From Swingsia samuiensis (GTDB taxonomy: Bacteria > Pseudomonadota > Alphaproteobacteria > Acetobacterales > Acetobacteraceae): a stretch of DNA of 64,000 nucleotides. Positions 1-64,000 of the stretch are shown one piece after another. The notes beneath the pieces are model-generated. The model was not told where the DNA came from. It saw only the letters and a list, made by a program, of their open reading frames with translations, and made no database searches. The position numbers were made by a program, and so were the translations under genes. Position 1 is the first letter of the stretch, and each line of letters begins with the position of its first letter. The stretch is from positions 463,501 to 527,500 of the forward strand of contig NZ_CP038141.1 of assembly GCF_006542355.1 (NCBI RefSeq). Direction: 5' to 3'.

Positions 1-1
1 C

Positions 2-580
2 ATTGTATTGCTGTTCTGCCTCAGCATTATGGGCATCGCAAACTATATCACCAGAAACTGCGCCACAATACGACATGCTTCAATCGGAAAACCCATCCCA
101 ATTATTGAAAATGGGCGTTTCCTTGTCGAATCTTTTCAAAAATATAAGAGCAAGCTTGATATTTGCGATATTGCCACAAACCTCCGTCAGCATGGTATTT
201 TTGGCTTTGATGATATTCAATTCGCCCAACTTGAGCCAAGTGGCCAGCTCAGCGTTATTAAGGGAGAGGAAGAACACCCAACGCGCTTTGTCGTTTTCCA
301 AGGTGAATTGTTAAAATATGAACTTGAAGTTGGAGACCTAAAAGAAGACTGGGTTCTGAGTGAAATCACCCATGCGCTTGGTCAGTTTGATCTAAAAGAC
401 ATATTCTTGGCGGAATGGTGTTATAACCACATGACCGTTATTATGATGGATGGCCGTATTATCAAAGGGCCTTTACGTCCTGAACGCTCCGTCAATGCTC
501 AAGGTATATTAAACTCCAAATATGCAAACGATATTTCCAATAGTCGTTGGCTACGAACAGAAAAAAGATATTTCCACTAA
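2..580 (+). CDS. DUF421 (YetF/YcaP-like) membrane protein, 5'-truncated
   Basis: The frame is open from the first base of the window, so the N-terminus, which in this family carries two or three membrane helices, lies outside. What remains is the end of a hydrophobic segment followed by the soluble DUF421 domain: the GKPIPIIENG stretch, then LRQHGIFGFDDIQFAQLEPSGQLSV, which matches the family pattern of LR-x-x-G followed by a V/I-x-x-A-x-L-E-x-x-G-x-x-S-V block. DUF421 proteins are inner-membrane proteins of unknown function. A C-terminal extension of about 70 residues follows the core. The gene converges on rlmB and shares a hairpin terminator with it. Confidence 0.8.
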   Translation: MVLLFCLSIMGIANYITRNCATIRHASIGKPIPIIENGRFLVESFQKYKSKLDICDIATNLRQHGIFGFDDIQFAQLEPSGQLSVIKGEEEHPTRFVVFQGELLKYELEVGDLKEDWVLSEITHALGQFDLKDIFLAEWCYNHMTVIMMDGRIIKGPLRPERSVNAQGILNSKYANDISNSRWLRTEKRYFH

Positions 581-592
581 TATACATAACAT

Positions 593-624
593 TTTACCCC
601 GATATCATATTGTATCGGGGTAAA
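593..624. terminator. Bidirectional hairpin between DUF421 gene and rlmB
   Basis: A perfect 12-bp inverted repeat (593-604 and 613-624, TTTACCCCGATA and its complement) with an 8-nt loop sits between two convergent genes, 12 nt after the DUF421 stop and 4 nt after the rlmB stop. The A/T ends of the stem supply short U-tracts in both directions. Inferred to terminate both transcripts. Confidence 0.7.
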
Positions 625-628
625 TACT

Positions 629-1420
629 TTATCGAATAAGTTCATATAAAGCGACAGCCGCCGCATTCGAAACATTCAAACTTTCCATATCACCGGGCAT
701 ATAGACACTTGCAATTTCATCACATGATTCACGCGTTAAACGCCGCAACCCTGCACCTTCCGCACCAAGCACTAACGCAACACGTCGCTTTCCGAAGGAC
801 TGACCATCCAAACGAGCACCACCAGCATCTAGCCCTACAACCCATAAATCTTCTTTTTGAAGAGAGGCCAGCGCGCGCGACAAATTAACTTCCCGAATAA
901 TGGGCACAACATCCAACGCACCCGAAGCCGCTTTTGCCATAGCCCCACTTTCTTGAGGGGTATTCCGGTCTTGCACCAACAAAGCACATGCCCCGAAAGC
1001 GGCAGCAGAACGTAAAATAGCACCTATATTTCTTGGATCTGTGACCTGATCCAAAACCAAAATTGCTCCCGGACGCCCTAACGCTTCAAAGATTGTAGGG
1101 GGCTCTAAAGCTTCAACACGCAAACAAACACCTTGATGAACAGCATCCCGCTCACACAACCGGTCCAAACGCTCACGCTCAACGATTTGAGGCTGTATGC
1201 GCTCATCCTTATCAAAGGATGATGCAGCTTCTTTCGTTGCCAAGAACTCATGAATAACGCGGTTTGGATTTTTCAAAGCCGCTTGAACAGCATGCTTTCC
1301 ATAAATCCAATAACTCGAAGAAGAGCCTGCTTTAGGAGAACGCTCATGATGTGAGCGTTTCCCCATCTTATCAGGTGTTTTTTGCGACAAAGTCGAACGG
1401 GAAAAAGAACGTTTAGCCAT
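629..1420 (-). CDS. rlmB: 23S rRNA (guanosine-2'-O-)-methyltransferase RlmB (SpoU/TrmH family)
   Basis: Predicted SPOUT-class enzyme using S-adenosylmethionine to methylate a ribose 2'-OH, in E. coli G2251 of 23S rRNA. The 263-residue protein has a basic N-terminus, the substrate-binding N-domain motif IYGKHAV, SpoU motif 1 (DPRNIGAILRSAAAFG), motif 2 (LVLGAEGAGLRR) and motif 3 (SLNVSNAAAVALYE) at the extreme C-terminus that forms the knotted cofactor site. The ATG at 1420 was chosen because it begins MAKRSF; the same frame stays open upstream, but that extension would run through the tRNA-Tyr gene and is not credible. Which guanosine is modified, or whether it is a close TrmH paralogue, cannot be told from sequence alone. 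Confidence 0.88.
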   Translation of the reverse strand: MAKRSFSRSTLSQKTPDKMGKRSHHERSPKAGSSSSYWIYGKHAVQAALKNPNRVIHEFLATKEAASSFDKDERIQPQIVERERLDRLCERDAVHQGVCLRVEALEPPTIFEALGRPGAILVLDQVTDPRNIGAILRSAAAFGACALLVQDRNTPQESGAMAKAASGALDVVPIIREVNLSRALASLQKEDLWVVGLDAGGARLDGQSFGKRRVALVLGAEGAGLRRLTRESCDEIASVYMPGDMESLNVSNAAAVALYELIR

Positions 1421-1490
1421 AATTTTTATATATAATTGAGGATAAGCAATTGACATAGAGATAAAATCACCATATTCCAACCGCGGAGCC

Positions 1491-1576
1491 GGAGAGGTGC
1501 CCGAGTGGCTAAAGGGGGCGGACTGTAAATCCGCTGGCGTACGCCTACGTTGGTTCGAATCCAACTCTCTCCACCA
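1491..1576 (+). tRNA. tRNA-Tyr (GTA), CCA encoded
   Basis: An 86-nt cloverleaf: acceptor GGAGAGG pairs with TCTCTCC (one G-U), anticodon arm GCGGA-CTGTAAA-TCCGC gives anticodon GTA, a long variable arm typical of class II tRNA-Tyr follows, and the T arm is GTTGG-TTCGAAT-CCAAC. The 3' CCA is encoded. It lies between divergently oriented rlmB and the fluoride riboswitch. Confidence 0.95.
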
Positions 1577-1598
1577 CGATCTTTTTTGATCTATGCTC

Positions 1599-1665
1599 TT
1601 GGCAATGGATTCTGCCAGATCTTTGGATCGAACCGCATCATATTTTCGATGCTGATGATTCCTGT
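1599..1665 (+). promoter_or_regulatory. Fluoride riboswitch (crcB motif) upstream of the CLC-F gene
   Basis: Helix 1 is GGCA (1601-1604) with TGCC (1613-1616), enclosing the loop ATGGATTC. After a linker comes the conserved AACCGC (1631-1636), then a GCATC/GATGC hairpin (1635-1639 with 1648-1652), then TGATGATTCC (1653-1662). Part of the first loop (GGATTC) can pair with GATTCC with one T-T mismatch, giving the pseudoknot of this class. The order of elements and the conserved AACCGC and CTGATGA blocks match known fluoride riboswitches. The downstream gene encodes the matching transporter type, which strongly supports the call. The switch lies 43 nt before the start codon. Confidence 0.85.
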
Positions 1666-1707
1666 CTTTTAAACTTTTAATGAAGTTTTATAGGCGGGGT
1701 CTGTCTT

Positions 1708-3063
1708 ATGTCTTCTAAAGCAAAATTATTATCCGCATTGAGAATAGTCCTTCTCTGGACCGCACTCCTCATTCCACTTGGCCTTTCTGTCGGCTCTCTT
1801 TGCGCTTTCTTCCTATGGGCACTTAAGGCTGTAACGGACTATCGTCTTTCTCACCCATCTATCCTTTTTGCCCTCCCCATAGCCGGCGTGGGGGTTGGAC
1901 TGCTTTATTATTGGTGCGGCGGCAAAGCAGAAGGTGGCAATAACCTCATTATTGACGAGATCCATAAGCCTGGTGGTGGTGTCCCTCTCCGAATGGCCCC
2001 ACTTGTCTTACTCGGCACCATAATCAGTCATCTTTTTGGAGCATCTGTTGGCCGGGAAGGCACAGCGGTACAAATTGGTGGAAGTATTGCAGGTGGGATT
2101 GCCAAGCTTTTCAACCTCTCCCCACAATCAACACGATTGCTTTTAACCGCAGGGATTGCCGCAGGCTTTGGTGCCGTTTTTGGAACACCTATTGCAGGAG
2201 CCATTTTTGCTTTAGAAGTTCTAGCATTAGGCGAACTAAACTACGCCGCTCTTTTACCCGTTGCAGCCGCATCCATTATCGCGGATTGGGTTTGTCATCT
2301 ATGGGGTATCCACCACACTGCATATCATGTTGGCTTCCAAGGCGGATCGGCACAAAATGGTTCTTTTTTCCATACTAATGCTCTTTTATTTATCAAAGTT
2401 TGCTTAGCATCCATCGCTTTTGGCTTAGTAAGCCGTTGCTTTGCGCGAAGTATTCAATTTCTTTCATCCACCTTTAAAAAACTATGCCCTCTTCCATGGC
2501 TACGCCCTGCAATCGGTGGTCTTCTCACCATTCTTCTCGTCGAAATTCTCGGAACGCGTGATTATCTTGGTTTAGGCGTTACATCGCCTTTACCCGATCA
2601 CCCAAGTATCGTGAATTTTTTTACACTCCATCATTATACGTGGAGTTGGTTTTTCAAATTAATCTTCACAGTAACGGCCCTCTCTACAGGATTTAAAGGC
2701 GGAGAAGTAACACCTCTTTTCTTTATTGGCGCAGGCCTAGGGAATGCGCTTGCCCCTCTCCTCAACGTTCCCGTAGATCTTCTCGCAGGGATTGGGTTTG
2801 TCAGCGTCTTTGCTGGAGCGGCGAATACACCATTGGCGTGCACGTTCATGGCCGTAGAACTATTTGGAGCCACCAACATCGTTTATTACGCAGCCGGATG
2901 CTTTATTGCCTACATCACTTCCGGCCATACCGGGATTTATCAATCCCAAATCATTGGATATCCCAAAAATATATGGTCCAATCTTTTAGCTGGAAGAACG
3001 TTACGTGACACGCATAACCTCCCTCCAGCCTCTATTCATAAAACCACATCACAACACGAATGA
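1708..3063 (+). CDS. CLC-F family fluoride/proton antiporter
   Basis: A 451-residue polytopic CLC transporter. In chloride-type CLCs the first selectivity motif is GSGIP; here the corresponding loop reads GGNNL (about residues 76-80) followed by IIDEIHKP. The gating motif is GREGTAVQ with the gating glutamate at residue 117, and the third motif is KGGEVTPLFFIGAGLGN. These substitutions are those of the fluoride-exporting CLC-F subfamily, which expels cytoplasmic fluoride in exchange for protons across the inner membrane. The preceding fluoride riboswitch makes the assignment coherent: fluoride binding should allow expression. It could be named EriC-F in some databases. The 3' end lies 19 nt from the convergent adhB. 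Confidence 0.9.
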   Translation: MSSKAKLLSALRIVLLWTALLIPLGLSVGSLCAFFLWALKAVTDYRLSHPSILFALPIAGVGVGLLYYWCGGKAEGGNNLIIDEIHKPGGGVPLRMAPLVLLGTIISHLFGASVGREGTAVQIGGSIAGGIAKLFNLSPQSTRLLLTAGIAAGFGAVFGTPIAGAIFALEVLALGELNYAALLPVAAASIIADWVCHLWGIHHTAYHVGFQGGSAQNGSFFHTNALLFIKVCLASIAFGLVSRCFARSIQFLSSTFKKLCPLPWLRPAIGGLLTILLVEILGTRDYLGLGVTSPLPDHPSIVNFFTLHHYTWSWFFKLIFTVTALSTGFKGGEVTPLFFIGAGLGNALAPLLNVPVDLLAGIGFVSVFAGAANTPLACTFMAVELFGATNIVYYAAGCFIAYITSGHTGIYQSQIIGYPKNIWSNLLAGRTLRDTHNLPPASIHKTTSQHE

Positions 3064-3082
3064 GGAAATATCCGTTCAACCT

Positions 3083-4480
3083 TTACTGAGCGTTATCAAC
3101 GCCCGTATGTGTTTCTGGTGAGAAGGTCCATCCTTCTCCATAAGGTTGAGGAGAAAGCAAACTCCACCCATTACTTGCCGTCGCCCATCCTGAAGCGGAA
3201 GAATCTGCTGCGCCTTTAGAGAACTTTCTCACATCACTCGCTTGGACATCCCCATGCGCAGTATTCCCCCAACCATGCCGAACATAATCAACCACCATTG
3301 CAACCTGATTAGGCGTTAAGATATTTTGATAACCCGGCATTGCAACAGCCGATGGTGCCCAATTCGTAGGCGGCAATACGCCACCATGCACCACGACATT
3401 TACAATGGATGCTGGATTATGTGTTTGTAAAACAGGATTTCCCGCTAAAGGCGGAAACATACGAGCAACGCCTTGCCCATCATTTTTATGACAGATTGCA
3501 CATTGAGCCACATAAATTCCTGCTCCCGTATTCATCGAAGCAGCCGTATGGTCTAATTCATTTTTCGTTTCATTCTTATAAATATATGCCCCTTGATCCT
3601 GCACTTTCGGGAGCGTCTTTAAGTAATGAGCAATGGCTTGCAAATCATCGTCATGTAAATGCTGCGTGCTCCATGCGACAACATCACCCATTCCGCCAAA
3701 CACAGCAGCCCGATCAATACGGCCAGTCTTCAAAAATTGAGCAATATCCTCTTCCGACCACTCACCTAGCCCTTCTTTACGATCACTACGCAAACTTGGT
3801 GCTACCCAATTATCAATGGGCGCTCCCCCAGAAAGATAAGAATCATCCGATGCATCCAAAGCGCGTTCTTCCATCACCACTCCCCTTGGAGTATGACATG
3901 CCCCGCAATGCCCGGGCCCTGTCACAAGATATTCTCCTCGCGCTGTAACAGGATCTTCTCCAGGTTGCGGTTGGAATGGCCGAGGAGACGGAGCATACAA
4001 CATCCGCCAGATTGAAATTGGCCAACGCATCGAAAGTGGCCAAACGATATTTACAGAACGGTTCGGTTTATAAACCGCAGGCACCCCATACTGAAAATAA
4101 GCATATAATGCGCGAATATCCGCATCGGTTATCCGAGAGAAACTCGTATAAGGCATGGCAGGATAGAGAGTTGAGCCATCTTTACGAATGCCTTTCCTGA
4201 CAGCAGCGGCAAACTCATCTAAAGAATAACTCCCAATTCCAGTTTGATCATCAGGTGTTATATTCGTGGAGTAAATGGAGCCTATTGGCGTTGCGATCTT
4301 TAAACCACCCGCATATCCCTGCCCATGCAAAGCCGTATGACACGCCATACAATCAGCCACACGCGCAAGGTAAGCCCCTTGTTTTATTAAAGCTGGGTCT
4401 TTCAGATCCTGAGCAATACCGTGAGATGCGACACCGATTGATAATGTAGCACCCAACGCCATGATTAAAGCTTTTTTCAT
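3083..4480 (-). CDS. adhB: PQQ alcohol dehydrogenase cytochrome c subunit (AdhB)
   Basis: Membrane-associated triple-haem c subunit that passes electrons from AdhA to ubiquinone in the periplasmic ethanol oxidation system of acetic acid bacteria. The 465-residue precursor has a signal peptide (MKKALIMALGATLSIG, cleavage near residue 24) and three CxxCH haem sites at residues 44-48 (CMACH), 192-196 (CGACH) and 327-331 (CAICH). The ATG at 4480 is preferred over one 6 codons upstream, because AGGA sits at the right distance and the signal peptide starts directly. It is the second gene of adhAB, with its start just past the adhA stop. Haem attachment requires the Ccm system, part of which is at about 41.4 kb. 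Confidence 0.93.
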   Translation of the reverse strand: MKKALIMALGATLSIGVASHGIAQDLKDPALIKQGAYLARVADCMACHTALHGQGYAGGLKIATPIGSIYSTNITPDDQTGIGSYSLDEFAAAVRKGIRKDGSTLYPAMPYTSFSRITDADIRALYAYFQYGVPAVYKPNRSVNIVWPLSMRWPISIWRMLYAPSPRPFQPQPGEDPVTARGEYLVTGPGHCGACHTPRGVVMEERALDASDDSYLSGGAPIDNWVAPSLRSDRKEGLGEWSEEDIAQFLKTGRIDRAAVFGGMGDVVAWSTQHLHDDDLQAIAHYLKTLPKVQDQGAYIYKNETKNELDHTAASMNTGAGIYVAQCAICHKNDGQGVARMFPPLAGNPVLQTHNPASIVNVVVHGGVLPPTNWAPSAVAMPGYQNILTPNQVAMVVDYVRHGWGNTAHGDVQASDVRKFSKGAADSSASGWATASNGWSLLSPQPYGEGWTFSPETHTGVDNAQ

Positions 4481-4503
4481 TGTATAATTCCTATACATGA
4501 TGC

Positions 4504-6798
4504 TTACTTCTGCCCGTTACTTGAATTTATAGGTGCTTGATTGGTATTTTCAGGTATTTGATCTTTGTTTTTGCGTGCATCAACTTCAGATTGATACGTA
4601 TCATTCGCTCTTTTTATAATGAACTGACGGATATGCTCGATTTGTTCTGGCGTCATTGATTTATCAAAACGATCCATTCCATAAGCGGTTAGAGCACCAC
4701 GTCCGACGACATTATAAAAACCATCCTGACTGCGGATTGCACCAGACCAACGCAAATCAGGTAAAACCTCACCAGATTCAACGTTATCTCCATGGCAACC
4801 GGCACAGAACGTTTGGAATTGGAAATATCCGTCTGCCGTTTTACTTGGATCATACTCCGCAGGCGGTTTTACAGGTAAATATCCCTTATTATTCTCTGGC
4901 GGTAATTTATCTTTTCCATCAAGTGAAAACGCTATCACTCGTGAATGATTAACCGTCCACCCCGATGTCCGGGCAGCGCTTCCTAAGAAAAGAGGATAAA
5001 TACCGCCCCAACCCACTTCCACAGCGACGTACTGCTTACCGTGCGCCAAGTATGTAACAGGTGGCGCAATAATCGCACTTTGTGCTGGAAAACTATATAA
5101 ATCCTGCCCTGTCGTGGCATTATAAGCATGGAATGTTCCATCTGCGAGACCTTGGAACAAGACATTTCCTGCTGTCGTTAAAATACCCCCATTCCATGGC
5201 CCTTTATGGGGGATCGTAAACGCAGCCTGCTGCTTCTGAGGATCCCACGCTACGATAGAGCCCTTTAAATCATTATAAAATTGTTTGACGAGTGCATTAT
5301 TCTCTGGAGAACCATCATTCACTAAGCCAATCTTGGACATATCAAGCCCCAAGTTCCAGCTATCGGGATGAGGCTTAAACCCACCAACTTGCGGGCTATA
5401 TACAAAAGGAACTTGTTGCTGTGGGATATAAACGAGCTTTGTTTGCGGATCATAAGACATCGCCGCAAAGTTATGGCCTCCCAAATCTCCAGGAATGCCA
5501 TACCAAGGCTTACCTGTCTCCGTCCATAACGCATTTGGGTTATAAATTGGACGGCCAGTTTTAGGATCTAACCCCTTTGCCCAATTGACGTATGTATAGT
5601 TTTTGCCGGAAATAAACTCGCCCGTTTTTGCATCCAAAACGTAGAAAAATCCATTTTTGGGTGCATGCACAATCACATGCCGCATTACTCCATTAACCGG
5701 CATATCCAACGTCATAATTTGCTGAACAGAGGTATAATCCCACTGATCCATCGGTGTTTCTTGGAAATGCCAGACATACTCTCCCGTTTCTGGGCGTATC
5801 GCAACGATACTTCCCAAAAACAGATTATCTCCCTTCCCTTCTGAGCGGAATTTATAGTTCCAAGGAGATCCATTCCCAACACCAAGGTAAATCAGATCCG
5901 TTACGGGGTCATAAACAATTGAATCCCATACGGTGCCACCACCTCCTTGCTGCTTCCAAGCTCCTTTAGCACTCCATGTTGGATAAGCCTTCGACATCAG
6001 GATTTTATCTGAAGGTGCTCCATCTGGCTTATTTTCAGCATTAGGAACTGTGAAAAAGCGCCAATCGAGCTTTCCTGTCTCTGCATCATAAGCCGAGACA
6101 AACCCACGTGCTCCAAATTCAGCACCGCCATTTCCAATAATGACCCGCCCCTTAGCAATACGGGGCGCACCATCAACCGTGTATGATTTTTGCCTACCGA
6201 GAGCAGCGTCTTGTGGAATGGTGTTCACACTCCAAACTAATTTTCCAGTTTTTGCATCTACAGCGATAAGACGCCCATCAAATGTTCCCCAAAAGATCTT
6301 GCCATTATAATAAGCAGCCCCACGGTTTACGGTATCGCAACAGCCTCGATCTGCTACATTCCCGGGAACTTTGGGGTCATAATCCCACAAAAGCTTTCCT
6401 GTTGCGGCATCTAATGCTTTCAGCTTGCTCCAATTCGTCGTCGCATACATCACACCATTAACAATAAGTGGCGTACCTTCCTGACCTCTATTTGTATCCA
6501 AATCAAAATGCCAAGCTAATTTAAGGTCATGCGCATTTTCAGTGGTAATTTGCTGTAACGGACTAAAACGCTGCTCAGAATAGGTACGTCCATAAGTTAA
6601 CCAATTAGCTTGGTCTTCATCTGCATGATCCAACACAGATTGAGGATTTGGCTGAGCATATACTGGCAGAGCGATGCCAAAAGTTCCCATAATAAATGTC
6701 GTTAATACAACAGTCTTAAAAAAATTGGACTTCTTATTCCTGCTATAGAAATGAAAACTTCTTATTTCTTTATTACTCAAAGAATTATCGAATTTCAT
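4504..6798 (-). CDS. adhA: PQQ-dependent quinohaemoprotein alcohol dehydrogenase, large subunit (AdhA)
   Basis: Periplasmic catalytic subunit oxidising ethanol (and other primary alcohols) to aldehyde with pyrroloquinoline quinone, the first step of acetic acid formation. The 764-residue protein has an unusually long hydrophilic start (about 27 residues) before the signal-peptide core ending PVYA-QP near residue 49. The family's vicinal disulfide is at C153-C154 (RGCCDTVN), beta-propeller tryptophan-docking repeats of the type AATGKLLWDY recur, and one haem c site CAGCH is at 665-669. This single C-terminal haem plus the adjacent triple-haem subunit defines the membrane-bound type III enzyme. 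A small third subunit is not encoded nearby. An 11-bp inverted repeat lies in its leader. Confidence 0.95.
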   Translation of the reverse strand: MKFDNSLSNKEIRSFHFYSRNKKSNFFKTVVLTTFIMGTFGIALPVYAQPNPQSVLDHADEDQANWLTYGRTYSEQRFSPLQQITTENAHDLKLAWHFDLDTNRGQEGTPLIVNGVMYATTNWSKLKALDAATGKLLWDYDPKVPGNVADRGCCDTVNRGAAYYNGKIFWGTFDGRLIAVDAKTGKLVWSVNTIPQDAALGRQKSYTVDGAPRIAKGRVIIGNGGAEFGARGFVSAYDAETGKLDWRFFTVPNAENKPDGAPSDKILMSKAYPTWSAKGAWKQQGGGGTVWDSIVYDPVTDLIYLGVGNGSPWNYKFRSEGKGDNLFLGSIVAIRPETGEYVWHFQETPMDQWDYTSVQQIMTLDMPVNGVMRHVIVHAPKNGFFYVLDAKTGEFISGKNYTYVNWAKGLDPKTGRPIYNPNALWTETGKPWYGIPGDLGGHNFAAMSYDPQTKLVYIPQQQVPFVYSPQVGGFKPHPDSWNLGLDMSKIGLVNDGSPENNALVKQFYNDLKGSIVAWDPQKQQAAFTIPHKGPWNGGILTTAGNVLFQGLADGTFHAYNATTGQDLYSFPAQSAIIAPPVTYLAHGKQYVAVEVGWGGIYPLFLGSAARTSGWTVNHSRVIAFSLDGKDKLPPENNKGYLPVKPPAEYDPSKTADGYFQFQTFCAGCHGDNVESGEVLPDLRWSGAIRSQDGFYNVVGRGALTAYGMDRFDKSMTPEQIEHIRQFIIKRANDTYQSEVDARKNKDQIPENTNQAPINSSNGQK

Positions 6799-6812
6799 AA
6801 ATAAAAGACCTT

Positions 6813-6851
6813 AGTTTGATCAAAGCAGACTTAGATTCTGTTGATCAAACT
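6813..6851 (-). promoter_or_regulatory. 11-bp inverted repeat in the adhA leader, two TTGATCAA palindromes
   Basis: AGTTTGATCAA (6813-6823) and its exact complement TTGATCAAACT (6841-6851) are separated by 17 nt, 14 nt upstream of the adhA start. Each arm contains the palindrome TTGATCAA, which recurs upstream of gap and of the MFS gene. It may be a tandem operator or a leader hairpin that protects or controls the adhAB message; the sequence does not decide between these. Confidence 0.45.
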
Positions 6852-7005
6852 AGTACTCAAAATATCTACTTACAAAAGTAACAATTTAGATACTTCAATC
6901 GCAAATAGAGAAATTTATAAATATTTCGTTTCCATATAAATCAACAAGTAAGGAAACAGCGATAAATAGGAAGAGTATTCCCTCTATCACTGTTTTTATA
7001 ACACT

Positions 7006-8271
7006 TTAATTTGAATGTGTTGAAGCACGAACAAAAGTCCGATTAAGAGACTCTAATATGGGGAATGCTTCTCTCCAAATGCGCAAGAACTTCCCTTTAG
7101 ACATTCCCGTTCCACTCATAATCCTAATTAAATCTGCAATTGTGTTTCCCCCGTTAATATGAGGGAGAATACTTCTGATCTGATGAGGCAGAGCAATCGG
7201 TACGGTCAACGTTCCAAATGAGAAAACAAGTGTTCCATCCATCCGAATTTGTTTTGCCAATTCATCACCCGGAATCTCACGCATAATGGGAACAGAATTT
7301 ACATCCATATAGTCTGGAGCATCTTTCTTAGCTCCTTTCTTCACAACATACACAACATGCGTTGCCATATTCCCTGTAAGGGCCTCAGCAACGGCAGCTT
7401 GCTCTTGCCATGATAGCTTTTCAATACGAGAGCGCAATTTAGGATTAGGCAAAAATAAGGCTGGATTATAGCGTGCGGGCTCCAACAAGCAGGTTGTTTC
7501 TAACCCGGCATCATCAAGCAACTGAAGAAAATCCGTAATTGTATAGGCCCGATCACGTGGGTTAAGCAGCAAGTCATATAGTCCGGCATCCCCACCCGTT
7601 AAATGATCTCCAAAATTGCCATTTTGTCTTAACCAAGCTGTAGCCGGTAATGTTTGCATAACGCGCTTTGCAACATCCAGCCGTTCCGATGGCTTTTCTG
7701 AGAACGGAGACAGAATTTCCAGAGCCTCCTGCACCATATACACACCTGTCCGACCATGAGGTGCATAAACCATCAACCCCATGCCCCCATCAGGCTTTAA
7801 AAGCCCTGTCAATGCACGCAAGGTCTCTAACGGGTCTGGCAAGTGATGAAGAACACCACAGCAATCAATATAATCAAACTCGCCTAAATTCAGACGATCA
7901 ATCTCCGTCAAGGAGCCTTCAATAAACCGTATATTCGTTAACCCACGCACCTCTGCGCGTGCTTTTGCAATAGATAAGGCATGTTTGGAGCGATCAACAC
8001 ACACCACTTCTCCCGGACGCGATGCGCGCATCAAATGCGTTGCTAGCATAATGGCCCCATCTCCTGTCCCACAGCCAGCAACAAGTGCCCTTAATGGAAC
8101 TTCAGGAGATCTTTGCGCCGCAAACACCCAATAATCAATTTCACGGAGATGGCTTGGACTACCAATTAATAAACGTTTCTCTTCATCACGCGGGTCACGC
8201 TCTGGATAGGGATAAGCTTCATACTGTGCTGCGAGTTCTTGATCACGAGCATCGTTGCTAGAAGATGTCAT
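7006..8271 (-). CDS. Class I SAM-dependent methyltransferase with C-terminal extra domain
   Basis: Residues about 60-170 form a Rossmann methyltransferase fold: motif I is VAGCGTGDG (64-72), an acidic residue follows strand 2 (CVDRSKHA), and FDYIDCCGVLHHLPDP is the post-motif region seen in small-molecule methyltransferases. The C-terminal 130 residues form a separate domain that looks like the regulatory winged-helix part of stand-alone bacterial methyltransferases; its ligand is unknown. The ATG at 8271 has AGGGA 6-7 nt upstream; an upstream in-frame GTG lacks such a site. The 421-residue protein has no signal peptide. Its substrate cannot be predicted; it is probably transcribed with the upstream FMN reductase and GST genes. 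Confidence 0.75.
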   Translation of the reverse strand: MTSSSNDARDQELAAQYEAYPYPERDPRDEEKRLLIGSPSHLREIDYWVFAAQRSPEVPLRALVAGCGTGDGAIMLATHLMRASRPGEVVCVDRSKHALSIAKARAEVRGLTNIRFIEGSLTEIDRLNLGEFDYIDCCGVLHHLPDPLETLRALTGLLKPDGGMGLMVYAPHGRTGVYMVQEALEILSPFSEKPSERLDVAKRVMQTLPATAWLRQNGNFGDHLTGGDAGLYDLLLNPRDRAYTITDFLQLLDDAGLETTCLLEPARYNPALFLPNPKLRSRIEKLSWQEQAAVAEALTGNMATHVVYVVKKGAKKDAPDYMDVNSVPIMREIPGDELAKQIRMDGTLVFSFGTLTVPIALPHQIRSILPHINGGNTIADLIRIMSGTGMSKGKFLRIWREAFPILESLNRTFVRASTHSN

Positions 8272-8358
8272 AAATTTCCCTATCCAAATAAAAACATGGC
8301 CGCAAACAATGTTTACGACCATGTCCTATTCATCTTCTCAAAGAAGAACAAATATTTT

Positions 8359-8928
8359 TTACGCTTTTACCCGACGAGCAAGATTTGCAAGAGATGCAAT
8401 CTGAAGAGTGAGGAACTCTCTCGTTTTCTCATCCGTCAGTTGTAAACTCTCAGAATCTACTTTGGTCATAGACTGGCCAATCATAACTTCTGGTTTATTC
8501 AGAACGAAGCAATCCAAGAAGACAAGGCTCTGACGCAACTGATACTGAGCCCGCGCCCCCCCAATTGGCCCTGGCGATGCTGTCTGGATCGCAACAGGTT
8601 TACCTGCTAACGGCTGCGGAGCAACACGAGACAACCAATCAATCGCGTTTTTAAGAACACCCGGGATAGAGTAATTAAACTCAGGCGTAACAATAATAAC
8701 ACCATCTGAATGCCGAATCTGCTCTGCCATTTCTTCAACAGCTTTAGGAAAAGCCTGATTTTGAACATCCTGATTATAATGTGGGATGTCACCAATCGAC
8801 CCTAACGCAGAAATTGTTACACCCTCAGGTGCCAATTCAGGCAATGTGCGTGCAATCGCTGCGTTTATAGAACCTTTTCTCAAACTGCCAACTAAAGTCA
8901 CAAAATGAAGAGGTTTCGTATCACTCAT
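8359..8928 (-). CDS. NAD(P)H-dependent FMN reductase (flavodoxin-like quinone/chromate reductase type)
   Basis: A 189-residue cytosolic flavodoxin-fold enzyme. The FMN phosphate-binding loop GSLRKGSIN (14-22), the isoalloxazine-contact loop TPEFNYSIPGVLKNAIDW (81-98) and the ASPGPIGGARAQ segment are those of the YieF/ChrR/SsuE-like NADPH-dependent FMN reductase family. Such enzymes make two-electron reductions of quinones, chromate or azo compounds and are often protective against redox stress. It follows the GST gene by 32 nt in the same direction, suggesting a small detoxification operon. AAGG upstream supports the start at 8928. Confidence 0.85.
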   Translation of the reverse strand: MSDTKPLHFVTLVGSLRKGSINAAIARTLPELAPEGVTISALGSIGDIPHYNQDVQNQAFPKAVEEMAEQIRHSDGVIIVTPEFNYSIPGVLKNAIDWLSRVAPQPLAGKPVAIQTASPGPIGGARAQYQLRQSLVFLDCFVLNKPEVMIGQSMTKVDSESLQLTDEKTREFLTLQIASLANLARRVKA

Positions 8929-8960
8929 TATGGAACAACCTTAAAATCTAAAATTATGCT

Positions 8961-9593
8961 TTATTTACCTGCTTCCCGCGCCAAGACACGCTGCACAGCA
9001 GGATCAGCCTCAAGCCGATCATGAAGAGCTTTAACATTAGGCCACGAGGAAATACCACCCTCTAGAATTTTATCTGCCCAGCGAATCATGGGGAAAGCAT
9101 ATGCATCCACCACAGACCTTACGCCTTTTCCTTCGCCCACAATCCATTCACGTCCAGCAAGATGTTTATCCAACACATCAAAACGTTTGCGGATCATGCT
9201 ATGAGCAGCTTCTAAAACCTTTTTCTTGGCCTCTTCACTTGGATCTGTCGTATAGCGTTGAGGGAAATAAACCGGCCAGAATGCAGGGTGAACATCAGCT
9301 CCAAAGAACGAAGACCATTGCTGTGCTTTCCCACGTTCTTTTACCGATTTTCCACCAGAAAGATTAGCTTCTGGATGTTTATTCGATAGGTAATCTAAAA
9401 TAGCACCGGCTTGTGTTAATAACCAACCGTCATCCTCTTTTAATGCAGGAACAGCACCTGTTGGGTTAACAGCCAGCAACTCTGGAGAGCCAAACTTCAC
9501 TTTGACTGCTTCATATGGAGCGCCAATCCATTCTAAAACAATATGAGGAGCAAGAGAGCAAGCACCGGGTGCATAATAAAGCGTTGTTGACAT
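8961..9593 (-). CDS. Glutathione S-transferase family protein
   Basis: The 210-residue protein has the N-terminal thioredoxin-like GSH domain starting TTLYYAPGACSLAPHIVLEW; the Cys-Ser pair in GACSLA marks the bacterial beta-class-like group. The cis-proline loop is in NPTGAVPALKEDDG, followed by an all-helical C-terminal domain. The ATG at 9593 is preceded by AAGG at the right spacing; an in-frame GTG-type extension of 20 residues has none. Cytosolic; the likely role is conjugation or reduction of electrophiles with glutathione. Followed closely by an FMN reductase gene. Confidence 0.88.
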   Translation of the reverse strand: MSTTLYYAPGACSLAPHIVLEWIGAPYEAVKVKFGSPELLAVNPTGAVPALKEDDGWLLTQAGAILDYLSNKHPEANLSGGKSVKERGKAQQWSSFFGADVHPAFWPVYFPQRYTTDPSEEAKKKVLEAAHSMIRKRFDVLDKHLAGREWIVGEGKGVRSVVDAYAFPMIRWADKILEGGISSWPNVKALHDRLEADPAVQRVLAREAGK

Positions 9594-9715
9594 TCTGAAT
9601 GCCTTTCTCTGTAAAATTTTATTTATGATAAAATAACACAGAGCTGCCGTCACGCCTGAAAATAAAACAATACATTCACAAAAAGTTTATAATTTGATAT
9701 TATTATTAAATAATA

Positions 9716-9749
9716 TAAGGTGCACCATTAAGTAAAAAGATGCACCTTA
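9716..9749 (-). terminator. Hairpin terminator downstream of pgk
   Basis: Perfect 9-bp stem TAAGGTGCA (9716-9724) / TGCACCTTA (9741-9749), 7 nt past the pgk stop. Read on the minus strand it runs into a T/A-rich stretch. Inferred end of the gap-pgk transcript. Confidence 0.6.
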
Positions 9750-9755
9750 CAAGTA

Positions 9756-10973
9756 TTAACCTAACCCCAATTCATGAGATGTAGCTTTTAATACCTCAAT
9801 CCCAGGCAATAACTTACCCTCTAACCACTCAAGGAAAGCACCACCTGCTGTAGAAACATAAGTCATTTGATGCACAACCCCTGCATGACGCAGAGCCGAC
9901 ACCGTATCACCACCACCAGCGATGGTTTTTAACTTGCCGTCTTTTGTCAAACGAGCTGCTTCTTGTGCAACCGCAACCGTAGCACGATCAAACGGCTCAA
10001 TTTCAAAAGCACCTAACGGACCATTCCAGACAAGTGTCTTTAACTTCGCAAGGTGTTGATTAATCAACTCAACCGTCTTTGGACCTGCATCCAAAACCAT
10101 TGTATCCGCTGGAATTTTATCAATCGGACATACATCCGATGCTGCACCCGCTTTAAATTCACGCGCTACAACAGCATCCACAGGCAACACAATTTCACAG
10201 CCCTTGTCTTTCGCAATCTGTGTAATCTTGCGTGCTGTGTCATGCATGTCAGCTTCTTGCAGGGATTTCCCTACATTTACACCATCAGCAGCCAAAAACG
10301 TATTGGCCATAGCACCTGTGATAAACAACACATCAACTTTTTCGATGACATTGCCGATCAGATCAAGCTTGGTCGAAATCTTGGCACCGCCAATGATCGC
10401 TCCCACTGGGCGCTCTGGATTTTCCAAAGCAGCAGAAAGTGCTGAAAGCTCAGCTTGCATCAAACGGCCTGCGAATGATGGCAAAAGACGTGCTACGCCT
10501 TCTGTAGAAGCATGTGCACGGTGAGCTGCTGAGAAAGCATCATCAACATACACATCACCAAGCTTGGCTAATGCTTTTGCAAATTCCGGATCATTCTTTT
10601 CTTCACCCGGATTGAAGCGCGTGTTTTCTAGAACCAGAATATCACCGTCTTTAAGAGCAGCGACCTCTGCTTCCACTTCACTTCCTTCACATGATGAAGC
10701 AAATTTTACTGAAGTGCCGAGAACTTCTCCCAGTCGCTCTGCGATCGGGCGCAGAGACATACTGGATACAACTTTCCCTTTCGGGCGATCAAAGTGGCTC
10801 AAAACAATGACGCGAGCGCCCTTATCAGCCAATTCTTTAATCGTTGGAGCCACGCGCTCAATGCGTGTGGTGTCAGAAATGACACCATTTTGCATTGGCA
10901 CGTTCAAATCAGCCCGAAGCAATACACGTTTACCGCGTGCTTCAAGGTTATCAAGCGTGCGGAAAGAAGACAT
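9756..10973 (-). CDS. pgk: Phosphoglycerate kinase
   Basis: Converts 1,3-bisphosphoglycerate and ADP to 3-phosphoglycerate and ATP. At 405 residues it has the usual bacterial length: N-domain substrate motif [11 protein letters not shown] (about 20-30), hinge region, and C-domain nucleotide motifs including WNGPLGAFE and GGGDTVSAL (353-361). It starts 2 nt after the gap stop, a normal glycolytic gap-pgk operon. In acetic acid bacteria with an incomplete upper Embden-Meyerhof pathway it mainly serves the lower glycolytic segment and gluconeogenesis. Confidence 0.97.
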
Positions 10974-10975
10974 TT

Positions 10976-11998
10976 TTAGAGGTTCCCGAAAGCAACAGCT
11001 GTATCGGCCATACGGTTAGAGAAGCCCCACTCGTTATCATACCATGAGCAAACACGAACCATCTTACCGCCATCAATAAGAGCTGTCTGTGTCGCATCAA
11101 AGGTTGAAGATGCCGCGTTATGAATAAAGTCCGTGCTCACTAAAGCTTCTGTCGTATAGTCAAGAATACCTTTAAGCTTCTTCGTTTCAGAAGCTGCACG
11201 CAATGCTTCATTCACCTCTTCAACAGAAGATGGGATCTTCTTTGGTACAAAATCAAATGAAACCAAAGAAACATCTGGCGTAGGAACACGAATTGATGTT
11301 CCGTCCATCTTTCCTTTTAGATGAGGAAGAACCAACCCAATCGCCCGTGCTGCACCTGTAGACGTTGGAATAATATTTAACGCTGCTGCGCGTGCACGGC
11401 GTGGGTCTTTATGAAGAGTATCAACTGTTCTTTGATCACCCGTGTAAGAGTGAACCGTGACCATATAACCGTGCTCAATTCCAAAAGCTTCATCGAGAAC
11501 ATAAGCAATTGGTGCCAAGCAGTTTGTTGTACATGAAGCGTTGGAAATAATCTTCATGTCTGGTTTGAGAATGTCTTGGTTCACACCATAAACAATCGTT
11601 GCATCTGCATCGTTAGATGGAGCAGATACGATCACGCGTTTTGCACCAGCTTTAAGAAGAGCAGAAGCTTTGTCACGTGCAGTGAAAAGGCCTGTGCACT
11701 CAAGAGCAACATCTACGCCTTGGAATGGAACTTTCTCAGGATCACGTTCTGAAGAAACTTTAATTGGTCCGTATGTACGACCATTCGCTTCAATAATTAA
11801 AGAGCTACCTTCTGTGCGCACTTTGCCAGGCAATGCTCTATGAACACTATCATAGGCAAGAAGGTGAGCATTAACTTCCACTGAACCGAGGTCATTAATG
11901 GCAACAACTTCGATGTCGGAGCGCCCGCTTTCAATAATTGCTCGTAATACGAGACGTCCGATACGGCCGAAACCGTTAATAGCGACTTTTACTGCCAT
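10976..11998 (-). CDS. gap: Glyceraldehyde-3-phosphate dehydrogenase, type I
   Basis: Phosphorylating GAPDH, 340 residues. It begins with the Rossmann motif INGFGRIGR, carries the active-site block [12 protein letters not shown] with catalytic C156, and has the typical [24 protein letters not shown] and WYDNEWGF segments. D36 in VVAIND at the end of the second strand suggests NAD preference. First gene of gap-pgk. A TTGATCAA palindrome lies about 80 nt upstream, in the shared region with the divergent lipoprotein gene. Confidence 0.97.
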
Positions 11999-12078
11999 GT
12001 CTGCCTACTCCGCTTAAATGACGAACACCGTTACCCATAGCACTCTTCTCAAAAAGCAACAGGGGATAAAACAAAGAT

Positions 12079-12086
12079 TTGATCAA
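12079..12086. promoter_or_regulatory. TTGATCAA palindrome in the gap/lipoprotein divergent region
   Basis: One copy of the 8-bp palindrome that also occurs twice upstream of adhA and twice upstream of the MFS gene. It lies in the 191-bp intergenic region between two divergent genes. The role as an operator is inferred only from recurrence. Confidence 0.3.
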
Positions 12087-12189
12087 CTTGCACTGGCAAC
12101 CTTGTCAAAACTTCTCATTCCTGCGATTTTCCTATTAAAACTTCTTTAAACTGATCATTCGACCGCACCACTATCGACTACGAGGCTCC

Positions 12190-12648
12190 ATGAACTCTCG
12201 CCTTTACCCGCTGGCAACAGCACTTTTGCTTGCATCGACTCCTTTTATTACTGGGTGCAATCTCGTTGATCAGCGCACATTTAATCCCAATGCTGGAAAA
12301 CCGCCTCAACCCTACATTCCACCCGCACCTCCCGCACCTCCTGCCAAGCCTCCCTTCCTACGCATAGAAGCTGGCACCTCAGAGCATGACTACGCACCAA
12401 TTATTAAACGAGCCGTCAAAGCTGCCTTAGAGCGGAAAGAAAACGTTCTCTTCTTGGTTCAGGCCAGAGTCCCTGTGCAAGCTGATCCAGCAGCTCAAGC
12501 CAAAGCCCTCACACAAGCTACTCAATTCGAGCTTGAGCCTGTTGCACATCAGATCAATGCAGCGGGAGCGCAACCTATTCAGATTGAAATGCAAGCGATT
12601 ACCGACCCTAATACCTCACATGATTTTATTCAGGTTGATCTTCGCTAA
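12190..12648 (+). CDS. Small proline-rich lipoprotein, function unknown
   Basis: 152 residues. A signal peptide with the lipobox FITGC (cysteine at about residue 23) predicts an acylated lipoprotein. The mature part starts with a proline-rich linker (IPPAPPAPPAKPP, about 51-63), likely a spacer, followed by an alpha/beta region with GTSEHDYAPIIKRAVKAALERK and a C-terminus IEMQAITDPNTSHDFIQVDLR. No named family was recognised; the layout resembles small Acetobacteraceae outer-membrane lipoproteins. GAGG precedes the ATG. It is divergent from gap and ends in a strong hairpin. Confidence 0.75.
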   Translation: MNSRLYPLATALLLASTPFITGCNLVDQRTFNPNAGKPPQPYIPPAPPAPPAKPPFLRIEAGTSEHDYAPIIKRAVKAALERKENVLFLVQARVPVQADPAAQAKALTQATQFELEPVAHQINAAGAQPIQIEMQAITDPNTSHDFIQVDLR

Positions 12649-12681
12649 AACTGAATTATTATTCGCATAAAATACAACAAG

Positions 12682-12726
12682 GCTTGCTCTTACTTATCTT
12701 TAACAAAGTAATGAGCAGGCTTTATT
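12682..12726. terminator. Bidirectional terminator between lipoprotein and XseA-like genes
   Basis: Two stacked stems: GCTTGCTC (12682-12689) with GAGCAGGC (12713-12720), one G-T pair, and inside it TTACTT with AAGTAA. The plus strand continues TTTATTA. It lies between convergent stops at 12648 and 12734. Confidence 0.7.
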
Positions 12727-12733
12727 ACTTGAA

Positions 12734-13783
12734 CTATAAAATCTTTTGCAAAATCAAACACAAAATGCAGCCCAATACTAATGATATAAGGGCTATCTTT
12801 ATATATCGTCCCCATGGCTGGACCACTGGCTGAGAAGCGACTGTTACACTCTCTCTTAATGCTGCTATTTCTTCTGCTTGATCACGGGCTTCTTCTTGCC
12901 GCTGCCAGATCCGGCCACTCATACGCCGAATATAATGCCCCGCATCTGCAGGCGTTGTAGCGGAATAATCAACTACACGTTCTGCCAGAGTACGATTAGC
13001 ACTATGCCCCAATCCCAAAATACGGTGCGCTGGGCACGAAGCAAGCGCCGTCAAAACTTCAGGTTGCTCAAAAACAACAAACTCTGATGCATCTCCTCCC
13101 CCGCGAATAATCACCAAAAGATTTTCACGGCATGATGCAACAGCATCTGCGATACGCTGGGGATCATTCATAGGAACACCGAGTGCTCTCACCCGATCCG
13201 AACGCCAAACCCCTCCTAACGCTTGTAGAAAATCCTCTACAACCAAAGCATTCGATGCAGCAGAATGAATTAAAAATATCTTTGGATCGCGCACTTCTGG
13301 ATAAGCATGAAACTCCGTTTTTAACTCACGCAAAAAATCCAGCGCTAATGTTTCATCTCTCTTTTTCTTTACATAACCAGCTTCATAAGCCTCAAGATGA
13401 AACACCTCAAAACGTAAAACAATATTTCCACGGCTATTTCTGGCTTTTAACGCCCCAATGACACGTACATGATCCCCAGAACGAATATCCGCTCCACTCA
13501 CCAAGGATTTGTTGACCTCCAAAGGAACAGAAACGCCTGTTTTGTGATCAATCAAAGGGAGCTGATAATATTTGCGATATGTATTGGGAACGATTTCACC
13601 AATCTGGCCCGACACAGCTAACGGAAACTTCCACTCATCAAAATGCATACACATTTCATCAAGACGAGCAGAAAAAAGCTCCTGCACCTGCTCTGGTGTC
13701 AGTACAGGCATAGAGGCGGAATCTTCATGCATTCCAGCCGAATCAGAACGGTAGCGTCGAGGAAAAGCGTCCATGCCCATCAT
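12734..13783 (-). CDS. Exonuclease VII large-subunit-like protein with C-terminal membrane anchor
   Basis: The order of parts matches XseA in shortened form: an OB-like N-domain (about residues 50-130; VSGQIGEIVPN is the start of the beta-barrel), a catalytic-type domain (about 165-285) with IIRGGGDASEF and ILGLGHSANRTLAERVVDYSATTPADAG, then only a short charged helix instead of the long coiled coil, and a hydrophobic segment (about 327-347, IALISLVLGCILCLILQKI) that predicts a tail anchor. The conserved GH is kept, but where classical XseA reads GHETD this protein reads GHSAN. About 350 residues against 450-plus for XseA. No xseB lies near. A start at 13783 is chosen among several close ATGs; no clear ribosome site. 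Nuclease activity is doubtful. Confidence 0.65.
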   Translation of the reverse strand: MMGMDAFPRRYRSDSAGMHEDSASMPVLTPEQVQELFSARLDEMCMHFDEWKFPLAVSGQIGEIVPNTYRKYYQLPLIDHKTGVSVPLEVNKSLVSGADIRSGDHVRVIGALKARNSRGNIVLRFEVFHLEAYEAGYVKKKRDETLALDFLRELKTEFHAYPEVRDPKIFLIHSAASNALVVEDFLQALGGVWRSDRVRALGVPMNDPQRIADAVASCRENLLVIIRGGGDASEFVVFEQPEVLTALASCPAHRILGLGHSANRTLAERVVDYSATTPADAGHYIRRMSGRIWQRQEEARDQAEEIAALRESVTVASQPVVQPWGRYIKIALISLVLGCILCLILQKIL

Positions 13784-13862
13784 ATACAAGAAAAGAACGA
13801 ATGTTCTTAAAGGTTAATTTATAAAAACTCTTAACACTTTATATTTCTGCAAAGGGATTTAA

Positions 13863-14267
13863 ATGTCTAATGATTCTATTGAGGCTATTTTAAAAAGGCT
13901 CAAACAATCTCACTTCCGCGCCCGGTTTCATCTGGACGATTTATCCAGAAAGTATATCAACCAAAACGGCCTGCCTGTTATTTTAGACCAAGGCAAAGAA
14001 TTTCTGAATAAGCGCCTCGCCCCTGCTTTCCCACCCAAAGATGGAAAACAAACGCCCATGCGAGGGCACCCTATTTTCATCGCTCAGCATGCCACAGCAT
14101 CCTGTTGCCGTTCTTGCCTCTATAAATGGCACAATATTGAAAAAAGCCGCTCATTAACTGAAAATGAAAAAGCCCGGATAATTGACATTATCCGGGCTTG
14201 GATCATTGAAGATTATGGAGAGAATCCACCCTCTTCACCAGCTCAAGAAGCTTTTTTCTTCTTCTGA
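13863..14267 (+). CDS. DUF4186 family protein
   Basis: 134 residues matching the DUF4186 family: RFRARFHL-like start (SHFRARFHLDDLSRKYI), the KRLAPAFPPKDGKQTPMRGHPIFIAQHATASCCRSCLYKWH core and a C-terminal helix ending in IIRAWI. The HATASCC-x-x-C-x-x-x-WH arrangement suggests a metal or nucleic-acid site, but the family's function is not established. AAAGGGA precedes the ATG. The last 25 nt overlap the 3' end of the convergent permease gene, and the C-terminal coding region contains the permease's terminator hairpin. The C-terminal FFFF tail is an effect of that overlap. Confidence 0.85.
   Translation: MSNDSIEAILKRLKQSHFRARFHLDDLSRKYINQNGLPVILDQGKEFLNKRLAPAFPPKDGKQTPMRGHPIFIAQHATASCCRSCLYKWHNIEKSRSLTENEKARIIDIIRAWIIEDYGENPPSSPAQEAFFFF
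14160..14199 (-). terminator. Intrinsic terminator for the permease inside the DUF4186 coding sequence
   Basis: Perfect 13-bp stem AAGCCCGGATAAT (14170-14182) / ATTATCCGGGCTT (14187-14199) with a 4-nt loop. On the minus strand the stem is followed by TTTCATTTTC, and it lies 44 nt past the permease stop at 14243. It is translated in the opposite gene as KARIIDIIRAW. Confidence 0.8.
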
Positions 14268-15577
14268 GAAGGTGGCTTACTTTCACGAGGGATAAACCGT
14301 TCAGCAAGCATTGTGATCACAATCGCACCAACTGCCATCTCAATTTGAGAACGCGTTTCTGCATGGATACACATACCAAAGATGGAAACACCAATCAGAA
14401 GCAATGCTAAATAAGCACCTGCTGGTTTTTCTGGAACAACCTTCAAGCGACCAATAATAAGCAGCGAGTTGTAGAACAACATAAAGCCACCCGTTAAGCT
14501 CAACAGGATAGAGAAGACCGTATCTGGAGATGCATAAGCTGTAAGAGCAACCAAAACAGCCACACCAACACTCATCAACAATGCACGTCGTGGCAACTGA
14601 GTTTTAGGATCAATCGCCAAGAAGAAAGCAGGCCCTTCCTTATGGTCAGCAAGCTCATACAAAATACGTGATGTGACAAAGATACCAGAGTTCAAGCTTG
14701 ATAGAGCTGCCGTCAAAATGACGATCATCATTGACGTTTCAGCAAATGGTACGTGATATTTTTTCAGTACCAACAAGAATGGTGAGTGACCAGAAACAAC
14801 ACTTGTCCAAGGGACAAGACACAGAATCAAGCTGATTGAAACGATATAAAACAGCCCCAGACGCATTGGAATCGTTTTTGTCGCACGTGAAATGTTGTCT
14901 GTTGTGTCAGCACTTTCCACAGCAGCCACTGTTGCAATTTCACTTCCACCCATCGAGAACACGATTGTAGGAACAACAGCAAGAAGCGCCATCCAGCCAT
15001 GAGGGATAAGACCACCATGAGCAACCAAGTTTTCCTGAACTGGTGGAGCGCGGAATCCAAGAGCCCAACCACAGATCACAATAAAAAGGATAATGGCAAC
15101 AACTTTTACGGTAGATAACCAGTATTCAAATTCCCCGTAACCTTTAACGGAGAATAGGTTAACACCCGTCATAACACCTAAGATGAGCAACTCAACCCCG
15201 ACATAAGGCAGGGGAAGGTAATCTGCAATCATATTGGTGACCGCAATGGTTTCTGCACCAATCACGATGACCCACGTAATCCAGTAAATCCACCCTGTAA
15301 CAAACGCTACGCGCTCACCCAGAGCATAACGGATCTGCCCCAAAAAGGACTTATCGCCCGGAACTTTGATGGCGAGATCACGCAGCATCATGTTAACAAG
15401 CCAAATAAGTGTCCCTGCAAGAACATAGGACACAATAACGGCAGGCCCTGCCATATGTATGGCTGCTGAAGCTCCGATAAACAACCCGGCTCCGATCGCA
15501 CCACCCAGCGCAATCATCACAACGTGTCGAGTGTCAAGACTTTCAGCTAGTTGATCAGATTGATCAGATTGAGACAT
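14243..15577 (-). CDS. Amino-acid permease, APC superfamily (AAT family)
   Basis: A 444-residue inner-membrane carrier with about 12 hydrophobic segments. The N-terminal signature GGAIGAGLFIGASAAI is the unwound helix-1 substrate site of amino acid-polyamine-cation transporters, and FSMGGSEIATVAAVES followed by RATKTIPMRLGLFY is typical of AroP/ProY/GabP-like proton symporters. The substrate cannot be fixed. Upstream lies the long 555-bp intergenic region, so it is likely monocistronic; its terminator is embedded in the convergent DUF4186 gene. Confidence 0.9.
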   Translation of the reverse strand: MSQSDQSDQLAESLDTRHVVMIALGGAIGAGLFIGASAAIHMAGPAVIVSYVLAGTLIWLVNMMLRDLAIKVPGDKSFLGQIRYALGERVAFVTGWIYWITWVIVIGAETIAVTNMIADYLPLPYVGVELLILGVMTGVNLFSVKGYGEFEYWLSTVKVVAIILFIVICGWALGFRAPPVQENLVAHGGLIPHGWMALLAVVPTIVFSMGGSEIATVAAVESADTTDNISRATKTIPMRLGLFYIVSISLILCLVPWTSVVSGHSPFLLVLKKYHVPFAETSMMIVILTAALSSLNSGIFVTSRILYELADHKEGPAFFLAIDPKTQLPRRALLMSVGVAVLVALTAYASPDTVFSILLSLTGGFMLFYNSLLIIGRLKVVPEKPAGAYLALLLIGVSIFGMCIHAETRSQIEMAVGAIVITMLAERFIPRESKPPSQKKKKAS

Positions 15578-16132
15578 TAAGCTTCCTAGCCCCCATTAAA
15601 ATTACGAACAGAAAACCACCACTGAGCACTCTACCCCTGTCCTCCACATTCCACCTTACGTCTTATCAGCTAACGTTCCATGAAATAGAAAAGACAGGCC
15701 TCCCTCATTCTTGCGATATTTTCGTAAGCTTTCATGCCCAACCATACCCTTGAGAAAATTAAGGGTGCTATTGTTTGACTTCAAAATGAAATCTTTCAGA
15801 TCATCAATGTGTTCTGAAGCATGAGCGGAACGAATCATACATAGCAAAACTCCTGCTATGCCTATCTTCTATCCACTTTTTACCAACGAATATTCTGCGA
15901 CAAAAAAACTTATCGTTCTAAGCTTATTTGAGAATGGGCATCCTTATCTCTAAAGAACCTACAGAATGGTATAACCGTTTCATTCTTTGTTAGATTATAT
16001 GTTATATTACCGTTTGGCAATATAAAAAACAATTCCACATTCAAAAAGAAATAATCTTTCCTAGCCAAGGTTCTAGAAAAGATCTTCCTTTTTTAGAGGC
16101 AGAATACAGCTTTGACGTAAAACATTATTCAG
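15578..16132. other. 555-bp intergenic region, no confident gene except one weak small frame
   Basis: AT-rich stretch upstream of the permease and downstream of the ArsC-like gene. It holds one small minus-strand reading frame with a good ribosome site (listed separately), a short ACCCTT/AAGGGT inverted repeat inside that frame, and an imperfect CTAAAAAAG/CTTTTCTAG repeat near 16071-16094 that could end the ArsC-like transcript. No tRNA, repeat array or known riboswitch was recognised. Confidence 0.5.
15656..15847 (-). CDS. Possible 63-residue small protein
   Basis: A short frame starting MLCMIRSAHASEHIDDLKDF, with AGGAG 7 nt before the ATG at 15847. There is no recognisable domain, no signal peptide or membrane segment, and a basic centre (ESLRKYRKNEGG). 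The only support is the strong ribosome-binding site and the otherwise empty 555-bp gap. It could equally be chance or a decayed gene. Confidence 0.3.
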   Translation of the reverse strand: MLCMIRSAHASEHIDDLKDFILKSNNSTLNFLKGMVGHESLRKYRKNEGGLSFLFHGTLADKT

Positions 16133-16486
16133 CTAAAAAAGTTTCTTATATTCTTCTTCTTTAAAGCCAATACTTAATATTTTACCCCCCTGCGCAACCA
16201 CAGGGCGTTTAATTAACGATGGATGTTGCTCCATCAAAGAAATTGCCTTTTCTTGGGTTAATTCTTCTTTATCTTCCTGAGGCAATCGCCGGAAGGTTGT
16301 TCCCGCTTTATTCAACAAAACCGTCCAATCAACCTGTCCCGCCCACTCCCTCAGGGTTTCCTCAGAAATATTCAATTTTTTATAGTCATGGAAATCATAC
16401 GCAACATTATGTTGATCCAGCCAAACCATAGCCTTCTTCATCGTGTTGCAATTCTTAATGCCATAAATAGTCAGCATTTTATCCAT
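16133..16486 (-). CDS. ArsC/Spx-like reductase family protein (YffB type)
   Basis: About 117 residues with the thioredoxin-like fold of the ArsC family: LTIYGIKNCNTMKKAMVWLDQHNVAYDFHDYKK, where a single cysteine follows the first strand (no CxxC), then RPVVAQGGKILSIGFKEEEYKKLF with the cis-proline RPV. This is the YffB/'ArsC family reductase' group, thought to be a GSH-dependent thiol reductase; a true arsenate reductase is unlikely because the catalytic HCGTS-type context is absent. The ATG at 16486 gives good spacing from AGGGGAG; 16492 and 16474 are alternatives. It begins 13 nt (6-7 nt with the upstream start) after the MFS gene, in one operon. Confidence 0.8.
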   Translation of the reverse strand: MDKMLTIYGIKNCNTMKKAMVWLDQHNVAYDFHDYKKLNISEETLREWAGQVDWTVLLNKAGTTFRRLPQEDKEELTQEKAISLMEQHPSLIKRPVVAQGGKILSIGFKEEEYKKLF

Positions 16487-16498
16487 CCCCATTCTCCC

Positions 16499-17719
16499 CT
16501 AATGCATCACATGATCCGTCGTCTCGGACCCTGAGCTCAACACGCGAGGAAATGCTCCTGAACTCGATAGAGCCAAAATAAGACCACTCAAGACCGTAAT
16601 AATGGCAAACGGCGTTAATCCCTTAAACCCAACATATGTTAGAACTTGCCCCCCAACAGCAGACCCTAATAAAATCCCAACATTGCTCGCCGCATTAATC
16701 GCGGCACCGGCCACATCTGGGCGCGTTGCTTGCGCTCTTATTGCCCCAGACATGACAAAAGGAATAATGGAGGTGTAACCAATACACCAAACAGACACTG
16801 CCGCTACGGACACCCATCCTGAAAGAATATGGCCATACATTAGGCCCATCCCGACGAGCATAGCCATGCCGCTTACAAAAACACCACCCGCTGGCCAACG
16901 ATCTACAACCTGCCCTGCACCCCAAAGGCCCAAAATGCTCAGAGCGCCGCTCACCAACAACGCCACGCTGATTAAATTGGATGGCAATCCATGATCCAGC
17001 AAAAGTGGGGCTACATAGGTGTATAAAAGATTATGACCAAGGAAAAAGATCGCATCAACAGCCGTCACAATAAGGAAAAGCCGCATCGCTTTTGGTGATC
17101 GAATGGCCGGGATTGCATTATTCGCCGTGCTTGAGTTCGCAACAGCTGGCAAGAAAAATGCTATACACACAGTTAAAACAAGTGCTAGCCCCGTGATCAG
17201 CAACATAGCGATCCGCCAACCACAATAATGCCCTATCGCCGCCGCTCCCGGAACACCTAAAATCGCCCCTAACGAAGTCCCCCCATAGACGAAAGAAATA
17301 GCCCTTCCCGTCATATGAGCAGGCACTAGCTTAGCTGCATAAGCAGCACAGATTGACATTAATACCGCATGGGAGAGCCCTCCAATCATACGGCCCATGC
17401 ACATTACAGCAAAGCTTGGTGCAACCGTCACGATCAGATTAGAAACAACATACCCCGAAAGGGCATATATCATGAGCCGCTTACGGTCTATTTTCCCTGT
17501 TAAAATGGTAAGGGGAACAGCTCCCAAGGCCACCATCAATGCAAAAGCACTGACCGATAGCCCTGCCTCCCCTTCGGGGATATCAAAAGCATGAGCAATA
17601 TTAATCAATAGCCCCACGGGGGCAACTTCACTCGTTAGCGCCGTAAAAGTACATACGAACAGCGCGCACAAACCAATAATGGCTTGCCTCTGAAGGTTCT
17701 TGAAAAGCATAAATCCCAT
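16499..17719 (-). CDS. MFS transporter (AraJ/SotB-like efflux type)
   Basis: 406 residues, about 12 membrane helices. The Gly-rich helix 2-3 loop GKIDRKRLMIYALSGYVVSN and PVGLLINIAHAFDIPEGEAGLSVSAFALMVALGA resemble the sugar/arabinose efflux (DHA1) group of the major facilitator superfamily. Substrate unknown. Upstream of the start lies a cluster of four GATC-centred sites, including two TTGATCAA palindromes, that could be operators. First gene before the ArsC-like gene. Confidence 0.87.
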   Translation of the reverse strand: MGFMLFKNLQRQAIIGLCALFVCTFTALTSEVAPVGLLINIAHAFDIPEGEAGLSVSAFALMVALGAVPLTILTGKIDRKRLMIYALSGYVVSNLIVTVAPSFAVMCMGRMIGGLSHAVLMSICAAYAAKLVPAHMTGRAISFVYGGTSLGAILGVPGAAAIGHYCGWRIAMLLITGLALVLTVCIAFFLPAVANSSTANNAIPAIRSPKAMRLFLIVTAVDAIFFLGHNLLYTYVAPLLLDHGLPSNLISVALLVSGALSILGLWGAGQVVDRWPAGGVFVSGMAMLVGMGLMYGHILSGWVSVAAVSVWCIGYTSIIPFVMSGAIRAQATRPDVAGAAINAASNVGILLGSAVGGQVLTYVGFKGLTPFAIITVLSGLILALSSSGAFPRVLSSGSETTDHVMH

Positions 17720-17733
17720 TCAAAAATGACCTT

Positions 17734-17782
17734 GATCCACTTCAAGGCCATTGATCAACGTCTGATCAGCTGTTTTGATCAA
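17734..17782. promoter_or_regulatory. Cluster of GATC palindromes upstream of the MFS gene
   Basis: Four GATC-centred sites fall within 49 bp: CTTGATCCAC (17731-17740), TTGATCAA (17751-17758), CTGATCAG (17762-17769) and TTGATCAA (17775-17782). They lie between the rsmB stop and the MFS start. Recurrence of TTGATCAA at adhA and gap suggests a shared regulator. Confidence 0.4.
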
Positions 17783-17797
17783 AATCAAGCAAAAAAA

Positions 17798-19150
17798 TCA
17801 TTCTTTAATTAAACGAGCCGCAAAAAACCCGTCCATACCGCCTTTTTCCAACCACATCCCAGGATGAGTCCGAAAAAAACCATCGGGTGTGAGGGCAACG
17901 GACATATCGAACAATTCTTCTTCGGTGAAAGGTTTATGTGTCCATCCCCCTTTCTTCAGAGCTGCCTTAATGCGGTCGGGGCCTTCCTCATCCTGTAAGG
18001 AGCAAACAGCATACAGCAATACTCCACCGGGCTTTAACATTTGATGAGCAGCCTCAATAAACGCATCCTGACCTTCTGTCAGAGACACAATATCCCGTGG
18101 TCGTTTTATCCACAAAACATCCGGGTGTCGGCGCAAAGTTCCTGTAGCAGAGCACGGCGCATCCAACAAAACCGCATCCACAGGGTTGTCTGGACGCCAC
18201 TTTATCCCGTCCGCAACAACGGTTCGCACATCCAACCCCAACCGTGTTATATTTTCACGCAAGCGTACCGCTCTATGCTCATCACGTTCAACAGCGGTCA
18301 CTTTTGCCTTCGCCGTTGCCAATTGTGCCGTTTTCCCTCCAGGGGCTGCACACAAATCCACCACCGTCTTGTCTTGCAGTGGTCCCATCAGCTTCACAGG
18401 CATTGACGCAGCAACATCCTGCGCCCAAAAATCCCCTTCCTCAAAACCAGCCACTGCACTCATACGCGTCCCTGCCGGGTAACGAACACTCCCCGTAGGA
18501 AGAACTTCTTTCTCGATTCCTTCCTCATCAACAGGGGACCGCCCTGGACGATACGTTAAATCCAGAGGAGCTTCCCGGTGTAGCCCGCGCGAAATCGCCC
18601 GCGCGCGTGCCCCCCACGCACTCCATAACCATGGCGGCACATCCAGTCGGTCTTGATCCAAGCCCTCTAATAATGATTGGCCTTCACGCGCCACACGACG
18701 CAAAACCGCATTCGCCAAACCTGCAAAAGGAGCTAATCCCCGCCGACGCAGCAAATCAACAATTGTTCCAACAGCCGCATGAGGTGGTGTTTCAAGGTGC
18801 AATAACTGCGCCACCCCCAAAAGCAATGCACATCGAACCGGCTCTGGGGGCTCCCTGCGCAGCATGGGCTGTAGAATTTCGGTCATGCTCCCCAAATAAC
18901 GCAACGTTGTTGCCGCCAAACGATGTGCAGAAGCCCGATCTCGAGCATCCATTTTCTCCGCACGATCAAGCGTCGTCTCCAACATCCGTCGATGTTCTAC
19001 AACACCACATACAATATCAAATGCCAAATCTCTTGTCGGGTCTGCCGGAGGACGGTGCCCCTTCCCCCCGTGAGGTCGGCGTCCATTTTTGCGTGGTGCG
19101 TCCGTTTTTTTCACTCGTTTTTTCTCGTGCGGTTGCTTGTTGTTCGTCAT
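17798..19150 (-). CDS. rsmB: 16S rRNA (cytosine-C5)-methyltransferase RsmB
   Basis: 450 residues. The basic N-terminal tail is followed by a NusB-like RNA-binding domain (about 35-170, AFDIVCGVVEHRRMLETTLDRA... AVGTIVDLLRRRGL) and a SAM methyltransferase domain with motif I DLCAAPGGKTAQL, the motif IV cysteine in DAPCSATGTLRRHPD and the motif VI catalytic cysteine in YAVCSLQDEEG. This two-cysteine mechanism methylates C967 of 16S rRNA in E. coli. Coding is GC-richer than its neighbours. The domain order is that of the Sun/RsmB family rather than RsmF. Confidence 0.92.
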   Translation of the reverse strand: MTNNKQPHEKKRVKKTDAPRKNGRRPHGGKGHRPPADPTRDLAFDIVCGVVEHRRMLETTLDRAEKMDARDRASAHRLAATTLRYLGSMTEILQPMLRREPPEPVRCALLLGVAQLLHLETPPHAAVGTIVDLLRRRGLAPFAGLANAVLRRVAREGQSLLEGLDQDRLDVPPWLWSAWGARARAISRGLHREAPLDLTYRPGRSPVDEEGIEKEVLPTGSVRYPAGTRMSAVAGFEEGDFWAQDVAASMPVKLMGPLQDKTVVDLCAAPGGKTAQLATAKAKVTAVERDEHRAVRLRENITRLGLDVRTVVADGIKWRPDNPVDAVLLDAPCSATGTLRRHPDVLWIKRPRDIVSLTEGQDAFIEAAHQMLKPGGVLLYAVCSLQDEEGPDRIKAALKKGGWTHKPFTEEELFDMSVALTPDGFFRTHPGMWLEKGGMDGFFAARLIKE

Positions 19151-19226
19151 AATGAGGTGCTATTCTTATTCATTCTTATAAAATCGCATCTTGCTACGTT
19201 TGATGCAATGGCGTGTTCTCTACGGT

Positions 19227-19901
19227 ATGTCTTATTCTATATCCCAAAACCTCTCCAACATTCAGCAACGCATCACAGATGCCTGCCTTCAGAATGCCCG
19301 TTCACCACAAGAAGTAAACCTTGTCGCGGTGAGCAAATTTCATCCTCAGGCAGCCGTTGAAGCCGCTCTCAAAGCAGGTCAACGCCTCTTTGGAGAAAAT
19401 CGAGTACAAGAAGCTACCGCTAAATTTCCAGCTTTAAAGGAAGCATACCCAGACTTGCAATTACATATTATTGGTGGGCTTCAAACCAATAAAGCTGTTG
19501 AGGCATGCCGTATTGCCAATATGATTGAAACATTGGATCGGCCGTCTCTCGCTGATGCCCTTGAGAAAGCATCCCAAAAAATTGGGCGTCTCCCAGATTT
19601 GCTCATTCAGGTTAACACAGGGAACGAACCACAAAAATATGGAATCCCTAAAGAGGAAGCCGAATTCTTTATCGAAAGCTCACTCAATCGTTTTGGCAAA
19701 AAAATTCGTGGGTTGATGTGTATCCCACCAGAAGAAGAAAACCCCATCCCTCATTTCCATTACCTGAAATCTCTTGCCAAAAAAAATAATTTACCTGTTA
19801 TCTCCATGGGAATGTCAGCAGATTTTGAGCTCGCAATCCAAGAAGGAGCAACACTTGTCCGTGTTGGAAGCGCCATTTTTGGTAACCGCCCGGCATCTTA
19901 A
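19227..19901 (+). CDS. YggS-type pyridoxal phosphate homeostasis protein
   Basis: About 224 residues with the single-domain TIM-barrel PLP fold of the YggS/PROSC family. The Schiff-base lysine lies in LVAVSKFHP; FGENRVQEA, LHIIGGLQTNKA, LIQVNTGNEPQKYGI, SMGMSADFELAIQEGATLVRVGSAIFG are the family blocks in order. It binds PLP and buffers free B6 without known catalysis. The ATG at 19227 starts MSYSISQNLSN and fits homologues; upstream in-frame starts add only residues without homology. It is divergent from rsmB and 118 nt before kup. Confidence 0.92.
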   Translation: MSYSISQNLSNIQQRITDACLQNARSPQEVNLVAVSKFHPQAAVEAALKAGQRLFGENRVQEATAKFPALKEAYPDLQLHIIGGLQTNKAVEACRIANMIETLDRPSLADALEKASQKIGRLPDLLIQVNTGNEPQKYGIPKEEAEFFIESSLNRFGKKIRGLMCIPPEEENPIPHFHYLKSLAKKNNLPVISMGMSADFELAIQEGATLVRVGSAIFGNRPAS

Positions 19902-20019
19902 ATTACCCTTCACTTTGCATCTTTTACTTGCATCTTCAGTAAAAAGTTTGTTTTGAAGGGGGCAACAAAGCTATGATAGCATTTACTTATAGTTTTCCTG
20001 TAATATTTGCTCTCCGTAA

Positions 20020-22038
20020 ATGGAACCACTGATGACAGAAAATGACGGCGATAATACGTCTCCTTCTCATGCAGACAACACTGCATCGAATGGGGCCGGC
20101 GATCCACAAAAACAGTCTTCAGAGCAACGTATCTCAGCATCTATCGGCGATGGTGATTACGAGCAACAACACAAAAAGCCTGTCGGCTGGAGTGCGATGC
20201 TCGGCGTTCTTGGTGTTGTCTACGGCGATATTGGAACAAGCCCACTTTATGCTCTTCAGTCCTCTGTTAATATCGTTGGCTCTGTAAGGCATCCGGCTCA
20301 AACCGGAGAAATTATGGGCTTGGCCAGTCTGACTTTCTGGGCCTTGATGTTCATTGTAACGTTTAAATACGTTATTCTCGTCATGCGGGCAGATCATGAT
20401 GGTGAGGGTGGAATCATTGCCCTCATGTCTCTTGCCCAGCGTGTCTGTCAGTCACCACACTGCCGACGTATCCTTGGACTGGTCGGAATTGCAGGAACCT
20501 GTCTTTTCTTTGGTGATAGTATCATCACACCTGCTGTGTCTGTTCTATCAGCAGTTGAGGGAATAGAAATCGCTATTCCTTCTGCAAGCCATGTCGTTCT
20601 TCCTATTGCCTTGATTGTTCTCGTGGCACTATTCGCCGCACAAGCCCTTGGAACAGGAAAAATAGGTAAAGCCTTTGGCCCAATCATGGTCATCTGGTTT
20701 ACAGTCTTATCTATTCTCGGCCTCCGTGGGATTATGCTTTATCCGCATATTCTCCTTGCTTTATCCCCTACCTACGCCCTCACCTTTATTGCTACGCACG
20801 GCTACTTGTCGTTTGTAACCCTAGGCTCTGTTGTTCTTTCTGTAACAGGGGCGGAGGCGCTTTATGCCGATATGGGGCATTTCGGCAGTTCACCCATCCG
20901 TAAGGCATGGATATTTTTTGTACTGCCCTCTCTAACCTTAAATTACTTTGGTCAAGCTGCACTGTTAATCCATGACCCAAGTACGCTGGCTAATCCGTTC
21001 TACCATCTTGGTCCAGCATGGGCGCAGATTCCTCTTCTGATTTTGGCAACATTCGCAACTGTTATTGCTTCTCAAGCAGGAATATCCGGTAGCTTCTCTC
21101 TCTGCCGACAGCTCATCCAGCTCGGCTACCTCCCTCGAACACAAATCGTTCACACCAATGCATCGGAAGAGGCACAAGTTTACCTTCCCTCTCTCAATAA
21201 AATTTTAGCACTGGGAGCTATCCTGCTTGTTCTTTCCTTCCGTTCTTCTGCGGCTCTAGCTTCTGCTTATGGAATTGCGGTAACAGGAACATTCCTATGC
21301 ACCTGCGTTCTTGCGACAGTGGTTTTTCGTCGCATGTTCAAATGGAGCGCACTGCACGTTGGAATCGTCTTTGGAACGTTCTTCCTTATTGACGGTATTT
21401 TCTTTTCCGCCAACGTCCTGAAAATTCCAGACGGCGGGTGGGTTCCTCTTGCCATCGGTATCGGCAGCACCATTGTAATGACCACATGGAAACGGGGCCG
21501 GAGCCTTGTTGTGGCCAAACAACAAGCTGATTCCATGCCTATGGCCTCTTTCCTAGCTCGCTTACCCCAATCCCGTACTATTCGTGTTCCCGGACTAGCG
21601 GTTTTCTTAACCGCCAACCCAGAGATTGTGCCCAACTCACTCTTGCACAACCTGAAGCATAATAAGGTTCTGCACGATCACGTCTTCTTTGTTACGGTGC
21701 AAAACCTTAATCAACCTGAAGCCGATCGCAATAACCGCATCAGTGTCGAAGAGATGGCGCAGAATATCTACCGTGTTGTCGTAAGCTATGGCTTCATGGA
21801 AATGCCCAATCTTCCCCGCGCTCTTCAGGATTTAAAGGCCCTTCATATTGCTTTTGATCCCATTCAGGCCTCGTATTTTACATCACACGAGCTTGTCGTT
21901 CGGTCCCGTGTTCCTAAAATGCAGTTATGGAGAATGTGGCTCTTCCTCCTTCTCCTTCGGAATGCAACCTCAACAACTGAGTTCTTACGGATCCCACCTG
22001 ACCGCGTTGTCGAGTTTGGCGTTCGGATAGCCATTTGA
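20020..22038 (+). CDS. kup: Low-affinity potassium uptake protein Kup
   Basis: 672 residues: a hydrophilic N-terminus of about 60, a 12-helix membrane domain opening with GVLGVVYGDIGTSPLYALQS, the acidic DADHDGEGGIIAL loop (here RADHDGEGGIIALMSL), and a roughly 170-residue cytosolic C-terminal domain ending ...LRIPPDRVVEFGVRIAI. Kup imports K+ with protons, useful at acid pH. Start at 20020 or the ATG 12 nt further on. Its stop TGA overlaps the TTG start of hemW, implying translational coupling. Confidence 0.95.
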   Translation: MEPLMTENDGDNTSPSHADNTASNGAGDPQKQSSEQRISASIGDGDYEQQHKKPVGWSAMLGVLGVVYGDIGTSPLYALQSSVNIVGSVRHPAQTGEIMGLASLTFWALMFIVTFKYVILVMRADHDGEGGIIALMSLAQRVCQSPHCRRILGLVGIAGTCLFFGDSIITPAVSVLSAVEGIEIAIPSASHVVLPIALIVLVALFAAQALGTGKIGKAFGPIMVIWFTVLSILGLRGIMLYPHILLALSPTYALTFIATHGYLSFVTLGSVVLSVTGAEALYADMGHFGSSPIRKAWIFFVLPSLTLNYFGQAALLIHDPSTLANPFYHLGPAWAQIPLLILATFATVIASQAGISGSFSLCRQLIQLGYLPRTQIVHTNASEEAQVYLPSLNKILALGAILLVLSFRSSAALASAYGIAVTGTFLCTCVLATVVFRRMFKWSALHVGIVFGTFFLIDGIFFSANVLKIPDGGWVPLAIGIGSTIVMTTWKRGRSLVVAKQQADSMPMASFLARLPQSRTIRVPGLAVFLTANPEIVPNSLLHNLKHNKVLHDHVFFVTVQNLNQPEADRNNRISVEEMAQNIYRVVVSYGFMEMPNLPRALQDLKALHIAFDPIQASYFTSHELVVRSRVPKMQLWRMWLFLLLLRNATSTTEFLRIPPDRVVEFGVRIAI

Positions 22039-23186
22039 CGGAGCCTCTCTCTCTTTATATCCATTGGCCGTTCTGTCTTGCAAAGTGCCCTTATTGTGAT
22101 TTCAACTCACACGTCAGAGATGAAATTCCACAAAAGCGCTTTGCCGAGGCCCTTAAAAGAGAGCTCGCTTTTGATGCCGCTCGCTTAGGGCGCCGCCCCC
22201 TTCATTCCATCTTCTTTGGAGGAGGTACTCCTTCTCTTATGGATCCACAAACGGTGGCTTCTCTTATCGAAGAAGCACAAACACTGTTTGATCCAACGCC
22301 CGACTTAGAAATTACACTTGAAGCCAACCCAACCAGTGTAGAAACAGATAAATTCCGCGCCTTCCGAGATGCCGGGATCAATCGTGTCTCTATTGGCATA
22401 CAAAGCCTTCGAGATGATGCTTTGAAAATGCTTGGCCGTGAGCACTCTGCCAATCAAGCTCTACGCGCACTCGAAATCGCACGGTCTCTTTTTCCCCGTA
22501 TTTCTTTTGATCTCATTTACGCCCGCCCCAACCAGTCGGAAGAAGACTGGAATAACGAACTCACAACAGCTCTAAGCTTTGTCGCAGATCATCTCTCCCT
22601 GTATCAATTAACCATTGAACCCGGCACAAAGTTTGAAGCCCTGCACCGCCGTGGTGAGCTTTCCCTTCCCGATCCAGATACCGCTGCACACCTGTATGAT
22701 CTGACGGGCGAAATTGCAGCTCGCCACGGGCTCTTACCCTATGAAGTATCCAACTATGCTAAGCTTGGAGCTGAAAGCCGCCATAACCTAACCTACTGGC
22801 GCTATACCGATTATATAGGCATAGGGCCTGGCGCTCATGGGCGGCTTTCTTTCGGAGGGGATGTATATGCTACCCGCCGCCATCGTGCTCCAGAGCCTTG
22901 GGCAGAACGTGTTGAACGTCTTGGCACAGGCATGACAGAGGAAACCCAGCTTTCAAATGAAGAGAAAGGCCGCGAGGCCCTCCTGATGGGACTTCGTCTT
23001 TCTGAAGGCATTAATATTCATCGGTTTGAAGAACGCACCAAACGCAAACTACATGAATGCCTCGATCCCCTCATTCTCGAAGCATGCCTTGAAGAAAACT
23101 ACCTGACACTGAATAGCCAAACCCTTAAAGCAACGCCCCACGGGCGCCTCAGACTTGAAGCATTACTAGCGCGACTGGTAACTTAA
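22035..23186 (+). CDS. hemW: Radical SAM protein HemW (haem chaperone, HemN-like)
   Basis: 383 residues starting SLYIHWPFCLAKCPYCDFNSH: the CxxxCxxC iron-sulfur motif with cysteines at 14, 18 and 21 and the trailing CxF phenylalanine. FFGGGTPSLM, EANPTS, GVNRVSIGIQS-like (GINRVSIGIQSLRDDALKMLGREH) and YEVSNYAK follow as in HemW, and the C-terminal HemW winged region is present. HemW lacks the extra N-terminal cysteine of HemN and acts as a haem-insertion chaperone rather than as coproporphyrinogen dehydrogenase. It starts at a TTG in a 4-nt TTGA overlap with the kup stop. Confidence 0.92.
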   Translation: MTEPLSLYIHWPFCLAKCPYCDFNSHVRDEIPQKRFAEALKRELAFDAARLGRRPLHSIFFGGGTPSLMDPQTVASLIEEAQTLFDPTPDLEITLEANPTSVETDKFRAFRDAGINRVSIGIQSLRDDALKMLGREHSANQALRALEIARSLFPRISFDLIYARPNQSEEDWNNELTTALSFVADHLSLYQLTIEPGTKFEALHRRGELSLPDPDTAAHLYDLTGEIAARHGLLPYEVSNYAKLGAESRHNLTYWRYTDYIGIGPGAHGRLSFGGDVYATRRHRAPEPWAERVERLGTGMTEETQLSNEEKGREALLMGLRLSEGINIHRFEERTKRKLHECLDPLILEACLEENYLTLNSQTLKATPHGRLRLEALLARLVT

Positions 23187-23223
23187 GGGCATTATCCGTC
23201 AATCGATTTTATAAGGAAACATC

Positions 23224-24303
23224 ATGCGCCGATCCCTTTTTGCTTTCTTATCACTTTTGATTGCCGGCAACTCCGCTCTCGCTGCCTCACAGACAACAGA
23301 ATATGTTATTCAGGATAATGACTATCTAGGCCCAGGGGGCTCCGATATTCAATCCGTTCTCCCTTTATTAAACCGGCCCAATGTCTCTCTCCTTGGCCTA
23401 ACTGTCACAATGGGAGATGATTGGGAAAATGCAGAATCCGCTCATATTCGACGTTTTTTAGAGATTGCCCATCAAACTCAAATCCCCGTATCAGATGGCG
23501 CAACCCTTCCTCTCCTCAACAGCGTCGAAGCAACAAAACTACGGGAACAACAATTCGGGGTTATTCCTTGGAAAGGAGCGTGGGGCGGCCTAGGATCTAT
23601 TGATCATATTCCACATACACAACCCAACACTTTTCCTATGCCGGATGGCGCAGTAAATCTCAAAGCAAGTTCTCTCCCTGCAGCCGTTGCCTTAATCAAC
23701 GCAGTCCACGCCCATCCCCATCAGGTAACAGTTATTGCCGCAGGCCCACTCACTAACCTTGCTTTAGCTATTCGATTAGACCCAAGCTTTGCTTCTACAG
23801 CCAAACAGCTTGTCTTCATGGGTGGTTTGCTTGATTCCAGCATGATGTCCATTACAGGTAATGCGGATTTTGCATCTGATTTTAATATGATTACAGACCC
23901 TGAAGCCGCTCACATTACCTTAACAGCCCCGTGGCCCGCTATTACTTGTGTTGGAAACGTTTCAAACGACATCATGATGACGCATGATCTTATGAACCGC
24001 ATCACACAGAAAAAAACACCTGTAACGAACTATCTTAGCAAATTTTACAGCCCTCTCCCACTCTGGGATGAGCTCACCTCTGCCATTGCCGTAGACCCAA
24101 CCCTCGTAACGAAATCTGTAAATGCCTATATGGATATCAATACAGCAGAAGGGATGGATTACGGACACGCACATGTGTGGCCAGACAGTACGGTGCCAAA
24201 AGGCATGAACCTTCGTAAAGTAAAAATTGTTCAGGCTATCGATACCAAACGCTTCATTGATGAATTTGTCTCTCAAGCACAAAACGCCATGGGTACGCAC
24301 TAA
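23224..24303 (+). CDS. Secreted nucleoside hydrolase-like protein
   Basis: 359 residues with a cleavable signal peptide (MRRSLFAFLSLLIAGNSALA, cleavage near 20), so probably periplasmic. The fold is that of inosine-uridine nucleoside hydrolases: VTVTMGD-like (GLTVTMGDDWENAESAH), VTVIAAGPLTNLALAIRLDP, VFMGG and a C-terminal DELTSAIAVDP. The classical DTDPGxDD calcium motif is changed to DNDYLGPGGSD, and the usual HDP near the C-terminus reads LWDE. It likely releases bases from extracellular nucleosides, but the altered metal site leaves activity open. AAGGA precedes the ATG; the DUF1489 gene follows 24 nt later. Confidence 0.82.
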   Translation: MRRSLFAFLSLLIAGNSALAASQTTEYVIQDNDYLGPGGSDIQSVLPLLNRPNVSLLGLTVTMGDDWENAESAHIRRFLEIAHQTQIPVSDGATLPLLNSVEATKLREQQFGVIPWKGAWGGLGSIDHIPHTQPNTFPMPDGAVNLKASSLPAAVALINAVHAHPHQVTVIAAGPLTNLALAIRLDPSFASTAKQLVFMGGLLDSSMMSITGNADFASDFNMITDPEAAHITLTAPWPAITCVGNVSNDIMMTHDLMNRITQKKTPVTNYLSKFYSPLPLWDELTSAIAVDPTLVTKSVNAYMDINTAEGMDYGHAHVWPDSTVPKGMNLRKVKIVQAIDTKRFIDEFVSQAQNAMGTH

Positions 24304-24327
24304 CCAATTAAGGGAGAGCGAGCAATT

Positions 24328-24753
24328 ATGTTACATATGATTAAATTAGCCGTTGGTTGCTCCTCCCTCGACGAACTCCGCGCCCGTATGCAGCACCCAC
24401 GTATTAACGGGCATGGAGCGGTCATCACCCGCACAATGCCTAAAAGAGCCTCCGAGATCCTCAATGGTGGCTCTCTTTATCGTGTTATGAATGGAATGGT
24501 TTTATGCCGTCAGCCCATTATTGGGCTGGAACCTTACCAAAGAGATGACGGCACTACCGGAACACTGATTATCGTTATAGACGACATCATACCCGTGCAC
24601 CCCCGAACTATGCGCCCTTTTCAAGGTTGGCGTTATTTAACGCCTCAAGATGCACCAGAAGATTTAACTGGGACAAATACAAGCCATGACAACGGAATTG
24701 CCTCTCTACCGCCCCATTTGCGCAAAGAGCTAGCTGAGCTCGCTTTGATCTAG
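24328..24753 (+). CDS. DUF1489 family protein
   Basis: 141 residues carrying the family pattern: MIKLAVGCSSLDELRAR, then TRTMPKRASEILNGGSLYRVMNGMVLCRQPIIGLE, and at the C-terminus RPFQGWRYLTPQDAPEDL. The family is widespread in Alphaproteobacteria and has no known function; the protein looks soluble and cytosolic. AGGGAGAG lies upstream of the ATG, 24 nt after the nucleoside hydrolase gene. Confidence 0.9.
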   Translation: MLHMIKLAVGCSSLDELRARMQHPRINGHGAVITRTMPKRASEILNGGSLYRVMNGMVLCRQPIIGLEPYQRDDGTTGTLIIVIDDIIPVHPRTMRPFQGWRYLTPQDAPEDLTGTNTSHDNGIASLPPHLRKELAELALI

Positions 24754-24792
24754 CCTTCTAAACCGATCAAACCAAACTCAGCTTTCCGTATC

Positions 24793-26211
24793 CTATTGCC
24801 CTGAAGCGATCCGCTCAACCAATTGAGCAACCGTCGGGACAAACCCTTCTGCATAAAATGGATCTGTTGCAAAGCGGTAAGCACTCGTACCACCAAACAT
24901 CAGGTTGTGATCCACAACATAATCAGCGTTGTCTGCTGCTTTAACATGCGCAATATCTTGCAATGTTTTTTGAATACAAAAAGAGCGAGGATCAGCCTTT
25001 ACACCGGTGGTAAAAGGCTCACGTTGTACCCAGTTCGAGAACTTGCACATCGACAAGCATCCCATACAATTTGCCTGATCCTGCACAATCTCACGTGCGC
25101 TCTGCGGTGTAACAAAAACCAGCGTATCATCAGGTGTACGTAACGCTTCTGTAAAACCAGCTTCTTCCCATTGAGCAATTTTTTGCCGATCAGCAGAAGA
25201 AACAAACACTTCGCGTTTACGTGCCCCAACGCCATATGGTTCATCATGGTCCACATTCGCGGTAACACTATAGCTCACCTGACGCTCAGAACGTCCGCGC
25301 AAATCTTTAAGGAAGCTATTATTAACAGCAGAGGAATAAAAACCTGTTGGTGAGAACCGGTTAAGATACACATCGCCCTTTTTCAACGTTAAAAGACGAC
25401 GTTTCCAAGCATCTGGGATTGGGCTTTCTTTTGTCAGCAATGGACGCGTTCCAAACTGAAATGCAATCGGCCCAAGCTCCGGATTACCAATCCAATCCTG
25501 CCATTCATCCAAGCGCCATACTCCCCCGGCCATGATAATGGGAGTATCATGAAGCCCAAACTGCCTCATTGTACGCCGCAATTCAACGACCCGTGGGTAA
25601 GGATCTTCTGGGCTTAATGGGTTTTCTGTATTGGACAACCCATTATGGCCACCAGCGCGCCAAGGATCTTCATAAACAACCCCACCCAGCAGTTCAGAAA
25701 CTTTACTATAAGAACGACGCCACAAAGCATTAAAGGCCCGGCCAGAAGACACAATCGGGTAGTATGGGATGTTAAAATGCGCAGCAATCTCAGCAAGACG
25801 GTAAGGCATTCCAGCCCCACACGTCAGACCATGAACCAACCCTGAAGTTTCCTCCAGAATACCACGAATAACTTCCTCAGTCGCACCCATTTCCCATAGG
25901 AAGTTTATGTGGATCCGCCCTTTCCCACCAGAAATCTCGTGGGCAATTTTTACCTGATCAATTCCACCTGCAACGGCATATTTCACAAGTTCACGCTGCC
26001 GCTCACGGCGCGTACGCCCATGATAAATCTGTGGAATGAGGTTCCCCTCATCATCATAACTATCCGCGTTAACGGCAGAAACAGTTCCTATTCCACCTGC
26101 TGCGGCCCAATGCCCAGCAGAGACTCCTGTGGACACAGAAACACCTTTTCCACCCTCAATCAAAGGTAGAACATCCTGACCACCAAACCGAAGGGTGTCG
26201 ATAAGCTTCAT
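24793..26211 (-). CDS. Nitronate monooxygenase-like flavoprotein with C-terminal four-cysteine motif
   Basis: 472 residues, longer than ordinary nitronate monooxygenases (about 320-380). The TIM-barrel FMN enzyme core is seen in GGKGVSVSTGVSAGHWAAAGGIGTVSAVNA, GLTCGAGMPYRLAEIA, WRAGGHNG and IIMAGGVWRLDEW. The C-terminal extension carries C382-x2-C385-x3-C389-x22-C412, which looks like an iron-sulfur ligand set. Related proteins are annotated 2-nitropropane dioxygenase or NAD(P)H-dependent flavin oxidoreductase. The true substrate is unknown. It appears to be a single-gene unit downstream of the pnp terminator. Confidence 0.8.
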   Translation of the reverse strand: MKLIDTLRFGGQDVLPLIEGGKGVSVSTGVSAGHWAAAGGIGTVSAVNADSYDDEGNLIPQIYHGRTRRERQRELVKYAVAGGIDQVKIAHEISGGKGRIHINFLWEMGATEEVIRGILEETSGLVHGLTCGAGMPYRLAEIAAHFNIPYYPIVSSGRAFNALWRRSYSKVSELLGGVVYEDPWRAGGHNGLSNTENPLSPEDPYPRVVELRRTMRQFGLHDTPIIMAGGVWRLDEWQDWIGNPELGPIAFQFGTRPLLTKESPIPDAWKRRLLTLKKGDVYLNRFSPTGFYSSAVNNSFLKDLRGRSERQVSYSVTANVDHDEPYGVGARKREVFVSSADRQKIAQWEEAGFTEALRTPDDTLVFVTPQSAREIVQDQANCMGCLSMCKFSNWVQREPFTTGVKADPRSFCIQKTLQDIAHVKAADNADYVVDHNLMFGGTSAYRFATDPFYAEGFVPTVAQLVERIASGQ

Positions 26212-26242
26212 GGGGACTTGATGTCTCCGATACTCAAATAAT

Positions 26243-26275
26243 AAAAAATCATCACAAGTGGGGCAAAAGCCCCAC
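26243..26275 (-). terminator. Intrinsic terminator of pnp
   Basis: Perfect 7-bp GC-rich stem GTGGGGC (26258-26264) / GCCCCAC (26269-26275) with a 4-nt loop, 4 nt past the pnp stop. On the minus strand a run of six Ts (26248-26243) follows shortly after. Confidence 0.75.
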
Positions 26276-26279
26276 CTAC

Positions 26280-28430
26280 TTACTCTGCGTCGCGGCGAGG
26301 TGTACGACCAGGTTTTGCGCCAACACTTTCAGAAATATCAGCACCTGTTTCCTGATCAACAACACGCATTGACAGCTTGACTTTACCACGATCATCAAAG
26401 CCAATCACCTTGACCTTAACAGTATCATCTTGCTTCACAACATCCGTTGTCTTTGCAACACGACCAGCTGCCAGTTCAGAAATATGAACCAACCCGTCAC
26501 GAGGGCCAAGGAAATTGACAAAAGCTCCAAAGTCAGCCGTTTTCACGACACGACCTTCATAAATTCGGCCAATTTCTGGTTCAGCAACAATGCCTTCGAT
26601 ACGCTTAATCGCTTTTTGAGCCTGCTCGTCGTTTGAAGCCGCAATGGTAATAACACCATCTTCAGCAATATCGACCTTAGCACCCGAATATTCAACGATC
26701 TCACGGATAACTTTCCCACCCGATCCAATCACATCACGGATTTTCTCTTTAGGAACAGACATTGTCGTCACTTTTGGTGCGTTTCCAGATACATCTGAAC
26801 GACCTTCCGTCAACGCCTTGGCCATTTCACCCAGAATATGGATACGACCTTCATGAGCTTGCTCAAGAGCAATCTTCATAATTTCAGGTGTGATGGAGGT
26901 GATCTTAATATCCATCTGCAAAGCAGTGATACCTCTTTCTGTACCCGCAACTTTAAAGTCCATATCCCCAAGATGATCTTCATCACCAAGAATATCAGAA
27001 AGAACCGCAAACCCACGATCTTCCTTAATCAATCCCATGGCGATACCAGCAACAGGCCGTGGCAATGGCACACCAGCATCCATAAGAGCCAAGGAGGTAC
27101 CACAAACGGTTGCCATAGAGGAGGACCCGTTACTCTCTGTAATTTCAGAGACAACACGCATCGTATATGGGAACTGTTCTTTAGATGGAATCAGAGGCTT
27201 CAGAGCACGCCATGCCAACTTCCCATGCCCAATTTCACGACGGCCAGGAGACCCAAGACGGCCTGCTTCTCCAACAGAATAGGGAGGGAAATTATAATGC
27301 AGCATGAAGTTCGAACGATGCTCACCTTCAAGGGCATCGATAATCTGCTCATCCTGCGCCGTTCCAAGCGTTGCAACGACTAATGCTTGCGTTTCACCAC
27401 GTGTAAACAATGCTGAACCGTGTGCACGAGGAAGAACACCAACTTCTGCAAGAATTGGACGTACTGTTTTCAGATCACGGCCATCAATACGCAAGCTCGT
27501 CTTAAGAATGGATCCACGCACAACCTGCGCTTCCAGTTCTTTAAGCATTGGCTTAGCAAGATCAGCATCAAAGCCTTCTTCAACCAACGTCTCGTTGATG
27601 CGCTCTTTTGCTTCTGCAACTTTAACATGACGTGCTTGCTTACTTTTCTCTTTGTAAGCATCTGCCATCAATTTATTGCCGATTTTTTCCACTCTTTTAC
27701 GAAGAGCAATCTCCTCTTTCGTCGGAGTTGGAAGATCCCATGGCTCTTTCGCAGCGTGCTCAGCAAGTGCAATAATCGCATCAATCACAGGCTGAAACGC
27801 TGAATGGCCGAGAGTGACCGCTTCAAGCATCACACTTTCAGAAAGCTCACCCGCTTCTGACTCAACCATCAACACACCTTCAGACGTACCGGCGACAACC
27901 AGATCCAGTGTGCTCTGCTTCATTTCAGAGAGTGTTGGGTTAACAACAAGCTTACCGTCAATTTGTCCTATACGAGACGCACCAACGGGGCCGAAGAAGG
28001 GAATACCCGACAATGTTAAAGCAGCCGAACAACCGATCAAAGCAACGATTGAAGGATCATTCTCCATATCGTGGCTGAGCACCGTTGCAATCACTTGAAC
28101 TTCGTTACGGAAATTCTCAGGGAACAACGGACGAATAGGACGGTCGATCAAACGCGCAGTCAGAACTTCAGCTTCTGATGCACGGCCTTCACGCTTAAAA
28201 AATCCACCTGGGATTTTTCCTGCTGCGTATGCTTTTTCTTGGTAGTTAACGGTAAGAGGGAAAAAATCTTGCCCTTCTTTAACGGTTTTTGCACCAACTG
28301 CCGTACATAAAACAACAGTATCTCCATAGGTAACCATCACAGCGCCATCAGCCTGGCGAGCAATTTTACCTGTTTCCAGAACTAGGGGGCGACCAGCCCA
28401 TTCAATTTCTTTACGAAAATAATCAAACAT
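26280..28430 (-). CDS. pnp: Polynucleotide phosphorylase
   Basis: 716 residues: two RNase PH domains (active-site block [20 protein letters not shown] in the first core of the second half), a linker helix region, then a KH domain ([12 protein letters not shown]) and an S1 domain ([28 protein letters not shown]). It degrades RNA 3' to 5' with phosphate and is a degradosome component. The ATG at 28430 begins [11 protein letters not shown] and has AGGGA 7-8 nt upstream. It is the last gene of the rimP-to-pnp cluster and follows a structured leader after rpsO. Confidence 0.97.
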
Positions 28431-28485
28431 ATTGTTTTCCCTAAACAACAAAAATTATCTCTAAATATGGGTAAGTAGACAAGCA

Positions 28486-28615
28486 GCGTTTCGGACGGCA
28501 TGGCAGTGGTGTAACGGAGAATACCGACACGACACCATGTGGCCTGAAACGCCGGATACGCGCCCTACTTCCCAGCTTTCAGGAGCGAGTAAGTCCGGAA
28601 GATAACTCCCGGACT
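28486..28615 (-). promoter_or_regulatory. Structured rpsO-pnp intergenic RNA (putative RNase III/PNPase autocontrol region)
   Basis: Two hairpins fall in the 197-nt gap: AGTCCGG/CCGGACT (28592-28598 with 28609-28615), and a long interrupted stem based on GCGTTTC/GAAACGC (28486-28492 with 28546-28552) whose interior also pairs through GGTGT/ACACC and CATGG/CCATG. Neither is followed by a U-run. In E. coli the equivalent gap carries an RNase III site through which PNPase represses itself; the same role is inferred here. Confidence 0.45.
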
Positions 28616-28627
28616 ACACATAGCAGA

Positions 28628-28897
28628 CTAGCGACGCAAGCCTAGACGTTCAATCAAAGTCTGATAACGAGACTGATCTTTACGCTTTAGATAGTCAAGC
28701 ATGCTACGGCGTTGACCAACCAACATCAAAAGACCACGACGTGAGTGGAAGTCTTTTTTATGTGTTTTCAAGTGTTCGGTCAGATTGGTAATACGCTCAC
28801 TTAAAAGAGCAACCTGTACTTCAGGTGAACCTGTGTCATTGTCACTCTGACGATAATCGGCAATTAACTCTGCACGACGTTCTGCACTAATCGACAT
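28628..28897 (-). CDS. rpsO: 30S ribosomal protein S15
   Basis: 89 residues, the normal S15 length: [62 protein letters not shown] and the LIERLGLRR end. S15 binds the central domain of 16S rRNA early in 30S assembly. The start at 28897 is fixed by GGAGG 6 nt upstream; that site lies inside the truB 3' end, so rpsO starts 11 nt before truB stops. Confidence 0.97.
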
Positions 28898-29858
28898 CTT
28901 GTCCTCCAAAAAACTCATGGTTTTCTAACATACGTACGGCTCGCAAGCGTCCGTTTTGAACACTACACAATCCCAATACGTGCTCTCCGAGCATCGCACG
29001 CCACACATTGCTTCCAAAATGTGACGATACCGGCAAAGGATATGTCAGGCTGTCAGGATCAAGAGATTGCCCCCAAACCAATATCCTTCCCTCTTCATCA
29101 GTAACGGCCAACGCCGGGATGTCGACCAGCGCGGTCCCTACTTCCAGAAGAGAAACCGGAAGAGTATCGGCGTTGTCCACAGTTTCAGACGATTTGTCCA
29201 GTCTTATCTCATCAATTCTCTTTGCATGAGACAAATCAAACGGACCACATTTCGTTCGACGCAAGACCGAAATATGCCCAACCGTCCCACATGCCAAGGC
29301 GATATCTCGCGCAATAGAGCGCATATAAACACCTTTGCCAGACTGAACTTCAAATACGGCCGTATCCCGATCAGGACGATCAACTAACACAATCGAATCG
29401 ATCCGAGCTGGTCTTGGCGGTAATTCTGGTGGCTTCCCAGCGCGAGCCAAGTCATAAGCACGCTGACCTCCCACCCTTAATGCAGAAAACACGGGAGGAA
29501 CTTGCATCACATCTCCCGTAAGCGCAGGCAAAACAGCTCTAATTTCCTCATCCGACGGGCGATGATCCGAAGTAAACAAAACCTCCCCTTCACGATCATC
29601 TGTCGTACGGCTTTCACCTAAACTCAACGTGAAACGATATTTTTTTGTGGCATCCATAATATAAGGAATCGTACGGGTAGCTTTACCAAAAGCTATCGGC
29701 AAAACACCTGACGCAAGAGGATCTAGCGTCCCACCATGCCCTGCTTTTTTAGCATTAAACGCCCACCTCATTTTATTAACCATATCGGTCGAGGTGGGGC
29801 CAAGTGGCTTATCGAGAATTAACCAGCCGTCAACTTCCCGTCCATATTTCTTAGCCAT
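28887..29858 (-). CDS. truB: tRNA pseudouridine-55 synthase
   Basis: 323 residues. [22 protein letters not shown] and the catalytic-aspartate block [23 protein letters not shown] identify Tru[20 protein letters not shown] and the YDLARAG and [11 protein letters not shown] segments follow, then a C-terminal PUA-like region. It makes pseudouridine 55 in the T loop of tRNAs. It lies 33 nt downstream of rbfA and overlaps rpsO at its end. Confidence 0.95.
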
Positions 29859-29891
29859 TATTTTATTTTTATAACGCTTGGCTATGATTAA

Positions 29892-30314
29892 TCACGAAGG
29901 ATCCAGATCACGTTTCACTTCAGGAGAACGCAAAATACGCTCTAAATCCATCGCATGATCCAAAGCAGTATCAGGCTGAAAATGGATTTCAGGCACCGTA
30001 CGCAATCTTAGCTTTTTCGATAATGCTGTTCTCAGAAAAGGCGCTACTCTTTTTAGAGCAGGAAGAACAACTTCAATATCACTACGTCCCAAACGTGCGA
30101 CAAAAGCCGTTGCATGCCTAAAATCTGGGGCAATACGTACTTCAGTAACCGTAATGCGTACATCCAATAATTCAGGATCTCTAAACTCAGTCCGAGCAAA
30201 AACATCTGCCAGAACCCGACGGACCTCTTCTGCAACACGTAACTGCCGTGTGCTTGGACCGTGGGTGGAAGAACCACCCACGTCTTTTACGCTATATTTT
30301 GAACGATCGCTCAA
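29892..30314 (-). CDS. rbfA: 30S ribosome-binding factor RbfA
   Basis: 140 residues with the RbfA KH-type fold: [50 protein letters not shown]-like ([30 protein letters not shown]). It supports late 16S 5'-end maturation and cold adaptation. The start overlaps the infB stop by 4 nt. Confidence 0.93.
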
Positions 30315-33112
30315 GCTGGAATCACTTCCATTTCATAGCATTCAACAACATCCCCTTCTCTGAGGTCGTTATAACCTGCAAAGGAGAGACCACATTCATA
30401 GCCACGTGCCACTTCTTTTACATCATCCTTGAAGCGTTTAAGCTGGCTGAGCTCACCTTCATGGATAACAACGTTTTCACGCAGCAAGCGAACCCCGGCA
30501 CCACGCTTGACCAAGCCTTCAGTGACATAGCAACCTGCGACCTTGCCAACCTTGGTGATATTGAAGACCTGACGGATTTCCGCATAGCCAAGGAATTTCT
30601 CGCGATGTTTCGGCGCAACCTTTCCTTTAACCAATTGCTCAACATCATCAGAAACCTGATAAATAATTGAGTAATAACGGATATCAACACCTTCACGCTG
30701 TGCCAGTTCACGAGCCTGCGTCGTCGCACGGACGTTAAACGCAACGATGATAGCATCCGAAGCTTTCGCAAGCTGGATATCACTTTCCGTAATCTGACCA
30801 ACACTGGCATTCAATACGCGCACAGCCACTTCTTCATGGCTCAGCTTCTGAACTGTTGCAGAAATTGCTTCAGCAGAACCTTGAACATCAGCCTTCACGA
30901 GCAGAGCAACGGCCTTCTGGTCACCAGCCTGAATACGCGCCAGCATCTGATCCAAAGTTCCACGCGCTGCAACTTGGAGAGCAGCTTGCTTTTCCTTGAT
31001 CTTACGCTGACGGAACTCGCTAATTTCACGAGCACGCGTGTCTGTTTCAACCACAACAAATGGTTCACCCGCAGCCGGAACGCCAGTAATACCCAACACT
31101 TCGACCGGAACAGATGGACCAGCTTCTTTCAACTGACGGCCACGATCATCAAGAACAGCACGGACACGTCCCCATTCTGCACCTGCAACAACAATGTCAC
31201 CCCGGCGCAATGTTCCTTTCTGTACCAAGACAGAAGCAACTGGCCCACGCCCCCGATCCAAACGACTTTCAATCACAGAACCTTCTGCAACACGATTTGG
31301 ATTCGCTTTCAGATCAAGGATTTCAGCTTGCAGCAAGATAGCTTCTTCCAGCTTATCTAGACCTGTACGTTTTTGAGCTGAAACCTCAACATCCTGCGTA
31401 TCACCGCCCATCGCTTCCACCACAATTTCGTGGCTAAGCAATTCTTGACGAACACGATCAGGGTTTGCGCCAGGCTTATCCATCTTGTTAATAGCCACGA
31501 TAATTGGCGCATCCGCTGCTTTCGCATGCTTAATGGCTTCAATCGTCTGAGGCATGACGCCATCATCCGCAGCGACAACCAGCACGACAACGTCTGTTAC
31601 CGAAGCTCCACGAGCACGCATGGATGTAAACGCTTCATGACCAGGAGTATCGATAAAGGTGATTTTCTTCCCAGAAGGAGCCGTGATCTGATACGCACCG
31701 ATATGCTGCGTAATACCACCAGCCTCTCCACCTGCAACATCGGCTGCACGCAGCGCGTCAAGCAATGACGTCTTACCATGATCAACATGCCCCATCACGG
31801 TTACGACAGGAGCACGTACGGTTAGATCTTCTGGGCGATCCTCTACACCCTCAATACCAAGTTCAACGTCACTTTCCGAAACACGCTTAATGCGGTGCCC
31901 AAATTCTTGCACAACCAGTTCAGCTGTATCTGCATCAATGCTTTGTGGACCTGTCGCCATCACACCAAGTGTCATGAGCTTTTTAATCACATCGCCTTGA
32001 CGCGCAGCCATACGGTTAGCCAATTCAGCCACCGTAATCGTCTCTGGAATAATAACATCACGAACCACACGCATCTGATCAGAGCGCAAGCGTTCTAACT
32101 CAGCCTGACGGCGCTCACGATCACGTTGACGACGAACGGAGGCTAGTGAACGTGTTTTACCATCATCACCTTCGATCGCAGCCCGAACGTCAATACGTCC
32201 ATTACGACGATCATTTCCTCCGCCTTTACGGGACGAAGATGAACGACGTGGAGATGAGCCTCCACCTCCACCGCCTTTACGTGGACGACGCTCATCATCA
32301 GCTGTTGCAGCAACAGCAGCTGCTGCGCCACCACGAAGATGAAGTGTGTCGTTATTTCCACGAGAGCGGTTATTGGATGACCCAGATGAACTCGCTCCAG
32401 AAGAAGAACCAGAGGAGGACGCAGCAGGCGCTTTCGTCTGAACTGGACGTTCTGGCATAATTGCGCGCTCGGCCAAAGGACGCAAACGCTTCACAGGCTC
32501 AGCAAGCTGAATACCACCTGTAGAGTGCGTTCTTGGGTCTAAAGGAGCTTTACGGCGTTCTTCTTCTGCTTCCTGCTTGGCACGCTCTTCAGCGCGACGA
32601 GCTTCTTCCTCTGCGCGTGCTTGAGCTTCCTGCTCAGACTGGGCAGCAGCACGTTCACGTTCTTGACGTGACGCTTCTTCAGCAGCTTGCTGTTCAGCAG
32701 CAATACGCTTTTCTTCTTCTTCACGTCGCGCGGCTTCTGCAGCCGACATGATTTGAATCTTTTCTTCTTCCCGACGTGCAGCTTCTTCTGCCGCCGCTTT
32801 ACGCTGTGCTTCTACAACGCGCTGACGTGTAGCTAATTCAGAAGCTGTAAGCGCACGGCCGCCTGCTCCTTTTCCACCACGCCCACCGGCTCCGCCGCCG
32901 GATGCTCCACGCTTAGGTTTGCGCACTTCTACCTGCACGACCTTAGAACGGCCATGACTAAAACTCTGCCTTACAGAGCCTGCATCAACTGTACGGCCCG
33001 CATCCTTGCGGCCTGCTGGGCGAAGGGACAGGCGGCCACTCTTATTCGTCTGTTCGCCGCCCTGCGATGGGTTTTTTGTTCCGTCCTGATTGCGCTCGTT
33101 GCCGTCGCTCAT
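30311..33112 (-). CDS. infB: Translation initiation factor IF-2
   Basis: 933 residues, a long alphaproteobacterial form. The first 330 residues are low-complexity: a basic start, an Ala/Glu/Arg coiled segment of about 100 residues, then Ser/Gly-rich stretches ([19 protein letters not shown]) and poly-Gly. An IF2_N helix bundle ([20 protein letters not shown]) precedes the G domain with [27 protein letters not shown] and NKMDKP, followed by domains II, III and the C-terminal fMet-tRNA-binding domain. Its start overlaps the ylxR-like gene by 4 nt. Confidence 0.97.
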
Positions 33113-33723
33113 AGTTCCGCCTGTTCCTTAATGACCCTTGCAGGGTCTGGGAGTAAGCTTTTTGCCACTCCCGAAAATCTCTCATATTCGGCGATCAGGC
33201 GGTGTGCCAGCGCACCTTGCGCCATCACCGCATAAACCGCCCGGTCCCGGCTAAATGCCGATACCAAAATGCGCTCGGGAACTGTCACTACCGACAGAGA
33301 CCGTCGCCCTGACATCAATCTGGCAAACTCATCCAGGCTTGCATGCTCTGAACGGATCACCACCCCTCCCTTACCAGAAGTAATCCACTCCCGGCTTTTC
33401 TGAAAACCGCAAACGACCTGCCCGGCTCGCCTTGCAAGACTAATGCAATCTAACATACGCTGCACTAATCCTTTTTCAACCAGGTCAGCCAAACAATCTG
33501 GCACGCTCACTTTTTCTTTCGCCTCTCTGGAGAAAGATTGCTGTGCGCGTGGGCTATCTAACACATCCCGGCTGGCACTCAACCACATTCCTCGACCCGG
33601 CAGTTTTGCTGCCAAGTCTGGAACAATCTGACTGTTTGGCCCAACGACAAAACGAATCAGGTGTTCTGGCGGCTTTTTCTCTCGTGTGACCATGCAGCGT
33701 CGCTCTGAATTGCGACGCCCCAA
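33109..33723 (-). CDS. YlxR (DUF448)-L7Ae-like RNA-binding protein
   Basis: About 204 residues: an N-terminal YlxR domain ([22 protein letters not shown], then [12 protein letters not shown]) and a C-terminal L7Ae-like domain ([25 protein letters not shown]). The two-domain form is usual in Alphaproteobacteria between nusA and infB; the protein is presumed to bind rRNA or nascent transcripts. The start is uncertain: the frame is open upstream into the nusA end with no ATG or GTG, and the only ordinary candidate is the TTG at 33723, which lacks a well-spaced ribosome site. The real N-terminus may be some 10-25 residues longer. Confidence 0.85.
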
Positions 33724-33794
33724 GGCCCCACGAGCAGGATTGTTATCTGTATCAGAAACGTCAGTCGTCGGTCGACTCCCTGTGTTTAATTTCT

Positions 33795-35309
33795 CTATTC
33801 CGCCGATTCGTCTGCATCAAACCAATGAGCACGAGCAGCCATAATCACTTCGTTTGCGACGCTTTCATCCATCACGTCAGCCCCAAAGATTTCAACCAGC
33901 TCATCACCAGCCAGATCCGCGAGATCATCAAGCGTTTTCACGCCCTTTTCTCCCAAGGTTACCAGCATCTGATTGGTAAAGACACCTAAATCGGCAATCT
34001 CATCAACAACGCCAAGTTCTTTACGCTTGTCGTCCAATTCCTGCTCTTTACCAGCCAGATAATCGTTTGCACGAGTCATAAGCTCGTCTGCAACACTCTC
34101 ATCAAAGCCTTCAATCTCGTTCAATTCTGACGGATCGGCGTAAGCAAGCTCTTCAATCGTATGGAAACCTTCCGTTACGAGCAAACCAGCGATCACATCG
34201 TCAACATCCAACGTGTCAACAAATAGGGCTGTTCTCTTACGGAATTCATCCTGACGGCGTTCAGACTCTTCTGCTTCCGTTAGAATATCAATATCCCAAC
34301 GGGTTAGCTGACTAGCCAAACGCACATTCTGCCCACGACGACCAATCGCGAGAGAAAGCTGCTCATCAGGAACAACCACTTCTACACGACCTGCCTCTTC
34401 ATCCATCACAACTTTTGTGACTTCAGCAGGAGCAAGAGCGTTTACGACAAACGTTGCTGCTTGAGGACTCCAAGGGATAATATCAATTTTTTCACCTTGC
34501 AGCTCAGCCACAACCGCCTGAACGCGTGATCCTTTAACACCGACACACGCACCCACAGGATCAATGGATGTATCTTTCGAGATAACAGCCATTTTGGCAC
34601 GCGATCCAGGATCACGGGCAACAGCTTTAATCTCAATAATCCCATCATAAATCTCAGGCACTTCCTGTGCAAAAAGCTTTGCCAGAAATGCCGGATGCGT
34701 CCGGGAAAGAAAAATCTGAGGCCCACGTGTTTCGTCACGCACATCATAAATGTAAGCACGAACACGGTCGGAGTTTCTGAACGATTCACGGGGAATCAAT
34801 TCATCCCGTCTCAGCAAACCTTCTGCACTGCCAATCTCAACCATCATGTTGCCGTATTCAGTACGTTTTACCGTACCGTTTACAATCTCACCAACACGAT
34901 CTTTGAAGTCATTATACTGGCGTTTACGCTCATATTCACGTACGCGCTGCACAATCACTTGCTTGGCCGTTTGAGCCGCGATGCGCCCGAAATCAATCGG
35001 TGGCAATGGGTCGACTAGATGTCCACCAACCTTTAGGTCTGGCTGAAACTTACGGGCAATATGAATAGAGATCTGAGTATCCTCATTCTCCACATGCTCG
35101 ACAGCTTCAGTCCAGCGGCTGAGACGAACTTCCCCAGTCTTACGGTCGATTGTGGCACGAATATCTTTTTCGTGACCATATTTCGCACGACCGGCCTTCT
35201 GGATAGCCTGCTCCATCGCTTCCAACACTTCTTCACGATCGATATTCTTCTCACGTGAAACTGCGTCAGCGACCATTAACAATTCAGGACGTAAAACAGA
35301 CGTGTCCAT
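33795..35309 (-). CDS. nusA: Transcription termination/antitermination factor NusA
   Basis: 504 residues: N-terminal RNAP-binding domain (ADAVSREKNIDREEVLEAMEQAIQ), S1 domain, two KH domains (ACVGVKGSRVQAVVAEL and SLAIGRRGQNVRLASQLT), and two C-terminal acidic helix-hairpin repeats (LLVTEGFHTIEELAYADPSELNEIEGFDE and LGEKGVKTLDDLADLAGDELVEI). It controls pausing, termination and antitermination. It is the second gene of the operon, 31 nt after rimP; a terminator-like hairpin ahead of rimP makes autoregulation plausible. Confidence 0.97.
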   Translation of the reverse strand: MDTSVLRPELLMVADAVSREKNIDREEVLEAMEQAIQKAGRAKYGHEKDIRATIDRKTGEVRLSRWTEAVEHVENEDTQISIHIARKFQPDLKVGGHLVDPLPPIDFGRIAAQTAKQVIVQRVREYERKRQYNDFKDRVGEIVNGTVKRTEYGNMMVEIGSAEGLLRRDELIPRESFRNSDRVRAYIYDVRDETRGPQIFLSRTHPAFLAKLFAQEVPEIYDGIIEIKAVARDPGSRAKMAVISKDTSIDPVGACVGVKGSRVQAVVAELQGEKIDIIPWSPQAATFVVNALAPAEVTKVVMDEEAGRVEVVVPDEQLSLAIGRRGQNVRLASQLTRWDIDILTEAEESERRQDEFRKRTALFVDTLDVDDVIAGLLVTEGFHTIEELAYADPSELNEIEGFDESVADELMTRANDYLAGKEQELDDKRKELGVVDEIADLGVFTNQMLVTLGEKGVKTLDDLADLAGDELVEIFGADVMDESVANEVIMAARAHWFDADESAE

Positions 35310-35340
35310 CAGATCAGGCCTCCAGCCTTCTTAAGACGGG

Positions 35341-35958
35341 TCATTGCTTTTTCTTTCCCGGCTTTTTCGGATTCAATTTAGGAATACGACGTTTTTGACC
35401 ATCGCCTTCCTCTTCCGTCGCTACCCCCGAAAGAGCAGCACTCGCTTCAATCAAGGCATCTGTCAAAATTAAACGTGCCTTACGGATGTCTGTTAAAGGC
35501 AGTTCGGCTTCTGTACCGTCATCCAACCGGATAACAGCCTTACCGTCACGCACTCCCATCACCGTTCCAGAAAAACGGCGACGTCCATCCAAAGGCACAT
35601 CCAATTCAGCTTTCGCCAGATGCCCAGAAAAACGTTCCCAATCTTTCGCCCGGGTTAAAGGACGATCTATTCCGGCAGAGGACACTTCAAGCATCCATGC
35701 ATTCGGAATAGGATCATCCACATCAAGTATAGTACCAACAGCATGGCTGATCTGCTCACAGTCCTCAACCGAGATTAACGACCCGTCAGCTTTATCAGCC
35801 ATAACTTGGATCGTTGGTGTATCTCGCCCTAAAACTGCAAGACGAACAAGTTCATACCCCAAATCCTCCAAAGCTGGCGAAATGCGTTCTGCAATACGCG
35901 CTTCAAGCCCTGTAAGATGAAGTAGATCAGTGTCAGATGGTGGATTCTGTTGAGCCAA
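35341..35958 (-). CDS. rimP: Ribosome maturation factor RimP
   Basis: 205 residues. [24 protein letters not shown] opens the N-domain; [45 protein letters not shown] is the family core; the C-terminal SH3-like domain is followed by a Lys-rich tail ([13 protein letters not shown]). It assists 30S assembly. The only ordinary start codon in frame is a TTG at 35958; an in-frame TAG lies at 35977-35979 upstream. No ribosome-binding site is visible because the position is occupied by the T-run of a terminator-like hairpin, which is odd for an operon-leading gene. Confidence 0.9.
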
Positions 35959-35961
35959 GAC

Positions 35962-35987
35962 AAAAAAGGCGGCCCGCTAAGGCCACC
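35962..35987 (-). terminator. Terminator-like attenuator directly upstream of rimP
   Basis: On the minus strand GGTGGCC (35987-35981), loop TTAGCG, GGCCGCC (35974-35968), then six Ts (35967-35962), ending 3 nt before the rimP TTG. The stem has one G-U pair that would be a C-A mismatch in the opposite transcript, so it is built for the minus strand. Candidate leader attenuator for the rimP-nusA-infB operon. Confidence 0.6.
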
Positions 35988-36148
35988 CCCCGAAAGAAAG
36001 CGGAAGATAAATGGAATAGCTTTAGCTTAATGCACTTGCACTCGATATGCAAGAGGAACGATGAACAAGGCCTAATTCCCAATCACTATAATTTTTTTTA
36101 CTTTATAAACTCTTGCAGACAACGAAATCTTCCTATGAAAATAACTGC

Positions 36149-36748
36149 ATGCGTGACGATCTTCCCTCTCCCCAACCGCTCCATACCCCAAGCATTACAG
36201 AAAACGCTAAGCCCCATAGAAAATCTTGGCTTTCAATAGGAGCCATTGGTTTTACCATCCTCGCTGCAGGCTTTCATTTTTACAACACACACACACCACA
36301 AACAGAAAAATCTTCCACAGAGCAGGTTACCTCACACAAAAGTGACGCCCTTCGTGCTGTCACACAACTTTCCATGATTTTACCGGAAAATGCGCCTCAA
36401 GCTCTCGCTAAGAGCCGGTTCTCTCCCACTCAGCAAAGTATGATCCTCGCAGCTTTGAAAAGAGGGTCCATGCGTCTGGTCGAAATGCCGGTTCTTGATG
36501 CAGCAGGGCTATCTGGGCAAACCATAGATATTTCAGTCGCCGGCCTTACACAGCGCATCACATTAACTGGTCACTTTCAAAGAGTTATTCTGCCAATTTC
36601 TGAAGTGGGGCAAGTCACCATTACACCTGTTACAGCACCTCATGCGCCTGTCTTAAATATCGGCGCTATGACCGCTTTAGGACCAGAGGTTTTGCCAAGT
36701 CTAACTTCTCTTGATCAAAGTATCGTGCTCAATATTCTGGTGCAATAA
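36149..36748 (+). CDS. Single-pass membrane protein of unknown family, first gene of an AAA+ operon
   Basis: About 199 residues. A Pro/His-rich cytosolic N-tail of some 25 residues, one membrane helix (about 28-46, WLSIGAIGFTILAAGFHFY), a Ser/Thr/Lys linker, then an extracytoplasmic domain with a helical part (FSPTQQSMILAALKRGSMRLVEMPVLDAAG) and a beta-rich part (QTIDISVAGLTQRITLTGHFQRVILPISE). No family recognised. The start is uncertain: ATG at 36149 is taken; a TTG 36 nt upstream is possible. The next gene, an AAA+ ATPase, begins 12 nt after its stop. Confidence 0.7.
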   Translation: MRDDLPSPQPLHTPSITENAKPHRKSWLSIGAIGFTILAAGFHFYNTHTPQTEKSSTEQVTSHKSDALRAVTQLSMILPENAPQALAKSRFSPTQQSMILAALKRGSMRLVEMPVLDAAGLSGQTIDISVAGLTQRITLTGHFQRVILPISEVGQVTITPVTAPHAPVLNIGAMTALGPEVLPSLTSLDQSIVLNILVQ

Positions 36749-36760
36749 AAGAGGCGAAAG

Positions 36761-38035
36761 GTGTTTAAATCCCTCATTCCAATGCTCAACCGAGCGATGC
36801 CGTTAATGATGGCTTTATTTGTTATTCTGGCAATCGTGCAGGTTGCCGTTATGCTGCACCTTTCTACGCATAGTTTATACACAATTATAGATAGTGGTCG
36901 TGAATTTTACTTACCACTTGCTGCTATGATGAGCTTTTTTACAATTATTGGTTTATGTCATGAAAGTTCTTCTGAAAAAATAGCACGCAAGGGATTACGC
37001 CGAAGGAAAAGCTTACTCATGGATGTTCTCAGCCGCCTCACCAACCGTACAGAACTTGAAGAGCTTATGGCTCGCGAACAACATGAAACTGTTATTGATG
37101 CAGAAGAACTCGCGGCATCCTTACGAGCCCGCATCATCGGACAAGATAAAGTCTGTGAAGATATATCCCAACAGCTCAGACGCCGCCTTGCTCTCAAAAC
37201 CCGCGGAAAACCCGTTGGTGTGTTCCTTCTGGCCGGGCCGCCAGGAACAGGCAAAACATACTTGGCCAAACAGATTGCACGACAGATGGATCGCCCCCTT
37301 CTCCATTTCGACATGACGCAAATGTCGAGCGCTCATGCGGCCACTCAACTTTTTGGCTCGCCCAAAGGATATGTTGGTTCTGATACATTTGGAAAATTAA
37401 CTGGTGGGCTAAAAGAAAACCCAGATGCTGTCGTCCTTTTGGATGAGATTGAAAAAGCACATCCAGATGTGTTTAAAAAATTCTTAACAGCATGGAATGA
37501 TGGTCATATTACTGAGGCCTCTACGGGAGAGCAAGTTTCAACAACCCGTGCCATCTTTATGCTGACATCCAATATTGCAACAGAAGCCTTAACTGAAATT
37601 GCTGATCGATTGGCAGACGATCCAGATAAAATGCGCGCTGAATCCGTTGAGACACTGCGACGGTCAGGTTTTGCTCCAGAGGTTTTAAACCGTATTGATC
37701 GTATTTTTATTTTCCGCTCTTTGCGCGGATTAGATTTAGCGCGCGTTGCTGCTCTTGAGATCGAAGCCATGATTGAAAGCTATGGTTTGCATGTTGAAGC
37801 AGGTGGAATTGACGCAAACCTTCTTTTCCAAGTGATGCAAAAACAGAAAAACCTTGGCACGGGAGCCAGTGCGCGTGATTTGGTACGCTCTATTGAGGAT
37901 ATGATTAGTGAAAGCCTCATTATCGCTCGTCAGCAAGGCGCAAAGAAAGTCCGCTTAGTTTCACAGGAAAACAATGTTGTTGCTGAAATCGTTTCAGAAC
38001 AAGACATTCAACTGAGGAAAGAAAGTCGTTTATGA
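36761..38035 (+). CDS. Membrane-anchored ClpB-D2-like AAA+ ATPase
   Basis: 424 residues from a GTG with GAGGCGAAAG upstream. Two hydrophobic segments (about 13-33 and 49-65) anchor it, with a short loop between. A charged helical linker leads to one AAA+ module of the Clp/Hsp100 second-domain type: IIGQDKV entry motif (126-131), Walker A GPPGTGKT (159-166), aromatic pore-loop-like GYVG (203-206), Walker B VVLLDEIEKAHP (224-235), sensor 1 MLTSN (267-271), the arginine-finger region FAPEVLNRIDR (304-314) and sensor 2 GASARDL (368-374). No first AAA domain, no N-domain and no visible ClpP-docking loop. It probably threads or remodels a membrane-proximal substrate. Sandwiched between two unknown membrane proteins. 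Confidence 0.85.
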   Translation: MFKSLIPMLNRAMPLMMALFVILAIVQVAVMLHLSTHSLYTIIDSGREFYLPLAAMMSFFTIIGLCHESSSEKIARKGLRRRKSLLMDVLSRLTNRTELEELMAREQHETVIDAEELAASLRARIIGQDKVCEDISQQLRRRLALKTRGKPVGVFLLAGPPGTGKTYLAKQIARQMDRPLLHFDMTQMSSAHAATQLFGSPKGYVGSDTFGKLTGGLKENPDAVVLLDEIEKAHPDVFKKFLTAWNDGHITEASTGEQVSTTRAIFMLTSNIATEALTEIADRLADDPDKMRAESVETLRRSGFAPEVLNRIDRIFIFRSLRGLDLARVAALEIEAMIESYGLHVEAGGIDANLLFQVMQKQKNLGTGASARDLVRSIEDMISESLIIARQQGAKKVRLVSQENNVVAEIVSEQDIQLRKESRL

Positions 38036-38934
38036 CGGCTTTCTCACGCCTCTGGAAAAGAGCCCCTATCTGGCGCGCCTGTTTGATAGGAGCAATCGCC
38101 ACGACAGGAATGGCCGCTTTCTTCCCAACAGAAGGTCTTAAAAAAGCACTTCCTTGGCTACCGGGTAGCAGCCATAGTCTTTCTTTTCAAACCGCTCCCA
38201 ATCCCAATAATGACAATCAAACTGAAGTTCTAGAGCCTGATCCGACCATATTCGTACATGACCATATTTCAATTGCGGGCCGTATAGTGCCTCTCCCTGA
38301 AGGAAACTGGCACCCCATTCTGTCTGCACGCTTGCCCCCCAATGAAGCGTTATCATCCCAAGCACTTGTCCGGACTGAGAATGGAAGCGTTTCTGGTATA
38401 ATTATCGTCACAGCGACGCAAGAACCCATCTCTGCTGACAACATTAATTATCTTGATGCGGCATGTCATGATAATCGTAATTATATAACGCTTTTCGCGC
38501 CTCAAACCGATCAATCAGAGGAGTGTTCTTTTTTAGCGACTGCTCTGATGGTTGATCATCCAATCAGCCCAGATCCTTTTATCAAGACCACTTTCAATCG
38601 ATTAAATACCTTAGGCTTCCCGGTTCCATCTTTTTTTATTACTGCAACCTGGGGTCATGCTACCTTACAACAGGGAAGCCCCAATGCCCAATTTGAAACC
38701 GTTCAAATGTTCATGCCTCCTCTTGATAAAACATCTCATCAATTGTTAGCGCCTCTTTCAAACTGGGCAAACAACTCCTTACATTCATATCCCGAAGCTT
38801 CGCTCTTTATGACGCATGCGAAAAAATGGCTTCCTCTTTGGGCACATCTTTTACAAGATGGGTTTAATGGACACCTTTCAACGCAAGACCTTAAAAATTC
38901 ATCCGCCGGACAAGACCCAGCGGCCCCTCAGTGA
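38032..38934 (+). CDS. Single-pass membrane protein of unknown family, third gene of the AAA+ operon
   Basis: 300 residues starting in an ATGA overlap with the AAA+ gene stop. An N-terminal basic stretch and a hydrophobic helix (about 14-30) give an N-in topology with some 265 residues outside the cytosol. The exported part has two cysteines (CHDNRNYITL... and EECSF) that could form a disulfide, a central beta-rich region (HDHISIAGRIVPLPEGNWHPILSARL) and helical C-terminal half. No family recognised. Its last 7 nt overlap the convergent ABC transporter gene. Confidence 0.72.
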   Translation: MTAFSRLWKRAPIWRACLIGAIATTGMAAFFPTEGLKKALPWLPGSSHSLSFQTAPNPNNDNQTEVLEPDPTIFVHDHISIAGRIVPLPEGNWHPILSARLPPNEALSSQALVRTENGSVSGIIIVTATQEPISADNINYLDAACHDNRNYITLFAPQTDQSEECSFLATALMVDHPISPDPFIKTTFNRLNTLGFPVPSFFITATWGHATLQQGSPNAQFETVQMFMPPLDKTSHQLLAPLSNWANNSLHSYPEASLFMTHAKKWLPLWAHLLQDGFNGHLSTQDLKNSSAGQDPAAPQ

Positions 38935-40472
38935 TGTCCAAGATGGGGCCCCATACTCCGCCCCATTCTTTTCTCTACGAACCGTGCTAAACGAACAAAA
39001 GGCAGTCCGAGCAGAAGGTACGCGGCACCCACCATCAAACCTGTGCCAAAATAATCATAATATGTTGCCGATAAGCGCACATACGTCTGGCTTAACTCAG
39101 TCAATGTAATGACAGAAACCAATGAACTGTCTTTCAGCAATGAAATAAAATCATTCGTCATTACAGGCACAACGGTACGGAAAGCCTGAGGGATAATCAC
39201 TAGCCTTAAAGACTGCCAATGGGTCATGTTTAATGCAACAGCCGCTTCCATTTGCCCTCGCGGAACAGAAAGCAACCCTGCACGATAATTTTCTGCTTCA
39301 TAAGCTGAGTAATTTAGGCCCAGCGATAAGACCCCTGCCATGAAAGGAGACAAACGCACTCCAAAAGCTGGCAGCCCATAGAAAATAAAGAGCACTTGAA
39401 TCAGTAAAGGCGTGCCTCGAATAACTTCCACATATAACCCGACCAAAACCCTCAAGACCATCCCGCCATAGTGGCGTGACAAAGCCAGCACTAGACCCAA
39501 CCCAACAGCTAAGACCATTGCCAAAGCAGAGACGGCAAGGGTCATCAAAGCGGCTTTCCCAATAAGGGGTAGAAAACCAATATATCGATGCAGCAGAACC
39601 TTCCACTCGCTTCCGCTCATTCCGGCCATAGCCGTCTTATACTGCTGCCATTTCACGGGGGGTATATCGAGGTGTGAATGATCCCCCGTATAGTTCTCCA
39701 TTAAAGGGGTCCACAAATTCCATTGAGCCAGAATTTTATGAAGCGTCCCATCCTTTATCAATTCATTCAGGGCAACATTCACCTGATCCCGTAATGCCCG
39801 GCTACCCTGACTAAATGCTATCCCATATTCCATACTACCAATGGGTTCGCCCACCAGCTTCATATCATCCGTAATGGAGCCATAATACAGCGCTATAGGG
39901 GCATCCAACAAAATCGCATCCAACCGGCCATTTCTCAAATCTGAAAAGGCATTTGTCTCTTCTTCATACGAACTTAAGGTGACCTCTCCCACCCTTTGCA
40001 ACATTCGTTCAGCAATTGTATTTTTAATAGTTCCAACTTTGTGCGTTTTTAAAGCATCCAGTGTATCCAGCCCTGTTTCATCCTTACGAATAACAATTCG
40101 CTCACTCGTCACGTAATAAGGACGAGAAAATAATACAGCAGCCTTATGCTCAGGGGTCATTTCAATACCATCGACCACCATCGCATATAAATCACGGGAC
40201 AACCCGGGAATAAGACCGTCCCAATCATTCTGAACAAACCTTGCTTTTTTATGCATTCTTTCAGCAAGGGCATTCACCAGATCATACTCAAACCCGGTCA
40301 TTTGTGATTCATGTTGCGGATCATGAAACACGTAAGGAACATTGGCCTCCCCATCCGAGGCCCATGGTAAATCTGTTACGCCCTTTGCACCGGGAATAGA
40401 GATAGGTTCAGCATAAGCCCCGGATGCGCACAGCACCATTAGAGCACAGAAAAGTGCTGTCACTCTTTTCAT
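38928..40472 (-). CDS. Polar amino-acid ABC importer: binding protein fused to permease
   Basis: 514 residues. Signal peptide to about residue 21, then a type II periplasmic binding domain (VPYVFHDPQHESQMTGFEYDLVNALAERM... DGIEMTPEHKAAVLFSRPYYVTSERIVI) to about residue 250, a linker, and a HisM/GlnP-type permease domain with the EAA loop (AYEAENYRAGLLSVPRGQMEAAVALNMTHWQSLRLVIIPQAFRT). Such fusions tether the receptor to the pore. It is coded directly after, and overlapping by 1 nt, its ATPase gene. The substrate is likely a polar amino acid such as glutamine or histidine, unresolved. Confidence 0.92.
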   Translation of the reverse strand: MKRVTALFCALMVLCASGAYAEPISIPGAKGVTDLPWASDGEANVPYVFHDPQHESQMTGFEYDLVNALAERMHKKARFVQNDWDGLIPGLSRDLYAMVVDGIEMTPEHKAAVLFSRPYYVTSERIVIRKDETGLDTLDALKTHKVGTIKNTIAERMLQRVGEVTLSSYEEETNAFSDLRNGRLDAILLDAPIALYYGSITDDMKLVGEPIGSMEYGIAFSQGSRALRDQVNVALNELIKDGTLHKILAQWNLWTPLMENYTGDHSHLDIPPVKWQQYKTAMAGMSGSEWKVLLHRYIGFLPLIGKAALMTLAVSALAMVLAVGLGLVLALSRHYGGMVLRVLVGLYVEVIRGTPLLIQVLFIFYGLPAFGVRLSPFMAGVLSLGLNYSAYEAENYRAGLLSVPRGQMEAAVALNMTHWQSLRLVIIPQAFRTVVPVMTNDFISLLKDSSLVSVITLTELSQTYVRLSATYYDYFGTGLMVGAAYLLLGLPFVRLARFVEKRMGRSMGPHLGHH

Positions 40473-41230
40473 TAGAGAATTGTCCGCAAAAAGCGCCGTG
40501 TCCGTTCATGCGTCGGGTTAGCAAACATTAACTCAGGCTCCCCACTCTCAACGATCTGGCCACCTTCAATATACAATACACGATCTGAAGCCGCACGAGC
40601 AAAGCGCATATCATGCGTTACAACAATCTGCGTCATCCCCTCCGTATCCAAATCCCGCATGACAGACAGAACCTCTTCCGACACTTCTGGATCAAGCGCA
40701 GATGTCGGCTCATCATATAACATCACAGAAGGCTTCATCGCTAAAGCACGGGCAATGGCGGCACGCTGCTTCTGCCCTCCAGATAAACTATCGGGATAAC
40801 GCTCTTTAAGAGCCCCCAAACCAACCTTCTCAAGCAAATTACACGCAATATCACGCACCTCTACAGATGAAACGCCCTTAACGTGCATCGGTGCCATCAT
40901 GACATTATCTAATACCGTTCGGTGTGGAAAAAGATTAAAGGCTTGAAACACCATTCCTACGTGTGAACGCAATTGATGCGCTTGAGCCTCGTGCTTGCGG
41001 CTCCAATGCCCCCCTGAACACGACAGCATTATATTTTCGATACAGACAGAACCAGAATCAGGGTGCTCTAAAAAATTCAAGCACCGTAAAAACGTCGACT
41101 TGCCGCAGCCTGAAGGGCCAATAATGGAAACAAGTTCTCCACGCTCAACATCCAGCGATATTCCTTGCAGAATTTTATTCGCTCCAAAAGACTTAACAAT
41201 AGCCTTTGCCTGCAATACCAGATCTGTCAG
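40472..41230 (-). CDS. Polar amino-acid ABC transporter ATP-binding protein (GlnQ/HisP-like)
   Basis: About 250 residues with Walker A GPSGCGKS, Q loop MVFQAFNLFPHRTVLDNV, signature LSGGQKQR, Walker B VMLYDEPTSALDPE and the H loop VTHDM: the PAAT family ATPase. The start is unusual: the first ordinary codon is a TTG at 41215, with no ribosome site near it, whereas GGGGGAG stands 8 nt before an in-frame CTG at 41230 that would begin TDLVLQAKAIVKSFG, a good fit to homologues. The CTG is taken here with low certainty. First gene of the importer operon. Confidence 0.88.
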   Translation of the reverse strand: MTDLVLQAKAIVKSFGANKILQGISLDVERGELVSIIGPSGCGKSTFLRCLNFLEHPDSGSVCIENIMLSCSGGHWSRKHEAQAHQLRSHVGMVFQAFNLFPHRTVLDNVMMAPMHVKGVSSVEVRDIACNLLEKVGLGALKERYPDSLSGGQKQRAAIARALAMKPSVMLYDEPTSALDPEVSEEVLSVMRDLDTEGMTQIVVTHDMRFARAASDRVLYIEGGQIVESGEPELMFANPTHERTRRFLRTIL

Positions 41231-41357
41231 TTTAGAAACTCCCCCTCACCGATCATCCAACATGATAAAAACTGCTTTATCTATAGTGCTTTTCTCGTTT
41301 ACAAAAAACATAAATTCGCTTTTCCCAAGCTGATCTTCTAATAAGACCCCTTACTTC

Positions 41358-41987
41358 ATGCCTGATGCGCCCCTGTCTCCTCACGTCACCTCTCCCCTTT
41401 TGGATGTAAAAGACGTCTCTGTTATTCGTGGAGACAGGCTTGTTCTTGATCAGATCACTTTATCTCTCTACGCAGGAGATGCCTTGATTTTGACAGGAGA
41501 AAATGGAGCAGGAAAATCTACCCTTCTTCGCACAATCGCAGGCCTTAGAAAACCGGATCATGGCTCGATTTTACGCCAATGTTCTCTCTCTTGGCTCGGC
41601 CATCATGATGCACTTAAGCCCGGTCTTACAGTAGCACAAAATCTCGCCTTATCAGCCCAGCTTGGTCAAAACAATCTCACAACAGTCCTCAAAAGCCTTG
41701 AACTTGAACATCTCATCGACCAACCCGCACGCTTACTCTCCTCAGGGCAAAAACGCAGAGCGGCTTTTGCTCGTGTGATGCTTTCAAATGCCCCGTTATG
41801 GCTTTTAGATGAACCAACGGTCGGAATGGATGCTCGGAGCATTCAAAACATCGGCAGGATTATGTCTGCCCACCGCAATAACGGCGGGGCCATGATTGTG
41901 ACAACCCACGTTCCTTTGCCTTTAGAAAATACCTTGTCCTATACGCTCCCTTCTTTAGCTCCATCCGATACATTCTGGCTTTTATGA
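41358..41987 (+). CDS. ccmA: Cytochrome c biogenesis ATP-binding export protein CcmA
   Basis: 209 residues, short ABC ATPase: Walker A GENGAGKSTLLRTIAGL, GHHDALKPGLTVAQNL (family-specific), signature LSSGQKRRAAFARV, Walker B LWLLDEPTVGMD and H loop TTHVPL. With CcmB and CcmC it releases holo-CcmE for haem attachment to apocytochromes c. An ATGA overlap couples it to ccmB. Confidence 0.92.
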   Translation: MPDAPLSPHVTSPLLDVKDVSVIRGDRLVLDQITLSLYAGDALILTGENGAGKSTLLRTIAGLRKPDHGSILRQCSLSWLGHHDALKPGLTVAQNLALSAQLGQNNLTTVLKSLELEHLIDQPARLLSSGQKRRAAFARVMLSNAPLWLLDEPTVGMDARSIQNIGRIMSAHRNNGGAMIVTTHVPLPLENTLSYTLPSLAPSDTFWLL

Positions 41988-42649
41988 AAATATTTACCGC
42001 TTTAATCTTGAGAGATTTAAATATTGCGTTTCGTTTTGGAGCAGATACCCTCGCTTCAGTCTTATTTTTTATCCTTTGCGGCAGTTTATTTCCTCTTGCT
42101 CTAGGTCCCTCACCAGATCTTTTACGCCATATGGGCCCAGGTATTATATGGGTCTGCGCGCTTTTAGCTTCCTTGCTTCCTCTCGACAGAATGTTTGGCG
42201 CTGAATTGGAAGATGGCTCTCTTGATCTCTTAATGCTCACCACACTTCCTGCTTATGCCATTGCTCTCGCCAAGATAACCGCTCATTGGCTTACAACAGG
42301 CATTCCCCTTCTCCTTGCAAGTATTCCTCTGGGCATTATGCTAGGCATCAAAATCAATGAACTGCCATTATTATTAACAACCCTCGCTATCGGCACAGCT
42401 TGCCTTTCTCTACTAGGTGGGATGGCCGCTTCTATTGTTTTAGGGGCCCGTCGAGGAGGAGTTTTGCTCCCCCTTCTCGTACTCCCACTCGCCACACCTG
42501 TTCTTATTTTTGGCGCTTCAGCCTCTTATGCCACACAGCTGGGCACCTCCGCCACAGCGAGCCTTGATTTACTGGGAGCATGCCTACTCGCCAGCCTTCC
42601 TTTGTGCCCATTTGCCGCCGGCCAAGGCCTTAAAGCAGCAGTGGGTTAA
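41984..42649 (+). CDS. ccmB: Haem exporter protein CcmB
   Basis: 221 residues, six hydrophobic helices. RDLNIAFRFGADTLASVLFFILCGSLFPLALGPSPDLLRHMGPGIIWVCALLASLLPLDRMF and EDGSLDLLMLTTLPAYAIALAKITAHWL are the characteristic CcmB blocks. Membrane partner of CcmA in System I cytochrome c maturation. The usual next gene ccmC is missing here; a VTT-domain gene follows instead. Confidence 0.92.
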   Translation: MKIFTALILRDLNIAFRFGADTLASVLFFILCGSLFPLALGPSPDLLRHMGPGIIWVCALLASLLPLDRMFGAELEDGSLDLLMLTTLPAYAIALAKITAHWLTTGIPLLLASIPLGIMLGIKINELPLLLTTLAIGTACLSLLGGMAASIVLGARRGGVLLPLLVLPLATPVLIFGASASYATQLGTSATASLDLLGACLLASLPLCPFAAGQGLKAAVG

Positions 42650-42724
42650 AGAAAAACATTCCAAAGAAAATTAACTCCCGCTAAGGAATACCGGCATCTT
42701 AAAAACCAAAGGTTGTTTTATATT

Positions 42725-43303
42725 GTGATTAAATCGCTCTATGATCGTGTTGCACGCCTTGCAGCATCTCCCAATGCTGTCTGGTGGCTTATCGCTATTG
42801 CTGTGGCTGAAGCCTCCGTGTTCCCTCTTCCAGTCGATTTAATTCTAATCCCTATTCTCTTAGAACAACCCCAACGGGCTTGGTTTTTAGCTACAATATG
42901 CACCTTTGCCAGTGTTGCAGGAGGGGTTCTGGGCTGGTTTATCGGAGCATTCCTGATGCAACATATCGGCTTACCCATCGCGCATTTTTATCATGCTGAT
43001 GGCCGTATTCTGGCATTGGAAAACATGTTCCAACGCTATGGCATTTGGATTATTCTCGGAAAAGGCCTAACCCCTCTTCCCTATAAATTCGTAACCTTAG
43101 CAGCAGGCGCCGCACACTATCCTCTTACACCCTTTATTTTAGCAAGCATTGTCACACGAGGAGCACGTTTCTTTTTAGAGGCAGCCCTTCTACAAATATT
43201 TGGCCCATCCATTCGTGACTTTATTGAAAAACGCTTAACCATCATTTTGCTGGTTATACTGATTGTTATTATTGCTGGCGTAGCTCTGGTAGAGTTTTTC
43301 TAA
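42725..43303 (+). CDS. YqaA-like membrane protein (VTT/DedA-like domain)
   Basis: About 192 residues with four or five hydrophobic segments. AEASVFPLPVDLILIPILLEQP corresponds to the re-entrant E-x-x-x-P-x-P motif and GWIIILGKGLTPLPYKFVTLAAGAAHYPL (YGIWIILGKGLTPLPYKF here) to the second half of the VTT domain, with F/G-R replaced by GKG. YqaA/DedA proteins are thought to flip lipids such as undecaprenyl phosphate or support membrane homeostasis. Start is uncertain: a GTG at 42725 is used; a TTG at 42713 is in frame. Confidence 0.8.
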   Translation: MIKSLYDRVARLAASPNAVWWLIAIAVAEASVFPLPVDLILIPILLEQPQRAWFLATICTFASVAGGVLGWFIGAFLMQHIGLPIAHFYHADGRILALENMFQRYGIWIILGKGLTPLPYKFVTLAAGAAHYPLTPFILASIVTRGARFFLEAALLQIFGPSIRDFIEKRLTIILLVILIVIIAGVALVEFF

Positions 43304-43309
43304 AACACT

Positions 43310-43346
43310 CCACTCCCCCCGCCTTAATGATGGGGAAGAGGAGTGG
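43310..43346. terminator. Hairpin between convergent VTT and transglycosylase genes
   Basis: CCACTCC (43310-43316) pairs with GGAGTGG (43340-43346); inside, a C-run faces GGGG. It lies in the 55-bp space between the two convergent stops, so it probably stops both transcripts; U-runs are weak. Confidence 0.5.
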
Positions 43347-43358
43347 ATCCTAAAGGGC

Positions 43359-45332
43359 TTAATTCAAGGCTATATGTTCTTGAGCCAAAGCCCGTTCAGC
43401 CTTAAATGACGGCCATTCAGCGCGCGTCAAAGATTTTAAAGAGGGAGCTGCCATACCCATCTTTTTTGCATAACGCCATGTATATGTTAATGTTTTATGA
43501 ACATAATCACGCGTTTCAGCATTCGGCAAGGTTTCTATAAAAAAGAGCGGGTCATGCACGCTTGAGCTTTGATTGCTTTCCCAACGCGCAATAGCTCCCG
43601 GGCCGGCATTATAAGAGGCCAAAACACGAACAAGATCCCCCCCGCCTGCTTGTGTTGCCGAAATGCCTGCATGGTCAGATTGATGCGCGAGATAAATAAC
43701 GTAAAGCTGCCCAATTTCTAAATTCATGCTTGGATTATGTAGTCGAGCAACCATATCGGCTGGGATATTAATAACCGCTTGCCCATGAGCATCATACACA
43801 GGGTGAGACTGCGTTACAAAACTTGCTGTAATAGGCCGAATTTGCATCAACCCATGCGCTCCGGCTCCGGATGCAGCCATTGAGTCAAAATTGGATTCAA
43901 CCCGCGTCAGCGCATAAACCAGAGCGGGATCCATCCGAAAACCGTTTCTTGGATGCAGATTAGGGAAAGGTAAAGCCTCTGTTTCCTCTTTAGGGTGAGC
44001 CCCCACACTCATAATCAGAGACGCCATTTGCTCTGATAAATCTTCAAAACCAGCAGCTTGAGCAACCAACTGTAGAGACCTTGATCGTGCACTATCTGCC
44101 ACCAAATCAGGCCACATCCGACGCATCAAATCCTCAGCGCGTCCACGCTCCCCAACTTGAAGCAGAGCATAAAGCTGCTGCCCCTGAGCAAGAGCGCCAA
44201 TCGCCTCAACATCAATTTCACTCAAAACCGGAACGGGATCATGAAGCGTCACTTCCATATCAACATCAGCTAAGTGAGCATGCCCTTTACGTCCCTGCTC
44301 TAATGTTTGAGAAGCGAGCATCCCATAAAACGTATCATGATGATTAGCCGCGCGGTGCAACCACGACACATAAGCAGAAACAGCATGACTACGCGCTTTA
44401 GATCGAGCAGCCCAAAATGCAGCCGCTGCGTGTAGTTCTGATGAGGTAACAGGAGAATTCGCCGCTGACTGAAACAGCTCATAAGCCGTGTCAGTATGCC
44501 CTTCTCTCCAAGCCGAGAGACCAGCAACATATGCCGCCAGTCCGACTTGATGTTTGCCTTTTTCAAACCCTTCGCATCCAATGCGTAAGGCACTGCGCGT
44601 TGCTCCTTGAGCTAAGAGACTAAGTGCAACTTCCCCATATAATTGAGACGCATAAGCCCCTGTCATACCCGGAGTAACATCAATTAAGTGTAACGCACTC
44701 ATCGCCCCTTTTTCTCCAGAAGCAACGCGTTCTTGAACCGTCCTGTCTAAAAGAGGGTTCCGCGTAAAGGCTTTGGATAGAGGATCCGAAGTCTTCCCAT
44801 CAGGCAAATGAACCGTATCCGGCCGATCTTCCGGAGAGAGAGACTTCGTAAAATTCTGAACCTGAACGCTCCCTGCGGGAGCAAGACCTACCAACACTTT
44901 CTGAATATTGGCAGCATCAGGTGACGTGGGATAGGTACGCAGCCACGCTTTAAGCTGCTCCACATTGGGATGTGCATTCGGCATCAAATACCGATCCGCC
45001 AGAACATCCCCCAGAAGAACTGTATTTTTCAACAATCGCGTCTGCTCAATCGCCGTCTGGGTATCACCGCGGCGTTGAGCCTGAAAAATAGCTCGGTATC
45101 GACTAGCATCAGCAGCAGTCAGAGGATGCGGTAAACCAACTGCATCTCCGCCATGGGCTGGTATTTGAATTTCAGCAAATGCTGTTTCATCACCTGCATG
45201 ATCAGGCTGAGGGGGGAGAGGACGTACGCTCGCTGCACATCCTGCATGAAAAGTCCCACCGGCCAAAATTAACACACTCACAAGCAACGCTCGTGCTGTG
45301 CTTCCTGGGATGAAAGGGGTAATCCTTCGCAT
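43359..45332 (-). CDS. Lytic murein transglycosylase, Slt type, lipoprotein
   Basis: 657 residues. The signal peptide ends in a lipobox (TFHAGC, cysteine near residue 32), so an outer-membrane-anchored form is likely. A long alpha-superhelical region with TPR-like pairs fills residues about 80-430, then the catalytic GEWL-like domain: ALTRVESNFDSMAASGAGAHGLMQIRPITA (catalytic glutamate in RVESNF) and LASYNAGPGAIARWE. It cleaves peptidoglycan glycan strands to 1,6-anhydro ends. A CTTGCTA/TAGCAAG inverted repeat stands just upstream of the start. Confidence 0.92.
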   Translation of the reverse strand: MRRITPFIPGSTARALLVSVLILAGGTFHAGCAASVRPLPPQPDHAGDETAFAEIQIPAHGGDAVGLPHPLTAADASRYRAIFQAQRRGDTQTAIEQTRLLKNTVLLGDVLADRYLMPNAHPNVEQLKAWLRTYPTSPDAANIQKVLVGLAPAGSVQVQNFTKSLSPEDRPDTVHLPDGKTSDPLSKAFTRNPLLDRTVQERVASGEKGAMSALHLIDVTPGMTGAYASQLYGEVALSLLAQGATRSALRIGCEGFEKGKHQVGLAAYVAGLSAWREGHTDTAYELFQSAANSPVTSSELHAAAAFWAARSKARSHAVSAYVSWLHRAANHHDTFYGMLASQTLEQGRKGHAHLADVDMEVTLHDPVPVLSEIDVEAIGALAQGQQLYALLQVGERGRAEDLMRRMWPDLVADSARSRSLQLVAQAAGFEDLSEQMASLIMSVGAHPKEETEALPFPNLHPRNGFRMDPALVYALTRVESNFDSMAASGAGAHGLMQIRPITASFVTQSHPVYDAHGQAVINIPADMVARLHNPSMNLEIGQLYVIYLAHQSDHAGISATQAGGGDLVRVLASYNAGPGAIARWESNQSSSVHDPLFFIETLPNAETRDYVHKTLTYTWRYAKKMGMAAPSLKSLTRAEWPSFKAERALAQEHIALN

Positions 45333-45341
45333 AACGAGATG

Positions 45342-45372
45342 CTTGCTAACGGTTTTTCACCAAACTAGCAAG
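45342..45372 (-). promoter_or_regulatory. Inverted repeat just upstream of the lytic transglycosylase start
   Basis: CTTGCTA (45342-45348) and TAGCAAG (45366-45372) form a perfect 7-bp repeat with a 17-nt spacer, 10 nt before the start codon. It could be an operator or a hairpin covering the ribosome site. The remaining sequence up to 45515 is AT-rich and otherwise featureless. Confidence 0.3.
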
Positions 45373-45515
45373 TAAATGTTAATCGTTCGTAAAACCCTAG
45401 CCTGTGCGATGATACAGCTCAGCCCAAAAATATTCTAGTGGTTCGGCAAGGTTTTATGAGACTTTTTTCATATTTTTTGTATTTTTCTTACAAATTATTT
45501 AGGACTAATTTTATC

Positions 45516-46295
45516 CTATTTAGTTTTGCTCAATTCTTGACGCAATATCAGCATATCTTGCCATGCATTTCGACGCGCAGAAGGACTTGCTGCTAGTTGC
45601 AAAGGATGTCGCATCGGCAAAAGCCGAATCGAAGCGTGTTTGTCGTTATTCGATATGTCGCACCATTTCCCCCTCACACGACTTAACATGGCGGTCTGCT
45701 CGGTGAGCATGCGCAAAGGGGTCACTCCCATTGTGACCACGAACGCTGGTTGACAAATTTCTATAATTTTCAACAAAAAAGGACGACACGCCATCATTTC
45801 CTGCGCCGTCACGCTACGTCCACCAGGAGGACGCCAAGGCAGTGCAGGAACGATGGAAATTTGTGATCTTTTCACATCAATTGACGCAAGCATTCTGTCT
45901 AAAATCCCACCCGCTTTCCCCGCAAAAAGGTGCCCAGATCGATCTTCATCTGCATCCGGCACTTCTCCGATGAGCATAAATGGAGCATTCTCTACCAAAT
46001 GAGGCATTAAACGATGCGTCGCCGTACGTGCTAAGAAAAGCTCATCCAACGCCTCACCGGCACGCATCAAACCGGCAATGTCCTGTGCTTGTTCTATTTC
46101 CCCTACAGAAGGAGACGTCACTTTTTCTTGTGGCTTTAAATAAACTGGCGCAACTGGACGCTGAGGAAGCGGCTGTGTTACAATCTCCAGACAATTCAAT
46201 ACATCCTCTTGAAGGACTTCATCCACACCCCATTCACATTGCACTTGCAATGCCGCCAATATCTCAGTTCGGCTTAGAATAGACTGGAGTGTCAT
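45516..46295 (-). CDS. Uracil-DNA glycosylase, family-4-like without visible Fe-S cysteines
   Basis: 259 residues. Motif 1 is GEVPDADED (110-118, family 4 GEAPGxxED), followed by GHLFAGKAGGILDRML, the central WRPPGGR (154-160) and motif 2 MRHPLQL (228-234). This places it among thermostable-type UDGs that remove uracil from DNA. The cysteines that hold the [4Fe-4S] cluster in classical family 4 are not in place: no CxxC at the N-terminus and a Trp where NVVKCRPP has Cys. The N-terminal 80 residues form a helical extension seen in alphaproteobacterial homologues. It is divergent from the TPR gene. Confidence 0.82.
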   Translation of the reverse strand: MTLQSILSRTEILAALQVQCEWGVDEVLQEDVLNCLEIVTQPLPQRPVAPVYLKPQEKVTSPSVGEIEQAQDIAGLMRAGEALDELFLARTATHRLMPHLVENAPFMLIGEVPDADEDRSGHLFAGKAGGILDRMLASIDVKRSQISIVPALPWRPPGGRSVTAQEMMACRPFLLKIIEICQPAFVVTMGVTPLRMLTEQTAMLSRVRGKWCDISNNDKHASIRLLPMRHPLQLAASPSARRNAWQDMLILRQELSKTK

Positions 46296-46349
46296 AAATT
46301 TTGACCTTGATTGGCTAAAAACCGATTTATGATTAAAAGCTAGAGTATT

Positions 46350-48104
46350 ATGCAGATCACACGTGAATGGCCCAAAACTATTTTTTCCCTCACCAAGCGG
46401 GGTTTATCAAGTGCTTTTTTAGCAAGCGCCCTTCTCGTGAATGCCGAGGCTGCGCCTCAGATTAAAACACTACCCACAATTGATCCGGATAAGTCCCTCA
46501 CCGGTTGGATTTTAGCATCCAATGTTATGATGCAACGCGGACATATTGATGCAGCCTATAATGCCCTCAATCGTATCCTTGCTTTATCAGGCAATAATTT
46601 AACATACCACGAACAAACTCTGCATTACGCTTTAATGAGTGGGCACGAAGAAGAAGCCCTTCAACTCGCCAAAACTCTTCCCAACCATGATATTGCAACA
46701 TTTATATTGGTTCAAAACGCAGCTTCCCATAAAAATTGGGATGAAATGCGCCATCTCCTCAATCATAACAGCCATCACGGGATGCTCATTTCCACCGCGC
46801 AACCCGTCTTTCTCGCTTGGGCATTGGCAGAAGAAGGGCACATACAACAAGCGCTGGATACCTTACACTCAGCGTCTAGCTTTGCAGGCACACGGCGGCT
46901 CTATCAACTTCATGCTGCTTTGATTTCTGAGCGCCTCCCCGACGATTCACAAGCAAAAGCACTTTACCAAAAGGTAGGGAGTTCCCCTGATGATCCTTTG
47001 CTGCTGCAAATATTATATACACAAGCATATAGTAGCTGGCTTGAAACAAAGCACCAGCACCAAGCGGCCATTGATTGCATCACAGCGCTTGGCGTTAACT
47101 CGCCTTTAGCGTCCCTGACTATTGGCCCTCTTCAACACAACCTGAAGTCACGCCCGCCACTATCTTCCAACCAAGGGCTTGCAATCCTTGATTTCCAAAT
47201 TGCTCTTATGTTGAATGATGTTATTCAGCAGGAAGGCCTTCAAAGAGACCCTGCAATTATTACCCTGAAACAAGCACTCTATTTTGATCCGTCATTAACT
47301 GTTGCCCGCATTTTCCTTGCAGATATTTTTCGTGACAACCAACAAATTACTGAAGGGTTAGAAGAACTCTCTCACATCCCCAATACAGACCCTTTAGCAG
47401 CCCTCGCAGCACAAGAGCGCGTTAACCTTGCCAGCAGCTCTCATGATCTTAATCGCGAAGCGCAAGCTCTGTATCAAGCTTTAGAAATTCTTCCTGACAA
47501 TCCAGACTTTTTAACTCAACTTGCTGAAGTGGAAGACGAACTTGGGCATCATAATGAAGCCATCGTATTATTCACAAGCGCTATAAAAGCATCTCCTCCA
47601 CGCAAGGAGGCTCTGTGGCCACTTTTGCTTGGCCGCGCCATGGCAGAGGAAGAGCTTGGAAACTGGATTAACACTCGGGCTGACATGCACCGGGCCTTAG
47701 AACTCGCCCCCAACCAGCCAGAAGTTTTAAACTTTGTAGGGTACGGTAATATTGAGCATAATGAAGATCAAGAAAACGCAATCTCTCTTCTCAAACGTGC
47801 CTTACAACTTGAACCAAACAACCCTTCCATTCAGGATAGTTATGCTTGGGCCTTGTTAAAGCATACAGGTGATTTAAAAACGTCTCTTCCTATTCTCATC
47901 CAAGCTGCGGAGCACTCATCCAGTGATCCTGAAATTGGATATCATCTCGGGGTTGCATATTGGTATCTTGGGCGACAAACTGAAGCAAAAGACCAATGGA
48001 ATCAATCGCTTGACGATCATCCACTTCCACAGGACAAAGCTCTTTTATTAAATGCCCTCCAACAAAATGGTCCTCACCTCCCCATTTTTGAGACAAAGAA
48101 ATGA
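46350..48104 (+). CDS. Secreted tetratricopeptide repeat protein
   Basis: 584 residues with an N-terminal signal (ALLVNAEAA, cleavage near residue 35). At least eight helical pairs of TPR type are visible, clearest in the second half: DFLTQLAEVEDELGHHNEAIVLFTSAI, LGRAMAEEELGNWINTRADMHRALELAPNQPE, NFVGYGNIEHNEDQENAISLLKRALQLEPNNP and PEIGYHLGVAYWYLGRQTEAKDQW. Probably a periplasmic or membrane-associated scaffold. Its ATGA overlap with ispE is common in Alphaproteobacteria, but no functional link is known. Confidence 0.88.
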   Translation: MQITREWPKTIFSLTKRGLSSAFLASALLVNAEAAPQIKTLPTIDPDKSLTGWILASNVMMQRGHIDAAYNALNRILALSGNNLTYHEQTLHYALMSGHEEEALQLAKTLPNHDIATFILVQNAASHKNWDEMRHLLNHNSHHGMLISTAQPVFLAWALAEEGHIQQALDTLHSASSFAGTRRLYQLHAALISERLPDDSQAKALYQKVGSSPDDPLLLQILYTQAYSSWLETKHQHQAAIDCITALGVNSPLASLTIGPLQHNLKSRPPLSSNQGLAILDFQIALMLNDVIQQEGLQRDPAIITLKQALYFDPSLTVARIFLADIFRDNQQITEGLEELSHIPNTDPLAALAAQERVNLASSSHDLNREAQALYQALEILPDNPDFLTQLAEVEDELGHHNEAIVLFTSAIKASPPRKEALWPLLLGRAMAEEELGNWINTRADMHRALELAPNQPEVLNFVGYGNIEHNEDQENAISLLKRALQLEPNNPSIQDSYAWALLKHTGDLKTSLPILIQAAEHSSSDPEIGYHLGVAYWYLGRQTEAKDQWNQSLDDHPLPQDKALLLNALQQNGPHLPIFETKK

Positions 48105-48997
48105 CGATAGCCAGCGCCAACGCACATGCAAAAATCAATCTCTATCTACACGTTACAGGACGGCGCACGGATGGTTATCATCTCCTCGACAGCTTCGCCG
48201 TGTTTGCAAACGCCGCAGATACTCTTACTCTTGAAAGAGAAGCAGCCCAAACCTCTCTGAATATTACGGGGCCTTTCGGGCAGAAACTAGAAGCGGATGA
48301 AAACAACTTAGTTTTAAAAGCGGTCAAATCTCTACAAATACAACATCAAATCGATAAACACTTCGATTTAACGTTGATTAAAAACCTTCCCATTGCTTCT
48401 GGAATAGGAGGCGGCTCCGCTGATGCCGCCTGTATTTTACGTCTTCTCGCAAAGCAGTGGGATATTCCAGAACCCGATATTCTGGCTATCGCAGCCCAAC
48501 TTGGAGCAGACGTTCCGGTGTGTGTGCAGCAGGAGCCTGCGCGCATGGAAGGAATTGGTGAAATATTATCTCCCACTCCACCCCCACCATCAGGTGGAAT
48601 TCTGCTCATTAACCCTGGGGTGGCAGTTTCTACACCGGACGTTTTCCGGCGCTTATCAAGCATGACTTCCCTTACACATCATGCAACACCACAATTTCCC
48701 GTAAAATGGTCATCCATGATTGACCTTAAAAACTGGCTCCTTACAACATCAAATGACCTACAAGAGCCAGCCATTCAGATTCTTCCCCTTATTAACGATG
48801 TTCTTCAAGCCATCGCTCAACAAGAAAACTGCCTATTGGCGCGAATGAGTGGGTCAGGCGCAACATGCTTTGGATTATTTCCTACAGCAGTGGAAGCCCA
48901 AAAAGCGGCAGAAGCGTTATCAATAACAGCCACTCGTCTAAATTGGTGGACATGGGCGGGAGATTTTTTCCAAAATAGTGTTCCACCCGCAGAATAA
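48101..48997 (+). CDS. ispE: 4-diphosphocytidyl-2-C-methyl-D-erythritol kinase
   Basis: 298 residues, GHMP kinase. AHAKINLYLHVTGRRTDGYHLLDS is the substrate-binding start, LPIASGIGGGSADAACILR the ATP loop, and ARMSGSGATCFGLF the third GHMP motif. It phosphorylates CDP-methylerythritol in the non-mevalonate isoprenoid pathway. Coupled to the TPR gene by a 4-nt overlap. Confidence 0.95.
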   Translation: MTIASANAHAKINLYLHVTGRRTDGYHLLDSFAVFANAADTLTLEREAAQTSLNITGPFGQKLEADENNLVLKAVKSLQIQHQIDKHFDLTLIKNLPIASGIGGGSADAACILRLLAKQWDIPEPDILAIAAQLGADVPVCVQQEPARMEGIGEILSPTPPPPSGGILLINPGVAVSTPDVFRRLSSMTSLTHHATPQFPVKWSSMIDLKNWLLTTSNDLQEPAIQILPLINDVLQAIAQQENCLLARMSGSGATCFGLFPTAVEAQKAAEALSITATRLNWWTWAGDFFQNSVPPAE

Positions 48998-49012
48998 GCT
49001 TCGGAGAGAAAA

Positions 49013-49408
49013 ATGTCCGGTCCTCGTATGAAAGTTACTCGGTCTAAGAACAAGCAACAGGTCACTTTATCTTTTTTAGAAGGAAGCGGTGTTGCTGGCA
49101 GTATTGACCTTGATGAGAAGCAACTCACCCAATTAATAACCAGTCTTGGTGAAGCACGAAGTGCTCTTCTCGAAAACCAATCCATTCCAACATTAGAAAA
49201 TGCCCAAATTTCTCCCATTAGAAAAACAAACTGGGCTTTGCAATTCGATACTTTAAGCGAAGGCTCCCTGATTGCCTTTCAGCACCCCGCTTATGGACCT
49301 GTTGGCGTAGTCATAGACGCGACAGATACTGAAAAGCTTATCGAAGGGCTACAAAAGCATCGCATGATCATACGTTCAACACCCAAAGATTCTTCTTTGC
49401 CAAGCTAG
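49013..49408 (+). CDS. Conserved small protein, function unknown
   Basis: 131 residues, soluble, with no signal peptide or membrane segment. It begins basic (MSGPRMKVTRSKNKQQVTLSF), then SGSIDLDEKQLTQLITSLGEARSALL-like helix and a C-terminal domain (LQFDTLSEGSLIAFQHPAYGPVGVVIDATDTEKLIEGLQKH). No family recognised. GGAGAG precedes the ATG, 15 nt after ispE, so it is probably cotranscribed, and a canonical terminator follows. Confidence 0.75.
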   Translation: MSGPRMKVTRSKNKQQVTLSFLEGSGVAGSIDLDEKQLTQLITSLGEARSALLENQSIPTLENAQISPIRKTNWALQFDTLSEGSLIAFQHPAYGPVGVVIDATDTEKLIEGLQKHRMIIRSTPKDSSLPS

Positions 49409-49439
49409 TTACGAACGCAAAGATTGCACATAAAACTTT

Positions 49440-49465
49440 AAAAAAGCATGAAAATGCTTTTTTTT
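49440..49465 (+). terminator. Intrinsic terminator after the ispE operon
   Basis: AAAAAAGCAT (49440-49449), tetraloop GAAA, ATGCTTTTTT (49454-49463) and further Ts: a 10-bp stem continuous with a T-run, 31 nt past the stop at 49408. Confidence 0.85.
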
Positions 49466-49568
49466 CAAAAAAGCCTATTGCCACATATGCTGCATACTGT
49501 TACATCAGCGCCATCAGACGAGAGGTTCTCAAACAATCTCTCGGAAAGCGAATTGCTTCATGCAATAC

Positions 49569-49645
<77 letters not shown>

Positions 49646-49710
49646 TTATATTAATCCGAAAAAATAGATAGTTTGTATTCTCAAGAAGGTTTTTTTTGCA
49701 AAACCTCGGC

Positions 49711-49729
49711 TAAGATAATAATCATTATC
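49711..49729. promoter_or_regulatory. Fur-box-like site upstream of lldD
   Basis: The 19-mer TAAGATAATAATCATTATC matches the classical 19-bp Fur consensus (9-1-9 repeat of GATAATGAT) at about 15 positions, and its AGATAAT/ATTATCT arms are a perfect 7-bp repeat. It lies 124 nt before lldD. Alphaproteobacteria may use other iron regulators, so the call is tentative. Confidence 0.35.
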
Positions 49730-49853
49730 TTTTGATAGAGTTTATCTGACTGAGCGCCAAAATCCTGTTCAATAAAACACATTTTTTCGATACATTACCA
49801 AAAGCCATTGAGCTTTTTCTCAAAACCTTCCCTTTTAATTAAAGATATAATTA

Positions 49854-50990
49854 ATGATCATTTCTTCTCCTACAGATTATCGCACGGCTGCAAAACGAAC
49901 CCTTCCAAGGTTCTTATTCGATTATATAGATGGCGGTGCCGTCACTGAAAAAACCATGCGTGCGAATTACGACACATTACAAAATCTGCATTTCAAACAA
50001 CGCGTCCTAACAGGTGTCGGCAATCCAACACTTAACACTGAAATTCTTGGTCAAAACTGGTCTTTACCTTTCGCTCTCGCGCCAGTTGGTGCAACTGGAT
50101 TATATGCTCGACGGGGAGAGGTTCAAGCGGCTCGCTCAGCTCGGCGTGCAGGCATTCCATATACGCTGTCCACAGTTTCAGTCTGCCCAATCGAAGAAGT
50201 GGCGCGTAAAGCAGGTGGAAATCTCTGGTCACAATTATATGTTCTTAAAGATCGTGGGTATATGAAAAACTCACTCGATCGCGCATGGGCAAACGGGATG
50301 AAAACCCTCGTTTTCACAGTTGATATGCCAACGCCCGGTTCACGCTATCGAGATCGACACTCTGGAATGTCTGGCCCGATAGCTTCATTGCGTCAGTATC
50401 TCCAAGCACTTACACATCCACGTTGGGCTCTGGATGTAGGCCTTATGGGGCGCCCTCTCTCTTTTGGTAATATTGAGGCCTATAAAGGCCAACCCATGAC
50501 CATGTCTGACTACATGGGATTCATAGGCTCTAACTTTGACCCATCCATTCGTTGGCAGGATCTTGAATGGATCCGTGAAAGCTGGAAAGGCTCTCTCATC
50601 ATCAAAGGGATACTAGACCCGGAAGACGCAAAAGATGCGCTCCGCATGGGAGCAGATGGAATTATCGTATCCAATCACGGCGGAAGACAACTTGATGGTG
50701 CTGTGTCAACTACGCAGGCCCTCCCTGCTATCGTTGACGCTGTAGGCGATCGTACAACTATCCTTGCTGATTCGGGCATTCGTTCAGGCGTGGATGTCGC
50801 TCGAATGATTGCTTTAGGAGCAAAAGGTGTTCTCTTAGGGCGCTCTTATATTTATGCTCTAGCGGCACAAGGGGAGAAAGGCGTCTCTAATTTGATTTCT
50901 TTAATCGCCGCAGATCTTAAAGTCACCATGACTTTAGTTGGCGCCAGCACCATTTCAGACTTAACGACATCAAAACTGGAACTCTTGTAG
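49854..50990 (+). CDS. lldD: FMN-dependent L-lactate dehydrogenase (LldD type)
   Basis: 378 residues, alpha-hydroxy-acid oxidase family. [22 protein letters not shown] starts the barrel; [14 protein letters not shown] binds [20 protein letters not shown] and [14 protein letters not shown] hold the active site, with catalytic His275 and the substrate arginine R278; the FMN phosphate loop is in [31 protein letters not shown]. It oxidises L-lactate to pyruvate and feeds the respiratory chain at the inner membrane, in keeping with the oxidative life of acetic acid bacteria. Other 2-hydroxy acids remain possible. A Fur-like site lies upstream. Confidence 0.92.
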
Positions 50991-51268
50991 AAATTGAGTA
51001 GACCATTCAATACGCTCTAGGGGGCTCCGCCAATCCGTTAAAAGATAACCAGTCATCGTCGCTACCCAGACTTCGCGCCGAATGCCTCTAAAAGCTTGTC
51101 AGAAGCGACACCTTATATTAAGGCAATCTGCGCAAGAAGAGTTGGTGCAGTGGCGATGGCACGTCTATCACAAACAGCAGAAAACTAGGAAGTAAGAGGT
51201 TTTTAAACCCGGCACAGTCCAGTAAAGGCTATGCTTAATAGGGCATCCAAGGAGTTTTAAGTCGCATC
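50991..51268. other. 278-bp gap between lldD and folE, nothing recognised
   Basis: Contains no frame with a ribosome site and homology. A 38-codon frame ending in ...HVYHKQQKTRK is present but unsupported. No preQ1, FMN or THF riboswitch fold was recognised although a pterin/queuosine gene follows. AAGGAG before folE is 14 nt from the ATG, longer than usual. Confidence 0.4.
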
Positions 51269-51907
51269 ATGACTGATAAAAAAGCGCAAAATGGGCCCAG
51301 CCATCAAGAAGGGTTGCGCCCGTTAGAAGCTATTTCCAAGCCTCAAGATGCGCAAGGTCGGATTGCATCTGCTGTTCGCGAAATTTTAGAAGCCGTTGGT
51401 GAAGACCCAGACCGAGAGGGGCTTAAAGATACCCCAACACGTGTTGCAAAAATGTATTTAGAGATTTTCGAGGGATTATACGAAGACCCACGAGAGCATC
51501 TCAAAAAACAATTTTCAGCCGATCAACACAATGGTGCAGTGATCGTGAAAGATATTCATTTTTATTCCATGTGTGAGCATCATCTTCTGCCGGTCCATGG
51601 CAAAGCCCACGTTGCGTATTTACCCGGAGGTGGCCGTTTAACAGGATTAAGCAAACTTGCACGTTTGGTGGAAGGTTTTGCTCGCAGACCTCAATTACAA
51701 GAACGGATGACCGATCAAATTGCCCAAGGGATGATGGATATTCTTTCGCCTGAAGCCGTGCTGGTTGTCGTAGAAGCTGAGCATATGTGCATGAGCATGA
51801 GAGGCGTTCGCTCCCCAGGCTCCACAACCGTTACAAGTGTGGCACGCGGTTTATGGCAGGATGACTATGCTGCTCGTATGGAAATTATGTCTCTTTTAAG
51901 AGCGTAA
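51269..51907 (+). CDS. folE: GTP cyclohydrolase I
   Basis: 212 residues. [27 protein letters not shown], the zinc and substrate site [37 protein letters not shown] and [21 protein letters not shown] are complete FolE motifs. It converts GTP to 7,8-dihydroneopterin triphosphate, needed both for folate (folB/K/P at 55.5-57.2 kb) and, next door, for queuosine (queD). The C-terminal 12 nt overlap the convergent queD end. Confidence 0.96.
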
Positions 51908-52444
51908 CACCGGCAAATCTGAAATACTCATATCCGGCCTGTTCCACCAACAAAGGTGAGGAGGACGGTTCGTATAGGGAAGATAATGGGTGGGATCCCC
52001 TCCTAACTTAACGGTATTCGTTGGTGTTTCCTGAAGTTCAATCTCATAAACACGTAATAAACCGCCTTGCGCAGCTAATATCGCTGAAAGTTTAGCAAAA
52101 AGTAACGCCGCCATAATTTCTGTTGTAGGATCGCCCGGCGTTACAACAATGCGAGATGTCCTTTCAGGCTCATGCTCTTGAAACCACGCCAACAGAGGAT
52201 CTGCTTCAGAAAGCTGTAAAGCATGATCTAGGCTATTATCAATAAAGTTGTGCCAGCGTGTTTTAGCGTCCGCAAAAGGCAAAACCATATTTTGATGGCC
52301 GTCTAGCCGTTTGGGCTCCTGCGGACGTAAAGTAACCTTAACATATTCATTATGACCATGAGGGATTGCACATTTCTCACTCGTCCCTGCAATAAGACGA
52401 TGCCCCATTGAAAAGCGGCGCGTAAAGACGAGTTCAACGGTCAT
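51896..52444 (-). CDS. queD: 6-carboxytetrahydropterin synthase QueD
   Basis: 182 residues of the 6-pyruvoyl-tetrahydropterin synthase fold. [11 protein letters not shown] supplies the first zinc histidine, [16 protein letters not shown] the catalytic cysteine and the HGH zinc pair, and the C-terminus carries [12 protein letters not shown] with the pterin-binding glutamate. The protein is longer than E. coli QueD (about 120) by an internal insertion and a C-terminal tail ([20 protein letters not shown]). It acts on the FolE product in 7-deazaguanine synthesis. Start overlaps the queC stop by 4 nt. Confidence 0.9.
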
Positions 52445-53142
52445 GCTTGGCGTTCCTTAAAGCGCTGCCATCCATCGGCTCTTAGCTGACATGCAGGGCA
52501 TGTTCCACACCCATACCCCCACGCGTGAAGATGAGTTCTATCCCCCATATAGCAGGAATGGCTCTCGCGGTTAATCAATTCCACAAGAGGTTTTCCTCCA
52601 ATTGATTGAGCGAGCTCCCATGTCTGAGCCTTATCAATCCACATCAACGGTGTATGCAGGACAAAGCGTTTATCCATTCCAAGGTTGAGAGCAACCTGTA
52701 AGGCTTTAATCGTATCATCACGGCAGTCTGGATAGCCAGAGTAATCAGTTTCGCAGACGCCCGTAATAATATGTTTGGCTCCACGCCGATACGCGAGTGC
52801 TGCGGCAAAAGTTAAGAAGATTAGATTTCGTCCCGGCACAAACGTGTTAGGCAACCCATTCTCATTAAACCCAATTTCAGCTTCACGGGTCAGTGCCGTT
52901 TCTGACACAGCACCTAAAGAAGCAAGATCAATCGTGTGATCTATTCCCAAACGTTTTTCCCAAGTCGAGGAATGTTCAGCCATGTGAGAACGTAAAGTAC
53001 TTCGACACTCCAGTTCAATCGCGTGACGTTGACCGTATGAGAACCCAACCGTTTCAACATGTTCAAAACGTGATAAAGCCCATGCAAGACACGTCGCTGA
53101 ATCTTGACCGCCAGAGAATAAAACGAGAGCAGTATTACTCAT
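52441..53142 (-). CDS. queC: 7-cyano-7-deazaguanine synthase QueC
   Basis: 233 residues. The PP-loop [19 protein letters not shown] binds [45 protein letters not shown] is diagnostic; the zinc site is C-terminal, [25 protein letters not shown]. It converts CDG and ammonia to preQ0. It sits between queE and queD with overlaps on both sides. Confidence 0.95.
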
Positions 53143-53780
53143 GGGATTCCAATCATCTTATGCGTTTGAAGAGATAAGCGCCAACGAGGATTGGCTAAGC
53201 AAAAAGCCACCGCTTTTTGAGTATTTTCAAAACGGTTGGGACCATCCATGGGTTGAAGCCAGAAATGCTTAAAATCAAGCGTATCAAACATTTCGGGTGA
53301 AAGTTCTTTTTGAGGATAAACCAGCTTGAGTTCAGAGCCTTGCGTTTGAATGAGTTTGCTATCTGGCTTAGGACTAACACAAATCCAGTCTACCCCATGT
53401 GGAGCAATGATCGTTCCGTTTGTTTCAACTGCAATTTCAAATCCAAAAGCTTTTACAGCCTGAATAAGAGCATCATCGAGTTGTAACAGAGGCTCCCCAC
53501 CCGTAAAGACAACGTATCGCTGGCCTGTGTTTTTTACCGTGCGCGACCAGCACGCCTCAAGAGCTTCTGCTAGGAGCTCTGCAGTTTTAAAACGTCCACC
53601 CCCCTCACCATTTGTACCAATAAAATCAGTATCGCAAAAACGACAGGCCGCTGTGTCACGGTCCTGTTCCCGGCCAGACCAAAGGTTGCACCCAGTAAAA
53701 CGGCAGAATACCGATGTACGTCCTGTCTGGGCACCTTCTCCTTGGAGGGTGATGAACATTTCTTTTATTGCGTAAGACAT
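53139..53780 (-). CDS. queE: 7-carboxy-7-deazaguanine synthase QueE (radical SAM)
   Basis: 213 residues. [35 protein letters not shown] is the family start. The radical SAM cluster motif is the variant with a long insertion, CRFCDTDF preceded by C-x14 ([21 protein letters not shown]), as in other proteobacterial QueE proteins. [15 protein letters not shown] and VETNGT follow. It rearranges the QueD product to CDG. First gene of queE-queC-queD. Confidence 0.95.
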
Positions 53781-53904
53781 ATCACTCCCATGTCGGCGAG
53801 GCTGGCCTGAGATGCAAGAGAAAACATTCTTTAAATGACCAGAAAAAGCATGAGAGCCTGTTAAAAAAGGATGTAAGGGGTGGGCATAACGTATTTTCAG
53901 GATT

Positions 53905-54759
53905 ATGGGTGATATTATGGAAAACAGGAACGCCCATACACCTATTCTTGATTTATCCCCACAAAAAGGGATGAACCGTATTTGGTCAGCTTTAGATGAC
54001 CTTAAAGCTGGGTTAAGGTTCTTCCCTCTCGCTCTGACACTGGGCTGGTTGGATATTAAACTACGCTACAGAGGTTCTATCTTAGGTCCTTTGTGGCTGA
54101 CACTTTCAACTGCGATTATGATCGGTGCGCTGGGAGGGATCTATGGTTACCTGTTCCATATGGATCTCAAACATTATCTCCCTTTCTTATCTCTTTCTAT
54201 TGTATTGTGGGGCTATATTAACGGCATCATCAGTGATGCCGCTTCCGTCTTTACGCAAAGCGCATCTATGTTCCATGCGCGCCGATTTCCCGCAACATTA
54301 CCTGTTTTTCGTTTGTTGATACGAAACGTCTTAATGTTTTTGCATCACGTGTTGGTCGTTATCGTGGTGTTTGCATTTTACCACGCGTTGCCAACGCAAA
54401 GCTGGAGTATGCTGTTAAGTATTCCATTATGGCTTATGAACAGTTTTGCCATAACGCTCATGATCGGCTTACTGGGAGCACGCTTTCGAGATATCGCTCC
54501 AATTATGGCCTCTTTAATGCAGATCTTTTTCTTTATTACTCCCGTCATTTGGCAACCCAGCTTATTAAGTGCAACTGGTCGGCAATATCTTTTATGGGAT
54601 CCCTTTTATCCTGTCTTTGAAACGCTAAGAGGGCCCTTGCTTGGAACGGATGTTCCTCTACTCGTTTGGGAAACAGCTTTTGGGCAGGGACTTATTTTGT
54701 GGATAGCGGCGGCTGTACTATTTTGCCGTATGCGCTCACGTATTCCTTATTGGATTTGA
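53905..54759 (+). CDS. Polysaccharide ABC exporter permease (Wzm/KpsM/TagG-like)
   Basis: 284 residues with six hydrophobic helices, ABC-2 type. LGWLDIKLRYRGSILGPLWLTLSTAIMIGALGGIYGYLF and RDIAPIMASLMQIFFFITPVIWQPSLL are typical of lipopolysaccharide O-antigen and capsule exporters. The ATG at 53917 is an alternative to 53905. Its ATPase follows 6 nt later. No glycosyltransferases lie next to it, so which glycan is exported is not known. Confidence 0.88.
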   Translation: MGDIMENRNAHTPILDLSPQKGMNRIWSALDDLKAGLRFFPLALTLGWLDIKLRYRGSILGPLWLTLSTAIMIGALGGIYGYLFHMDLKHYLPFLSLSIVLWGYINGIISDAASVFTQSASMFHARRFPATLPVFRLLIRNVLMFLHHVLVVIVVFAFYHALPTQSWSMLLSIPLWLMNSFAITLMIGLLGARFRDIAPIMASLMQIFFFITPVIWQPSLLSATGRQYLLWDPFYPVFETLRGPLLGTDVPLLVWETAFGQGLILWIAAAVLFCRMRSRIPYWI

Positions 54760-54765
54760 AATTGA

Positions 54766-55530
54766 ATGCCTAAAGTTTCCGTTCAGCACTTGAGCATTAT
54801 TTTCCCACTTTATCATGGTGAAAGCCGCTCTTTGAAACGCCATCTCGGAGATAAATTTTCCAAATGGCAAGCAGGCTCTCCTTCCGCACATTTGGTTCAA
54901 GATAATCGAGATCGGACGGTGGTGAGCGTCCTGAATGATATTACATTTGAGGTTTCTCCAGGCGAACGGGTTGGCCTTATAGGGCGTAATGGTGCCGGAA
55001 AAACAACTCTTCTGCGTACATTAGCAGGGATTTATGAACCAGTTGAAGGACGTGTTCGCCTAGAAGGAACAATCGGAACACTCCTCGATAGTAGCCTTGG
55101 TATGAACCCTGAACTGACTGGACGTGAGAATATTCGTTTATTTGGATTGCACGGCGGTCTTTCTCAACAAGAGGTGGAGAGAATAGATCAAGATGTTCAG
55201 GAATTTGGAGAACTTGGCTCTTATATTGATTTGCCAGTTAAAACTTATAGTTCAGGGATGAAAGTACGTCTTGCTTTTGGACTCGCAACATCCTTAACGC
55301 CACAAATTCTTTTAATGGATGAATGGTTTTTGGCAGGAGACGGTAACTTTATGCTAAAAGCTAAAGAGCGTTTAGGGAGTATGATTGAAGAAGCGGATAT
55401 CTTGATACTATCGACGCATCAACCAAAAGTCTTAAAAGAATGGTGCACACGCGTCATCTGGTTGGAAAACGGGAAAATCCGAATGGATGGGCGTCCAGAG
55501 GATGTGCTTGATATTTATCTGGAGGATTAA
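54766..55530 (+). CDS. Polysaccharide ABC exporter ATP-binding protein (Wzt/KpsT/TagH-like)
   Basis: 254 residues. An N-terminal extension (PLYHGESRSLKRHLGDKF) characteristic of the family precedes Walker A GRNGAGKTTLLRTLAGIYEP, then the FGELGSYIDLPVKTYSSGMKVRLAFGLATS signature region and Walker B ILLMDEWFLAGD. The C-terminal carbohydrate-binding domain found in O9a-type Wzt is absent, so the exporter probably does not recognise a terminal sugar cap. The end converges on folB-folK, with a GGATTAA/TTAATCC hairpin spanning the junction. Confidence 0.9.
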   Translation: MPKVSVQHLSIIFPLYHGESRSLKRHLGDKFSKWQAGSPSAHLVQDNRDRTVVSVLNDITFEVSPGERVGLIGRNGAGKTTLLRTLAGIYEPVEGRVRLEGTIGTLLDSSLGMNPELTGRENIRLFGLHGGLSQQEVERIDQDVQEFGELGSYIDLPVKTYSSGMKVRLAFGLATSLTPQILLMDEWFLAGDGNFMLKAKERLGSMIEEADILILSTHQPKVLKEWCTRVIWLENGKIRMDGRPEDVLDIYLED

Positions 55531-55537
55531 CGCCGCA

Positions 55538-56392
55538 TTAATCCCGTCGAGTTACATCTCCGTTGCTTCGTGGCAACGTGGTCAAAGCATCGGCGATACG
55601 ACGCCCAGCGACTCTCTGATCCGGCGCAATTTCAGCAAGAGGCTCAAGCACAAAAGCCCGTTCAAATAAATGACGATGCGGCAACACTAAGATACGGTCT
55701 GAAACAGATCGCTCTCCATAATACAGCACATCAATATCAATAGCCCTAGCGCCCCACCTAATGCTAGGCTGGCGTCCCAAATCTCTTTCAATGTCCTTAC
55801 ACGCTCTCAATAATTGATGCGGAGATAGAGAGGTTTTTCCCGTTACGCACATATTAATAAAAGCTGGCTGCTCTACCCCTCCCCACGGGGCACTGTCATA
55901 CAGACTAGATGTCTTGAGCACCTCAATCCCCTCATAGAGTGAAAGACGCTCAATCGCTGCGCTTAGTGTAAATTCACGTTCTCCAAGGTTAGCCCCCAAA
56001 GACAAACCAATGCTATGAAGGCGTTGTTTCTTTACACAGACAGCGGCTTCTTTAATTGAATATGGAACAGGAGCAGATGGCTTCCTCACTGTGATCTCAA
56101 CATACTCAACCCGTGAAAAACGCTCTAAAACAGCATTTGCCACATGCTCTGCAACTGTTTCAATTAAATCTAATGACTTCCCTTTTATAATTTCAGCAGC
56201 GACATCACACAAAGAACTATAACAGACAGCCTGATGATAATCGTCCTGCTGTGCAGCCGAGGTAAGGTCGGCTTGAATATGCATATCAACGATAAAACGC
56301 TGACCAAGCTTCTTTTCTTCAGCCAATACCCCATGGAAACCGTAAAGGGTCAAATCTTTTACATAAACGGATGTAAGAGGTGAACTGATCAT
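55538..56392 (-). CDS. folBK: Bifunctional dihydroneopterin aldolase / HPPK (FolB-FolK fusion)
   Basis: 284 residues. Residues 1-120 are FolB (VYVKDLTLYGFHGVLAEEKKLGQRFIVDMHI, then DLIETVAEHVANAVL and EITVRKPSAPVP), and 125-275 are FolK (IGLSLGANLGEREFTLSAAIERL, the SSLYDSAPWG and QPAFINMCV segments, and RWGARAIDIDVLYYG with the metal-binding DIDVL). Together they turn dihydroneopterin into 6-hydroxymethyl-dihydropterin diphosphate, the substrate of FolP encoded just upstream. ATGA overlap with folP. Confidence 0.93.
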   Translation of the reverse strand: MISSPLTSVYVKDLTLYGFHGVLAEEKKLGQRFIVDMHIQADLTSAAQQDDYHQAVCYSSLCDVAAEIIKGKSLDLIETVAEHVANAVLERFSRVEYVEITVRKPSAPVPYSIKEAAVCVKKQRLHSIGLSLGANLGEREFTLSAAIERLSLYEGIEVLKTSSLYDSAPWGGVEQPAFINMCVTGKTSLSPHQLLRACKDIERDLGRQPSIRWGARAIDIDVLYYGERSVSDRILVLPHRHLFERAFVLEPLAEIAPDQRVAGRRIADALTTLPRSNGDVTRRD

Positions 56393-57201
56393 AGACCCTC
56401 GTTTATAAGATTGTACATTTTAAACGCATCGGCATGTTCACGGATATCGTGCACACGCAGTATATCCGCCCCTTCATGAACACCGGCGATATTGGCTGCC
56501 AAGGTTCCAGCTAAACGCTCTTTTACAGATCGTCCCAAAAAATGACCAAACATTGATTTGCGGGATAAGCCCAACAAGATTGGTAGTTGATACTCGGATT
56601 TTAATATCTTTAACGAACGAATTGCTTGGATATTTTGCGCAGGGGTTTTCGCAAAACCTATCCCCGGATCAAGAATTAAACGTTCCTTTGCTATGCCCGC
56701 CTTTTCAGCAAGATTAAGAGAAACATCAAAAAATCTCTTCCAATCTGCAATAATATCCCGCTCGGCATCTATCTTTAAAGCATTATGCATCACAACAACA
56801 TGAGCCGCTGAATCAGCAATGACAAAAGGCATTTCTGAGTCTGATTGCAATCCCCAAATATCATTAATGATCTGCACCCCTTGCTTTAAAGAGGCCCTCG
56901 CTACACTCGCTTTTGTCGTATCAACAGAAACAAGGGTTCCTTGTTGAAGTAAGGGGTTCAACACCGGAGCAAGACGTGCCCACTCATCTTCAGCTGAAAC
57001 AGCCTCAAACCCTGGCCGTGTTGATTCAGCGCCTATATCAAGAATATGAGCGCCATCTTCTAAAAGGCGGTTGGCGTGAGCAAGTGCAGTGTGCGGATCA
57101 TAAAAATTACCCCCGTCAGAAAAAGAATCGGGGGTTACATTTAAAATACCCATCAAAAGAGGGAGCTTTTTTTCTCCCTCCTGATGCAAAATATTTTGCA
57201 T
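56389..57201 (-). CDS. folP: Dihydropteroate synthase
   Basis: 270 residues. LLMGILNVTPDSFSDGGNF and HILDIGAESTRPG are the two DHPS pterin-site motifs; VSVDTTKASVARASLKQGVQIINDIWGLQ, LILDPGIGFAKTPAQN and LLGLSRKSMFG complete the barrel, and RVHDIREHADAFKM ends it. It joins the FolK product to p-aminobenzoate; target of sulfonamides. Begins 5 nt after the DsbA-like gene. Confidence 0.95.
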   Translation of the reverse strand: MQNILHQEGEKKLPLLMGILNVTPDSFSDGGNFYDPHTALAHANRLLEDGAHILDIGAESTRPGFEAVSAEDEWARLAPVLNPLLQQGTLVSVDTTKASVARASLKQGVQIINDIWGLQSDSEMPFVIADSAAHVVVMHNALKIDAERDIIADWKRFFDVSLNLAEKAGIAKERLILDPGIGFAKTPAQNIQAIRSLKILKSEYQLPILLGLSRKSMFGHFLGRSVKERLAGTLAANIAGVHEGADILRVHDIREHADAFKMYNLINEGL

Positions 57202-57206
57202 AGAAA

Positions 57207-57974
57207 TCAGATTTTTTTAGCTTGAGCCAAAAAGCCTTCCATTTGGTCCAAGGTTAAAGCACCCGGAGCGACAACGGCTCTTCCAAACAGAAATGTTGGC
57301 GTACCATCTAATCCAATATCATGCCCCTGATTAAGATTGGTGGTTATAGCGGTTACCGTTGTAGGGGAACTCATATCAGCCTTCAGACGGTCTGCATCTA
57401 AGCCATTCGCTTTAGCAACTTCCAATATACGATCTTCTGTCGGCCGGGTCGTGTCTTGCATCAGAGCACGACGCATAACGTCATACTTGCCTTGAGCACT
57501 GGCCGCGATAATAGCACGTGTGTCTAAAACACTACTGCTGCCTAAAACAGGAACAATCTTTTCAACAAAACGAATATCAGGATGCTTTGCTAAAAACTGA
57601 TCAATTTGCGGTGCCATCGCGCGGCAATAGGAGCAACGTGGATCATAAAATTCAATCACACTGACTTTACCGTAAGGATTCCCACGTACGGCATAGATTG
57701 GTGCTGAAGCTAATTCACTCCAATGACTATTCACTGCACTCAATGCGTTTGCTTGCTTTTGTTGCTCAGCTTTTGTTTTTAAGGACTCAATAGCATCCGT
57801 TAAAATGGTGGGGTCCTCTTTTAAAGCCTGCCGGAGAATCTCTACGATTTCAGCCCTTTGTGCTGGCGAAAAAGTATTTGTTGATCCCGTGCCTGCGGCC
57901 AGAGCACTTCCTCCAACAGCAGCAGAAAAGAAAGCTCCAGCAGCAAAAACCGTTGCAAACATGCGTTGTTTCAC
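57207..57974 (-). CDS. Periplasmic DsbA-family thiol oxidoreductase
   Basis: 255 residues. A signal peptide ends near residue 27 (SALAAG); an N-terminal helical region (about 35-90) precedes the thioredoxin-like domain with active site FYDPRCSYCRAM (C114-x2-C117) and the cis-proline loop LDGTPTFLFG. The helical N-region resembles ScsC/Com1-like proteins, in which it drives oligomerisation. Inferred to form or isomerise periplasmic disulfides. Transcribed ahead of folP. Confidence 0.88.
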   Translation of the reverse strand: MKQRMFATVFAAGAFFSAAVGGSALAAGTGSTNTFSPAQRAEIVEILRQALKEDPTILTDAIESLKTKAEQQKQANALSAVNSHWSELASAPIYAVRGNPYGKVSVIEFYDPRCSYCRAMAPQIDQFLAKHPDIRFVEKIVPVLGSSSVLDTRAIIAASAQGKYDVMRRALMQDTTRPTEDRILEVAKANGLDADRLKADMSSPTTVTAITTNLNQGHDIGLDGTPTFLFGRAVVAPGALTLDQMEGFLAQAKKI

Positions 57975-58084
57975 GAAAGTCTCCAGACTTATAAAAATCC
58001 CCTCATGCTACCGTTTTCAGCCCCTTAAAGAAAGACTTTTTCAAGAGATGGTGCCCAACCTCTCCCATATCGTGTAGATTGCGG

Positions 58085-58113
58085 TTAAGAATAATAGAAA
58101 CTTCGTGTATAAT
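58085..58113 (+). promoter_or_regulatory. Sigma-70-like promoter for the GGT-like gene
   Basis: TTAAGA (58085-58090), a 17-nt spacer and a consensus TATAAT (58108-58113), 44 nt upstream of the GTG start. The -35 is weak, the -10 perfect. Confidence 0.45.
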
Positions 58114-58157
58114 AACATCTTCATATATGTTGTTATTCTCAAAACCGAGACCTGATA

Positions 58158-59567
58158 GTGGAGAAACGCCAGGTGGCGCAACGTCGAGACCAGATATCTA
58201 CCAACGGTTCACAAACTACACGCCGGACATCTCTCGGCCTTCTAGCCTCTGTGGCATCGGGACTTCTTTTAAGTGCCTGCTCACATGTTCCTGTAGTCAA
58301 TACATTATTTGGACCAACGTCTGAGCCTACCCTTTCCGGGAATATCGGCACCATTGTTTCAGACGAACCACAAGCTACCCTAGTGGGCCACGATGTTTTG
58401 GCCCGCAGAGGCAATGCTGTTGACGCCGCAACTGCAACCGCTATTGCACTTGGCGTTACACTACCCTCGCGTGCGTCCCTTGGCGGCGGTGGAGCCTGCT
58501 TGGTTGCTCCACCCAATGGAGACGTCAAAAGTATCGTCTTCTTACCTCAGGCTGGCCAGACTTTACGCGGGGATCGTCCGGCTTCAACACCAGCTATGTT
58601 GCGTGGGTTATACCTAATGCAGCATCAGTATGGCTCTGTTGATTTTGGAGATCTTATTCTCCCAGCACAAAAATTGGCTAGCAATGGAATGACAGTTAGC
58701 CGTACGCTTGCATCAGACCTCAGCACAGTCCGTATAGGACTTTTAGCGGATAAAAACGCCCAAGCCATCTTTGGAAGAGATGAAACCGGTACAGTTGTTG
58801 CTGGTGACAACCTTGCCCAACCACGTCTTGCGAGTTTTCTAGACCGTGTTCACTCTGCAGGGGTGGGTGATCTTTATAACGGTGCTTTGGCAACAGTCTA
58901 TGCATCTGCTTCTCAGCAAGCTGGTGGTGGCCTTACCAACCAAGATTTACGTAATACACTGCCGCTTCAAACCGATGCTCTTCATTCCCAAACCGGTCGC
59001 TTAACCGCTTCTTTCCTCGCACCTCCCGCCGATGGTGGCCTTGGAGCGGCTATGCGCTATCAAAACGGGAGCAATGCTCAAGGTACTGTCGCCGCTTGGC
59101 GGGCTTCAAAATCGAGCAGTCTAAGTGAAGCGCAAGCCATATTAGATAGCAACAAAACAAGTAATGCGCGCCTACCGGCTCTACCTGCATCAACATCGTT
59201 CGTGGTTACTGATCGTAATGGCATGGCTGTTGCATGCACATTAAGTGAAAATAACCTTTTTGGAACAGGGCGTATCGCAGGAAGCACAGGCATTGTTTTA
59301 GGGGCATCCCCTGCAACAACTCCTCAGCCACTTCTAGCCGCAGCAATTTTACACCACAACCATGCTTTAAAAGCCGTTATTGCAGCATCTGGTCAAAATG
59401 ATGCCGCTGATGCCGTTGGTGATGCCGCTCAAGCAGCAGCACATAATGCCACCATTCCTCATTCAGGGTCAGGGCGTGTCAATGTTATTACATGCCAAGG
59501 CGGAACCTGCCACGGAGATCTTGATCCACGCGGCACTGGTTTAACCGTTGGAAGCACAGAACGTTAA
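58158..59567 (+). CDS. Gamma-glutamyltransferase-like lipoprotein with altered active site
   Basis: 469 residues against the usual 550-580. The N-terminus holds a twin-arginine-like RRTS and a lipobox LLLSAC (C41). GGT blocks are clear: RRGNAVDAATATAIALGVTLPSRASLGGGGACLV, DFGDLILPAQKLASNGMTVS, LPASTSFVVTDRNGMAVACTLSENNLFGTG. By-eye alignment places S345 at the autoprocessing threonine of E. coli GGT and S363 at its partner threonine; the substrate-binding arginine position (FREMAP in E. coli) reads FLPQAG. The fold family is confident; gamma-glutamyl transfer is not. GTG start. Confidence 0.78.
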   Translation: MEKRQVAQRRDQISTNGSQTTRRTSLGLLASVASGLLLSACSHVPVVNTLFGPTSEPTLSGNIGTIVSDEPQATLVGHDVLARRGNAVDAATATAIALGVTLPSRASLGGGGACLVAPPNGDVKSIVFLPQAGQTLRGDRPASTPAMLRGLYLMQHQYGSVDFGDLILPAQKLASNGMTVSRTLASDLSTVRIGLLADKNAQAIFGRDETGTVVAGDNLAQPRLASFLDRVHSAGVGDLYNGALATVYASASQQAGGGLTNQDLRNTLPLQTDALHSQTGRLTASFLAPPADGGLGAAMRYQNGSNAQGTVAAWRASKSSSLSEAQAILDSNKTSNARLPALPASTSFVVTDRNGMAVACTLSENNLFGTGRIAGSTGIVLGASPATTPQPLLAAAILHHNHALKAVIAASGQNDAADAVGDAAQAAAHNATIPHSGSGRVNVITCQGGTCHGDLDPRGTGLTVGSTER

Positions 59568-59572
59568 GCACT

Positions 59573-60310
59573 TTACCCTGTAAAACTCTTGACCAAACTC
59601 CCAGCAACCAAAGACCAACCATCAACAGCGACAAAGAAAATCAGCTTAAATGGTAGCGATACGGTGCTGGGGGGTAACATCATCATCCCTAAACTCATCA
59701 ATACGCTGGAAACAACGAGATCTATGATGAGAAAAGGAAGATAGAGCAAAAAACCCATTTCAAACCCTCGCCGCAATTCCCCTACCATGAACGCTGGTGT
59801 CAAAATCCGCCATGGTATATCTGCCATCGTTGCAGGAGGTTTTTCATGAGCGATATTCAAAAACGTCGTTACATCCTGCGGTCGAGCGGTTGCAGCCATA
59901 AAATCATGAAAAGGTTGAGCTGTAAGGCGCAAGCCTTCCATTTCCTCTACGTGTCCTGCCATCAGTGGTGATATCCCTGTATCCCAAGATTTCTGTAGTG
60001 TGGGCTGCATAACAAAAAGCGTTAAAAATAAGGCTAACCCTACTAAAACAGTGCTTGGAGGTGTGCCTTGTGCGCCTAACGCACTTTTCAGCAAGGACAG
60101 TACGATCACAATCCGGGTAAAGGCTGTTACCATGACCAATAAACTTGGCGCTAAAGACAAAACTGTTATCAGAGCACTAAGTTGAATTAAACGCCCTGTT
60201 GTTCCCGTGCCTCCAGACTGCCCCAAATCTATATTTACGGACTGAGCAAAAGCGAAATGAGGCGTGAACACACATAGAGCAACAAAAAGAATCCAAAGGG
60301 TTTTCCTCAT
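59573..60310 (-). CDS. fliP: Flagellar biosynthetic protein FliP
   Basis: 245 residues with a signal peptide (FAFAQS, about residue 22) and four membrane helices. LSLAPSLLVMVTAFTRIVIVLSLLKSALGAQGTPPSTVLVGLALFLTLFVMQP and RRGFEMGFLLYLPFLIIDLVVSSVLMSLGMMMLPP are core FliP sequences of the type III export gate. Stops 5 nt from the convergent GGT-like gene; coupled to fliO by a 4-nt overlap. Confidence 0.96.
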   Translation of the reverse strand: MRKTLWILFVALCVFTPHFAFAQSVNIDLGQSGGTGTTGRLIQLSALITVLSLAPSLLVMVTAFTRIVIVLSLLKSALGAQGTPPSTVLVGLALFLTLFVMQPTLQKSWDTGISPLMAGHVEEMEGLRLTAQPFHDFMAATARPQDVTTFLNIAHEKPPATMADIPWRILTPAFMVGELRRGFEMGFLLYLPFLIIDLVVSSVLMSLGMMMLPPSTVSLPFKLIFFVAVDGWSLVAGSLVKSFTG

Positions 60311-60597
60311 GATTTTTGCTCCACAAGAGATGCAAAACCCGGCTTATTCCCGCTTTCTAAAATAAGATCCTGTGTTCCGCCCGTTAGAATAAGAACTTCT
60401 GTTGTGCCATATGTCACGACAGATAAACGTCTTGTTCGATCAAGAGAAATTTGACCTTTGATAGATAAATAAGAAGTGCAGTTACATGCTCTTATTCTCT
60501 GTTTTTTTATTTTCTGTAAAATTGGTTTTATGAAGAAAATAAGTAACAACAAAGCAACGCAATATAGAACAAGTAAAATATTACTCTCAAAAATCAT
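60307..60597 (-). CDS. fliO: Flagellar biosynthetic protein FliO
   Basis: 96 residues. One N-terminal membrane helix (ILLVLYCVALLLLIFFI), then a small beta domain (KGQISLDRTRRLSVVTYGTTEVLILTGGTQDLILES) matching the FliO consensus of R-R-L and I-L-x-G. FliO helps assemble the FliP ring. Its position directly before fliP supports the call. Confidence 0.85.
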   Translation of the reverse strand: MIFESNILLVLYCVALLLLIFFIKPILQKIKKQRIRACNCTSYLSIKGQISLDRTRRLSVVTYGTTEVLILTGGTQDLILESGNKPGFASLVEQKS

Positions 60598-60634
60598 AAC
60601 AATCTCCCATATTGAATGGGATAGAAAATAAACA

Positions 60635-60649
60635 TTAATAAGCAGTTAA
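60635..60649. promoter_or_regulatory. CtrA-like box TTAA-N7-TTAA between divergent flagellar operons
   Basis: TTAA (60635-60638), seven bases, TTAA (60646-60649) is an exact match to the alphaproteobacterial CtrA recognition pattern. It is 38 nt upstream of fliO and 144 nt upstream of flgB. The surrounding 195 bp is AT-rich, so chance occurrence is possible. Confidence 0.35.
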
Positions 60650-60792
60650 TAGTTTTTCTTTTACCTTCAAATAAAACCAATTCTTAATTTTTATTTCCAA
60701 ATTTTTCGCTTCTTCAACCTTTTATTAAGAACTTAAGATCAAAATAAGGACCACGCCCTCGAAAGAATCCAAAAGGTATAAACGTTCCTTAT

Positions 60793-61179
60793 ATGCAAAA
60801 CATTCCTTCTTCGACAGCTGGAACAGATCTGCTCTCTCTTGGAAGAGAGCGGTTAAACTGGCTACAAGAAAGGCAGCAAATCTTGGCTGGGAATGTCGCG
60901 AATGCTGACACGCCCAATTTCAAACCCAAAGATATCTCGCCTTTTGAAAATACCCTCAATCAATTCAATATTACGCCAATCACAACGCACACAAATGATA
61001 TCACCGTTGCTCCTGATTTTGATAATCGTGATCTGGGAGAAGAACGTTCATTAAATGGTAATCAAGTTTCATTAGAACAACAAATGGAACAGATTTCTCA
61101 TATTAACGATCAGCAGCATTTCGCTGTGAATATTTATAGTAAGTATTTGAATATGTTCCAAACTGTTCTTGGCCGATAG
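60793..61179 (+). CDS. flgB: Flagellar basal-body rod protein FlgB
   Basis: 128 residues. LNWLQERQQILAGNVANADTPNFKPKDISPFE is the N-terminal rod signature with the ANxxTP motif; the C-terminal helix HFAVNIYSKYLNMFQTVLGR closes the coiled coil. FlgB forms the proximal rod. First of a flgB-flgC-fliE-fliQ-fliR-flhB run. Confidence 0.95.
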   Translation: MQNIPSSTAGTDLLSLGRERLNWLQERQQILAGNVANADTPNFKPKDISPFENTLNQFNITPITTHTNDITVAPDFDNRDLGEERSLNGNQVSLEQQMEQISHINDQQHFAVNIYSKYLNMFQTVLGR

Positions 61180-61190
61180 AGGGTTTTATT

Positions 61191-61595
61191 ATGGATTTCT
61201 CTAGTACAATTGGTGTTTCAGCAAGTGGTATGGAAGCGCAGGCACAACGCCTTAGAATCGTTGCCGAAAACCTTGCAAATGAAAATACCACAGGTTCTTC
61301 ACCTGGCGCAGACCCATATCGCCGTAAAACAATTACGTTTTCAGAACATGTAAATGATGATGGTACATCTGGTGTTGAAGTCAAAGAAATTGGCTGTGAC
61401 CAATCTGCTTTCGAATCACGATATGACCCTTCTCATCCAGCCGCGAATACACAAGGATATGTAAAAATTGCCAATGTAAACCCAATGGTTGAGATGATGG
61501 ATATGCGTGAAGCTGAACGCTCATACGAAGCCAACCTCAATACCATGCAGATAACACGTTCAATGCTTTCTAGAACACTGGATCTTTTAAAATAA
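61191..61595 (+). CDS. flgC: Flagellar basal-body rod protein FlgC
   Basis: 134 residues. SASGMEAQAQRLRIVAENLANENTTGSSPGADPYRRKTITF and the C-terminal GYVKIANVNPMVEMMDMREAERSYEANLNTMQITRSMLSRTLDLL are full FlgC motifs. Begins 11 nt after flgB. Confidence 0.96.
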   Translation: MDFSSTIGVSASGMEAQAQRLRIVAENLANENTTGSSPGADPYRRKTITFSEHVNDDGTSGVEVKEIGCDQSAFESRYDPSHPAANTQGYVKIANVNPMVEMMDMREAERSYEANLNTMQITRSMLSRTLDLLK

Positions 61596-61596
61596 C

Positions 61597-61917
61597 ATGA
61601 TGAACTCTATTACACAGGCACATGATGCCTATCGTCTGAGCTTACAGAATAGTCTGATCGATAATGGCTCAAACAACTCCCCAGAAGCTACGACACCTCA
61701 AGAAAGCTTTGGTGCTGTATTATCTAAAACACTTCAAAACACTTTAGATACAGGCCATGATGCAGAACAAAAAGCTGTTGTCGGGCTTAATGGGCATGGG
61801 GATATGACGCAAATCGTAACAGCCGTTTCTAATGCACAGCTGGCTTTACAAACAACAACCACGATTCGGGATCGCATGGTTCAGTCTTACCAAGATATCA
61901 TGCGAATGTCGATTTAG
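61597..61917 (+). CDS. fliE: Flagellar hook-basal body complex protein FliE
   Basis: 106 residues. FGAVLSKTLQNTLDTGHDAEQKAVVGLNGHGDMTQIVTAVSNAQLALQTTTTIRDRMVQSYQDIMRMSI fits FliE, the adaptor between MS ring, export gate and rod. It begins 1 nt after the flgC stop. Confidence 0.93.
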   Translation: MMNSITQAHDAYRLSLQNSLIDNGSNNSPEATTPQESFGAVLSKTLQNTLDTGHDAEQKAVVGLNGHGDMTQIVTAVSNAQLALQTTTTIRDRMVQSYQDIMRMSI

Positions 61918-61922
61918 CCCTT

Positions 61923-62195
61923 ATGCAATCTCTCGACCTTCATAATATTTTAGAACAGACTTTTTTAATCGCTCTAAAATTAAGTGCTCCAGCCCTTTTA
62001 ACAGCACTTGTGGTCGGTCTAATTATTTCATTCCTTCAAGCCATTACACAAATTAATGAAAGCACTCTTGCATTTGTCCCCAAGATTTTAGCTATCGGAG
62101 CAGCTATGATCTTTGCAAGTTCTTTCATTTCGGAAAATTTGCTTTCTTTTACCCGCTTCCTCTTTGATCAACTTATTCTGGTTGGAGCAACATGA
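61923..62195 (+). CDS. fliQ: Flagellar biosynthetic protein FliQ
   Basis: 90 residues, two membrane helices. LKLSAPALLTALVVGLIISFLQAITQINESTLAFVPKILAIGAA is the FliQ core with the conserved QAITQI-E-TL-F-PK pattern. 4-nt overlap with fliR. Confidence 0.96.
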   Translation: MQSLDLHNILEQTFLIALKLSAPALLTALVVGLIISFLQAITQINESTLAFVPKILAIGAAMIFASSFISENLLSFTRFLFDQLILVGAT

Positions 62196-62998
62196 GCAGC
62201 TCCGTCATTAATCTTTCTCTCCCTGAAGGAATTACGCAAACTGCATTTCTTTTTATGCTTGTTTTATCAAGAATCAGTGCGGCTATTATGGTGATGCCCG
62301 GTTTTTCCTATTCAGAAATTCCATCCATGATCAAAGCTGGCTTGGCTCTTACCTTAACCTTTCTTATTTATCCTCTTATTCATATCCCTCCAATATCTCA
62401 TAATATTTCTCCTTGGGAGATTGGAGGAATGGTTGCTCTTGAACTTTTTATTGGCTTTTTTATCGGTTGGATTACTCAGCTAACCGCTTTCATACTTCCA
62501 ATAGCCGGTCAATTCATCTCTGTTTTTATTGGCTTATCAAGCGTCCTCCAACCAGATCAGTCTCTTGGCGCAGACACATCTGCCCTAGCACGCTTTATGA
62601 ACCTCCTTGCACCTGTAATGCTTATGGTTAGCGGTGCATATATATTTCCAATTTATGGCTTAATTAATAGTTATAGTCTCATATCGCCAAATATATTTTT
62701 TCATAATAATATATCGATCATGGTCGCGAATGATATTACTAAGTCAGTTATTCAAAAAACAGAAGATATATTCAAAATTAGTCTTGAGTTAAGCTCACCT
62801 TTTCTTATTTTATCTTTAATATGGCAAATGATAATAGGTGTTCTAACAAGACTTTCTCCTAATCTACAGATACAAAACAACGTCAGTTCTTTGCAAATGT
62901 TAGGGGGCATTGCTCTTGTTGGAATCTCTCTCGTTGCTATGATTACAGTTTGGCAACAACATACGTTCACTATCCTACAAAATCTATCCGGCTTCTAA
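62192..62998 (+). CDS. fliR: Flagellar biosynthetic protein FliR
   Basis: 268 residues with about six membrane helices. LVLSRISAAIMVMPGFSYSEIPSMIKAGLALTLTFLIYP and the ELFIGFFIGWITQLTAFILPIAGQFIS segment are FliR hallmarks. It completes the FliPQR export gate. Ends 3 nt before flhB. Confidence 0.95.
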   Translation: MSSSVINLSLPEGITQTAFLFMLVLSRISAAIMVMPGFSYSEIPSMIKAGLALTLTFLIYPLIHIPPISHNISPWEIGGMVALELFIGFFIGWITQLTAFILPIAGQFISVFIGLSSVLQPDQSLGADTSALARFMNLLAPVMLMVSGAYIFPIYGLINSYSLISPNIFFHNNISIMVANDITKSVIQKTEDIFKISLELSSPFLILSLIWQMIIGVLTRLSPNLQIQNNVSSLQMLGGIALVGISLVAMITVWQQHTFTILQNLSGF

Positions 62999-63001
62999 AA
63001 C

Positions 63002-64000
63002 ATGGCTGAAGCTGAAGACAGGACCGAAGCCCCTTCCCAACAACGCCTGCAAAAAGCTCGTGATGATGGACAGGTCTTTGTTTCAAAAGAATCATTTAAT
63101 CTTGTTCTTCTCCTTGCAGGGGGAACAAGCTTTTTTATTATCTTACCTCTTCTCATTCCTTCATTTATTCATAATATGTTCTTTCTGATGTCAAATGCAG
63201 GAAGAATTTCTCTCCGTTCTGAAAATATCTATGATTTCAATACATTTATTCTACTCTCATCCTTAAAAATATTAATCCCTCTTATTACCCTTCCTTTTAT
63301 AATCACAATTAGTGTTGGCCTCCTTCAAACATCTTTTCTTATTCATCCCCCTTCACTTCTCCCCAAATTCTCTCGCATATCACCTATATCGGGCATAAAG
63401 CGGCTTATAAGTCCATCCAGCTATATCGAAGCATTAAAGATGCTTCTTAAGCTAATCGCCATATTTTTCGTTTTTTATGTGTTCATCCGAAGAAATATTA
63501 CTCAAATACCAAGCATCACCAATATAAAAATACAAAATATTTTCCCTTATATATCCAAATATAGCTTATCCATTTTATTAGATATTATAATTATTCAAAC
63601 CATCATCGTCGGCATCGATGTTTTTTGGGGAAGGTACCAACATCTATCAAAGCTCAAAATGAGCCGAGAAGAGCTCAAAGACGAATATCGTAATACAGAA
63701 GGCGATCCACACGTTAAAGGACGTCTAAAACAAATCCGTGCTCAAAAGGCACGCCAACGCATGATTGAGGCTGTTCCCAAAGCAACTGTCATTGTCACTA
63801 ACCCTACACATTACGCTGTCGCATTAGTCTATAATAAAGGGTCTGATAGCGCGCCTAAAATCGTTGCAAAAGGGAAAGAAGAACTTGCAGCCCGTATTCG
63901 AGAAAAAGCTATGGATCATCATATCCCCATTATTTCCAACCCCCCTTTAGCCCGGGCTTTATTCCCCCTTCCTCTTGATAGTGAAATCCCTTTGGAGCAT
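63002..64000 (+). CDS. flhB: Flagellar biosynthetic protein FlhB, 3'-truncated by the window
   Basis: 333 codons without a stop. It begins MAEAEDRTEAPSQQRLQKARDDGQV, has four membrane helices, the KRLISPSSYIEALKMLLKLIAI loop, the cytosolic MSREELKDEYRNTEGDPHVKGRLKQIR linker and the self-cleaving NPTH motif (267-270), VTNPTHYAVAL. FlhB switches export from rod/hook to filament substrates. Most of the protein (E. coli 382 residues) is present. Confidence 0.96.
   Translation, partial: MAEAEDRTEAPSQQRLQKARDDGQVFVSKESFNLVLLLAGGTSFFIILPLLIPSFIHNMFFLMSNAGRISLRSENIYDFNTFILLSSLKILIPLITLPFIITISVGLLQTSFLIHPPSLLPKFSRISPISGIKRLISPSSYIEALKMLLKLIAIFFVFYVFIRRNITQIPSITNIKIQNIFPYISKYSLSILLDIIIIQTIIVGIDVFWGRYQHLSKLKMSREELKDEYRNTEGDPHVKGRLKQIRAQKARQRMIEAVPKATVIVTNPTHYAVALVYNKGSDSAPKIVAKGKEELAARIREKAMDHHIPIISNPPLARALFPLPLDSEIPLEH

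Follow-up and report, generated by a model that had tools for sequence, protein, structure and literature searches.

Exonuclease VII is pictured as a large assembly of XseA and XseB. We take the catalytic residues of Escherichia coli XseA to be D155, R205, H238 and D241, the last of them presumably essential (residue letters are those of xseA in NC_000913). XseA (E. coli b2509; PDB 8txr, whose title names the H238A form of E. coli ExoVII; PF02601; TIGR00237) has the same order of an OB fold followed by a catalytic domain as the XseA-like protein described here. It is the top PDB match of our structure model and shares the equivalents of D155, R205-GGG and H238 with the XseA-like protein. Unlike XseA, the XseA-like protein has no long XseB-binding helix and no LxRGY barrel motif, carries an additional hydrophobic C-terminal helix and reads Asn for D241 and Ser for E239. 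OB folds are known to bind ligands of many kinds. PriB and SSB have an OB fold in common with the N-terminal domain (Z about 9-11); what they share is the fold alone, and they lack the catalytic domain and the tail. Further likeness is found in the forms encoded by the plasmids Sulfuricystis pSTJ1, Azospira pAZI09, Paenibacillus pSb31l and Thermus pHB5002c, which are 338-351 aa long, end in a hydrophobic helix and carry GH[TA][AG]N and RGGG. They are 27-33% identical to the query over the matched 31-79% of its length, are without the N-terminal MDAFPRR motif and lie in different gene contexts; in the Sulfuricystis and Azospira forms the coil is longer. No membrane-anchored XseA was found in the literature among the matches listed. 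By its sequence the XseA-like protein misses several defining XseA features and is a variant form of XseA: the gene encodes an offshoot of the exonuclease VII large subunit with a predicted tail anchor.

The window is a stretch of 64,000 nucleotides of Swingsia samuiensis (contig NZ_CP038141.1), and the XseA-like gene lies in its minus-strand ORF 12734-13789. The likely start is ATG 13774 (MDAFPRR) rather than 13783. Elsewhere in the genus, 24 of 25 genomes have this Met as the sole ATG, GTG or TTG in frame at or before the match, the locus L015 having one additional start codon, and in L021 and L022 a TGA lies within the match and the open frame starts exactly at the equivalent of ATG 13774. 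We therefore place the start at this codon. The features of the gene are the following.

12734..13774, minus strand: coding sequence of the XseA-like protein, 346 aa and stop, from the frame and homologue comparison.
13754..13774, minus strand: N-terminal motif MDAFPRR, residues 1-7; M[DE][AV]Fx[RK][RQ] in 38/38 chromosomal orthologues, query included.
13379..13633, minus strand: OB fold, residues about 48-132, PriB/SSB-like in the model.
12926..13282, minus strand: XseA-type catalytic domain, residues about 165-283, from Pfam and model, with a type II dehydroquinase-like fold.
13232..13234, minus strand: D181, equivalent of E. coli XseA D155, kept (alignment).
13094..13105, minus strand: R224-GGG, equivalent of E. 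coli R205-GGG, kept (alignment).
12995..13009, minus strand: GHSAN, residues 256-260, in which H257 keeps H238 and N260 replaces D241 (sequence and alignment).
12839..12925, minus strand: short charged helix, residues about 284-312, where XseA has its long XseB-binding helix (alignment and model).
12749..12805, minus strand: C-terminal hydrophobic helix, residues 324-342, probable tail anchor (hydropathy and model).

The Pfam model Exonuc_VII_L matched the protein with 51.8 bits (cut-off 35.9) over residues 182-307 only, and the xseA equivalog model TIGR00237 gave 58.3 bits, under its cut-off of 180. The structure model m7381955b6443, built from 24 aligned sequences, has a mean pLDDT of 78.6 and a pTM of 0.49, so that its domain arrangement is not reliable. 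It contains an N-terminal OB fold and a dehydroquinase-like catalytic domain as in XseA, a single helix at about 275-313 and the C-terminal hydrophobic helix at about 321-345. Its top Foldseek match is E. coli ExoVII(H238A) 8txr (E 6e-17). VIA-align of the model with 8txr gave Z 18.1 and an rmsd of 16.7 over 281 residues; the domains thus match and their arrangement differs. Taken separately, the OB part matches PriB 4gs3 (Z 10.8, rmsd 2.3 over 83 residues) and the catalytic part matches type II dehydroquinase 6hsq (Z 10.2, rmsd 2.8 over 118 residues).

Between the catalytic domain and the tail there is a helix of about 30 residues and the long XseB-binding arm is missing. The protein family that we compared comprises 42 proteins, query included: 26 that bear the catalytic motif and 16 that have lost key residues (L057 entered the counts from an internal Met with 309 aa; its likely start gives 349 aa). 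The LxRGY motif of the C-terminal barrel is absent from all 42, versus 34/36 canonical XseAs which have it, and the XseA-like protein measures 346 aa versus 447 or more in the 36 canonical open frames. These canonical XseAs are those of E. coli, of the own genome, of four members of its taxonomic family and of 30 members of its phylum. The top 19-residue Kyte-Doolittle mean of the XseA-like protein is 2.63, at residues 324-342, a tail value reached by 1 of 2000 shuffles of the query. A best 19-mer of at least 1.6 within the last 45 residues is present in 42/42 family proteins, query included, and in 0/36 canonical XseAs. The C-terminal helix is probably a membrane tail anchor, hydrophobicity being no proof of insertion. 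An assembly artefact or pseudogene was ruled out, as all 42 proteins have open frames with the same tail. The original prediction had described OB-like and catalytic-type XseA domains, an almost vanished XseB-binding coiled coil, an added hydrophobic tail and a GHETD motif reading GHSAN. All of this is borne out: Exonuc_VII_L lies above its cut-off and the model matches 8txr, a helix of about 30 residues stands in for the coil, the tail belongs to a real reading frame, and GHSAN is found at 13009-12995. The artefactual tail that it had named as a refutation does not apply.

What the protein does is proposed from homology and conservation. We give a probability of about one in two to the reading that it is a holder of single-stranded DNA, anchored in the inner membrane and independent of XseB, whose altered pocket is used in the lineage of the window and lost elsewhere. 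The tail would hold the head of OB fold and catalytic domain at the cytoplasmic face of the inner membrane, the OB fold would bind single-stranded DNA without XseB, and the bound DNA would be presented to the pocket in which Asn replaces Asp. In the lineage of the window this pocket would still be used, whether it cleaves slowly or in an altered way or grips a DNA end; in the sister lineages it would be dead and the protein would stay as a membrane-tethered DNA holder. Counted against this proposal, the change of D241 to Asn could abolish cleavage altogether.

In the alignment, D155, R205, H238 and D241 of E. coli correspond to D181, R224, H257 and N260, so three of the four catalytic positions are kept and D241 is changed to Asn. 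The equivalents of D155, R205, GGG and H238 are kept in all 26 motif-bearing members (22 from Gluconobacter, window included, and four beta/gamma relatives), and all 26 carry Asn at the D241 position. As a control, D155, R205, H238, E239 and D241 are retained by 36/36 canonical XseAs. Since it is fixed in 26/26 members, the change to Asn is an old mark of the group and not a fresh mutation. Two Thermus plasmid proteins that are 73% identical over the aligned part read GHAAD and GHAAN, so a D/N exchange occurs naturally among close relatives and may be tolerated at this position.

Selection was estimated as dN/dS per domain by the method of Nei and Gojobori, on pairs which are non-independent. 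Among 14 active-motif Gluconobacter sequences (91 such pairs) the catalytic domain has a dN/dS of 0.04, the lowest among the domains; in five further Gluconobacter sequences, taken as a separate set, it is again 0.04 and the coil, with 0.03, is slightly more constrained. Because three of the four residues are kept under strong constraint, the pocket appears to matter still in the lineage of the window. The changed catalytic motif of the original prediction stands as to D241, and the alteration is milder than had been implied: D155, R205 and H238 are kept and the catalytic domain is strongly constrained.

The R205 equivalent is gone in 16 of the 42 proteins, four from genomes of the genus Gluconobacter and twelve from four other genera. 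By alignment column, these 16 proteins have D at the D155 position in one case, H at the H238 position in two and D at the D241 position in five, in a stretch that aligns poorly. Exonuc_VII_L did not match the two dead-motif proteins that were tested. The dead-motif proteins retain the N-terminal motif, the OB region, the charged helix and the tail; the strict pattern of the charged helix is found in 37/38 chromosomal proteins, the query being a near match. As the putative tethering part is kept where the pocket died, the leading candidate for a shared function is to hold nucleic acid at the membrane. In the dead-motif Gluconobacter subclade (5 pairs) dN/dS is 0.33 for the catalytic domain, 0.11 for the OB fold and 0.08 for the coil. 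Contrary to simple decay, the single pair L058/L059 of the dead-motif genus g125 has a catalytic-domain dN/dS of 0.02; the value of 0.21 for genus g57 is unreliable, its dS being above 1.2. In the gene tree the 16 proteins form one branch (84/96, with a long-branch warning). In the tree of gap and pgk the genus holds together (100/100) and the window stands outside the rest (86/70), a placement from which two losses of the key residues follow, though a single loss is not rejected (AU p 0.106). The residue loss supports, for the sister lineages, the non-catalytic role that the original prediction had considered.

It is unlikely, in our estimate, that the protein is a pure pseudonuclease in the lineage of the window too, with an Asn that kills cleavage and a protein that does no more than fix single-stranded DNA, or a complex of DNA and protein, at the membrane. 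The Asn fixed in 26/26 members at a position where D241 is invariant in 36/36 canonical XseAs speaks for it, as do the sister lineages, which dropped R205 and most other key residues and retained the remainder, and the two losses needed by the gap and pgk tree, despite its weak node and the unrejected single loss. The perfect retention of the D155, R205, GGG and H238 equivalents argues against it. So does the lowest dN/dS in the catalytic domain of the 14-sequence set, as a relic should relax in the way of the lost Gluconobacter subclade, and the D/N difference of the Thermus plasmid pair, from which the exchange may be tolerated.

The XseA-like gene is present in 26/26 genomes of the genus (the own genome and 25 others). 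Of ten genomes from other genera of the same taxonomic family, searched in the same way, eight have a short XseA-type match only and two have no match. Among 299 genomes of this family a full-length match (E under 1e-40) occurs in 19, from 5 of 102 genera, and the other matches at E 1e-10 are partial stretches within frames of 467 aa or more. At E 1e-18 a scan of 337 genomes from the class matched the own genome alone, and among 398 genomes of the phylum one other matched besides it. A scan of genome contigs with the single protein as query gave no confirmed relative; with an alignment as query it gave 23 loci. Twenty-one proteins of the protein family are identical to those of Gluconobacter records (20 isolates and one MAG). 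The order pgk, gap, small lipoprotein-like gene and XseA-like gene is found in all 21 loci titled Gluconobacter and in all 16 other loci of the genus and its sister genera (L058-L073), and the opposite flank is an amino-acid permease or an ArsC-family gene in 36/37 loci, neither being detected in L054. This conserved synteny fits vertical inheritance.

The small lipoprotein-like protein (window 12190-12648, plus strand) keeps its position in 37/37 loci (L035-L055, L058-L073) and has no match in Pfam or NCBIfam. In the window, the lipoprotein-like and XseA-like genes adjoin without an intervening glycosyltransferase-like gene. A glycosyltransferase-family-2-like gene lies between the two in L035 (7048-8505, minus strand) and also in L054, L058, L062, L063 and L069; the call is by Pfam for L035 alone and by frame likeness for the other five. 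A DUF4186 gene (window 13863-14267, plus strand) is divergent from the XseA-like gene and was detected in 21/21 titled Gluconobacter loci versus 0/16 of the loci L058-L073.

The nearest relatives outside the group are L033, L034, L056 and L057, on the plasmids Sulfuricystis pSTJ1 and Azospira pAZI09 and on two MAG contigs. Their proteins have about 350 aa, GHTGN and the same type of tail, and their common neighbours are DUF3799 (PD-(D/E)XK-like), Gp3-like and N-6 methylase genes. The annotation places PRTRC genes close to L033 and L034, and one extends to the edge of L056; by these annotations the nearest outside relatives belong to PRTRC-type elements of beta- and gammaproteobacteria. In the Thermus plasmid pHB5002c (12.9 kb, with an incomplete PLSDB gene table) the XseA-like gene is one of a row of genes on one strand that includes ParA, toprim and HTH genes. 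The relatives on plasmids suggest that the XseA-like protein first served to maintain or transfer plasmid DNA.

In the chromosomal lineage the neighbours gap, pgk, amino-acid permease and ArsC family are metabolic and give no hint of DNA work. Action on RNA, on a nucleotide signal or on a membrane-linked substrate rather than on single-stranded DNA, for which the fold would have been recruited to a new job, agrees with this neighbourhood, with a DNA link that is homology only and with the type II dehydroquinase-like fold of the catalytic domain. We regard it as quite improbable, in view of the retained PriB/SSB-like N-terminal domain and of the relatives on plasmids and plasmid-like contigs, whose neighbours are nuclease-like genes or else ParA and toprim genes.

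The own genome has a full-length xseA at C1:1614315 (307 bits, a 484-aa frame with GHETD), for which the original prediction had proposed to look, and xseB was also found elsewhere in it; ordinary exonuclease VII is therefore already covered, and a sole XseA as refutation does not apply. A merely shortened exonuclease VII large subunit working with XseB is very improbable, Pfam Exonuc_VII_L above its cut-off and the annotation of relatives as exodeoxyribonuclease VII large subunit being outweighed by the absent XseB-binding arm, LxRGY in 0/42 versus 34/36 canonical proteins, a score far under the xseA equivalog cut-off (58.3 versus 180) and the full xseA of the genome. With the arm gone, a tail added, a catalytic position changed and xseA and xseB elsewhere, the protein falls outside exonuclease VII as usually understood, as had been predicted.

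The predicted paralogy, understood as a copy of the own xseA, was not confirmed. A recent duplicate was ruled out: query and own XseA match over just 64 residues (about 30 bits), and the query matches a betaproteobacterial plasmid protein with 124 bits across 79% of its length (the two scores come from separate programs and databases, and the lengths alone are fairly comparable). The own XseA clusters with five other XseAs of its taxonomic family (98/98). In a tree of 141 columns with long branches, from which three dead-motif rows were excluded, a branch supported by 83/68 has the short forms on one side. Gluconobacter, beta/gamma, Thermus, Allomeiothermus and Bacteroidota forms make up an inner group (97/90), with the own canonical XseA elsewhere. 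As judged from these trees and matches, the XseA-like gene is not a recent xseA copy and is probably an old separate branch.

We examined 14 plasmid and phage proteins, hand-picked from the match lists and not random. A clear terminal hydrophobic helix is present in six (Paenibacillus, two Thermus, Prevotella, Sulfuricystis, Azospira) and absent in five (Bacteroides, Microvirga, three phage); the Allomeiothermus protein has a weaker one, and two Rhodococcus proteins have a hydrophobic helix 52-75 residues ahead of the end. Besides L033 and L034, which the family of 42 already includes, a short core with a terminal helix is found in 4 of the 12 other proteins (L078, L079, L110, L114). Tentatively, and with some doubt, we propose that tethered XseB-free XseA cores may be a separate, mostly plasmid-borne class in several phyla that holds or processes ends of single-stranded DNA. 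One copy would have been domesticated on the chromosome of the Gluconobacter group and would have decayed in some lineages to a pseudoenzyme that keeps the membrane tether, the OB fold and a short N-terminal docking motif. If true, this class is hidden under the name exodeoxyribonuclease VII large subunit, as which databases annotate the plasmid relatives; automatic annotation files them as plain exonuclease VII. A membrane-tethered branch free of XseB would, if true, separate the role of the core from that of the assembly and suggest a DNA-handling step at the membrane, for example when plasmids enter the cell or are maintained. In the Gluconobacter group, orthologues with an active and with a dead motif occur naturally at one locus, which allows direct functional comparison.

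A phage origin was rejected: two scans of viral contigs gave no confirmed relative, and L033 as query gave one weak partial phage match. With the Paenibacillus protein as query 56 phage records matched, and the three examined (L117, L119 and L120) are without a C-terminal helix. A known defence-system protein was rejected as well: PADLOC matched neither the window protein nor L025, and its single weak match was of the L033 coil to PbeC (0.0052). In PHROGs the one strong match was phrog_9454, a generic exonuclease family, and the weak matches (0.0055 to 0.072) are of unknown function; L025 had no match there. The Rhodococcus plasmid proteins (L112:2521-3747, L113:2362-3747) carry GHAAD and apparently two hydrophobic helices, followed by a basic C-terminal region. 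The Bacteroidota plasmid proteins L114:2689-4074 and L115:2590-3636 read GHQPE and GHPEE; the former (Prevotella) combines a long, charged, coil-like stretch with a C-terminal helix, and the latter (Bacteroides) is without such a helix. Gordonia phage XseA-like proteins (L119:1036-2400, L120:1087-2253) read GHQPD and GHEND, and the L120 gene is followed by a second short gene annotated as exonuclease, which perhaps encodes an XseB-like partner.

Follow-up and report, generated by a model that had tools for sequence, protein, structure and literature searches.

Clp/Hsp100 ATPases are usually soluble, and ClpB has two AAA modules together with an N-domain and a coiled-coil M-domain. FtsH carries a C-terminal M41 metalloprotease with an HEXXH motif, and HflK and HflC contain the SPFH/Band_7 domain. 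The Torsin domain sits in the ER lumen, with its arginine finger provided by LAP1/LULL1. Dodola consists of DolA and DolB together. We describe a three-gene set that encodes a membrane-anchored single-ring Clp form with what appear to be dedicated periplasmic partners, in the Acetobacteraceae, some of whose acetic acid bacteria serve in industry. The papers searched yielded no description of the set, nor of its ATPase in acetic acid bacteria; no name and no function were found, so that it is apparently undescribed, in keeping with an original prediction that knew of no named system with this layout.

The window is a 64,000 nt stretch of Swingsia samuiensis contig NZ_CP038141.1. Its three co-directional genes, here UP, AAA and DN, span 36149-38934. 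UP (36149..36748, plus strand) encodes a bitopic protein of 199 aa with one transmembrane (TM) helix; its start is uncertain, as there is an in-frame TTG at 36113. AAA (36761..38035, plus) encodes 424 aa with two TM helices and a single Clp/Hsp100-type AAA+ module, from a GTG start preceded by AGGCGAAAGG. DN (38032..38934, plus) encodes a bitopic protein of 300 aa with one TM helix. ORF calls reproduced the predicted genes and junctions, with a 12-nt gap between UP and AAA and an ATGA overlap between AAA and DN. The upstream neighbours, rimP and nusA, are divergent. Downstream lies a convergent amino-acid ABC transporter on the minus strand, with a fused binding-protein/permease gene (38928-40472, identified with Pfam), which shares its last 7 nt with the end of DN, and a second gene (40472-41215). 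This transporter, with its fused binding protein and permease, is kept downstream of the triplet in many genera.

The two N-terminal TM helices of AAA (residues 14-32 and 49-67; 36800..36961, plus) were found by hydropathy at positions conserved in alignment A1; the first hydrophobic segments named in the original prediction keep their positions across genera. The loop between the helices is about 16 residues long and predicted periplasmic, and hydropathy and charge analysis places six K/R in the 15 residues C-terminal to the second helix; the ATPase is therefore assigned to the cytosol. Alignment A1 gives Walker A as GPPGTGKT (residues 159-166; 37235..37258, plus), the pore loop as GYVG (203-206; 37367..37378, plus) and Walker B as VVLLDE (224-229; 37430..37447, plus). 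Sensor 1 (TSN), an arginine finger (PEVLNR, R311) and sensor 2 (SARDLVR) are also present. Pfam AAA_2 matches over its full profile (127 bits, E 7.6e-37) with all catalytic motifs, which identifies a Clp-type AAA+ protein. No ClpP loop of the form [IVL]G[FL] was seen by eye in alignment A1 between sensor 1 and the arginine finger. The predicted membrane-anchored, cytosol-facing single-ring Clp-type ATPase without a partner-protease loop was thus recovered from its TM helices, charge pattern and full motif set.

The same prediction called the protein ClpB-D2-like; a separate clade beside the ClpB-type and the ClpA/C/E-type modules describes it better. Profile and sequence comparison puts AAA at about equal distance from the ClpB, ClpA, ClpC and ClpE modules. 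It shares with ClpB/Hsp104 and with the D2 of ClpA, ClpC and ClpE a complete AAA_2 module with all motifs, at about 30-40% identity, but it has one module only, and two TM helices replace the N-domain, D1 and M-domain. The best NCBIfam match was ClpB (TIGR03346) at 171 bits over profile positions 534-850 only, against a membership score of >1232 bits; on this score, its 424 aa and its one module, AAA was rejected as ClpB. In a tree of 90 AAA_2 modules, made by a quick method and with long branches, nine family members including one from Microvirga formed one clade (SH-aLRT 100), separate from both the ClpP-loop group and the ClpB-like group. This clade and the missing ClpP loop also set AAA apart from the ClpA, ClpC and ClpE D2 modules. 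A ClpP-partner unfoldase (ClpA, ClpC, ClpE or ClpX) was rejected on the lack of an IGF/IGL-type loop, the loop-bearing rows falling outside the family clade. Three short non-family ORFs in the tree (445-459 aa) are C-terminal ClpB parts without TM helices, hence not relatives. FtsH was rejected because AAA ends after its AAA small domain and M41 is not among the matches listed, and Torsin because the match is partial (27.5 bits) and AAA has its own PEVLNR finger.

A protein search with AAA (E below 1e-60) gave matches in 106 of 397 Acetobacteraceae genomes, representing 25 of 102 genera. When the deep member L048 was used as the query against 385 genomes across the class, matches were found only within the same family. 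UP and DN adjoin AAA in all 72 inspected genomes whose AAA has intact motifs, a count from which duplicates were removed by hand. The triplet recurs in constant order across dozens of species, far beyond chance, and is present in deep members L048 and L085; it is conserved as a unit, as the original prediction requires. The genes overlap or have short gaps in most genera, with a 4-nt UP-AAA overlap in many, and the set often lies between rimP-nusA and the amino-acid ABC transporter. Identity to the window proteins is 62-82% for AAA in most genera, 20-50% for UP and 23-43% for DN. The only case found outside the family is on plasmid pMVF16-3 of Microvirga sp. VF16 (L088:11884-13330), where an AAA of 44% identity precedes the unannotated beginning of a DN, which breaks off behind the anchor. 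This AAA groups with L048 in the tree, and the copy points to gene transfer between orders.

Mobile elements bear on one rival explanation, that the locus is an anti-phage defence module comparable to the ClpB-like DolB and PDC-M37B of PADLOC. PADLOC matches of 83-89 bits fall on the AAA module only and are weak. Dodola itself was rejected because the AAA module alone matches DolB (83 bits) and its neighbours match nothing in PADLOC. DolB resembles AAA in having a Clp-type AAA module and no protease, but here there is no DolA-type partner, and AAA sits with membrane partners in a conserved chromosomal locus, at a fixed place beside rimP-nusA in many genera. Viral contigs and phage collections gave no relative beyond generic Clp matches, and the Microvirga copy is the one plasmid case; a contig pattern scan returned mostly generic Clp proteins, its patterns falling on or near Walker B. 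We consider a defence role very improbable.

UP has its TM helix at about residues 26-44 by hydropathy; the bulk of the protein is predicted periplasmic by charge pattern, and its Pro-containing N-terminal tail is predicted cytosolic in family alignment A2. An AlphaFold model from two-sequence input shows a periplasmic helical hairpin and an Ig-like beta-sandwich (pLDDT 76-93, residues 71-160); matches to Ig-like and other beta-sandwich domains were weak (Z about 6) and within background. The periplasmic part begins with a strand-helix-helix-strand that looks LysM-like; there was no LysM among the Foldseek/VIA-align matches listed. A UP profile run on 337 Alphaproteobacteria genomes was confined to the family, other matches having E of 3e-4 or worse.

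DN has its TM helix at residues 13-31 (hydropathy), with a predicted cytosolic N-terminus and periplasmic bulk; a variable linker follows the helix and leads to a periplasmic domain with two invariant cysteines, C145 and C165. Its N-terminus carries the cytosolic/juxtamembrane motif LWKRAPIWR (38050..38076, plus; consensus LWxxAxxWR), in which L7, W8, A11, W14 and R15 are invariant across 35 DN proteins; the Microvirga remnant has LWNEASVWR. In the same 337 genomes a DN-domain profile recurred in unnamed secreted proteins and lipoproteins, stand-alone or tandem, for which Pfam gave no family above cut-off. Examples with the pattern LPLPxGxW ... C ... C ... W are at L202:6864-7655, L203:7042-7785, L204:330-1757, L205:6615-7526 and L206:5511-7026. 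The stand-alone proteins lie in unrelated gene contexts with no system attached, have signal peptides or lipoboxes, and lack LWxxAxxWR; as far as observed, then, only AAA-linked DN has the anchor, which likely marks the site where DN contacts AAA. A two-sequence DN model with an alpha/beta core was of low confidence (pLDDT 54.6). Its best structural neighbours include PknH, TiME, LpqN and PsbP-type structures (Z 5-6.4 over about 115 residues, within the background range); the alignment to the PknH sensor domain/LpqN/PsbP-Mog1 fold group is likewise of low confidence, comes with no sequence kinship and offers no more than a lead.

Neither partner had a significant match in Pfam (E up to 1), NCBIfam, PHROG or PADLOC, and each has one TM helix, in agreement with the prediction of two bitopic proteins of unknown family. 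For DN we amend this: it belongs to no named family, yet its domain is common to unnamed alphaproteobacterial secreted proteins.

The topology of the three products is that of FtsH-HflK-HflC: two N-terminal TM helices, a cytosolic AAA+ module and two bitopic partners with periplasmic domains. A similar membrane quality control can be proposed, in which membrane proteins would reach the ATPase under the control of the bitopic partners and clients would pass to another protease or be refolded. AAA differs from FtsH in lacking both the metalloprotease and a periplasmic domain, and UP and DN are not SPFH proteins, with no SPFH/Band_7 match in either (Pfam, E up to 1). The distribution is also patchy for a housekeeping role, and ATPase activity seems to have been lost repeatedly, as described next; we regard this explanation as unlikely.

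In seven genomes (G205, G247, G375, G109, G183, G164 and G118) the AAA, 402-472 aa long, lacks Walker B, pore loop and arginine finger. The P-loop is changed in all seven, although L049 still has GKT. These dead AAA proteins retain the membrane part and the small domain. Counted by genome, DN is retained in 7/7 and UP is at the locus in 0/7. The UP profile gave no convincing match elsewhere in these genomes; two matches at E 0.004, in G205 and G247, cover just the N-terminal portion of the profile, lie on contigs other than that of the locus and were judged to be chance. A single family AAA per genome was found in four of them by a looser search and in two more by a stricter one; G118 had been found via its DN, and the search for a second AAA covered the other six.

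Parsimony on a NusA tree requires five switches of the intact/dead label, of which well-supported branches enforce three, and an intact species lies beside a dead one within three genera. UP and the ATPase motifs thus appear to have been lost jointly in at least three lineages and probably five. Ten other genomes of the genus of G375, likewise of 1.9-2.1 Mb, have an intact AAA, so genome reduction alone does not explain the decay. At the level of sequence the decay is local. The segment holding the pore loop, Walker B and sensor 1 shows the highest conservation of all parts when intact proteins of the main clade are paired (87-93% identity) and falls to 19-47% in dead-vs-intact pairs, against 65-76% for the Walker A half and 42-59% for the small domain; the TM part also falls less. 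For L046/L047, the sole pair close enough to measure, dN/dS was 0.057 for the dead AAA and 0.058 for DN, so this AAA is under purifying selection and is no pseudogene.

Because UP and the catalytic motifs are absent together, UP appears to track ATPase activity, with DN and the AAA scaffold as a separable core. The original prediction treated the flanking proteins as two equivalent partners; both are indeed membrane-tethered and periplasmic, but UP vanishes with the ATPase motifs and DN stays. The order of loss may be visible in G149 (L036), sister to G205 and G247, where UP is split over two frames within the roughly 550 bases upstream of AAA. This AAA retains all motifs despite the frameshifted UP (the genome is counted among the 72 intact ones), which suggests that UP decays before AAA; an assembly error is a possible source of the frameshift.

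The same coupling argues against AAA being a general disaggregase tethered to the membrane, with UP and DN merely co-transcribed envelope proteins. The best NCBIfam match being ClpB is in line with that idea, as is the far greater conservation of AAA than of UP and DN, but DN accompanies AAA in every inspected family genome, dead AAA included. We find it quite improbable.

Our preferred reading, to which we give a probability of roughly 0.55, is that UP, AAA and DN form one inner-membrane AAA+ remodelling complex working as follows. Two short TM helices would hold AAA in the membrane, and its Clp-type motor, presumably hexameric, would work on the cytosolic side. UP and DN would supply the periplasmic side, because AAA has almost no periplasmic mass. 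DN would be the constitutive partner, touching AAA through LWxxAxxWR. UP would belong to the ATP-driven work, whether by activating the ring, by acting as an adaptor or by being itself a client offered to it. As long as UP is present, the ring would hydrolyse ATP and act through GYVG on a protein of the membrane or envelope, which it would pull on, unfold or remodel. The client would be released or dissociated rather than degraded, because AAA is without a ClpP loop and a protease domain. Once UP is lost, selection on the ATPase would cease, leaving AAA in the membrane as an inactive scaffold for DN. The GYVG pore loop and the lack of a protease make degradation less likely than extraction or remodelling; the 'extraction machine' and 'sensor or adaptor' roles of the original prediction are ones that we, too, can only infer.

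Several points count against this complex. UP and DN evolve fast beside AAA, a tight conserved interface being visible only at the DN N-terminus, and the genes around the triplet differ between genomes and point to no pathway. It may also be that the client disappeared and that UP and the motifs both went with it, with no contact between UP and AAA.

Another explanation takes Torsin-LAP1/LULL1 as its model, with membrane partners activating the ATPase and the machine acting on envelope architecture. Both pair a Clp-type single ring with single-pass partners dedicated to it, the loss of UP coincides with that of the ATPase motifs as expected of an activator, and Pfam Torsin matches AAA residues 109-190 (27.5 bits). 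The ring is cytosolic here, however, with its own arginine finger and pore loop, and the folded part of UP lies across the membrane from it. UP and DN show no sequence kinship to the Torsin partners and are not AAA-like; UP is modelled as a beta-sandwich, against an AAA-like fold for LAP1 as given in PMC4358337. We therefore judge a Torsin-like machine improbable.

Taken further, the remodelling complex may be an undescribed Clp/Hsp100 machine with two separable jobs, one ATP-driven with UP and one structural with DN and the scaffold, the first having been repeatedly stripped in parallel; we offer this tentatively, at somewhat short of even odds. One AAA+ motor turned pseudo-ATPase in parallel would be unusual in itself. 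The parallel decay is a rare natural experiment that separates the partner dependent on ATP hydrolysis from the independent one; both partner-dependence claims are testable in genetically tractable strains.

Two features were seen in the intergenic region upstream of UP. The block GAAAGATTTGTTTACATT is kept upstream of UP across the genus (L002-L022), with a degenerate form in the window species, and may be a UP promoter; a promoter scan gave no excess over shuffled sequences. On the minus strand at 35964-35991, just upstream of the rimP start, is a terminator-like hairpin, GGGGGGTGGCC..GGCCGCC followed by six T, which matched no Rfam family at its threshold. Its end is a few bases short of the rimP start codon. 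Loci of many Acetobacteraceae genera have the hairpin at the same place, their loop and stem changes preserving the pairing, and it resembles a leader attenuator for rimP-nusA as an operon.
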